Shown here piece after piece: positions 1 to 34,933 of a DNA stretch of 34,933 nucleotides. This stretch comes from Polyangiaceae bacterium. Its GTDB lineage: Bacteria > Myxococcota_A > Polyangia > Polyangiales > Polyangiaceae. Under the pieces are notes generated by a model. The model was given only the letters and a program-made list of their open reading frames with translations, searched no databases and was not told where the DNA came from. Numbering within the stretch: the first letter of the stretch is position 1; each line of letters starts with the position of its first letter. The position numbers and the translations under genes are program-made. The DNA lies in NCBI GenBank assembly GCA_025937835.1, contig JAICQO010000072.1:1-34933 (forward strand), written 5' to 3'.

Positions 1-83
1 CTCACGCCTCGCGTCGAGCCGCCGAGCAGATCGTCGGCGGCTCATTCAGGGGACATTCCGGGGACGCGGGCCCCGGGACGTTG

Positions 84-167
84 TGCGAAGGGGGGGACTT
101 GAACCCCCATGGGAATAACCCCGCTAGCACCTCAAGCTAGTGCGTCTGCCAGTTCCGCCACCTTCGC
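84..167 (-). tRNA. tRNA-Leu (anticodon GAG)
   Basis: Read on the minus strand this folds as a complete class II tRNA. The acceptor stem GCGAAGG pairs with CCTTCGC. A D-arm follows, then the anticodon stem CTAGC/GCTAG around loop TTGAGGT, giving anticodon GAG at 131-133. There is a long variable arm (GGG..CCC) and a T-arm GGGGG-TTCAAGT-CCCCC. The long variable arm and GAG anticodon identify a leucine tRNA reading CUC/CUU codons. The discriminator base is A (84). The next bases read CAA, so the CCA tail is not encoded and must be added by tRNA nucleotidyltransferase. Confidence 0.95.
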
Positions 168-441
168 GTACGCTCCCTGTCCGCTCCCCCTTCCCCACGA
201 CGTGGGTCTGCGCGGCCGGCTTGCGGCGGGTCGCGCTGTGGGGGTTCGGGCTTTGGAAGCGCATCGGGCGACGGGGTCTAGCTCAGTGGGGCGGGCATCG
301 GCAAGCCCCTTTGCGCGGATCGGCACGATTTGGGGGACGATCCTGCGGTGCCAGGCGCGGCTGCAGAGCCGAATCGGGCGCGCAGAGTGGCCCGGCGCCC
401 GCTGCGCCGAGCTGCGCGCACTTTTCTACGGGGGGACCCCT

Positions 442-1551
442 TCAGCCGACTGCGCTCTCTACCGCGGGGTCGCGCGGAGGGAGCAGGCGGGACATCACGG
501 AGAGCACTTCGCCCATTTCGAACGGCTTGCGGACCCAGCTGTCGACGAGGTGTTCGACTGCGTCGGGCACGCCGCTGGCGACGCCGCTGATCAGGATGAC
601 TTTGATGCGCGGGTTCGCGGCGCGGAGGCGCTGCAGTGAAGCAGCGGCGCCCGCGGCGAGCGGGGAGAGATCGACGAGCGCAAAGTCGTAGTCGCCCTGG
701 GCGAGGGCGCCCTCGAACTCCGCGGCGCTCGCGACGAGCACGGTCTGGACGCCGTAGGGCTCGAGCGACATTTCGATCAAGGAGCGCACGGCCGCGTCGT
801 CTTCGATGACGAGGGCGCGTGTGCCCGCAACGCCGGCGGCGGAGTGACGCTGGGGGCGGGTGGCGCTGCGGGCTTCGACGACCGGCCAGGTGAGCTCGAA
901 GCAGGCGCCCGCGCCGGAGCTGCCGACGATATCGAGGCGGCCGGAATGCGCGGCGGCGAGGGCGTGGGAATGGCGCAGGCCGAGGCCGGCTCCGCCGCGG
1001 CGCGTGGAGACGGGGCCGTTGAAGACCGAGCTCGCGCGCTCGGGGGCGATGCCGGGACCCTCGTCCTTGATGCTGAAGATGACCTGCGAGTCTTCCTCTC
1101 TCAGGTCGAGCGTGACGCGGCGGCCGGACGGAGTGAACGCGATGGCGTTCAAGAGCACGTTGGTAAGGATTTGTAGGACAGCACCCGAGTCGTTGATCCG
1201 CGCATGACAGCCGGGCTCGGGATCGAGCACGAGGTCGACGCCGCGCCGGCGTGCCTCGGGCGTGACGCCGGTGACAGCGCCGGATGCCGCTGCGTGTGCG
1301 GTGCCGTAGGCGCTGGAGGCCTCGAGCACTTCGGCGCCGATGGCGCGACGAGCGATGCCGTGACCGAGGCGGGCGTGAGTTCGCGCGACGTCGAGCGCTT
1401 CACGCGCACCACCGTCGGGAAGTTGCGCACGCACGACGTCGAGCCACCCGAGCACGACCGTGAGCGCGTTCGAGACGTCGTGCAGAGCGAAGCCCAGTTC
1501 CTGCGTGCGCTCGTCGGGCTCTGCGCCCGGTGCTCGGCGTGCTCGCGTCAC
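442..1551 (-). CDS. Soluble hybrid histidine kinase (HisKA-HATPase-receiver)
   Basis: A 369-residue predicted two-component protein. The H-box LHDVSNALTV places the phospho-accepting His at residue 24, followed by a HATPase_c domain (N-box NVLLNA near 131-136, G1 DEGPG at 163-167, then the Gly-rich GGAGLGL). A C-terminal receiver begins at ALVIEDD, has its Asp in ALVDLSP and ends with the Lys of RKPFE. There is no membrane segment and no recognisable sensor domain before the H-box, so the input is probably a partner protein or is absent. The start is GTG at 1551 with no clear Shine-Dalgarno sequence, so it is uncertain. It lies 101 bases downstream of the lipoprotein gene at 1653-3557 on the same strand. 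That gap is richer in A+T than its surroundings and may hold its own promoter. The substrate is unknown. Confidence 0.85.
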   Translation of the reverse strand: MTRARRAPGAEPDERTQELGFALHDVSNALTVVLGWLDVVRAQLPDGGAREALDVARTHARLGHGIARRAIGAEVLEASSAYGTAHAAASGAVTGVTPEARRRGVDLVLDPEPGCHARINDSGAVLQILTNVLLNAIAFTPSGRRVTLDLREEDSQVIFSIKDEGPGIAPERASSVFNGPVSTRRGGAGLGLRHSHALAAAHSGRLDIVGSSGAGACFELTWPVVEARSATRPQRHSAAGVAGTRALVIEDDAAVRSLIEMSLEPYGVQTVLVASAAEFEGALAQGDYDFALVDLSPLAAGAAASLQRLRAANPRIKVILISGVASGVPDAVEHLVDSWVRKPFEMGEVLSVMSRLLPPRDPAVESAVG

Positions 1552-1652
1552 CGGCCAAAACTAACGTGGGAATTCCAGCCCGGCCAGCTCTTTATGTCTT
1601 CGCGTGAAACTTTGAGGGGTGAATGTCCGCGCTTATCAAACTATGTGACGAG

Positions 1653-3557
1653 CTAGTTCAGCGTCTTTACCGGTAGGTTCACCGATGCTGGAAGGAAAAG
1701 CGTGTAGCGATCCCCCGCACCGACGCGCGTTTCCGCAATGGGCAGAGCGGAGCGGGCCTCGCTGACCGTGCGCGTGGCTTGGCCTTCCGCATCGAGCAGG
1801 ACGTAGGCGCGTAGCCGTGATTGTGCGGGCCTGTAGCGCGCGGGGTAGAGCTCGACGGCTCGGCGCGGTGCATTGGCGATGCGCACGTCACCCTCGAGGC
1901 GTATCGGCAATGGCAGCGCCACCGGCGCGATCTGCTTCGGGCTCTCGAGGTCAGTAGCGAGATCGACGCCGGCCATGACGAACCACGGCAGCTTGGACGC
2001 ATCCGGTGGCCGCACGGAGAAGTCGACTTTGCCGAAGTCCGAGCCGACGCTGAACTGACCGCTCACGTTGCTGATCGAGCCGAGCGCGAAGCGTGGTGCG
2101 GGTGGGGCAGCTCCGAGCGCTCGGGTGAGCAGGCTGGAGCCAGCCCCGACCTTCGACGGCTCGACCGCGACGAGGGCCCCGAACACTCCCGAGTTGTTCC
2201 AGCTGAACACGGCGCGCCCCCGGAGCTCGATTCGGGCGGGCAGCTCGAGAGTGCGTCCGGTCTGGCGGCGCGGCGTCTCGGCCACCTCCCACAGGGCTTC
2301 GGCCCCGGCATATTCGTCGACGTTTTCGGCGGGGGTGGCGCGAACGCGATACTTTCCAGGCAGCAATGCGACGGTAAAGCGGCCGTTCCGGTCGGTCTGG
2401 GCGCGCGCCTCGAAGGTCGCGGACACGCCGGAGCCGACGTTGGCGAGCTCGGTCGCGGTGAGCAGGACCCGAGCGGACAGGGGACGACTATCACCCGCGC
2501 CGAGCACCTGCCCCTCGAAGCTGACCGGAACGGACAAGGCGGGCGGCGGCTCGATGACCGCGGAGCCGCGATCGAAGATCTCGACGGTCTTGCGCTGGTA
2601 ATAGAAGGTCGGCGCGGACAACCCCGCGGGGGGCGACAGTCGCACGAGCTCCGTCGAGCTCGTGTCGGCATCCGGGTTTCCGTAAGTCCAGACCGGGTAG
2701 AAATACAGCGGCGGGTCGAGGTCGTACGGGCTCTTCGCGTCCGCCGGGATGGTTTGCGTGGTCGAGATCAGGCGGCCGCCGTCGGGCTCGACCAAGTCGA
2801 CCGTCCACTTTTCCAGGCTGTACGCGGTGGGCAGCCGCACCTGAACGCCGAGCGACGCGGGGCTCGGCAGCTTGACGGTCAGCGGGGCGAGCGCAGAGCT
2901 CCCGAGCGGCTGCTGCCGAATGAGCTGCGGGGGCAGCGTGCACTTCGAGCGGAGCAGGTCGTCGTTCGCGAGCGAGGCCGAGAGAGCGCGCGGCTCCACG
3001 TACACGTCGTAGGCGCCGAGTGCTCCGCGAAAACGCACCGCGTGCGGGAGCGGGTCGTTGCCCGCCTCGAGCAGCTCCGTGTTGACCTCCGCTCGGTATT
3101 CGTCCGCGACGAGGCCCAGGCGACCGACGGACGGGATCAGCGTGAAGCGCGCGGGCAACGTATCGGCGACGACGGGCACGCTGCCTGCGGGCTCTTGGTA
3201 GGAGACGAAGCTGGCCCCGCGGCAAGCCTCGGGCACGCGCGCGGTCACCGTGATTTCTGCGAAGCCGCCGAAGTCGAGGTCGAACTCGCCGGAGAGCGGG
3301 ATGTCGGCGTCCAGGTACACGGGCTTGCCGCCGAAGCCCGTGGCGGTGCTGTGCGGGGTCAGCTCGAACAGCACGTGCTCGAGGCTCACCTGCGCGGGAC
3401 GCGCCAGGCACGCCCCTTCCGAACAGAATCCGTTGCCGCAATCGCTGCTCGACGTGCACTCGTTGACCGCCGTGGTGCGCTCGCGCTCGGCGAGCGCGGT
3501 CACCGAGCAGCCGGACAGCGCGTAGCCGAGGATCCACAGCGAGAGCGCACGACTCAC
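1653..3557 (-). CDS. Large lipoprotein with Cys-rich motif and carboxypeptidase-regulatory-like domain
   Basis: A 634-residue predicted lipoprotein. Starting at the GTG at 3557 gives a short hydrophobic signal ending in a lipobox LSGC (lipid Cys at residue 17). That GTG overlaps the stop of the upstream lipoprotein gene (GTGA), a typical sign of translational coupling. The frame is open further upstream, but that part is antisense-like and lacks a signal peptide. Residues about 34-50 hold four cysteines in a pattern C-x5-C-x4-C-x4-C, like the short Cys-rich motifs of myxobacterial surface proteins. Around residues 346-430 the pattern (SFEGQVLGAGDSRPLSARV through GRFTVALLPGKYRVRATP) resembles a carboxypeptidase regulatory-like/Cna-B beta-sandwich. 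The rest is predicted beta-rich and unassigned. It is probably an envelope or cell-surface structural or adhesion component. The role is unknown. Confidence 0.8.
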   Translation of the reverse strand: MSRALSLWILGYALSGCSVTALAERERTTAVNECTSSSDCGNGFCSEGACLARPAQVSLEHVLFELTPHSTATGFGGKPVYLDADIPLSGEFDLDFGGFAEITVTARVPEACRGASFVSYQEPAGSVPVVADTLPARFTLIPSVGRLGLVADEYRAEVNTELLEAGNDPLPHAVRFRGALGAYDVYVEPRALSASLANDDLLRSKCTLPPQLIRQQPLGSSALAPLTVKLPSPASLGVQVRLPTAYSLEKWTVDLVEPDGGRLISTTQTIPADAKSPYDLDPPLYFYPVWTYGNPDADTSSTELVRLSPPAGLSAPTFYYQRKTVEIFDRGSAVIEPPPALSVPVSFEGQVLGAGDSRPLSARVLLTATELANVGSGVSATFEARAQTDRNGRFTVALLPGKYRVRATPAENVDEYAGAEALWEVAETPRRQTGRTLELPARIELRGRAVFSWNNSGVFGALVAVEPSKVGAGSSLLTRALGAAPPAPRFALGSISNVSGQFSVGSDFGKVDFSVRPPDASKLPWFVMAGVDLATDLESPKQIAPVALPLPIRLEGDVRIANAPRRAVELYPARYRPAQSRLRAYVLLDAEGQATRTVSEARSALPIAETRVGAGDRYTLFLPASVNLPVKTLN

Positions 3558-4132
3558 GGCTGGATCTCCGAAGGGCTCGGGCAATTCACGAGATCGTTCG
3601 GGTTCTGGCCCGGCCGAACGACGTTCAGCCACCAGGTGATCATGGAGGTGTCGCCGACGCCGCGGATCAGGTCCGGACGGCAACGAAGGCTGTCCCAGTT
3701 GTTCTCGTGGGAGACCAGCAACGTGAGCTGGTAGCAACGGCCGCTCATGGCTTCGGTCGCCTGCGCGGTGAAGCGCACTGCCCGGTCGGTCTCGTCGAAG
3801 GTCCCGGGCGCAATCCTGACGCTCTTACAGAAGACCTCCTTCGTGCGCTCGGGAAAGCCGAAATCCTGGAGCATGCCGAAGGTAACTGCCTCGCCGTTGT
3901 CCTCCGAGCGGATCGGGACGTCGAAATCGATCGTGACCGGCAGGTCGGTCTCGACGATCACGCGCCCCACGATCGGCAGGGCGGCCGCCGCGTCCAGGAA
4001 CACCGGCGTGGTCGTGGGCTCTTCGTACTGCGGTGGATCCGCGACCAGGCAGCCGCTCGAGAGGGCAGACAGCGCCGACAGGCACAGGCTGGGAAGCGCG
4101 AGCCGGTGTCGCGCGCAGGGCTCGGGTCTCAT
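3554..4132 (-). CDS. Predicted lipoprotein of unknown function
   Basis: A 192-residue protein starting at ATG 4132, with an N-terminal positive/hydrophobic stretch and a lipobox-like LSSGC (Cys28). The mature part has scattered cysteines and a region (PIVGRVIVETDLPVTIDFDVP) that looks like an Ig-like/beta-sandwich edge, as in bacterial Big-type domains of myxobacterial lipoproteins. No family was recognised with confidence. It begins 37 bases after the stop of the giant TPR gene and overlaps the next lipoprotein by 4 bases, so all three are probably cotranscribed. The pair may act together at the outer membrane, but this rests only on gene order. Confidence 0.75.
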   Translation of the reverse strand: MRPEPCARHRLALPSLCLSALSALSSGCLVADPPQYEEPTTTPVFLDAAAALPIVGRVIVETDLPVTIDFDVPIRSEDNGEAVTFGMLQDFGFPERTKEVFCKSVRIAPGTFDETDRAVRFTAQATEAMSGRCYQLTLLVSHENNWDSLRCRPDLIRGVGDTSMITWWLNVVRPGQNPNDLVNCPSPSEIQP

Positions 4133-4169
4133 GCGGTTTGCCGTATCTTTATCGCCGCCGTCCCGGGCG

Positions 4170-7100
4170 TCAAAGCCGCGAGCTCCGGACCACGCGCCAG
4201 CGCGTTTCGGCGTACTCGAGGCTCACGGCCATCTGGAGCAGGGAGCGGATCGAGGAGTTCGAGCGGGCGAGCTCCGCGAGCGAGTCGGGGCTGCCGAGCC
4301 GTTCGACGGGTATCTGTTCGTCGATGCAGACCTCGCGCAGCGCGACGCCGAGATCGCCGCACACGAACAACCCGGCGCGGCGGGTGGCGGAGCCGGCGAG
4401 GTGGATCGCGCCGTCGTACTCGAGCGCGCGCGGCTCGTCGCACAGCTCGCGCAGCTGGCGCTGCAAGCGCGCCGGGATGCTCTCCCAGAGGATCTCGGCC
4501 AGGCTCGGGATGCCTCCGGAGTTCGAGCCGCCCTGGGGCGGGCCGAACGCGAAGCGCAGACCGGCGAGCACGGCGCGCGCCTGCGCCTCCGACGAGCCGA
4601 ACAGCAGCACGAACTGCGGTAGCGTGCCGAGCAGCATCGCGCCGAGGTGAAAGGCGAGCTCCGGCGTCTCGCTGCGCACGTCCCCCGAGACCACGATCGC
4701 CGGCGGTGAGAGCAGGGCCAGGCTCACGGTGATCGAGCCCGCGCTGCGGCGCTGGAAGAGCGGCGTGCGCGAAAGGCCGAGCGCGCGCGACGCCGCGGCG
4801 TACGCCTTGGCGAGCGGCGTCGGCGAGCCCTGTGGCACACGCTCGAGGCCGGTCACGCCGTAGGTCGAGGCGTCGCGACGGAACACGTGCTCGGCGCCCT
4901 CCCAGACCAGCGCGAAGGCGTCGAGCGCCCGCGAACCGAGGTCCCGCAGGATCAGCGTGCGCACCGTGTCGGGGTTGTCTTCGATGTCCGAGAGCGGGGG
5001 CGGGCGCACGCGCTCCGCGGCGCCCTCGAGCACCGACAGGGTGTGCGTGATGGCCTCGGCGTGTACGGCGTTTCCCTCGCGCAAGGTCGCCTGATAGAGG
5101 CGCTCGAGCGCGAAGCGGTCCCCGGGGTGTAGCAGCGCGAAGCGCCGGCACACGAGCAAGAAATCGCGCGCGCGATCCGGGTTTCGCTCGAGGCGCTCGA
5201 GTAGCTCTCGGCCCGCGCCATAGTCGCCCGCGAGCAGGCCCTCGTAGAGCGCGGCTTCGTGGGAGTCGCGGAGCAGCGCCGGAGGCTCGGTCGAGGTGCG
5301 GCGCTCGATCGCCGGCACCAGGCGCTCGGCGGACGGGCGCACCGAGTAGCGGCCAGCGGGGAGCGAGCCGGCGGCTTCGACTGGGATGCTGAAGTGCTCG
5401 GGCTCGGGTTGGAAGCTGGTGCGCGGCAGCGGATCGAGCGCGGGCGGGTTCACGGACGGCACGTAGTCCACGACGATGCGCTCGCCCGCGATGCTCGGAT
5501 CGGTCGGGCGCTGCGAGTAGCGGCCGCGCAGCGGATCGAAGCTTTGGGCGCGGTGCAAGCCCGAGGAGCGCGCACGCTCGGCGAGAACGTCGACGCTCAG
5601 CTGGCGGGCCTTCTCGCGCACGACCGGGTCCTTGGCGAGCAGCTCGAGGTAGCGCGAGGCGCGCTCGAAATCGCCGAGCGCGCGCGCCAGCTTGGCCGCG
5701 CGAAACGCGACCTCGGCGGGGTTGACGAGGCTCGTCAGATCGCCGGCCAGCGCTTGGTCGTAGGCGTCGAGGGCGGGCGCGGAGCCGCCCTGATCGGAGA
5801 GCCGCTCGGCCAGCCCGAGCGCGAGCAACGGGCGGCGGCCGAGCGCCGCCTCGGCGCGTTCGAGCTCGGCCCGCGCCGCCTCCGGGCCCGCGGAGTGCTC
5901 GAGCGCCTCCGCCAGCAGGTAGGCGCGGAGCTCGAGCTGCTCCGGGGGCAGCTTCTCGCCCAGGCGGCGCAGCACGGCGACCGTGGTCTCGGCCTCGCCC
6001 GGCAAGATCCGCCCGTTGCGCCGGTATTCGAGCGACAGAGACAGGAGCTGCGCCGTGGCAGATTGCGGATCGAGGCGGGTCGCGGACTGCGCGCGGCGCA
6101 GCGCCGCCTCGTCGGCCCCGCCCGCGAGCGACGCGCGCGCGGACTCGATCCAGAGCGATACGCGCCGCGGCGGCGGGAGCGAGGACAGCCCGGCGACGTG
6201 CTCGAGCGCGGTCGCGAGCGCGAGCGGGTCGTCGCGGCGGCGTTCGATCTCGACCGCGAGCTCGAGGATGGCCTCGTTGTGCGCCCAGGTCTCGATGCTG
6301 GTGAGCGCTGAGCGGGCGCTCTCCGCGTCACCCCCCTGGAGGAAGGCCTCGCACGAGCGGCGCACGAGATCCGCGGTCTCCTCGGGATCGCGGGCGCTGC
6401 GGCTGGCTCGCAGCCAGAGCGGGGCCGCTGCGAGCGGCGCGCCGAGCCGCTGCTGCAAGTCGGCGAGCATGCGCAGCGCGCTCAGGCTGTCACCGGTCGC
6501 GCCGAGCAGCTCCTCGAGCTCGCTGCGGGCGTCCTCGGCGCGGCCCAGGCGTTGCTCGAGCACGGTGGCCCGCCGCAAGCGGATGGCGCGGACATCCTCG
6601 GGCGACCGGGCGAGCGCGGCGCGCCGTGCGAGCAGCTCGGCGAGCCGCTCGTAGTCGCCGCGGCGCTCGGCCTCGCGCTCCACGCCGGCGATCGCGTTGG
6701 CGTCGCTCGGATCGAGCGCGAGCACCTCTTCCCAGCGCATCAACGCCGCGGAGCGGTCGCCCGCTTCCTGGAAGAGCTCCGCCAGCTCGCGCAGCAGGCC
6801 GAGCTCTTCCGGCGTGCCGCGCGAGAGCTCGATCAGCGCCGCGAGCGCGCCCGCGAGCGGCTCGAGCTGGTTCGAGGCGCGCGAGATGGCCGCGAGGTTC
6901 TCGAACAGCTCGCGCGAGCGCGGCGCATTCGGGATTTCGCGCTCGATCACGCGCACGGCGCGCACGAAGTCCCCGCGCTCGGCCAGAAGGTGCGCGCACT
7001 CGGCGACGAGCAGCGGGCGCTGGTCGTGGTCCGGGCCGAGCCGATCGAGCTCCTGCTCGATCGCGAGCAGGAGCCTGTCGTGGAGCCGGCCGCGGCGGAA

Positions 7101-10100
7101 CAGCGACACCAGCCGATCGCGGATCTCCCGGTCGAGCGCGGGCGACAGCCCGTCGACCTCGAGCGCCCGGTCCAGGTAGTCCACCGCCTCGAGCACCGTC
7201 TCGGCGCGCTCGGAGAGCTCGACCAGGGTCTTCGCGCGCTCCGCCGGCGGCACGGCGTCGAGCACGATCTCGATCAGCTCGGGGTCGTCGAGCTCGCGGG
7301 CTGCCCGCTCGGCGCGGGCCACGAGCTCGGCGTTCTCGGGATCGCGGCGCGCGGCAAAGGCTAGGAAGCGCGCGTGGAGCCCCTCGTCGTTACGGCCGAG
7401 CGCGAGCTCGGCGGCGAGCTCGAGCAGGGCCGCTCCGGCGCCGCTCGAGCGGTCGCCGAGGTCTTCCCGCCGGGCCTCGAGCCACGAGCCCGCCTCGGGC
7501 GCGAGCCTCGACGACAGGGGCAAGAGATGCGCGAACTCGGGGGAGCCCGGATCGCAGCGGCGCGCGTGCTCGAGCGCGGTGAGCCCCAGCTGGACGGCTC
7601 CGAAGCGGGTGGTGAGCAGCTCCGCGCACTGGATCGCGAGCCGCGCGCCCTCCGCTCCCTCGACGCGAGCGAGCAGCGCCTCGGTCGCGCGCTCGACGCG
7701 AAGCTGCAACACCTCGCGCTCGCCGGGGGCGCGCGCCAAGAGCTCGCCGAGCGCGCGGTTCAGGCCGGACAGCGTCGAGGATTCGGGGCGCACCGACAGC
7801 GCGCGGAGCAAGATGTCCACGCGCTGGAGCAGCCCCTGCTCGCTCGAGCCGGCCAGCAGCGCCGCCTTCTGCAGCCAGGCTGCGCGCAGCTCCGCGCTCG
7901 AAGTCCGATCGGCGGCGCGCTCGATCGCGCTCACGACCTCGGCCATCTCGCCCACGCGCTCGCCGATGCGCGCCATGGTCACGAACGCCACCCCCTCGGA
8001 AGGGACGAGCTCGAAAGCGCGCACGGCGTGGGCGAGCGCCAGTGACAGCGCCCTGCGGCGCTCCATCTGCCGCGCCGCACGATAGTGCGTGGCACGCTCG
8101 CCGTAGCGGCCCGACGTGGCGTCGGCGAGGCGCGCGTAGACGCGCTCCAGCGCCTCGAGCTGGTCGTCCCCCGCGGCGCGCTCGATCACGCCGAGCACGT
8201 CCGTGCGGGTCGGATCGAGCTCGAGCGAGCGGGCCGAGTGCTCGAAGGCTTGCTTCGGTCGGTCGAGCTCGAGGGCCAGCGTCGCGGACACCACCAGGAT
8301 CCGCGCGGCCTCGGCCGGATCGCTGCGGCGCCCGGCCAGATCTTCGAGGCGGTGCAGCGCGGCGTCGGCCCCGCCGAACGAGAGCACGTCGCTCGCGTAG
8401 CATTCCACGCCGTGCAGCGGATCGAGCGCGAGCGCGCGCTCCCAGGCCGCGAAGGCCGAGAGCGGATCGGAGGCGAGATCCCAGTACGCCGCGCCGAGCT
8501 CGCGGAAGGCCCGAGCGGTGCCGCGCTGGTCGGATTCGCTGAGCGAGGCCAGCGCCTCGGCCCGGGCCGCGTGCAACGCGATCCGACCGTCGGAGCTCTG
8601 TGCGGGCAAGGCCGTGTCGAGCTCTGCCAGCACGGTCGTGCCCCAGGCGCCCTCGTTCATGGCGCGCATCAGGCAGCGCGCGGCGCCGTCGGCGTCGATC
8701 GCCGCGCGGCGCCGGCGCGAGAGATCGAGCAACACCTCGGCGCGCGTGCTGCCGGTGGCGCCCGAGCCGAGCCAGCGCTCGAGCGCCGTGATGCCGAGGC
8801 CGGCCTCGCCGGTCATCTCTGCCACGGCCAGCACGGACAGCCGCAGATCGAGCGCGCGCGGGCCGATCACGTCGAGCGCGCGGCGAGCCAGGGCGCTCGC
8901 GCGCATCGGCTGCTGCGGAGCCAGCGCCATCAGCGCTCGCCCGACGGGCACGGCGAGCTCCGCGACCGGCATCGCTTGCGACAAGAGGAACGCGATCGCG
9001 TCGGCGAGCGACCCGCCGTCGCCGGCGCGGCGCGCGCGCTCGAGCCGCTCGGACGCGGCGCGCGCGTCGCCCGGCCGGAGCGCGACGCGGCGCTGGCTGA
9101 AGGCGAGCGCCAGGATCGGCTCACCCAGCCGCTCGTAAGCGTCGGACAGCGCCGCGCACAGCTCGGCGCGCGGCGCGATCACGGCCAGCGCGCGTTCCAT
9201 CGCGCGGGCTCCCCAGGCGTCGCGGCTCTCTGCTCCGACTTCGGCGCGCACCGCGAGCGCGCGCGCCGAGGTCGGATCGGCCGCCACCGCTTGCTCGGAT
9301 GCCTCACGCGCGGCCTCGAGCTCGCCCTGCGCGAGCAGTGACTCGGCCGCGATCGCGAGCAGCGCCGCGCGCGACACCGCGCCGAGCCCGTGCGCGAGCT
9401 TCGACAGCGCGCGCGCCCGGAGCAGCTCGTCTCCGCGCTCGGCGGCCAGGAACACCAGCCGGCTCAGCGCGGGCGCGTACGCCGCGCCGTCGTCGAGCAG
9501 CGGCCGGAGCTCGGCGACCGCCGCCTCGAGCGCGCCGGCCTTGCGCAGCATGTCCGCCTTCTGCAGCTTGTGCCGCGCGCGCTCGAGCGGCGAGGTCGAG
9601 AGCCGTGCGAGCCGCTCGTAAAACTCTGCGAGCTCCGCGTGCCGCCCCTTCTGCACCAGCAAGCGCTCGACGGCTTTCTGATGGCGGAAATCGCCGGGGA
9701 CGAGCTCGGTGAGCTCGCTGAGCGCCGCGAGCCGCGCGTCGGCGTCGTCGGGCGAGGCGCCGAGCAGCTCCACGATGCGCTCGAGCACGGGAGCGCGCTC
9801 CGAGCCCACCAGCTCCGCGAGCTCGGCGCGGAGCCCCGCGAGCCTCTGGTCGCGCTCGCGGACGCGCTCCGTGAGCGCTGCGAGCGACAGAGCGGCCTCC
9901 TCCTTCGGCAGCCGCTCGAGCACGTAAACGGCGAGCTTCGGATCGTCGATTCGCTCGGCGGCCAGCGTCGAGAGCTCGCGCAAGAGCTGCGCTCTGCCCG
10001 CGAAGCCCGGCTTGTCGAGCAGCACGCGCACCAGCGCTTCCACGAGCGGCAGCGGGTCGCGCGCCGCGGCCGCGTAGCGCACCAGCGCTTCGTGGGCCTC

Positions 10101-11336
10101 TTCGTTCTCGGGATCGGTGACGAATGCCTCGACCCAGGACTCGAGCGCGCGATCGGCGCGGCCGAGCTCCCGCGCGTAGAGCCGCGCCAGCGCGCGCCGC
10201 ACGCGGCCGCTCTCTTTGCCGGCGAGCACCTCGCACGACAGCTCCAGCCGCGCGGCGAGCAAATCGAACAGCCCGAGCCGGAAGCACACGCCGTCGAGAC
10301 CGTTCGGCTCGTTCGGCAGATCGTCGGGGTCGTCCGAAGCGATCACCGACAGCACGCTCGTCAGGTCGAGCTCGGCGTCGAGCCGCGCGTCGAAGGCCGC
10401 GCCGAGCGCGCGCACCCAGTCGCCGTCGCGGAGCGCTCCGCGCAGCCGCCGCAAATGTACGGCCTTTGCCGCGTGGCCCGCCCTCCGCGCGTGCTCGCGA
10501 CGCACCTCGTCCGCGGCGCCAGCGCGCCCCGCCTCGGTGAGCGACGCGGCCAGGCGCTCGGCGGCTTGCGCAGACTCCGGCGCGATCTCGAAGGCCCGGA
10601 ACAGAGCCTCGATCGCCGTCGCGCGATCGCCCTGCCGCGCGCGGCGCAGCGACGCCTCGAGGTAGTAGCCGGCAGCAGCTTCACGCGGCAGCACGTCCTC
10701 TGCCCAGGCGCCGAGCGCGCCGAGCAACTCCGCGGGCGTCGGATCGTCGGGCGCGAGCAGCAACGCACGCTCGAGCGCCTCGCGCGCGCCGCGCGCCTCA
10801 CCGGCGCGGCACAGCAGCGTGCCGATGCGCAGCCAGCACGCGCCCGCGTCGGGTCCGCTCTGTGAAGCAGCCAGCGGTTCGAGCGTCGAGGCCGCAAGCG
10901 CTGGCTCGCCGAGCAGCGAGAACCAGCTGGCTAGATCTTCGCGCAGCACCGGATCTTCGGCGAGCGAGAGCGCGCGGCGCGCGAGCCGTATCGCCTCGTC
11001 GAGCTCCGTCCCGCGCGCCGCGAGCGCCCGCGCCAGGCTGGTCGATGCGGTGCGCTCCGCGTCGGTGTCGTGGATGCGCGCTGCGACGCGCGCTCGGGCG
11101 GACAGCGACGTGAGCTCGGCGCGAGGCCCGGACTGCCGCGCGATCGGCTCGACCAGGCCGTAGCGCTCGAGGGTCAACGAAGCCACGGAGCGAGGTCCGT
11201 CCGCGGCGCCCATCCACTCCGGAGGCGGAAGCGTTCGCGGCGGTGCACTGGCGGCGCGAAGTGACCCAGTCGAGTCAGGCCGACTGTTTTCAGTCCCTCT
11301 GAGTGCCGGTGATTCGGAGGGCTCGCTCGGATCCAT
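4170..11336 (-). CDS. Giant TPR-repeat protein (2388 residues)
   Basis: Built almost entirely of tandem helix-pair repeats of TPR type. Segments such as ALERALLLAPDDPTPAELL, YVLERLPKEEAALSLA and RWEEVLALDPSDANAIAGV recur roughly every 34-40 residues from about residue 100 to 1950. A Pro/Ser-rich linker (about 1950-2030) leads to a C-terminal globular part (about 2030-2388). That part includes PELAFHLGAMLLGTLPQFV, near residue 2232, which has the look of a degenerate M48-type helix without the HExxH zinc motif. I chose ATG 11336 because upstream codons are antisense to the PEGA gene. No signal peptide or membrane segment is visible, so it is probably a cytoplasmic scaffold. It heads a set with two lipoprotein genes. 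Such proteins are frequent in myxobacteria, but the partners cannot be read from sequence. Confidence 0.85.
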   Translation of the reverse strand: MDPSEPSESPALRGTENSRPDSTGSLRAASAPPRTLPPPEWMGAADGPRSVASLTLERYGLVEPIARQSGPRAELTSLSARARVAARIHDTDAERTASTSLARALAARGTELDEAIRLARRALSLAEDPVLREDLASWFSLLGEPALAASTLEPLAASQSGPDAGACWLRIGTLLCRAGEARGAREALERALLLAPDDPTPAELLGALGAWAEDVLPREAAAGYYLEASLRRARQGDRATAIEALFRAFEIAPESAQAAERLAASLTEAGRAGAADEVRREHARRAGHAAKAVHLRRLRGALRDGDWVRALGAAFDARLDAELDLTSVLSVIASDDPDDLPNEPNGLDGVCFRLGLFDLLAARLELSCEVLAGKESGRVRRALARLYARELGRADRALESWVEAFVTDPENEEAHEALVRYAAAARDPLPLVEALVRVLLDKPGFAGRAQLLRELSTLAAERIDDPKLAVYVLERLPKEEAALSLAALTERVRERDQRLAGLRAELAELVGSERAPVLERIVELLGASPDDADARLAALSELTELVPGDFRHQKAVERLLVQKGRHAELAEFYERLARLSTSPLERARHKLQKADMLRKAGALEAAVAELRPLLDDGAAYAPALSRLVFLAAERGDELLRARALSKLAHGLGAVSRAALLAIAAESLLAQGELEAAREASEQAVAADPTSARALAVRAEVGAESRDAWGARAMERALAVIAPRAELCAALSDAYERLGEPILALAFSQRRVALRPGDARAASERLERARRAGDGGSLADAIAFLLSQAMPVAELAVPVGRALMALAPQQPMRASALARRALDVIGPRALDLRLSVLAVAEMTGEAGLGITALERWLGSGATGSTRAEVLLDLSRRRRAAIDADGAARCLMRAMNEGAWGTTVLAELDTALPAQSSDGRIALHAARAEALASLSESDQRGTARAFRELGAAYWDLASDPLSAFAAWERALALDPLHGVECYASDVLSFGGADAALHRLEDLAGRRSDPAEAARILVVSATLALELDRPKQAFEHSARSLELDPTRTDVLGVIERAAGDDQLEALERVYARLADATSGRYGERATHYRAARQMERRRALSLALAHAVRAFELVPSEGVAFVTMARIGERVGEMAEVVSAIERAADRTSSAELRAAWLQKAALLAGSSEQGLLQRVDILLRALSVRPESSTLSGLNRALGELLARAPGEREVLQLRVERATEALLARVEGAEGARLAIQCAELLTTRFGAVQLGLTALEHARRCDPGSPEFAHLLPLSSRLAPEAGSWLEARREDLGDRSSGAGAALLELAAELALGRNDEGLHARFLAFAARRDPENAELVARAERAARELDDPELIEIVLDAVPPAERAKTLVELSERAETVLEAVDYLDRALEVDGLSPALDREIRDRLVSLFRRGRLHDRLLLAIEQELDRLGPDHDQRPLLVAECAHLLAERGDFVRAVRVIEREIPNAPRSRELFENLAAISRASNQLEPLAGALAALIELSRGTPEELGLLRELAELFQEAGDRSAALMRWEEVLALDPSDANAIAGVEREAERRGDYERLAELLARRAALARSPEDVRAIRLRRATVLEQRLGRAEDARSELEELLGATGDSLSALRMLADLQQRLGAPLAAAPLWLRASRSARDPEETADLVRRSCEAFLQGGDAESARSALTSIETWAHNEAILELAVEIERRRDDPLALATALEHVAGLSSLPPPRRVSLWIESARASLAGGADEAALRRAQSATRLDPQSATAQLLSLSLEYRRNGRILPGEAETTVAVLRRLGEKLPPEQLELRAYLLAEALEHSAGPEAARAELERAEAALGRRPLLALGLAERLSDQGGSAPALDAYDQALAGDLTSLVNPAEVAFRAAKLARALGDFERASRYLELLAKDPVVREKARQLSVDVLAERARSSGLHRAQSFDPLRGRYSQRPTDPSIAGERIVVDYVPSVNPPALDPLPRTSFQPEPEHFSIPVEAAGSLPAGRYSVRPSAERLVPAIERRTSTEPPALLRDSHEAALYEGLLAGDYGAGRELLERLERNPDRARDFLLVCRRFALLHPGDRFALERLYQATLREGNAVHAEAITHTLSVLEGAAERVRPPPLSDIEDNPDTVRTLILRDLGSRALDAFALVWEGAEHVFRRDASTYGVTGLERVPQGSPTPLAKAYAAASRALGLSRTPLFQRRSAGSITVSLALLSPPAIVVSGDVRSETPELAFHLGAMLLGTLPQFVLLFGSSEAQARAVLAGLRFAFGPPQGGSNSGGIPSLAEILWESIPARLQRQLRELCDEPRALEYDGAIHLAGSATRRAGLFVCGDLGVALREVCIDEQIPVERLGSPDSLAELARSNSSIRSLLQMAVSLEYAETRWRVVRSSRL

Positions 11337-11576
11337 GACAACTGCGGGCCACCGACACCGGCGCCCGCGCGGGTCTCCACTATAGAGGGCTGTCGGGGCG
11401 CTTGCCCATGGGCCTCGGGCAAGAACTCGGAGGCCCGTGTTGCGAGATTTCGAGGCGGCGCTGGCGGTGGAGGTGGCTATTTGGCGGAGCGTGTGCGGAC
11501 AGCCTTGTCGGCAGCAACGGGGTACGACTAGCCTGCCAGCCCAGGTTCCCGAGGGGACCCAGACGGAGACCGCTGG
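11337..11576. promoter_or_regulatory. Divergent intergenic region
   Basis: A 240-base gap between the divergently transcribed giant TPR gene (minus) and the PEGA-protein gene (plus). It must hold promoters for both, but I found no convincing -35/-10 pair on either strand. The only clear signal is GGAG seven to eight bases before the ATG at 11577. Confidence 0.4.
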
Positions 11577-12779
11577 ATGCTCGACCGCAACTTCCCCACA
11601 TTGTCGCGATTCACCGCGCTCGGCTTGATCGCAGGGCTCACCTTCACCACCGTGGCCAGCGCTCAGGCCCCCGCACCACCGGCTCCGCCCGCGAAGCCCG
11701 CGCCCGCCCCGGCGGCTCCGCCCGCGGCGAACCCCGCCCCCGCGCAAACTGCGCCGGCACCGGCAGCAACTCCGGCAGCGCCCGCAACCGCCACGCCGAA
11801 GCCGGCAGCGCCCGCGGCCAAGCCCGGCGCGCCCGCGGGCGTCGCACCCGCCGTCAAGGAACCCACCAAGCGCGACCGCGATGCGGCACGCAAAGCCTTC
11901 GCCGACGGCGAGAAGGCCTTCGCGAAGGCCGACTACGTCGCCGCCCACGCCGCCTTCGAAAAAGCCAACACGCTCGTCCCCTCGCCGCAAGCCGAGTACT
12001 GGCTGGCGAAGACGATCGATCTCCAGAACCAGACGCCCGAAGCGATCGCCGCCTACGAGCGGTTCCTCGCCAACCCGGAGGCAGCGAACGCCGGTGAAGA
12101 CAAGCTGGCCGAGGCCAAGCTGCGGCTCGAGCAGTTGCAGCTCAGCCAGGTCGCGGTGATCGAGCTCACCACCATTCCCGCGAACACCGAGGTCACGGTC
12201 GACGGCGTCGCTCAGCCGAACGCCACGCCGCTGGTGTTGAAGCTCACGCCCGGCCCCCACAAAATCACGCTTTCGGCAGCCGGCTACGAGCCGAAAGAGC
12301 TCGACGTCGAGGCCAGGGCCGGCACCAAGCAGGCGGAGACCATCGAGCTTTCGCTGATCCCGCCGCCTCCGCCTCCGCCGCCTCCGCCACCCCCGGCGCC
12401 GGCTCCTGCCCCGCCGCCTCCGGCCGAGCGCAGCCTGGTCCCCGCGTATGTCACGCTCGGCATCGCCGGCGCCGGCGCGGTCGTGGGCACCATCTTCGGT
12501 CTCAAGGCGTTGAGCTCGAAGAACGATTTCGACGACAACCCCACGCGCGACGCCGCCGACGACACCGAGCGCAACGCGCTGATCGCCGACATGGCCTTCG
12601 GCGTCGCGATCACGCTCGGCGTGACCGGCATCGTCTTGCTCACGACCGACGAGGGCCCGCCCGCCGATACCGCCGCCAAGGTCGAACACCCGAAGCTCAA
12701 GCGCAGCCGCGCCAAGCTCGAGGTGCTCCCCTATGCGTCGCCGACGAGCGGTGGCGCCGCCGCGAAGCTGACGTTCTAG
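11577..12779 (+). CDS. PEGA-domain protein with TPR-like region, exported
   Basis: A 400-residue exported protein. The signal peptide ends at about Ala29 (VASA|Q) and is followed by an Ala/Pro-rich low-complexity linker (30-95). A TPR-like helical region covers about 100-185 (ARKAFADGEKAFAKADYVAAHAAFEKA, given here as a span, not a family hit). A PEGA domain lies at about 195-260, with the hallmark pattern ...PANTEVTVDG...TPLVLKLTPGPHKITLSAAGYE. A polyproline stretch follows (about 261-285), then two hydrophobic segments (about 290-312 and 341-362). This architecture is common in Myxococcota envelope proteins, where PEGA domains are thought to bind surface or cell-wall material. ATG 11577 has GGAG upstream. 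It is the only gene in its unit, followed by a long non-coding stretch. The exact function is unknown. Confidence 0.88.
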   Translation: MLDRNFPTLSRFTALGLIAGLTFTTVASAQAPAPPAPPAKPAPAPAAPPAANPAPAQTAPAPAATPAAPATATPKPAAPAAKPGAPAGVAPAVKEPTKRDRDAARKAFADGEKAFAKADYVAAHAAFEKANTLVPSPQAEYWLAKTIDLQNQTPEAIAAYERFLANPEAANAGEDKLAEAKLRLEQLQLSQVAVIELTTIPANTEVTVDGVAQPNATPLVLKLTPGPHKITLSAAGYEPKELDVEARAGTKQAETIELSLIPPPPPPPPPPPPAPAPAPPPPAERSLVPAYVTLGIAGAGAVVGTIFGLKALSSKNDFDDNPTRDAADDTERNALIADMAFGVAITLGVTGIVLLTTDEGPPADTAAKVEHPKLKRSRAKLEVLPYASPTSGGAAAKLTF

Positions 12780-12805
12780 CGCTGTCAGCTCTCAGGATCT
12801 GGTTG

Positions 12806-12831
12806 GGCGCGCTCGTGGGGACGGGCGCGCC
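12806..12831 (+). terminator. Possible weak terminator hairpin
   Basis: GGCGCGC (12806-12812) pairs with GCGCGCC (12825-12831) around a 12-base loop, 27 bases past the stop of the PEGA gene. It is followed by a moderately T-rich stretch (TTCGCGTCGTTTCGTGTTCT) rather than a clean T-run, so intrinsic termination is only possible. Confidence 0.3.
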
Positions 12832-12914
12832 TTCGCGTCGTTTCGTGTTCTAGGTGACGCGGGCGACAGTGCACGGATCTGCAGCCGCGCCTCGCGCGCG
12901 CGGTCGTGCCCGGC

Positions 12915-12942
12915 TTGACAGCTTGAAGTGAAACACTAGACT
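12915..12942 (+). promoter_or_regulatory. Sigma-70-like promoter
   Basis: A perfect -35 TTGACA (12915-12920), a 16-base spacer and -10 TAGACT (12937-12942, 4 of 6 consensus positions). A transcript would start near 12949 and run into the structured region and on towards the universal stress protein gene. It is the best housekeeping-type promoter match I see in the window. Confidence 0.55.
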
Positions 12943-12948
12943 GGCTCG

Positions 12949-13413
12949 CACTATGGTTGGTTGATCGAGTCGCGCGCGCCGTCGTTCGCAGGGAAATTTA
13001 GCCCTGGCGGGCGTCGTCGCGACCGCAACGACTCCTGACCTACCTCACGACTCGACCCGCGATCCCGCCGGTCGAGTCGATCGCGTTTGGGCGATACCAC
13101 GACGCCCCGCTGCACTGACCGCGACCGAGGCATTCGCCCCGCCGCGTGTGGACGCGAGCGCATACGGGTCCCACTGTCAGTCGAAGCGAGCCAAGAACGC
13201 TCGGGGCGTCGAGCGGGCAGTCACGCCGACATCCGCGTGGAAGCGTGAAGCGTCGGCCGTCGGTCATGTTCGCGCTGCAACCTGCCCGCCGTGACCGACG
13301 GCAGCGGGCGACAGGGGTCTGTCGCTCACGGGGAATATTCTTGGTGACCTTGGTCTTGGGGATCGGCGCCCGAAAATCGGCTGATCCCGATTGGCAACCG
13401 CAGGAGGAGAATC
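12949..13413 (+). ncRNA. Candidate structured RNA or long 5' leader
   Basis: Downstream of the promoter, GTCGTT (12981-12986) plus GC (12988-12989) pairs with GC plus AACGAC (13025-13032), enclosing hairpin CAGGG/CCCTG (12989-12993/13002-13006; C12989 is shared by both pairings). CGACTCGACC (13048-13057) pairs perfectly with GGTCGAGTCG (13070-13079). The segment TCGAGTCG at 12965-12972 could compete for the same strand, giving two mutually exclusive folds. GCCGTCGGTCA (13256-13266) pairs perfectly with TGACCGACGGC (13292-13302). GCGACA/TGTCGC (13308-13313/13320-13325) adds another stem. Boundaries are guesses, and I recognise no known family (not 6S, tmRNA, RNase P or SRP RNA by motif). Confidence 0.35.
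13402..13407 (+). promoter_or_regulatory. Strong Shine-Dalgarno sequence
   Basis: AGGAGG sits six bases before ATG 13414. It is the strongest ribosome-binding site in the window and fixes the start of the universal stress protein. Confidence 0.85.
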
Positions 13414-14379
13414 ATGCACGCCTGGAAACATGTGTTCGTTCACGTCGACCCGCGGCCTCACGCACCGGCCGCGCTCAGCAAAGCCATCGCCGTGGCCGAG
13501 GCCTTCGGTGGACGCGTCACCGCGTTCGACTCGGTCTCAGCCGCCGAGGCCTTGCCCTGGTTCTCCTCGGCGCAGACGCGCGTCGCGGCCGATCACGTGC
13601 TCGACCTCGCAGTGCAAGCGCGCACGCAGGAGCTCCGCGAGGAGCTCGCTCGGCTCGAGCAGCGCGTGCCGGTCCAGGCGAGCGTGGCGAAGGGCGTGCC
13701 CGCCGACGCGCTGCTCCGTCACGCGCAGCTCCAGGCAGCCGATCTGATCGTCAAGGCGGTCTCCGCAGAGGATTTCGGAGAGGGCAAGGGCGCGGGAGCG
13801 GCGACGCAGCGCTTACTTCGCGAGGCTCTGGTGCCGATCTGGCTGTGCTCGCCGCGCCGCAGGCGCGCGAACCGCGTGCTCACCGCCGTCAACTTTGCGA
13901 CCGCCGAGCGCGCGAGCGCAGGTGTGCTGCGCGCGGGCGCGCGCGTGGCCTCGCTCCACGACGCGGAGCTTCACGTCTTGTGCGTCGACCGCCAAGCAAG
14001 CCGTCACTTCTACGAGCTCGAGGCGCGGCCACCTCCGAGTGAGCTCGAGCAGGGCGACGACGTGGTCGCCGGCTCGCTGAGCCTCGCGAACGCGAGCCGC
14101 CGCGGGCACGCGACCACCACTGCGCGCGCCATCGCGCTCGAGACCATCGAGAAGGCCGTGCTCGATCTGGAGCCCGACATCCTGGTCACGAGCCGCGACG
14201 CCGAAGCGCTGAGCGGCCTGCCCGGCTCGCACCTCGTGGAGCGCCTCTTCTGCCGGGTAGAGTGCTCCATGCTGCTGCTGCCCCCCGCTCGAGGCGTGCA
14301 GGAATTCAGACGAGAACCGCGTAGATTCTGGGCTCCCGCGCCTCCGGCAGAACACTACGCCTCCGCCGCGGGGGCGTGA
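13414..14379 (+). CDS. Tandem universal stress protein (UspA family, UspE-like)
   Basis: A 321-residue cytoplasmic protein made of two Usp domains. The first (about 1-145) starts with the beta-strand WKHVFVHVDP and ends with an edge strand LVPIWLC. The second (about 150-290) starts with NRVLTAVNFA and ends with the typical LPGSHLVERLFCRVECSMLLLPP, where Gly-Ser-x-x-x-E-R-L-F precedes the final strand. The classical ATP-binding G-x2-G-x9-G-S/T pattern is only partly kept, so nucleotide binding is uncertain. Usp proteins take part in survival under stress and starvation. The gene stands alone between a long structured leader and a strong hairpin (14381-14439), suggesting dedicated control and high expression. 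Confidence 0.85.
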   Translation: MHAWKHVFVHVDPRPHAPAALSKAIAVAEAFGGRVTAFDSVSAAEALPWFSSAQTRVAADHVLDLAVQARTQELREELARLEQRVPVQASVAKGVPADALLRHAQLQAADLIVKAVSAEDFGEGKGAGAATQRLLREALVPIWLCSPRRRRANRVLTAVNFATAERASAGVLRAGARVASLHDAELHVLCVDRQASRHFYELEARPPPSELEQGDDVVAGSLSLANASRRGHATTTARAIALETIEKAVLDLEPDILVTSRDAEALSGLPGSHLVERLFCRVECSMLLLPPARGVQEFRREPRRFWAPAPPAEHYASAAGA

Positions 14380-14380
14380 G

Positions 14381-14439
14381 GCGCCTCCGCGCGCTGTCCG
14401 TGGTCGCCGCGCCGGGCACGGACAGCGCCGGCGAGGCGC
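14381..14439 (+). terminator. Long 3' hairpin after the universal stress gene
   Basis: GCGCTGTCCGTG (14391-14402) pairs perfectly with CACGGACAGCGC (14417-14428). An outer stem GCGCCTC (14381-14387) with GAGGCGC (14433-14439) extends it across a 3/4-base internal loop. It begins one base after the stop codon. There is no T-run, so it is either a GC-rich terminator without a U-tract or a 3' stabilising structure. Confidence 0.5.
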
Positions 14440-14564
14440 GGCTGCAGACCCGTCGCTCGGGCCCCAGAAGGCAGCCTCACGGGTGACGGGGCCGGGCTGC
14501 GCGCCCTTTCCAAGGTGCGCACCCCCACCCGGCCTCCCCTGCCCGGTTCCTGAGAGCCGCCGAA

Positions 14565-14591
14565 AATACTTGTATTCCAGGTACAGGTATT
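14565..14591 (+). promoter_or_regulatory. Palindromic operator candidate upstream of the Rrf2/NsrR regulator
   Basis: AATACTTGTA (14565-14574) and TACAGGTATT (14582-14591) form an inverted repeat with one mismatch around a 7-base centre. The element stands out as A+T-rich in very GC-rich DNA and lies 15 bases before the ATG of the Rrf2 gene. Its length and symmetry suit a dimeric winged-helix regulator, so autoregulation is likely. It may overlap the promoter itself. Confidence 0.55.
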
Positions 14592-14606
14592 ACAGACTGC
14601 CGTCGG

Positions 14607-15059
14607 ATGCAGCTTACGCTCTTCTCCGACTACTCGCTGCGGGTACTGCTTTACCTGACGGCGCATCGGGAGCGTGTGGTGCCGTTGCCGGAGATCAGCC
14701 GGGCTTACGGCGTCTCGCAGAACCATCTGATCAAGGTGATGCAGCTGCTGGTCGCGGAAGGGCTGATCGAGAGCGTGCGCGGTAGGAACGGCGGGGTGCG
14801 CCTTTCGCGCGAGCCCTCTGAAATCAATGTCGCCGCGGTCGTGCGGGCGACCGAGCCGCACCTCGACCTCGTCGAGTGCTTCAACCCCGAAACCAACCGC
14901 TGCCCGATCGAAGCAGCCTGCGGCCTGAAGGGCGCCTTGCTGAAAGCGCGCGCGGCGTTCCTGTCCGAGCTCGAGCGCTACACGCTGGCGGACTTCGCGC
15001 CGCGTGCCCCCGCGTTGATTCAACTATGGCGCGTCAACCTACAGGAGAGTTGCGCATGA
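14607..15059 (+). CDS. nsrR: Rrf2-family Fe-S transcription regulator, NsrR-like
   Basis: A 150-residue Rrf2 protein of normal family length. The N-terminus MQLTLFSDYSLRVLLYL and winged-helix region (SQNHLIKVMQLLVAEGLI, then VRGRNGGVRLS) match NsrR closely. The three Fe-S ligands appear as ECFNPETNRCPIEAACGL, a C-x8-C-x5-C spacing, followed by the LKGALLKA helix and YTLAD motif typical of NsrR. NsrR proteins sense nitric oxide by destruction of the cluster and repress detoxification genes. Whether this one senses NO or another signal (as RirA/IscR relatives do) cannot be told from sequence. Its stop overlaps the start of the CXXCH lipoprotein (ATGA), so the two are coupled, and an inverted repeat just upstream suggests self-regulation. 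Confidence 0.85.
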   Translation: MQLTLFSDYSLRVLLYLTAHRERVVPLPEISRAYGVSQNHLIKVMQLLVAEGLIESVRGRNGGVRLSREPSEINVAAVVRATEPHLDLVECFNPETNRCPIEAACGLKGALLKARAAFLSELERYTLADFAPRAPALIQLWRVNLQESCA

Positions 15060-15913
15060 ACCCCTGGCGCTTCGTGCTCGGAACCTGCACCGTGCTCAGC
15101 CTGGCTTGCTCCGCCGAGGACAGCGGCGCACCGGCTTCGAGCTCGGGCTCGGTCACTGGAGGCGAGCCCGGAGCAGCCGCGCCGAGCACCGGCGGAGCGG
15201 CGCCGAGCGTTGGCGGCGCTTCGAACAGCGGCGGTGTGGAGCCCGGCGCGGGCGCGCCCAGCGCTGGTTCGCCGTCGACGGCGCCGCCGCGGTCGCGCTG
15301 TGCAGCACCTGCTGGCCTCGGCGCTTACCCCGGCACGATCGACGAGGCGGTGAGCTGGCTCAACGCGCTGCCGAAGCCGACGACCGCTGCTTGTTTCCTC
15401 GAGAGCTTGCCGCGCCCGCTCTCGCTCGTCGCCACGAACAGCCAGTTCAGCGCGCAGCCGGCTTTTTCGAGCGCGAGCCCGCGCGTCTTCATCGAGCTCG
15501 GGCGGCTCTGGGTGTCCGCCGTGATCGACGGTGAAGCCAGCTACCTGCTCGAGTTCGGCTACCGCCCGCCCGACTCCGAGCTCAACTCGATCAAGGGCGA
15601 GCTCAAGCTGCCGCTCGACGCCGCCATTCCGGCGAGCGCGCCCTACGAGCAGGTCCGCTACGGCTCCGGCACCACCTGCGGCTTCTGCCACCGCGCCGAA
15701 GAGGCCGTCACCGGCGTCCCGTTCGACGCGTTCGTCTCGGCGGCGCTCAAGCCGCGACCCGAGACGTACGTCAGCGTGGCCTCGATCCGAGCCGAGCACG
15801 AGCGCTGCGATTGGACCGTGAACGCGCACCGCTGCGAGATGCTCTCGGCCGTCTTCGATGGTGGCGAAGTGCTCGAGAGCACGTTCCCGAGCGAGATGCC
15901 GACGTTCTTTTGA
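15056..15913 (+). CDS. Lipoprotein with a single CXXCH haem-binding motif
   Basis: A 285-residue predicted lipoprotein starting at ATG 15056, with AGGAG upstream. The signal ends in LSLAC (Cys18) and is followed by a Gly/Ser/Ala-rich linker (about 25-85). The mature domain includes CGFCH at residues 208-212, the signature for covalent haem c attachment. No second CXXCH is present. Met residues that could be distal ligands lie near the C-terminus. Other cysteines (CAAPAG region, ERCDW, HRCEM) may form disulfides, and a metal- or disulfide-based role for the CXXC pair cannot be excluded. The open frame extends upstream over the regulator gene, but the lipobox and the 4-base ATGA overlap decide this start. 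Coupling to an NsrR-like regulator suggests an NO- or redox-related periplasmic role. That is inference. Confidence 0.75.
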   Translation: MNPWRFVLGTCTVLSLACSAEDSGAPASSSGSVTGGEPGAAAPSTGGAAPSVGGASNSGGVEPGAGAPSAGSPSTAPPRSRCAAPAGLGAYPGTIDEAVSWLNALPKPTTAACFLESLPRPLSLVATNSQFSAQPAFSSASPRVFIELGRLWVSAVIDGEASYLLEFGYRPPDSELNSIKGELKLPLDAAIPASAPYEQVRYGSGTTCGFCHRAEEAVTGVPFDAFVSAALKPRPETYVSVASIRAEHERCDWTVNAHRCEMLSAVFDGGEVLESTFPSEMPTFF

Positions 15914-15991
15914 GAGCCGCTCGACGAACCGCGTGAAATGACGCGCGTCGCCCCGTTGCGGGCGCGGCAGGGGTTCGCCTAAAAAGGACGA

Positions 15992-16629
15992 ATGAGTGGT
16001 GTTGCGCGTTTCGTGGCTGTCGTCGTCCTCGCAGTCTCGGGCATCAGCGCGTGCGGCAGCGAGCCGCCGCCGCCGCCCACCACGCCGGCTGCCGCCCCGG
16101 TTTGCCCGGACGGTAGTCGCTGTGCCGGCGCGGTCGTCGCGCCGTGTCCGGCGGGTCATTACTGCGCGGGCGGCCAACCACCCGTGACCTGCAGCGCGGG
16201 GACTTACTGCCCCGAAGGCTCGGCCGCGCCCGCAGCCTGCCCGGCAGGCCATTTTTGCGGCGCGGGCGCGAAGGAGCCGTCACCCTGCGTGGCGCGCTAC
16301 TTCTGTCCGGAAAAGTCCGAGAGGCCCACGCTGTGCCCCGCCGGCTCGCTGTGCTCGAAGGCCCAGCTCAGCGCGCCCGAAGAGTGCCCGCGCGGCTCGT
16401 TCTGCCCCGGCGGTTCGAGCGCGGCGCAGGAGTGCGTCGAAGGCAACTACTGTCCCGCGGGCGCTAGCGCACCGGTGCCCTGCGCGCCCGGCACCTACTG
16501 CCCCGTGGGCGCGGCAGAGGCGCTGCCCTGCCCGGCCGGCAACTTCTGCCCCGACGGCCTCAAGCCCCGCGACTGTCCGTGCTGCCCCGAGCGAAGCGCG
16601 CAGGCGCTCGATTGTCCCAAAAAGAAGCG

Positions 16630-16633
<4 letters not shown>
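15992..16633 (+). CDS. Cys-rich repeat lipoprotein (ephrin-receptor/GCC2-GCC3-like repeats)
   Basis: A 213-residue predicted lipoprotein. The signal sequence ends with lipobox ISAC (Cys21), with AAGGA shortly before ATG 15992. The mature part is an array of about nine repeats of roughly 16 residues with the pattern P-A-G-x-Y/F-C-x-x-G-x-x-x-P-x-x-C (for example [16 protein letters not shown]). It is preceded by a short Pro-rich spacer and ends with a CPCCPERS segment and a basic tail KKKR. This pattern is that of the Cys-rich repeats of eukaryotic ephrin-type receptors and protist surface proteins (GCC2/GCC3-like), known only sporadically in bacteria. It is probably a disulfide-rich, cell-surface rod. 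The stop codon shares CTAG with the convergent threonine synthase gene. The partner or ligand is unknown. Confidence 0.8.
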
Positions 16634-17955
<1,322 letters not shown>

Positions 17956-17962
17956 GGCGCGG

Positions 17963-17992
17963 AATATAGCCACCGCCAGAGGGGCTCTGCAA
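17963..17992 (-). promoter_or_regulatory. Probable thrC promoter (leaderless transcript)
   Basis: On the minus strand, TTGCAG (17987-17992) and TATATT (17963-17968) are separated by 18 bases. The expected start of transcription, about 7-8 bases past the -10, falls on or next to the GTG at 17955. No Shine-Dalgarno sequence lies between, so translation is probably leaderless. Confidence 0.45.
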
Positions 17993-18245
17993 ACCACCTC
18001 CCCGAAAGCACTGGCTGGCGGGGCGGAGCCTCGCGGAGGCATGCGTCTTGGCACGAACCGATCACGATCGGCGCTCGCGGCGGAGGGACCACGTGACTTC
18101 CGGCGGGGCCGGCGCGGCCTGGTGCGGGTCCCCTAGGGTCGCCATTCGCCCCAGTCACCGGAACCATCAGAAAACCAGCCTCCGGACAAAGCTCGACTCA
18201 TTTTCCCACGAGGCCCTTCTTCAAGGAGCACTAGCATGCGAGCCC

Positions 18246-18854
18246 ATGCGAACCCCTCTCTTCCTCGCCGCTACCCTCGTCAGCACGTTTGCCGCCGGCG
18301 TCGCCTCGGCGCAGCCCTTGCCGCAAAAGGGCGGCGTCGCGATCGCCCTCGAGCGCGGCTTCGGCTTCACGTCGACGCACACCGACATCGAAGGCCAGGA
18401 CGACCGCGACGTCACGGAGTTCGGCCTTTTGTGGATGAATTCGGAGACCGCCTTTCATCGGCCGCGAGCCGCGGTCGACTTCTTCCTGACCGATGGCCTG
18501 AGCCTCGGCGGCTCGCTCGGGTTCTACAGCTGGGGCGGTGACGGCGAACGCAGCGGCTTTTTACTCTACCCGCGCGTCGGCTACGCGATCGGGCTCGGGC
18601 ACTCGGTGACGCTCTGGCCGCGCGGCGGCATCAGCTACTTCAGCGAAGAGACCCCCGGCGGCGGCGCGACGTTCACGCAGCTCGCGATCTCGGGCGAGTG
18701 CCAGTTCCTGCTCTGGCCCACGCGCAGCTGGGCGATCATGCTCGGGCCGACGCTCGATCTCGGCGTGAGCGGCGAGGTCCAGTCGGACCCGGGTGACACG
18801 GACTTCTCGCAGCGCTCCTTCGGGCTGACGTTCGGGTTGCTCGGCGCGCTGTGA
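18246..18854 (+). CDS. Small outer-membrane beta-barrel-like protein
   Basis: A 202-residue exported protein with a clear signal peptide (cleavage about VASA|Q, residue 22). It has alternating hydrophobic/polar strands rich in Gly and aromatics (SLGGSLGFYSWGG, FLLYPRVGYAIGLG, FGLTFGLLGAL), typical of small OmpA/OprF-like outer-membrane barrels of myxobacteria. It ends in a strand close to the C-terminus but with Leu rather than Phe. The start is odd: AAGGAG (18223-18228) is ideally spaced for an out-of-frame ATG at 18236, while the in-frame ATG that gives the signal peptide is at 18246. Its stop overlaps the next gene's GTG by 4 bases, making it first in a coupled set of four envelope and lipid genes. 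Confidence 0.75.
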   Translation: MRTPLFLAATLVSTFAAGVASAQPLPQKGGVAIALERGFGFTSTHTDIEGQDDRDVTEFGLLWMNSETAFHRPRAAVDFFLTDGLSLGGSLGFYSWGGDGERSGFLLYPRVGYAIGLGHSVTLWPRGGISYFSEETPGGGATFTQLAISGECQFLLWPTRSWAIMLGPTLDLGVSGEVQSDPGDTDFSQRSFGLTFGLLGAL

Positions 18855-19942
18855 GCGACAGCCAGTGGGTCCTGGTGCTCACGCGCCCGAGCGGTGATCC
18901 CACGTTGCGCATCGGCGGGCTTCCCCTGTGCCTGCGGCTCTGCCTCGACGCGCAGGCCGCAGGCGCCGCGGCGGTCGTCTGCGCGCCCGAGGCGAACGCT
19001 GCGCGGGCCGCGCTCGGCGATAGGCGGCTGCGCTTGCCGGTGCTCGACGCGGTGCCGGAGGGGGCGCGCAGCCTGAGCGTCCCGGCGACGTATCTCCTGC
19101 ACCGCACGCTGATCCGCAACGTGGTGCGCTACGACGGCGAAGCGGGGCGGCGCGCGCGCGAGCTCGCGACAGAGCCGTTCGTCCAGCGCGTGCCGTACGG
19201 CTTCGAGCCGATCGACGTCACGGGGCCCGAGCTGTCTTCCGCGGCCGAGCGCGCGCTGTTTCGCTCGCTCCGAAAGCCGGAGGACGGCTGGACCTCGCGC
19301 TACCTGAACCGCCGACTTTCCCTGCCGATTTCGCGGCTGCTCGCGCACACGCCGCTGCACCCGAACCAGGTGTCCGTGGTGATCCTCGGCGTCGGCATTC
19401 TGGGCGCGGTGCTGGCGGCGCGCGGTGAGCTCGTGCTCGGCGCGCTCTGCTTTCAGGCGCAGAGCGTGCTCGACGGCTGCGACGGCGAGCTCAGCCGCGT
19501 GACGCACCAGGGCTCCCTCAGCGGCGAGTGGCTCGACACGGTCGGCGACGACATCACGAACTACGGCTTCTTCGGCGGCGCCGGCTACGGGCTGTACGCC
19601 GCGACCGGCTCGCCCTGGTACCTCGCGGCGGGGCTCGTGACGGTCGCCTCGGGGCTCGTCGCGAGCGCCTTCGAGTACCGTTACTTGATCAAGATCGGCT
19701 CGGGAGACCTGCTCAAGTATCCCCTGAGCCAGGCCACGTCGAAGTCGGCATCGAGCACGGGGCTTGCGCGACTCGCGCCGCTGTTCAAGCGCGACACCTT
19801 CGTATTTCTGACGTTGGTTGCGGCGGTCGCCGGCCTGCTCGGGGCGATGCTGTGCCTGTTCGCGGCGGCCGCCGTCGGCATGCTGTTCGCCGTGCTGCGC
19901 ACCGAGCTCCGGCTCGCGCGCGAGGCAGCCGGTGCGGCGTGA
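18851..19942 (+). CDS. CDP-alcohol phosphatidyltransferase with nucleotidyltransferase-like N-terminal domain
   Basis: A 363-residue membrane enzyme. The full CDP-alcohol phosphotransferase signature is present: D208-x2-D211-G-x2-S-R216-x8-G225-x3-D229-x3-D233, in which Ser replaces the usual Ala. The four aspartates bind the metal ions used to transfer a phospho-alcohol from a CDP-linked donor. Several transmembrane segments follow or flank it (about 175-200, 235-275, 315-350). Residues 1-110 look like a degenerate sugar-nucleotidyltransferase fold (VLVLTRPSG...LRIGGLPLCLRLCLDAQAAG), reminiscent of bifunctional inositol-1-phosphate cytidylyltransferase/DIPP synthase. The canonical GG-x-GTRL/K-P loop is missing, so that half may be inactive. 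The substrate cannot be assigned. It overlaps genes on both sides (4 and 11 bases). Confidence 0.82.
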   Translation: MSDSQWVLVLTRPSGDPTLRIGGLPLCLRLCLDAQAAGAAAVVCAPEANAARAALGDRRLRLPVLDAVPEGARSLSVPATYLLHRTLIRNVVRYDGEAGRRARELATEPFVQRVPYGFEPIDVTGPELSSAAERALFRSLRKPEDGWTSRYLNRRLSLPISRLLAHTPLHPNQVSVVILGVGILGAVLAARGELVLGALCFQAQSVLDGCDGELSRVTHQGSLSGEWLDTVGDDITNYGFFGGAGYGLYAATGSPWYLAAGLVTVASGLVASAFEYRYLIKIGSGDLLKYPLSQATSKSASSTGLARLAPLFKRDTFVFLTLVAAVAGLLGAMLCLFAAAAVGMLFAVLRTELRLAREAAGAA

Positions 19943-21419
19943 CGGGATCACGCGCAAGCTCGGGCCGGCGTTGCTCGGTCTGTCGCTCGGCTTTTTCGCG
20001 GCGGCGGCGCGCGCGGAGCTGCCATCGAGCGGCGAGCTGATCCGCACGCACGACTACGCCATCGATCTCGCGCAGACGCCCGTGCTCTCGAGCACGCGCG
20101 TGACGGGGCTCGGCGGCGCCTTCGTCGGCATGGGCGAGGGTCTCGACGGCGCCGCGCAGAACCCGGCAGCGCCCGCTTACCGCTTTCCCTGGTCGCGCAG
20201 TCATTTCGACTACGAGCTCGGGTTCTCGTTCATGAGCTCGTCGTCGGTTTCGAACACGGATTTCTTCAACTCCGGCAGGCAAGTGCGCGGCGACCAGGAT
20301 TTCTTGTTCCTGGATCTGGCGCTGTCGCTGCAGTTCGGGCGCTGGGGCTTCGCCTTTTCGACGGGTCTCCAGTCCTACACGCTCGGCCGCGGGGTGGACA
20401 CGGACTCCGCCGAGCGATTGGTCGCGCAGTTCGCGCTGTCGCACGCGCTCGCCGCGTACGCGTTCGCCGACGGGCAGCTGTTGATCGGCGCCGGGCAGCG
20501 CTCGAGCGTGCTCAGCATCGGCAACGAGACGGAGATCGACGACGACTCGCGCGTGCTGTTCCGGGCGCTCGGCGCAGGTTACGAGGCCGGCGTGCTGATC
20601 CGCCCGAACGAGCAGCCGTATCGCATCGGCGCCGCGATCCGCTCCGCGGTCGACGCGAAGCCGTCCACCTCGAACAAGCTGTCCGTCCTGTACGAGGACG
20701 ACCCCGACAACGCCCTGTACCTGCCGGACCGCGTGGTCGTGCCCTGGAACGTGTCGCTCGGGTTCGCGCTGCAGCTCGGCCCGCGCCCGCTGAACCCGCG
20801 CTTCCTCGATCCGAATCGCGTCACCGAAGAGCTCGAGCGCTACCTCCAGTACCGAGCCCGCGAGCGCCGCCGCAAGCGTGCGATTGCCGAGCGCCGCGCG
20901 CGGGCGGCCGGGCGCGATCCGAGCGCCGAGCTCCGCGCGCTCGACGCCGAGCTCGCGACCGAGTCCGCGCTGGACGCTCTGCATGCAATCCGCAAAAAAG
21001 AAGAGCTCGATCGCAAGCTCGAGCAGCGCTACCTGAGCCTTTCGCGCTCTCACGTGTTGATCTCGGCGTCGCTCGAGGTGCTGGGCCCCGTCGACAACGC
21101 AGTGGGCGTGGCCTCGTTCATCGACCGCCGCGTGCAGCGCTCGGGGCGGAGAGCGAGCTACTCGCCGCGGCTCGGCGTCGAGACCGAGCCCATCGCCCAC
21201 TGGCTGCGCGTGCGCGCCGGCAGCTACCTCGAGCCGACGCGCTTCGACGACAACCCGCACGGCTCCCGGCTCCACGGCACCTTCGGCTTCGACCAGCGCG
21301 TCTTTGCCTGGGACGTGTTCGGGTTGTTCCCCGAGGGCTCGATTTTCCGCGCCGCGGGCTCGCTCGACCTGGCTCGCGACTACTTCGGCTGGGGTGTCGC
21401 GCTCGGATTGTGGCATTAG
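19932..21419 (+). CDS. FadL/PorV-like outer-membrane beta-barrel protein
   Basis: A 495-residue exported protein from GTG 19932, with the signal peptide ending near ARA|E (about residue 27). The early motif TGLGGAFVGMGEGLDGAAQNPAAPAY (residues about 50-75, quoted as a feature of the family) is the hallmark of FadL/OmpP1/PorV-type barrels, whose N-terminus plugs the pore. A 14-strand-type alternating pattern continues to the C-terminus. A strongly charged helical insertion (about residues 300-365, EELERYLQYRARERRRKR then KKEELDRKLEQRY) interrupts the barrel and may form an extended coiled coil outside or in the periplasm. It probably passes hydrophobic compounds or acts as an assembly factor. 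The gene overlaps the phosphatidyltransferase gene by 11 bases. Upstream codons belong to that gene's other frame. Confidence 0.75.
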   Translation: MRRDGITRKLGPALLGLSLGFFAAAARAELPSSGELIRTHDYAIDLAQTPVLSSTRVTGLGGAFVGMGEGLDGAAQNPAAPAYRFPWSRSHFDYELGFSFMSSSSVSNTDFFNSGRQVRGDQDFLFLDLALSLQFGRWGFAFSTGLQSYTLGRGVDTDSAERLVAQFALSHALAAYAFADGQLLIGAGQRSSVLSIGNETEIDDDSRVLFRALGAGYEAGVLIRPNEQPYRIGAAIRSAVDAKPSTSNKLSVLYEDDPDNALYLPDRVVVPWNVSLGFALQLGPRPLNPRFLDPNRVTEELERYLQYRARERRRKRAIAERRARAAGRDPSAELRALDAELATESALDALHAIRKKEELDRKLEQRYLSLSRSHVLISASLEVLGPVDNAVGVASFIDRRVQRSGRRASYSPRLGVETEPIAHWLRVRAGSYLEPTRFDDNPHGSRLHGTFGFDQRVFAWDVFGLFPEGSIFRAAGSLDLARDYFGWGVALGLWH

Positions 21420-21430
21420 TCGTGCTGCCG

Positions 21431-22162
21431 ATGCGAAGGCTCTGGGTTCTGTGTCTGTGCGTGGCGGCCGTGGCGTGCCGCCGCGAAGCGAAGAAGCCCG
21501 TGCGCACCGAGCCGTGGCTCGCGGCCGCCGCCTCGCTCTCGAAAGACGCGCCGCGCGCCCCTTCGAAGTACCGGGTGAAGCGCGGCACGGCCACGGTCGA
21601 GCTGCGCGTCGATCAGCGCCCGGTCCGGCTGGTGTTCGATCGCATCGACGGTGAAATCGACGTCGATTTCCGGAGCGTGGACGCGACCTCCGGCAGCCTG
21701 CGCGCCGACTTGCTGTCGCTGCGCGTGGAAGGCGCAAACGTCCCCGAAGGCCTCGTCGAGCGCGCGCTCTCGAGCCTAGAGCTCCGCTCGGATACGCCGG
21801 ATTCGGAGCCGGAGCGCTTCGCCGAGCTCACGATCGTCGCGCTCGACCGCGGCGCGCTCGGCGGCTCACGCCGCTCCACGCTGAAAGCGCAGGGCGACCT
21901 CACGTTGCACCGGTTTCGCACGCCGCACGTGTTCGAGATCGAGGTCGAGCTCGCGGCACCGGACGCGGCCGTGCCGGACACACTGCGGATCCGCACGCGC
22001 CGCCCGCTGGTCGTTTCGCTTCCCGCACACGGCCTCGGCCCTGCCCAGGCTGCGCGGGGCCCGGCACACTCACCTACATCGCCGCTCCCGCGGTTCAGCA
22101 AAGAGGCGCGGATTTCAGCCGAGATCGAGGCAGAACCCGAGGGCTCGACGACCGACCGCTGA
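21431..22162 (+). CDS. YceI-like lipoprotein
   Basis: A 243-residue protein from ATG 21431, with signal sequence MRRLWVLCLCVAAVAC and a lipobox-like AVAC (Cys16). In-frame GTG codons at 21410 and 21422 are alternatives. The mature part follows the order of a YceI lipocalin-like fold: YRVKRGTATVELRV, then GEIDVDFRSVDATSGSLRADLLSLRV, an ERFAELTIVALD strand, and near the end LTLHRFRTPHVFEIEVEL, equivalent to the YceI G-x-L-T-L-H-G-V-T strand. YceI proteins bind isoprenoid-like lipids in the periplasm. Here the similarity is by pattern only. A disordered tail (about 205-243) ends the protein. It is last of the envelope set and lies 89 bases before the RiPP precursor gene. Confidence 0.6.
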   Translation: MRRLWVLCLCVAAVACRREAKKPVRTEPWLAAAASLSKDAPRAPSKYRVKRGTATVELRVDQRPVRLVFDRIDGEIDVDFRSVDATSGSLRADLLSLRVEGANVPEGLVERALSSLELRSDTPDSEPERFAELTIVALDRGALGGSRRSTLKAQGDLTLHRFRTPHVFEIEVELAAPDAAVPDTLRIRTRRPLVVSLPAHGLGPAQAARGPAHSPTSPLPRFSKEARISAEIEAEPEGSTTDR

Positions 22163-22241
22163 AACCCCAAAATCCAGGCCGCGTGCTCGGAGCGTACAAG
22201 GTGACGCCTGCGCACTCGCGCGACTACCATTCGACGGACTT

Positions 22242-22245
22242 GGAG
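22242..22245 (+). promoter_or_regulatory. Ribosome-binding site of the RiPP precursor
   Basis: GGAG six bases before ATG 22252 decides the start, since the frame is open 23 codons further upstream without a signal peptide in frame. Confidence 0.6.
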
Positions 22246-22251
22246 ATCCCC

Positions 22252-22626
22252 ATGAAAAGCCAACTGACGTTCCAGCAGCTCGCGACGACCCTCTTGGCTC
22301 TCGGCGGCGGGCTTGCCGCTTGTTCGAGCGCAACCCCGCCCCCGGACGCACCCGTGCAGGCCACCGAGGTCACCGCGGCCGCGCCCGAGGCTCCGCCCGC
22401 CCCGGAAGCGGCTCCGGCGAGCGACCCCGCCGCAGCTCCGGCAGCCGACCCCGCAGCAGCCGCGGCCCCCGCTCCGGCTACCGTCCCCGAGCCCGCCGCA
22501 GCTCCCACCGTTCCCGGACCGCCCCCGGTCGCGGCCCCCACGCCCGAACCCGCGAAGCCCCCCGCCAGCAAGCAAAAGAAGGCTGCAGGCGCGAAGGGCG
22601 GCTGCGGCGCGGGCACCTGCGGCTGA
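22252..22626 (+). CDS. Bufferin/HvfA-like RiPP precursor, lipid-anchored
   Basis: A 124-residue protein with a signal sequence ending in a perfect lipobox LAAC (Cys24), a long Ala/Pro/Glu spacer (26-105) and a basic hinge (KQKKAAGAK). The C-terminus is GGCGAGTCG. Apart from the lipid cysteine the only cysteines are Cys118 and Cys123, five residues apart, the same period as the EGKCG repeats of HvfA-type metallophore precursors. The next two genes are the MNIO (DUF692) enzyme and its partner, so these cysteines are probably converted to a metal-binding heterocycle such as an oxazolone/thioamide. This is inferred from the family. A lipid anchor plus a spacer would hold the modified tip away from the membrane. 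It differs from known precursors in lacking the Glu/Lys of EGKCG and in having just two units. The 89 bases upstream show no clear sigma-70 promoter. Confidence 0.7.
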   Translation: MKSQLTFQQLATTLLALGGGLAACSSATPPPDAPVQATEVTAAAPEAPPAPEAAPASDPAAAPAADPAAAAAPAPATVPEPAAAPTVPGPPPVAAPTPEPAKPPASKQKKAAGAKGGCGAGTCG

Positions 22627-22639
22627 CGGAGCCGGCTCG

Positions 22640-23500
22640 GTGACGGAGCGCGCGCGCCCCCACGGCGTCGGGCTTGGCCTGCGCTGGGAGTTCCTCGAAG
22701 AGGTCGTGGACGGGCCCAAGCTCGACGTCGACTTCTTCGAGGTCTCTCCCGAAAACTACATGCGCAGGGGCGGCTATTACCCCGCACAGCTCGAGCGCGT
22801 CCGCGAGCGGTATCCGCTTTCGTGCCACGGGCTCACGCTGTCGATCGGCGCGAGCGCCGAGCCCGATGCGTCGTATCTGACCGAGCTCCGCCGTGAGCTC
22901 GCGCGCCTCGGCTCGCCGTGGCACTCCGATCACCTGTGTTTGTCGAGCTCGGGCTCGCGCCAGTTTCACGACCTCTTGCCGTTGAAATTCGCGCGCGAAA
23001 ACCTGGAGCGCGTCGCCGACCGCGCGCGCCGCGTACAAGACGCGCTCGGCGTGCCCCTGGCGCTCGAAAACATCAGCTACTACGGGCACCCCGGCCGGCG
23101 CGAGCTCGAGGAGGCCGAGTTCGTGCGCGGCGTGGTCGAACGCGCCGAGATTGGCCTGGTGCTCGACGTCAACAACGCCTACGTCAACGCCCAGAACCAC
23201 GGCGGGGACCCGCGCGACTTCATCGCCAGCCTGCCGCTCGAGCGCGTGGTCGAAATCCACGTCGCCGGCCATTACCGGAGCCCGAAGGGGCTCGTGATCG
23301 ACACCCACGGCACGCCCGTGATCGATCCCGTCTACGAGCTACTCGAGCTCACGCTGGTCAAGACCGGGCCCGTTCCGGTGTTGCTCGAGCGCGACAACGA
23401 CGTGCCGCCGTTGCCGGAGCTCCTCTCGGAGGTGGCGCGGCTGAAGCGCGTCTACCAGAGGGCCCGCGAGACCCGGACTGGCTATGCAAAGAGCGCTTGA
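22640..23500 (+). CDS. bufB: DUF692/MNIO multinuclear iron oxidase (BufB/HvfB type)
   Basis: A 286-residue TIM-barrel enzyme of the MbnB/TglH/BufB family, which uses an oxygen-activating di- or tri-iron centre to modify cysteines of a precursor peptide. The hallmark segments are in order: GVGLGLRWEF at the N-terminus, DFFEVSPENYM, CHGLTLSIG, HSDHLCLSS, LENISYYGHP, LVLDVNNAYVNAQNHG, EIHVAGH and IDTHGTPV. These include the conserved His/Glu/Asp/Asn metal ligands, all apparently intact. The length is usual for the family. The start is GTG 22640, 13 bases after the precursor gene, with GGAG upstream. The gene's 3' end overlaps bufC by 17 bases. The N-terminal GLGLRWEF and SPENYM pattern is that of the bufferin/HvfB branch rather than methanobactin MbnB. 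Confidence 0.93.
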   Translation: MTERARPHGVGLGLRWEFLEEVVDGPKLDVDFFEVSPENYMRRGGYYPAQLERVRERYPLSCHGLTLSIGASAEPDASYLTELRRELARLGSPWHSDHLCLSSSGSRQFHDLLPLKFARENLERVADRARRVQDALGVPLALENISYYGHPGRRELEEAEFVRGVVERAEIGLVLDVNNAYVNAQNHGGDPRDFIASLPLERVVEIHVAGHYRSPKGLVIDTHGTPVIDPVYELLELTLVKTGPVPVLLERDNDVPPLPELLSEVARLKRVYQRARETRTGYAKSA

Positions 23501-24317
23501 AGCTGCGCTCAGCGAGCTCGTGTTCGGACCTGAGCTCGACCCGGCCGATCCGGCCGCCACCCACGCCTTCTTCGAGCGCCACGCGCTCGCTCACGACGAC
23601 CGCGCCGCCCTCGAGCAGGGCGAGCTCGAGCGCCTGCTCGTTTACCGCGAGCTCGTGCGCGGCACGCTGAAGGCCGCCCTGGAGGCAGCGATCCCGCGTT
23701 CGATGGCGCGGCTCGGCCCGCGCTTCGACGTGTATTTCGAGCGCTTCGTGGCGGAGCGCGGATCTACGTCGCACTACCTGCGCGACGTCACCAGCGAGTT
23801 CCTCGATTTTTGTGCGACCGACTGGCGCTCGGATCCCGAGGTCCCGCCGTACTTGCTCGACCTTGCGCGCCACGAAGCGCTGCACATCCGCGTGGCGGCG
23901 GCCGCGCCGGAATCGCGGGCCGCGCGCCCGAGCCTCGAGCTCGACGAGGTGCCGTGCTTCATCGAGGCCCTATCGCTGTCACGCTCGGCCTACGCGGTGC
24001 ACCGCCTGCCGGAGGCGCTGGAAGATCGCAGCGCGCCCGAGCGCAAAGACACGACGCTGCTCGCGTACCGGAGCCCCGAGCACGAGGTGCGCTACCTGGA
24101 GCTCACGCCGCTCGCCGCGGACCTGCTCGAGCGCTGGCTCGCGGGCGCAGCCCTCGGGGCCGGCCTGACCGGGGCGGCCCGCGCGGCAGGCGGAGACGTC
24201 ACCCCCGCGCTGCTCGAAGCCACCGCCCGGCTGCTCGCCGATCTCTCCGAGCGCGGCGTGTTGCTCGGCACCCGCCACGAACCGGCCCCCGAAACGTCCG
24301 CCGCGAGACAACCATGA
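23484..24317 (+). CDS. bufC: BufC/HvfC-type partner protein (DUF2063-like)
   Basis: A 277-residue cytoplasmic protein directly after, and overlapping, the MNIO gene. The N-terminal half has the DUF2063-like helical pattern, with LLVYRELVRGTLKAALEAAIPRS then YFERFVAERGSTSHYLRDV and EFLDF. The C-terminal half carries the winged-helix-like part that recognises the precursor leader in characterised MNIO systems (TPLAADLLERWLAG, ALLEATARLLADLSERGVLLG). In bufferin, HvfA and methanobactin clusters this partner brings the precursor to the iron enzyme. Its stop overlaps the ATG of the kinase gene (ATGA). Because leader peptides are recognised by this class of protein, it should bind the N-terminal or spacer part of the precursor at 22252-22626. 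That is inference. Confidence 0.83.
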   Translation: MQRALEAALSELVFGPELDPADPAATHAFFERHALAHDDRAALEQGELERLLVYRELVRGTLKAALEAAIPRSMARLGPRFDVYFERFVAERGSTSHYLRDVTSEFLDFCATDWRSDPEVPPYLLDLARHEALHIRVAAAAPESRAARPSLELDEVPCFIEALSLSRSAYAVHRLPEALEDRSAPERKDTTLLAYRSPEHEVRYLELTPLAADLLERWLAGAALGAGLTGAARAAGGDVTPALLEATARLLADLSERGVLLGTRHEPAPETSAARQP

Positions 24318-26401
24318 ACGACAACGACCCGCTATCCATCGTCGGCCAGACGATCGCCGAGAAGTACCGCGTGGAGCGCCTGGTCGGCAGCGGCGGTTTC
24401 GCCGTGGTCTACCGCGCGCTGCACACGATCTGGAACAAGCCCGTCGCGATCAAGTTCTTCAACGGCCTGTCTTCGGCGCCGGTAGACCAGCGCGAGCAGC
24501 TCCATCAAGCCTTCATTCAGGAGGGCGCGCTGCTCACGGATCTGTCGAGCGAGACGGCCGCGATCGTTCAGGCTCGCGACGTCGGGACGTTCACGTCCCC
24601 GGACGGCAGGTGGATGCCGTACATGGTCCTCGAATGGCTCGACGGGCTCACGCTCGAAGACGTGCTCGTCAGAGAGACGCGCGAGCGCGCCCCCGGCTGG
24701 CCCATCCACGAGGTGGTGCGGCTGCTCGCGCAAGCGGCGACGGCGCTCGATGTCGCGCACAGAAAGGGCATCGCTCACCGCGACATCAAGCCCGCCAACC
24801 TGTTCATCCTGGGTGATCCGCACTCGGAGTCGGCCACGCTCAAGGTGCTGGATTTCGGCGTTGCCAAGCTGATGGCCGACAACACGCAGCTCAACGCGGC
24901 GCTGGCCATGACCGGCATGAGCGTGACCAGCTTCACGCCGCAATACGGCGCGCCCGAGCAGTTCAGCCGCGGCTACGGCGCGACCGGGCCCTGGACGGAC
25001 GTGTTCGCGCTGGCGCTCGTCGCTTCCGAGCTCCTCAGCGGCAAGCCACCGCTCGAGGGCGACGACGTCGTCCAGCTCGCGTTCTCGTCGGCCCACCCCG
25101 AACGCCGCCCGACCCCGCGCACGCTCGGCGCGACGGTCACGGACGCGGTCGAGGCCGTGTTCTCGAGAGCGTTCGCGATCCGCCCGAGCGACCGCTACCA
25201 GCACGTCGCCGAGTTCTGGGAGGCGCTCGAAGAGGCGAGCGGCGAGCGCCGCGCCCGCTTCACGACCCAGCGGGTGTCGCGTGCGACGGGCGCCACCGAC
25301 GCGACACAGGTCGCGCCCCCGAACTTCGGCATGCCCGCGGCCTCGCCCGCGCCGGACCGGAGCACGACGGTCGACGCCGTCACCAAGGCCTCCGCGCAGG
25401 GCAAGGGCCGAGGCACGCTCGCCGTCGTGGGCGCGGGCGCGGCCGTGGCAGCGCTCGCGCTCGGCGGTTTCTTCGTGTTCGGACGCGGCGGCGCGACACC
25501 TGCGGCGACGGAGCCGAAGCCGAAGCCGAAGCCGAGCGTCGCGGCTGCGGCCGTCGCCACGCCGTCCGCCCTCGAATCGGCGAAACCCACGGGGCCGGCC
25601 TGCCCGGAGCGGATGAACCTGATCGCCGCCGGGCAGTACTTCCAGGGCTCGGACGCAAAGGACGCGATGGCGGCCGAAAAGCCCGCTCACAACGTGTCGC
25701 TCGACAGCTATTGCATCGACACTTACGAGGTCACGGCCGGCGAGTACAAAGCTTGTTCGGACGTCGGCAAATGCAAGCGCGCGGCGAACGACGTGGACTG
25801 GCCGAACATCACCCCGGCCGAGCGCAAGATCTACGCGCCGCTCTGCACCGCCAACGATCCAGAGCGCAAGGACCACCCGATCAATTGCGTGACCTGGGAG
25901 ATGGCCTCCCTCTATTGCAAGGCGCAGAGCAAGCGCCTGCCGACCGAAGCGGAGTGGGAGTACGCGACGCGCGGCCCCGACGGTCGGGTCTACCCGTGGG
26001 GTGACGAGCCGCCGACCGAGAAGCACCTGAACGCTTGCGGCTCCGAGTGCGTGGCGTGGGGGCGCGCCAACAAGACCCCGCTCGAGCCGCTTTACGAGGC
26101 CGACGATGGCTACCCGACCACCGCCCCGGTCGGCCGTTTCGCAGCAGGCCGCTCACGGTTCGGCCCCCACGACGTCGCCGGGAACGTCTGGGAGTGGGTC
26201 GGCGATTGGATGGCCGACTACACGAAAGAGGACAAGAAGAATCCGACCGGTCCGGAAACCGGCACGCGGCGCGTGATCCGGGGCGGCGCCTGGAACGGCA
26301 GCTATGCGAGCTGGCTTCGCCCGTCCTTTCGCTACGCCCAGGATCCGAACGCCACGAGCCACGGCATCGGTTTCCGCTGCGCCAGCAATCCCAATCCGTA
26401 A
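24314..26401 (+). CDS. Membrane Ser/Thr protein kinase fused to a sulfatase-modifying-factor (FGE-like) domain
   Basis: A 695-residue protein. The cytoplasmic Hanks-type kinase (about 18-310) has the Gly loop GSGGFAVVY (25-33), Lys47 in VAIK, HRDIKPAN with Asp157 and DFG with Asp180, so it should be active. A Pro/Ala-rich juxtamembrane region leads to one transmembrane helix (about 367-390). A periplasmic FGE-sulfatase fold covers about 430-695 (PTEAEWEYATRG, DVAGNVWEWVGDW, RVIRGGAW, GIGFRCA). The segment RGGAWNGSYASWLRPSFRY lacks the two catalytic cysteines (C-x4-C) of true formylglycine-generating enzymes, so this part is probably a binding or sensor domain. It starts inside bufC (4-base overlap). 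It may sense something in the periplasm linked to the metallophore; this is speculation from gene order. Confidence 0.88.
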   Translation: MNDNDPLSIVGQTIAEKYRVERLVGSGGFAVVYRALHTIWNKPVAIKFFNGLSSAPVDQREQLHQAFIQEGALLTDLSSETAAIVQARDVGTFTSPDGRWMPYMVLEWLDGLTLEDVLVRETRERAPGWPIHEVVRLLAQAATALDVAHRKGIAHRDIKPANLFILGDPHSESATLKVLDFGVAKLMADNTQLNAALAMTGMSVTSFTPQYGAPEQFSRGYGATGPWTDVFALALVASELLSGKPPLEGDDVVQLAFSSAHPERRPTPRTLGATVTDAVEAVFSRAFAIRPSDRYQHVAEFWEALEEASGERRARFTTQRVSRATGATDATQVAPPNFGMPAASPAPDRSTTVDAVTKASAQGKGRGTLAVVGAGAAVAALALGGFFVFGRGGATPAATEPKPKPKPSVAAAAVATPSALESAKPTGPACPERMNLIAAGQYFQGSDAKDAMAAEKPAHNVSLDSYCIDTYEVTAGEYKACSDVGKCKRAANDVDWPNITPAERKIYAPLCTANDPERKDHPINCVTWEMASLYCKAQSKRLPTEAEWEYATRGPDGRVYPWGDEPPTEKHLNACGSECVAWGRANKTPLEPLYEADDGYPTTAPVGRFAAGRSRFGPHDVAGNVWEWVGDWMADYTKEDKKNPTGPETGTRRVIRGGAWNGSYASWLRPSFRYAQDPNATSHGIGFRCASNPNP

Positions 26402-26428
26402 CCTCGCGAATCGAGATATCCTACACGG

Positions 26429-28798
26429 ATGGGGAAAGGTCCCCTCGAGGATCCCCGCCTCCGGGCCATTGAAGCCAAGCTGAACGGCGCCGAGTTCGAC
26501 GAAGCCCAGCGGCTGCTCGCAGCGCTTCGTCATCAACCCGGCGCCGAAGCAGCCTCCGCCTACTTCTCGACACGGCTGCTCTACCAGCGCGGCCGGCTCG
26601 ACAACGCCGCGGTCGCGCAGCGGCTACGCGAGGTGCTATCGACCAACCCCGGGGAATTTCCGCAAGCCGAGAACATGCTGGCTGCCGCCGAGCTCGACGT
26701 GCTCGAGTCGAGCCCCCAGGGCTTCCTGAGCTCGACCCAGCCGCCGTTCCCGAAAAAGAGCTCGGGCGACGCGCGCCCCGGTCAGGCCGTCGAGCTCTCG
26801 GGCATCCCGCGCGCTCCGCTGGTGCCGCGCTTCTCGTCGCCGACGATCCGCTCCGGCGAATCCAGCTTCGACGCCTCGGACCTCGAGCAGTCCGGGAGCG
26901 ACCAGCGAGCGACCGACGGCCCGAGGGCGCGGCGGGTTCCGTCGGTGCTACCCGGTATCGACTTCGAGCTCGAGATGACGCCGCCGCCGGTCACGGCGCC
27001 GAGCACGCTCCCGCCGATCCCCGATCTGACCTCGTCCGCTCCGACCGAGCCCCCGCCGTACACCGATCAGCGGCACACGGCGCCCGTGACGCGCTCGGCC
27101 GCTCCCGACGCGGTCGCCGATCCGTCGCTCGGCGAGATCGCGCTCTCGCTGGACGCCGGCAATGCGCAGCTGGCGCTCGACCTTCTGGCGCGAAAGTCGC
27201 CGCCCCACGGCCCCGACTACGCGCTGCTCTCGAGCCGCGCTCGGCTCGCGCTCGGCGATCCCGCCCGGGCGCGCCGCGAGCTCGAGCCACTGCTGCGCGA
27301 GCGCGGTCTGCCGCCGCCGCTGCGCGTCGCGGCTGCGCGCTTGCTGCTCGAGCTCGGCTCGCCCGAGGCCGCGCTCGACCAGGCCGGCGCCGCGCTCGAA
27401 GTAGAGCCCGACGACGTCGCAGCGCGCATCACGTTCGCCTGGGCGCTCGTGCGCGCGATGCGGCGCAGCGGCGACCTATCGCGCGCCCACGAGGTGGATA
27501 CGCTGCTGGCCACGACGCCCGTGCGCAGCGGGCCGCACACCGCGCTGGCGCTCGCGCTCCGCGCGTCCCTGCTCGCCGCGCGCGGGCCGGCGCTGCGGGC
27601 GCTGAGCCTCGCGCAGGCAGCGCTGCGCCAGGATCCGCGTCAGGCCGACGCCTTCGCCGCGGTCGCGCTGTCGTCGATCCGGCTCGGCATGCACGCCGAA
27701 GCCGAGCAAGCGCTCAGCGAGCTCCGCGCGCTGAACCCGGAAGAGGCGAGCGTACTGACGCGCTCGCTGACGCAATCCACGGTGCCGCCGCCCCACCCCA
27801 AGCCGCACCTGCCGTCGGCGCCGCCGCTGGAGTCGATCTGGGGTAAGCCCGAGGCCGCTCTGGTCCGCGGCGATCCGAGCCCCGCGCTGCTCGCCGTCGA
27901 ACGCGCCTGCGAAGCGCTGCAGAAGGAGGCGGCCCACGAGAGCGATGCCTGGAGCGCGCTCGGCCGGGCTGCGGCGGCGCTCTTCACCGAGCAGCCGGTG
28001 TTCCGTCACTTCGCGCCGTACGACAGCTCGGTGTTCAGCATTCAGCGCCTGGCCGCCGCGATCGACGTCTTGCTCGGGGAGCGTTCCTACGCTGCCGAGC
28101 CGCTGGTGGTGGTGTGCGGCGCGTACGTCGGCGAGAGCATCCGCCAGGCCTACGGTGGCGACTGGCAGAGCGCGGTGCTCGAGCCGGCTCGAGCCACGAT
28201 CCACGCCGCCGGGCTCAGCGTCCACCCGTGCCAGCTCGTGCGCGAGCGCCTCGTGCACGGCGCAGCGCTGCGGCTGCCGCAGCCCACGCGCCTGCACCCG
28301 GGCGCCGATCCGTTCGGCAACAGCTCGCCGATCGCGCAGCCGCCGCCGTCGCCCTGGGACCCCGATCCGTGGCCGAATCCGGCGCGGCTCGCCGATGTGG
28401 CGCGCGCGCTGCCGGAGTCGGTGGTGGGGTTGCACTGTCGCAACGCCAGCGGGAGGGCGCTGGATCACAGCCAGGCCAGCCTGAACAGCGTGGAACGCTT
28501 CCTCGATCTGCTCGCGCCCCCCGACGCGCCGCTCGACGCGACCGCGGCTTGGGTACGCCGCGCCGCCCTGCTCGCCGGCGGTTATCTGGGTCAGGTCTTG
28601 GTCGTGGAGCGCGGCGCGCGCCTGCACGTGCGCGAACGAGTCGACGACCTGCATTCTTACCGTTACGACCTGCCGAACGGCACGGCGTGTTACCCGGTAG
28701 AGCGCGTGCACGAGCGCTTGCTGGGGCGCGCCGTGAGCTCGCTCTCCGACTACGTCGCCGAGCTCGAAGCGCCCGCCTCGCGCGGCGATCGGGCTTGA
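26429..28798 (+). CDS. TPR protein with a duplicated DUF3806-like C-terminal domain
   Basis: A 789-residue cytoplasmic protein starting 27 bases after the kinase gene. The N-terminal helices (1-90) are followed by a Pro/Ser-rich low-complexity linker (about 95-225) and a TPR block (about 230-440, e.g. ELGSPEAALDQAGAALEVEPDD). The C-terminal part holds two related domains. One is marked by SIQRLAAAIDVLLG...VVVCGAYVGESIRQAYGGDW...HPCQLVRERLVHG, the other by SVERFLDLLAPPD...AALLAGGYLGQVLVVERG...YPVERVHERLLG. The G-A/G-Y-L/V-G-x-x core resembles DUF3806-type domains, whose role is not known. It converges with the next kinase gene, leaving 6 bases between stops. It is probably a scaffold working with the upstream kinase. 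Assignment to the RiPP operon rests on spacing only. Confidence 0.75.
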   Translation: MGKGPLEDPRLRAIEAKLNGAEFDEAQRLLAALRHQPGAEAASAYFSTRLLYQRGRLDNAAVAQRLREVLSTNPGEFPQAENMLAAAELDVLESSPQGFLSSTQPPFPKKSSGDARPGQAVELSGIPRAPLVPRFSSPTIRSGESSFDASDLEQSGSDQRATDGPRARRVPSVLPGIDFELEMTPPPVTAPSTLPPIPDLTSSAPTEPPPYTDQRHTAPVTRSAAPDAVADPSLGEIALSLDAGNAQLALDLLARKSPPHGPDYALLSSRARLALGDPARARRELEPLLRERGLPPPLRVAAARLLLELGSPEAALDQAGAALEVEPDDVAARITFAWALVRAMRRSGDLSRAHEVDTLLATTPVRSGPHTALALALRASLLAARGPALRALSLAQAALRQDPRQADAFAAVALSSIRLGMHAEAEQALSELRALNPEEASVLTRSLTQSTVPPPHPKPHLPSAPPLESIWGKPEAALVRGDPSPALLAVERACEALQKEAAHESDAWSALGRAAAALFTEQPVFRHFAPYDSSVFSIQRLAAAIDVLLGERSYAAEPLVVVCGAYVGESIRQAYGGDWQSAVLEPARATIHAAGLSVHPCQLVRERLVHGAALRLPQPTRLHPGADPFGNSSPIAQPPPSPWDPDPWPNPARLADVARALPESVVGLHCRNASGRALDHSQASLNSVERFLDLLAPPDAPLDATAAWVRRAALLAGGYLGQVLVVERGARLHVRERVDDLHSYRYDLPNGTACYPVERVHERLLGRAVSSLSDYVAELEAPASRGDRA

Positions 28799-28804
28799 GC
28801 GCCG

Positions 28805-30511
28805 TCAGCTGCGCGCCGCGCGCTTCGCCAGGTCCACGGCCAGCGTCTGGCCCGTGCCGGGCAGGATCGACGCAACCGAGGCGCGCTCGATCACCAGCGT
28901 GCCGCGCTCGCGCCACCACTCGTCGGCTCGATCGTGGTTCCAGTCGCGGGCGCTCGCGCAAGCCCGCAGCGCGCGCACGAGCGCCTGAGCGTCGCTCGGA
29001 CGCTGCCCCGGCTTCTTCTCGAGCAAGGCGAGCACGAGCTTTTCCAGATCTTCGGGCAAGGGCTGTCCGAGCCGCTCCGACGGACGCACGGGCTCCGTGT
29101 GCAAGTGGTGGCCGCAGACCTCGACCACGCTGGAACCGGTGAACGGTGGCTCGCCCGTGAGCAAAAAATACGCGACCGCGCCGAGGGCATACAAATCCGA
29201 ACGCCCGTCCACGTGCTGCGGATCGGTGATCTGCTCGGGTGACATGTAGAGCGGCGTGCCCGTCAACACGTTGAGCGTGCTCTGGGTCGCGTCCACGTTG
29301 GCCGTCTCACGAACCAGGCCGAAGTCGAGCACCTTCACCGAGTCGAGCTCGAGCCCGCGGCGGCACAGAAATACATTGGCCGGCTTCACGTCCCGGTGGA
29401 TCAGCCCGACGTGGTGCGCCTCGGCCAGCGCGCTCGCGATCTGCAAGAGCACGTTGACGACGCGGCCGGGCGGCTGCGGGCCGTCCGCCTCGACCAGCCG
29501 CTCCAGATCGACGCCGTCGAGGAACTCCATCGCGTAGTAGAACAGGCCTTCCGGCGTGTGACCGTAGTCGTAGACCGCGACGATGTTCGGATGATTGAGG
29601 CGCGCCGTCAGCCGCACCTCGCGCTCGAAGCGCGCGATCGCGCCGAGCCCCGCGCGCTCTGGCGGCAACAGCTTGACCGCGGTCGGGCGCCTGAGCAGCG
29701 CGTGCCGGGCGCGATACACGATGCCCATCCCGCCCTCGCCGATCTTGTGCTCGAGCTCGTATTGCCCGAGCTCTGCCGCTTCCTTCACCCGCAGCTGCAG
29801 CCCGTAGATCACCCAGGAAATGCTGGTCACGACCACGCCCACGACGAAGCACCAGACCAGCGCCATCAGCATCATCGTCATGCCGCCGGGGTAGCCGGCC
29901 TCGGGCTGGTCTTGATAGGCGTAATAGGTGCCGACCAGGATCGGGATCGATGCCAGCTTCCACAGCAGCCCCGAGCGCCCGGCGGTGGTCGGCACGAGCG
30001 CCGCGCGCAGCGTGTGGATCGCTGCCATCGCGATCAGCACGGCCAGCTCCGGCCGCCACTTGACGGCCGTGTGCACGAACGACATCGCGATCGAGACCGA
30101 CTGCGCGATCATCGACACGAAGTCGATGCTCTGCAACACGCGCAGCGACGCCCGAAAGCGGTAAAGGCAGAGCGCCGTCACCAGCAACAAGAGCGTGGTC
30201 ACGATGTGCGCTGGGAAGCCGGCTTGGGTCAGGAAGCGCGCGACCTCTTCGTGATTGTCGCGAGCAATCACCAGCGGTACGGCGACCAGCAGCACCGTCC
30301 AAATCCCGACCGCGATCGATAGATTCAACCGCAGGCGTCGCTGGAAGAAGTCGCGCACCTCCTCGGGCGAGCCCGGCAGCGGCACCGGCGACATGCCGAG
30401 CACGCTGCGCAGGCTGAACGAACCTCCGAGCAGCGTGGCGAGGAACGGCAGGCGCCCGCCCCGCGCCGAACGCGGCGGTCGCTCGAGGGACGGTGCGTTG
30501 GGCGCGGCCAT
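28805..30511 (-). CDS. Ser/Thr protein kinase with N-terminal multi-pass membrane module
   Basis: A 568-residue protein in the reverse order to most bacterial kinases. It has about six membrane segments in residues 60-245 (for example SIAVGIWTVLLVAVPLVIA, TTLLLLVTALCLY, MTMMLMALVWCFVVGVVVT), and then the kinase domain (about 248-525) at the C-terminus. Motifs GEGGMGIVYRA, AVKLL, HRDVKPAN, DFG in VLDFGLVRE and TGTPLYMSPEQI are intact, so it should be an active Hanks kinase. The membrane part looks like a small-molecule or membrane-state sensor of unknown type. The tail after the kinase (about 526-568) is short and not recognised. ATG 30511 is the only suitable start. The gene converges with the TPR gene and is separated by 113 bases from the histidine kinases upstream. 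Confidence 0.9.
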   Translation of the reverse strand: MAAPNAPSLERPPRSARGGRLPFLATLLGGSFSLRSVLGMSPVPLPGSPEEVRDFFQRRLRLNLSIAVGIWTVLLVAVPLVIARDNHEEVARFLTQAGFPAHIVTTLLLLVTALCLYRFRASLRVLQSIDFVSMIAQSVSIAMSFVHTAVKWRPELAVLIAMAAIHTLRAALVPTTAGRSGLLWKLASIPILVGTYYAYQDQPEAGYPGGMTMMLMALVWCFVVGVVVTSISWVIYGLQLRVKEAAELGQYELEHKIGEGGMGIVYRARHALLRRPTAVKLLPPERAGLGAIARFEREVRLTARLNHPNIVAVYDYGHTPEGLFYYAMEFLDGVDLERLVEADGPQPPGRVVNVLLQIASALAEAHHVGLIHRDVKPANVFLCRRGLELDSVKVLDFGLVRETANVDATQSTLNVLTGTPLYMSPEQITDPQHVDGRSDLYALGAVAYFLLTGEPPFTGSSVVEVCGHHLHTEPVRPSERLGQPLPEDLEKLVLALLEKKPGQRPSDAQALVRALRACASARDWNHDRADEWWRERGTLVIERASVASILPGTGQTLAVDLAKRAARS

Positions 30512-30624
30512 CGGGGCGACTCCGCCGCCTACCCTAGTCCATGCCTACGGCTCCCGCCCCCGTCGATCAGGCAGGCGGCGTCGTTCTCAGGGGCGGCACG
30601 CGCCGGCCCTCCCCGCCGAGGTGA

Positions 30625-32553
30625 CTAGGACGGCTTCTTGTCGTCCAGGACCTCGCGGACGCGCCGCGCCAGGGCCTCTGGCAGCCAGGGTTTCGGCAAA
30701 TAGGCGATGTTGGCTTCGAGCTCGCCGTCGTTGACGATGGCCGAGTCCGTGTAGCCGGACATGTACAGCACCTTCATCTCCGGGCGCAGGCCCGAGAGGC
30801 GATCGGCGAGCTCGCGCCCGCTCATCTGCGGCATGACCACGTCGGTCAAGAGCAGGTCGATCGGCTGCGGGTAGCGCTCGCAGGTGAGCAGCGCCTCGCC
30901 CGCGTTGCGGGCTTCGAGCACCTGGTACCCGTAGCGGCGTAACACCTCGCGCGCTGCGGCGCGCACGTCGTCCTGGTCTTCCGTGAGGAGCACGGTCTCG
31001 CTGCCAGACAGCTCGGTCGGCGCCTGCTTTTCTTCCGGGGCGTCCTCGACGCCGTCGGCTTGCGGCAAATACAGGCGAAACACGCTGCCGTGGCCCGGCT
31101 CGCTCTCGACCACGATGTGACCGCCGCTCTGCTTGACGATTCCGAACACCGTCGCAAGCCCGAGCCCCGTCCCCTTGCCCTTCTCCTTGGTCGTGAAGAA
31201 CGGCTCGAAGATGTTGGCCTGCGTCTCGCGATCCATCCCGAGCCCGGTGTCCGCGAAGGTGACCATCACGTATGGCCCTGGACCTATCCCGACTCGATCC
31301 GGGTCGTCGCTCGCGAACGACCCGTCGAGCTCGACGTTTTCGGTAGTGATCCGGAAGGTTCCGCCGTGAGGCATGGCGTCGCGCGCGTTGACCGCGAGGT
31401 TCATCACGATCTGGTCGATCTGTCCCGGATCCGCGCGCACGCGGTGCAACCCCCCGGCGAGCTCGACCACGAGCTCCACGTCTTCTCCCAGGAGCCGACC
31501 GAGCATGCTCTCCGACTCGCGCAGCACGCCGTTCAAGTCCAGCGTGCGCGGCGCGAGCAGCTGCTTTCGGCTGAATGCCAGGAGCTGCCGCGTCAGATCC
31601 GCGGCGCGCGTCCCGGCCTTGTTGATGGCCTCGACGTCGGGGCGCATCGGATCGTTCGCGCCGAGGTCCGCCATGATCAGCGAGCTGTAGCTCAGGATCA
31701 CCGACAACAGGTTGTTGAAGTCGTGCGCGACGCTGCCCGCCAGGCGCCCGATGGCCTCCATCTTCTGCGCGTGCCGCAGCTGGTGCTCGAGCTTGCGCTG
31801 CTCGGTGATCTCGCGCGTGATGCCGACGATGCCGACGACCTCGCCGATCACGTTGCGGATCGGCGCCTTGGTCTCGGAGAACCAGCGCTCGCGCCGGCCG
31901 CGGCGGTAGACCCGCACCACGTCGCGCACAGGCATGCCGCTCACCAGGATGCCGCGCTCCTCCGCCTCCACGCTGAACACGTCCGTACCGCTCGCGTCGA
32001 GCTCCCCGAGCCGCTTGCCGACCAGCGCCTCGGCGTGATCGAAGCCGAGCAGCGCCGAACACGCCGGGTTCACCCGCACGAAGCGCAGGCTCGAGTCCTT
32101 GAAATAGATGCCGTCGGGGATGTTGTTCAAGAGCTCGTGCAGCAAGCGCCGCTCGTTGTCGAGCTGGCGGCCGAGCCGGTACTGCTCGGCGGCGTGCCGC
32201 ACCTTCTCCTCGAGATCCATCGGATTCCAGGGCTTGGTGACGTAGGCGAAAATCTGCCCGTCGTTGATGGCGCGGATCACCGCCGACAGGTCCGCGAAGC
32301 CCGTGAGCAGGATGCGCTTGGCGCGCGATGTGTCGCCGAGCTTGGACAAGAGCTCGTCACCGGTCATGCCCGGCATGCGCTGGTCGGTGATCACCACCGC
32401 GATGTCCCGCTCCCGCGACATCAGATCGAGTGCGTTCTCCGCCGAACCGGTTTTTACGACCGCGAACTTGTCCGTCAACAGATCTTCGAGCGCGACGAGC
32501 ACTTGGGGCTCGTCATCGACGACGAGAACGCGCTCCTTTGCCGGTGACTGCAT
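30625..32553 (-). CDS. Hybrid histidine kinase REC-PAS-HisKA-HATPase-REC
   Basis: A 642-residue soluble signalling protein. An N-terminal receiver (1-120; phospho-Asp57 in ITDQRMPG, Lys107 in TKPW) is followed by a PAS domain (about 138-255, NIPDGIYFKDSSLRFVRVN to ITREITEQ). Next come HisKA with His277 in SVAHDFNNLLS, HATPase_c (NLAVNARDAMP, ADTGLGM, GTGLGLATVFGIV) and a C-terminal receiver (Asp571 in LLTDVVMPQMSG, Lys in LPKPW). The frame runs far upstream, but ATG 32553 has AGGAG six bases before it, inside the end of the preceding gene, and begins right at the receiver. Two bases separate it from the upstream kinase gene, so the pair is probably cotranslated and may form a phosphorelay. 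The signal is unknown. Confidence 0.92.
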   Translation of the reverse strand: MQSPAKERVLVVDDEPQVLVALEDLLTDKFAVVKTGSAENALDLMSRERDIAVVITDQRMPGMTGDELLSKLGDTSRAKRILLTGFADLSAVIRAINDGQIFAYVTKPWNPMDLEEKVRHAAEQYRLGRQLDNERRLLHELLNNIPDGIYFKDSSLRFVRVNPACSALLGFDHAEALVGKRLGELDASGTDVFSVEAEERGILVSGMPVRDVVRVYRRGRRERWFSETKAPIRNVIGEVVGIVGITREITEQRKLEHQLRHAQKMEAIGRLAGSVAHDFNNLLSVILSYSSLIMADLGANDPMRPDVEAINKAGTRAADLTRQLLAFSRKQLLAPRTLDLNGVLRESESMLGRLLGEDVELVVELAGGLHRVRADPGQIDQIVMNLAVNARDAMPHGGTFRITTENVELDGSFASDDPDRVGIGPGPYVMVTFADTGLGMDRETQANIFEPFFTTKEKGKGTGLGLATVFGIVKQSGGHIVVESEPGHGSVFRLYLPQADGVEDAPEEKQAPTELSGSETVLLTEDQDDVRAAAREVLRRYGYQVLEARNAGEALLTCERYPQPIDLLLTDVVMPQMSGRELADRLSGLRPEMKVLYMSGYTDSAIVNDGELEANIAYLPKPWLPEALARRVREVLDDKKPS

Positions 32554-32555
32554 CT

Positions 32556-33785
32556 TCAGCTCCTGTTTCCAGCCTCGAACGGGATCCGGATCAACGCCGT
32601 CGTTCCGCCGCGCGGCGCGTCCGTTAGGGTCAGCTCGCCGCCGTGCTTCTGGACGATGGCGTAGGTGATCGACAGACCGAGCCCGGTGCCCAGGCCCACG
32701 GGTTTGGTGGTGAAGAAGGGCTCGAACACCCGCTCGCGGATCGTCGGCGGGATGCCGGGGCCGCTGTCGGTGATGCGGATCGAGTAGGCCTGCTCGTCGA
32801 GGCCGGTCGCGATCTCGACCGTGCCCGGCCCCTCGACGGCGTCGATCGCGTTTGCGACCAGGTTCATGATCGCCTGGTTCAAGAGGCCGGGGTAACAGTC
32901 GACGCGATCGTCGGGCTGAAATCGGGTCTCGACCCGGATCCGCTGCCCGGTGCGATGGCGCAGGATCGTCAGCACGGACTCCACGCACTCGCTGAGGCTC
33001 GCGTGCTTGCGCTCCCCCTCGTCGAGCCGCGAAAACGTTCGCAGCTTCACGACCAGATCGGCGATGCGTTCGAGCCCGGTCGACATCTCCTTCAGCCGAT
33101 CCTTGGCGCGCGCCCACGACTCTTCGGCGCTGGGGCTCAGCGTCTGCCCGCTCTCGGCTTCGACGTTGCGCAGGCACTTCTGAACCGTCTCGAGGTGGCT
33201 CGTCACGAACGACAGAGGATTGTTGATCTCGTGCGCGACGCCGGCCACGAGCTCGCCGAGCGACGCCATCTTCGCCGATTGTACGAGCTGTGCTTGCGCG
33301 GTCTGGAGCTCGTCGTAGGCGTGCTCGAGCTCTCGCTTGCTCTTCTGCACCTCGCGCCGGCTGGCGTAGAGCTCGAGGAACACGCCGACCTTGCTACGCA
33401 AGATCTTCGGGTTCACCGGCTTGAACAGGAAGTCCACCGCGCCCGAGCCGTAGCCGCGCAGCACGCGCTCCTCGTCGCGATTGGCCGCGGTGAGGAAGAT
33501 TACCGGGACGTCACGGGTGGCCGGGTTCTGCCGGGCGTAGCGCGCGACCTCGTAGCCGTCCATCTCCGGCATTTGCACATCGAGCAACATCACAGCGAAC
33601 TCGCGGCGGAGCAAGAGGCGGAGCGCCTCGTTTCCCGAACGCGCGAGCGCGAATTCACACCCCATGCCCTCGAGCAACGCCTGCATCGCGACCAGGTTGG
33701 CCTCGACGTCGTCGACCACGAGCACGCACGGCAGGCCATCACCCGTGCGGGTTTCCGCCTCGTGGTCGACACCGGCCACTGTCAC
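32556..33785 (-). CDS. Histidine kinase with N-terminal receiver (REC-HisKA-HATPase)
   Basis: A 409-residue soluble protein. The receiver (about 19-138) has DD at 25-26, phospho-Asp69 in [11 protein letters not shown] and Lys122 in LFKPVNP. A coiled-coil linker follows (142-172), then HisKA with His185 in [14 protein letters not shown]. HATPase_c has [18 protein letters not shown] and [18 protein letters not shown]. The receiver-first order suggests the kinase is controlled by phosphorylation from another kinase. The start is GTG 33785, with a purine-rich AGGGGAAGAGC just upstream. The downstream REC-PAS kinase follows after 2 bases. The upstream 242 bases contain no gene and presumably hold the promoter, which I could not pin down. 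Confidence 0.9.
32560..32564 (-). promoter_or_regulatory. Shine-Dalgarno fixing the start of the REC-PAS-HK gene
   Basis: AGGAG on the minus strand, six bases before ATG 32553 and located within the last codons of the upstream kinase gene. It supports translational coupling and excludes the long upstream extension of the open frame. Confidence 0.7.
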
Positions 33786-34027
33786 GCTCTTCCCCTGTGC
33801 TTCGATCCCAAACTAGATGCTCGCTTCCACCAGCGCGGTTTTTCCCCTGCTTCGTCCCGAGGCAGCGAGGAAGTTCCCGCGGCTGATTTCGAAGCTTTGC
33901 CCTGAGCCTCCGACCAATCAAGGCCGAGCCCGCTCAAGCCCCCGTTTTCATGCGGTCGTGTGCGATGTTCTCGCGAAGCGCCTCGGACTGAGAAAAGGCT
34001 GGCCGTGGCAATTTTGAAGCCATTCGC
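33786..34027 (-). promoter_or_regulatory. Intergenic region upstream of the kinase pair
   Basis: 242 bases without a believable gene, less GC-rich than its surroundings (several A/T runs such as GGTTTTTCCC and GCAATTTTGAAG). It probably carries the promoter of the kinase pair and the end of the upstream transcript. No clear -35/-10 pair or T-tailed hairpin was seen. Confidence 0.3.
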
Positions 34028-34933
34028 TCACCCCTGTCTCGTTGTGGAATCGGCCGAGACAGTGGATTGTTTCGCGGCACGCGGAAACCAGGCCGTTATC
34101 GCTCCCAGCAAGCGTTCGGCGTCGAGCGGCTTCGTCAGATACTCCGTCGCGCCTGCCTCCAGGCAGCGCTCGCGCTCACCCTTCATCGCACGGGCCGTCA
34201 ACGCGATGACGGGCAAGCTGCGGAACCGCGGGTCCTTTCTGAGCTCGCGCAGGGCTTCGTAGCCGTCCATTTCCGGCATCATGATGTCCATCAGCACCCC
34301 GTCGACGTCGGAGTGCGCCGCCAGCACGGCGAGCGCTTCTTTACCGGTGTCGGCGACCAGCACCGAGGCACCCCTGCCCCGCAGCAACGCCGAAAGCGCA
34401 TACACGGTGCGCATGTCGTCCTCGGCCACCAGGATCTTCATGCCCGCGAGTGAGACATCCGTACCCGGTCGCGGGCGCTCGCTCGGGCGGCGCTGGGCAG
34501 GCGCCGGGGCGTGCACCTGGTGGACGAACAGCCGCACCTCGTCGAGCAGCCGGTCGCCCGAGCGCTCGTCCTTGACGATCACCGCCTCGGCGTAGGCCTC
34601 GAGCTCCCGGGTTTCGCGCTTCGACAGCGAGCGGCCCGTGTGCACGAGCACGCGCGGCATGCGTTCCAGAGGGGCCCTTCTGAGCTCCTCCAGCAAGCCG
34701 AGCCCGTCGAGCCCTGGCAGACCGAGGTCCAGGATCATGCAGCCGTATTGCTCGCTGCGGATCGCCGTCAGCGCCTCCTCTGCGCTCTGAACGTGGCTCA
34801 CCTCGAAGTCTTCGCGCTGGAGCAGCTCGCGGAGCGACTCGCCCTGCACGGCGTCGTCCTCCACGATCAGGATCTTCGAGCTGCTCTCGCCCGGCGCGAC
34901 GAGCAGCGCGCGCACTGCGCCGGCGAGGTCCGC
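34028..34933 (-). CDS. Tandem receiver protein, 5' partial (probable C-terminus of a large hybrid kinase)
   Basis: Two receiver domains in one frame. The first begins KILIVEDDAVQGESL with phospho-Asp in MILDLGLPGLDG. Its usual Lys region reads VIVKDERSG, so it may be partly degenerate there. The second begins MKILVAEDDMRTVYAL with Asp in LMDIMMPEMDG and Lys in YLTKPLDAERL. A Pro-rich linker joins them. A GTG at 34915 could be a start, but the frame stays open to the window edge (ADLAGAVRALLVAPGE), and stacked receivers like these are usually the C-terminal part of large hybrid histidine kinases. I therefore annotate it as running off the window. It is on the same strand as the two kinases downstream, 242 bases away. 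Confidence 0.8.
   Translation of the reverse strand, partial: ADLAGAVRALLVAPGESSSKILIVEDDAVQGESLRELLQREDFEVSHVQSAEEALTAIRSEQYGCMILDLGLPGLDGLGLLEELRRAPLERMPRVLVHTGRSLSKRETRELEAYAEAVIVKDERSGDRLLDEVRLFVHQVHAPAPAQRRPSERPRPGTDVSLAGMKILVAEDDMRTVYALSALLRGRGASVLVADTGKEALAVLAAHSDVDGVLMDIMMPEMDGYEALRELRKDPRFRSLPVIALTARAMKGERERCLEAGATEYLTKPLDAERLLGAITAWFPRAAKQSTVSADSTTRQG

Follow-up and report, generated by a model that had tools for sequence, protein, structure and literature searches.

Organization of the locus

The window, i.e. the whole stretch of 34,933 nucleotides from a Polyangiaceae bacterium that was analysed, carries on its forward strand a short precursor gene followed by genes for an MNIO (DUF692/MbnB_TglH_ChrH) maturase and its partner protein. 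The precursor, P0001 (22252..22626, + strand), is a predicted lipoprotein of 124 aa with a Cys-pair tip, recognised from its sequence and conserved in 27 loci; GGAG lies 6 bases 5' of its ATG. The N-terminus, MKSQLTFQQLATTLLALGGGLAAC24, comprises a predicted type-II (lipoprotein) signal peptide (residues 1-23; 22252..22320), whose core is kept over the 27 homologues, and the lipobox Cys24 codon (LAAC; 22321..22323). The translation thus opens MKSQLTFQQLATTLLALGGGLAAC-SS and continues into an Ala/Pro/Lys-rich spacer (22324..22602) with an APVQATEV box near its start (consensus PVxAxEVPA). It ends with KGGCGAGTCG, or residue by residue K115-G-G-C118-G-A-G-T-C123-G124-stop; in this CGAGTCG-stop tip (22603..22626), Cys118 and Cys123 are the presumed MNIO targets. 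In the whole 6.9-Mb genome, the P0001 tip is the single match to CGxGTCG-stop, and the reversed control pattern has none. The P0001 stop and the GTG of the MNIO gene (22640) are separated by 13 bases. These coordinates, together with lipobox Cys24, the Ala/Pro spacer, the tip, the gap, the enzyme and its partner, agree to the base with the original prediction, apart from the spacer length, which had been put at 80 residues and amounts to 93 between Cys24 and Cys118.

P0001 matched none of the NCBIfam precursor models, including KCGExKCG_twice (HvfA/oxazolin EGKCG). It had no Pfam match and hence no DUF2282 domain, as would be expected of a BufA1, and with two tip Cys and no match to NF050166 it lacks the 6 or 12 Cys of BufA2. 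The proposed comparison with MNIO-associated precursor families thus placed P0001 in no curated family, and succeeded for two of its relatives (L104 and L143, see below). Neither a promoter nor a terminator consensus was found around the P0001 gene, and the precursor locus matched no Rfam family. Based on its signal sequence, P0001 is very probably lipid-anchored. The lipobox Cys is followed by Ser-Ser, the corresponding residues being mostly Gly-Gly in relatives. In E. coli, lipoproteins without Asp at position +2 are sent to the outer membrane; since the +2 residue of P0001 is not Asp, this destination would be expected by the E. coli rule. Compared with the definition of DAG-RiPPs (RiPP-lipoprotein hybrids), the lipobox is present and conserved, and acylation and modification are predicted.

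The MNIO (22640..23500, + strand) matched PF05114 with 316.9 bits (gathering score 25; E 1.2e-94), which places it in the family. Its core residues (E34, H63, H98, E143, D176, N179, H207, D221, H223, E250, D252) are invariant in 129 homologues, and D252 is the equivalent of the FonB catalytic base Asp249. NCBIfam models gave 293 bits for HvfB (cut-off 360), 279 for BufB (cut-off 310) and 50 bits for ChrH. The partner ORF (23484..24317, + strand), which overlaps the MNIO 3' end by 17 bases, scored above the Pfam cut-offs for DUF2063 (35.5 bits; cut-off 27.2) and NGO1945_C (44.6 bits; cut-off 27) and is therefore an HvfC-like protein of PME type 1, as had been proposed for this enzyme pair. For the partner, no PDB relative was found by sequence, so it was assigned through Pfam and NCBIfam; in the latter it scored under the HvfC equivalog cut-off. 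As neither protein reached its equivalog cut-offs (HvfB and BufB for the MNIO, HvfC for the partner), the locus is a member of the group, though not of the canonical HvfB, BufB or HvfC type. That it represents an MNIO RiPP locus is nearly certain.

Overall, the genome contains three MNIO and two DUF2063 genes. The second MNIO (L081; G000:C147:63698-64477) is accompanied by a lipobox-bearing BufA2-like precursor with 9 Cys including the lipobox Cys (NF050166 39 bits, cut-off 60). For the third, more distant one (L083; G000:C137:50365-51162), the ORF in front ends HACGVSSCGSSSCGSSCGGGGGCGGCGS and perhaps encodes a TIGR04222-type protein. Several MNIO matches among the genomes had an in-frame TGA, raising the question of selenocysteine; all four that were checked were ordinary stops at the C-terminal end of the alignment.

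Two further genes flank the cassette. Upstream, on the + strand, lies a gene for a YceI-fold lipoprotein (21431..22162, start possibly GTG 21410), present in a single copy in the genome. Downstream follows a Ser/Thr kinase-FGE-sulfatase fusion protein (24314..26401, + strand), whose start overlaps the partner stop (ATGA). Only the five nearest loci (L001-L005) have the latter gene in the same position, and its link to the RiPP cassette is uncertain.

Conservation of predicted lipid-anchored precursors in Myxococcota

In order to place the locus among its relatives, bacterial genomes were scanned with the window MNIO, as were 379 Myxococcota genomes, of which 199 gave a match at E ≤ 1e-40; the resulting survey set comprises 113 non-redundant loci, including seven from gammaproteobacteria. 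Precursor classes were assigned by regular expressions, with a few labels corrected by hand, and lipoboxes were called with a permissive pattern instead of SignalP. A Cys-bearing small ORF was found directly 5' of the MNIO in 98 myxobacterial loci, and 87 of these 98 showed the lipobox pattern. Predicted lipidation is thus the rule for MNIO precursors in Myxococcota, apparently a new observation. While this supports the lipid anchor originally proposed for P0001, it runs against the view that such an anchor is abnormal for the class; moreover, lipoprotein signals are predicted for 16% of Buf2 bufferins (PMC12452194), and NedA has been made in lipidated form (PMC12636315).

In 27 of the myxobacterial loci, the ORF directly 5' of the orthologous MNIO combines a lipobox, an Ala/Pro/Lys-rich spacer (85-125 aa) and a CGxGTC tip. 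Their spacers consist mostly of A, P, G, K and T, and the PVxAxEVPA box follows the lipobox. As this set was picked by its tip motif (CGxGTC(G/S/A)), invariance of the tip within it is no evidence by itself; independent of that choice are the lipobox, the signal core L-[ST]-[FL]..TLAALG and the EV box. The motif AxE[VTIQ] was found no more than 24 aa from the lipobox in 35/98 precursors, compared to 7/475 later sequence windows.

The clade of the window MNIO comprises 48 rows, 44 of them with enough upstream sequence, and a recognisable small Cys precursor was present in 42/44. No precursor was recognised near the MNIO in the two exceptions, L173 and L102, or in L018. In L173 (G112:C22:8732-12317), two MNIO genes lie within 2 kb of each other on opposite strands, the window-like one being the gene without a recognised precursor. 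These results show that the precursor upstream of the window MNIO is not there by chance and that the locus is real and conserved. Loci in which another precursor takes the place of this ORF, which would have spoken against the original prediction, did not appear: the tip varies, and the lipid-anchored Cys precursor is kept.

A graded series of tips and matching enzyme sites

In the maximum-likelihood MNIO phylogeny, the window enzyme groups with L001 (Sorangium) and L003 in a 13-row clade, marked with a star, of which 12 rows have CGxGTC tips. This clade is nested in the 48-row clade (100/98), which in turn belongs to an 80-row clade (99/89) composed of myxobacterial loci. The EGKCG-type MNIOs of gammaproteobacteria form a separate clade (100/100). 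Across the myxobacterial loci, the tips range from GEGKCGEGKCGEGKCGG (L143), EASCGEGSCG twice (L104) and EGSCGGEKA repeats (L099) to AACGEGSCG (L116), SCGAGTCS (L014) and GGCGAGTCG (window). Judged from their sequences, the predicted lipid-anchored precursors thus grade from EGKCG repeats via EASCGEGSCG to the CGAGTC tip. The lipoprotein precursors L104 and L143 exceed the cut-off of KCGExKCG_twice, the HvfA-repeat model. Because such lipoprotein intermediates exist and two of them pass the HvfA model, the original reading of the CxxxxC tip as two degenerate EGKCG-type, HvfA-like units is well supported.

The enzyme changes together with the tip. In FonB, Arg15 and Arg16 surround the Glu of the unit, Phe250 lies near its Lys and Gly, and Asp249 acts as catalytic base, whereas Cys-Lys (Buf2-type) enzymes have Asp at site 250 (PMC13097082). 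The equivalent residues in the window MNIO are Arg15, Trp16, Asn253 and Asp252, respectively. The equivalents of Arg16 and Phe250 are R/F in 13/19 EGKCG loci. Overall, the sites are mostly R-R/F with EGKCG tips, mostly R-V/D with Buf2-type tips and mostly R-W plus N or Q with CGxGTC tips, and the counts for Trp16 versus the CGxGTC tip were 27/3/2/86 (statistics without correction for shared descent). These results demonstrate that the MNIO specificity sites change along with the tip. Since the FonB variants R16A and F250D kept activity (PMC13097082), sites 16 and 250 tune rather than decide.

FonBC requires two units; it tolerates Thr or Ala before the Cys, the residue behind the Cys has to be Gly or Ala, and units with Arg at position 1 are rejected (PMC13097082). 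The window tip, KGGCG-AGTCG, consists of two units with G or T before and G after each Cys and is therefore close to the smallest substrate expected to work. Lys stands at position 1 of the first tip unit in 11/27 CGxGTC precursors; loss of Arg16 may fit this Lys, at the position where FonBC rejected Arg.

Association with a YceI-fold lipoprotein

The protein encoded upstream of P0001 showed a marginal match to Pfam YceI (E 0.0024), and its homologues matched in 10/11 cases (best 1.8e-7). Its AlphaFold2 model (mean pLDDT 79) retrieved YceI-family structures as the top 21 PDB matches, with a best E of 5e-9. Among loci with at least 1.3 kb of upstream sequence available, a YceI-like gene stood beside 28/43 of the clade loci and 5/58 of the others. 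The association was stronger with precursor form: 31/35 long-spacer, end-tip precursors had such a neighbour, compared to 2/60 others (Fisher p 2e-18, uncorrected for descent). In L010 and in a separate clade (L109, L123, L169), the YceI-like gene is found downstream instead, which argues for functional linkage over frozen gene order. YceI was absent from the MNIO literature found on search, and its association with the long-spacer, single-tip precursor form is apparently new. Lactamase_B_2 and DoxX were not among the best 25 of 76 neighbour families (78 neighbours).

Comparison with known MNIO systems

The cassette resembles the captophorins or oxazolin-type RiPPs (HvfABC, FonABC, NgoABC, NedABC) in its order precursor-MNIO-PME1, its Sec-type precursor, the Cys followed by Gly in five-residue units, and the retained catalytic base and metal core. 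In contrast to these systems, it has only two units at the extreme C-terminus, without the Glu or Lys of EGKCG, a spacer of about 93 Ala/Pro-rich residues, Trp16/Asn253 in place of Arg16/Phe250, a YceI-fold neighbour and no NCBIfam HvfA match. By the definition of captophorins (5-thiooxazole installed by MNIO-PME1, Cu binding), the gene content fits and the chemistry is predicted. A parallel for the lipid anchor is the NedA oxazolin, which was produced experimentally in lipidated form and carries three -4 Da modifications (PMC12636315); lipidation is demonstrated for NedA and predicted for P0001. With the bufferins BufA1/BufA2, the window shares an MNIO, a PME1 and an exported Cys precursor; unlike them, P0001 has neither DUF2282 nor the 6-Cys pattern, and its MNIO has Asn at site 253, where Buf2-type enzymes usually have Asp.

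Two published groups come close to the precursor, compared here by description rather than by their sequences. Mining of MNIO neighbours for lipoprotein signals yielded 'Cluster X', an uncharacterised group in which a CxxxxC motif is highly conserved (PMC12636315); it shares with P0001 the lipoprotein signal, the motif and its status as presumed MNIO substrate. A 'CxxxxC' family of 76 proteins, with a Lactamase_B_2 gene in 54% of its clusters (PMC12452194), likewise combines a signal peptide and a CxxxxC motif with MNIO and DUF2063 genes, whereas a Lactamase_B_2 context was not seen here among the best 25 of 76 neighbour families. Given Cluster X, the CxxxxC family and the lipoprotein signals of the Buf2 bufferins, the lipid-anchored CxxxxC form had already been anticipated. 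The suggestion that this precursor form may not be described therefore holds only in part: lipidated CxxxxC precursors had been predicted as Cluster X, while lipidation as the predicted rule of the phylum and the YceI-linked long-spacer, single-tip form are new. Apparently, the stripped-down tip, the matching enzyme changes and the steady YceI-fold neighbour have not been described before, within a cassette of known type.

Proposed function and alternative explanations

Taken together, the cassette is probably a captophorin/HvfA-type MNIO RiPP of a Polyangiaceae-like myxobacterium. This explanation is built on gene content, conservation, enzyme-site co-variation and the YceI association, and it takes its chemistry, order of steps, lipidation and copper from relatives. 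The precursor would be synthesised with a lipoprotein signal peptide and, in the cytoplasm, held by the DUF2063/NGO1945_C partner (PME type 1), probably via its conserved N-terminal part. Before export, both Cys118 and Cys123 would be oxidised by the MNIO, the most likely products being 5-thiooxazoles (-4 Da per cysteine). Sec export would then be followed by acylation of Cys24 and cleavage by signal peptidase II, so that a flexible Ala/Pro/Lys tether of about 93 residues would carry a minimal two-unit soft-metal tip, most likely for copper, away from the membrane. The neighbouring YceI-fold lipoprotein may be active in the same compartment as the tethered tip. By analogy with relatives, modification of both cysteines appears likely, with somewhat less confidence in 5-thiooxazole as the product, and copper is the leading guess for the bound metal, favoured by a small measure. 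Lys115, which is unlike EGKCG, the lack of a curated family for P0001, the MNIO and partner scores under the equivalog cut-offs and the lack of an adjoining copper gene count against this explanation.

Regarding the metal, the sister loci L006 and L041 both carry a gene for a CopA-type Cu ATPase that lies next to the precursor gene, diverges from it and is located about 0.8-1.1 kb 5' of the MNIO. Within the window, no copper gene adjoins the locus, and all three CopA-type ATPases of the genome are located on contigs other than that of the window. L099 and L103 show a cation-efflux (CDF)-like ORF, judged by sequence alone, just 5' of their EGSCG-repeat lipoprotein precursor. In another clade, L152 has a multicopper-oxidase-like ORF (6967-8406; HCH...H...GM motif) 5' of an unusual precursor.

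It is conceivable, at perhaps one chance among several, that the lipid-anchored product is modified but serves a role other than copper buffering, such as binding of a different metal, a part in thiol redox, or the handling, jointly with the YceI-fold lipoprotein, of a lipophilic ligand. The tight association of that lipoprotein with the long-spacer loci would fit such a role, as would the lack of DoxX and Lactamase_B_2, known from published clusters, among the best 25 of 76 neighbour families, the window without an adjoining copper gene and the cation-efflux-like ORFs. However, characterised 5-thiooxazole products generally bind copper (PMC13097082), and the Cu ATPase neighbours in L006 and L041 point the same way.

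Somewhat less probable, and on the whole unlikely, is a different chemistry at the tip, with only one Cys modified or the Cys joined as in ChrH/DybH macrocycles. All tip units are devoid of the Lys found in Lys-Cys captophorins, and both enzyme specificity sites are altered; MNIO reactions are diverse, and the ChrH subfamily macrocyclises a two-Cys C-terminal motif of a lipoprotein precursor (PMC12636315). Against this, the window MNIO is far nearer to HvfB/BufB than to ChrH by model score, and a PME-type-1 partner is present, every characterised PME1-dependent case of which installs 5-thiooxazole (PMC13097082).

Ala/Pro spacers of low complexity are common in myxobacterial lipoproteins. A reading of P0001 as a plain structural lipoprotein whose Cys tip binds metal without being modified, the MNIO acting on some other substrate, is nevertheless very improbable: the Cys-tip precursor directly 5' of the MNIO recurs in nearly all testable clade loci, tip type tracks the residues at the MNIO substrate-contact sites, and there is no alternative candidate substrate between the conserved genes.

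Within the captophorin/HvfA-type explanation, a more specific picture may tentatively be drawn, in which a myxobacterial branch has reshaped the repeat-type copper peptide so that a single two-thiooxazole tip on a long lipid tether acts like a 'fishing rod', forms a fixed envelope pair with the co-inherited YceI-fold lipoprotein and is made by a maturase retuned (Trp16/Asn253) for tips free of Lys and Glu.

Work on MNIO copper peptides has so far centred on soluble periplasmic or repeat peptides of Pseudomonadota. In Myxococcota, most MNIO precursors appear to be lipid-anchored, and closely related enzymes differ in the repeat number, spacer length and tip chemistry of their precursors. This variation represents a natural series for addressing the minimum number of units, the selectivity for cysteines and the location of the metal-loaded peptide, and the YceI-fold partner provides a concrete functional lead.
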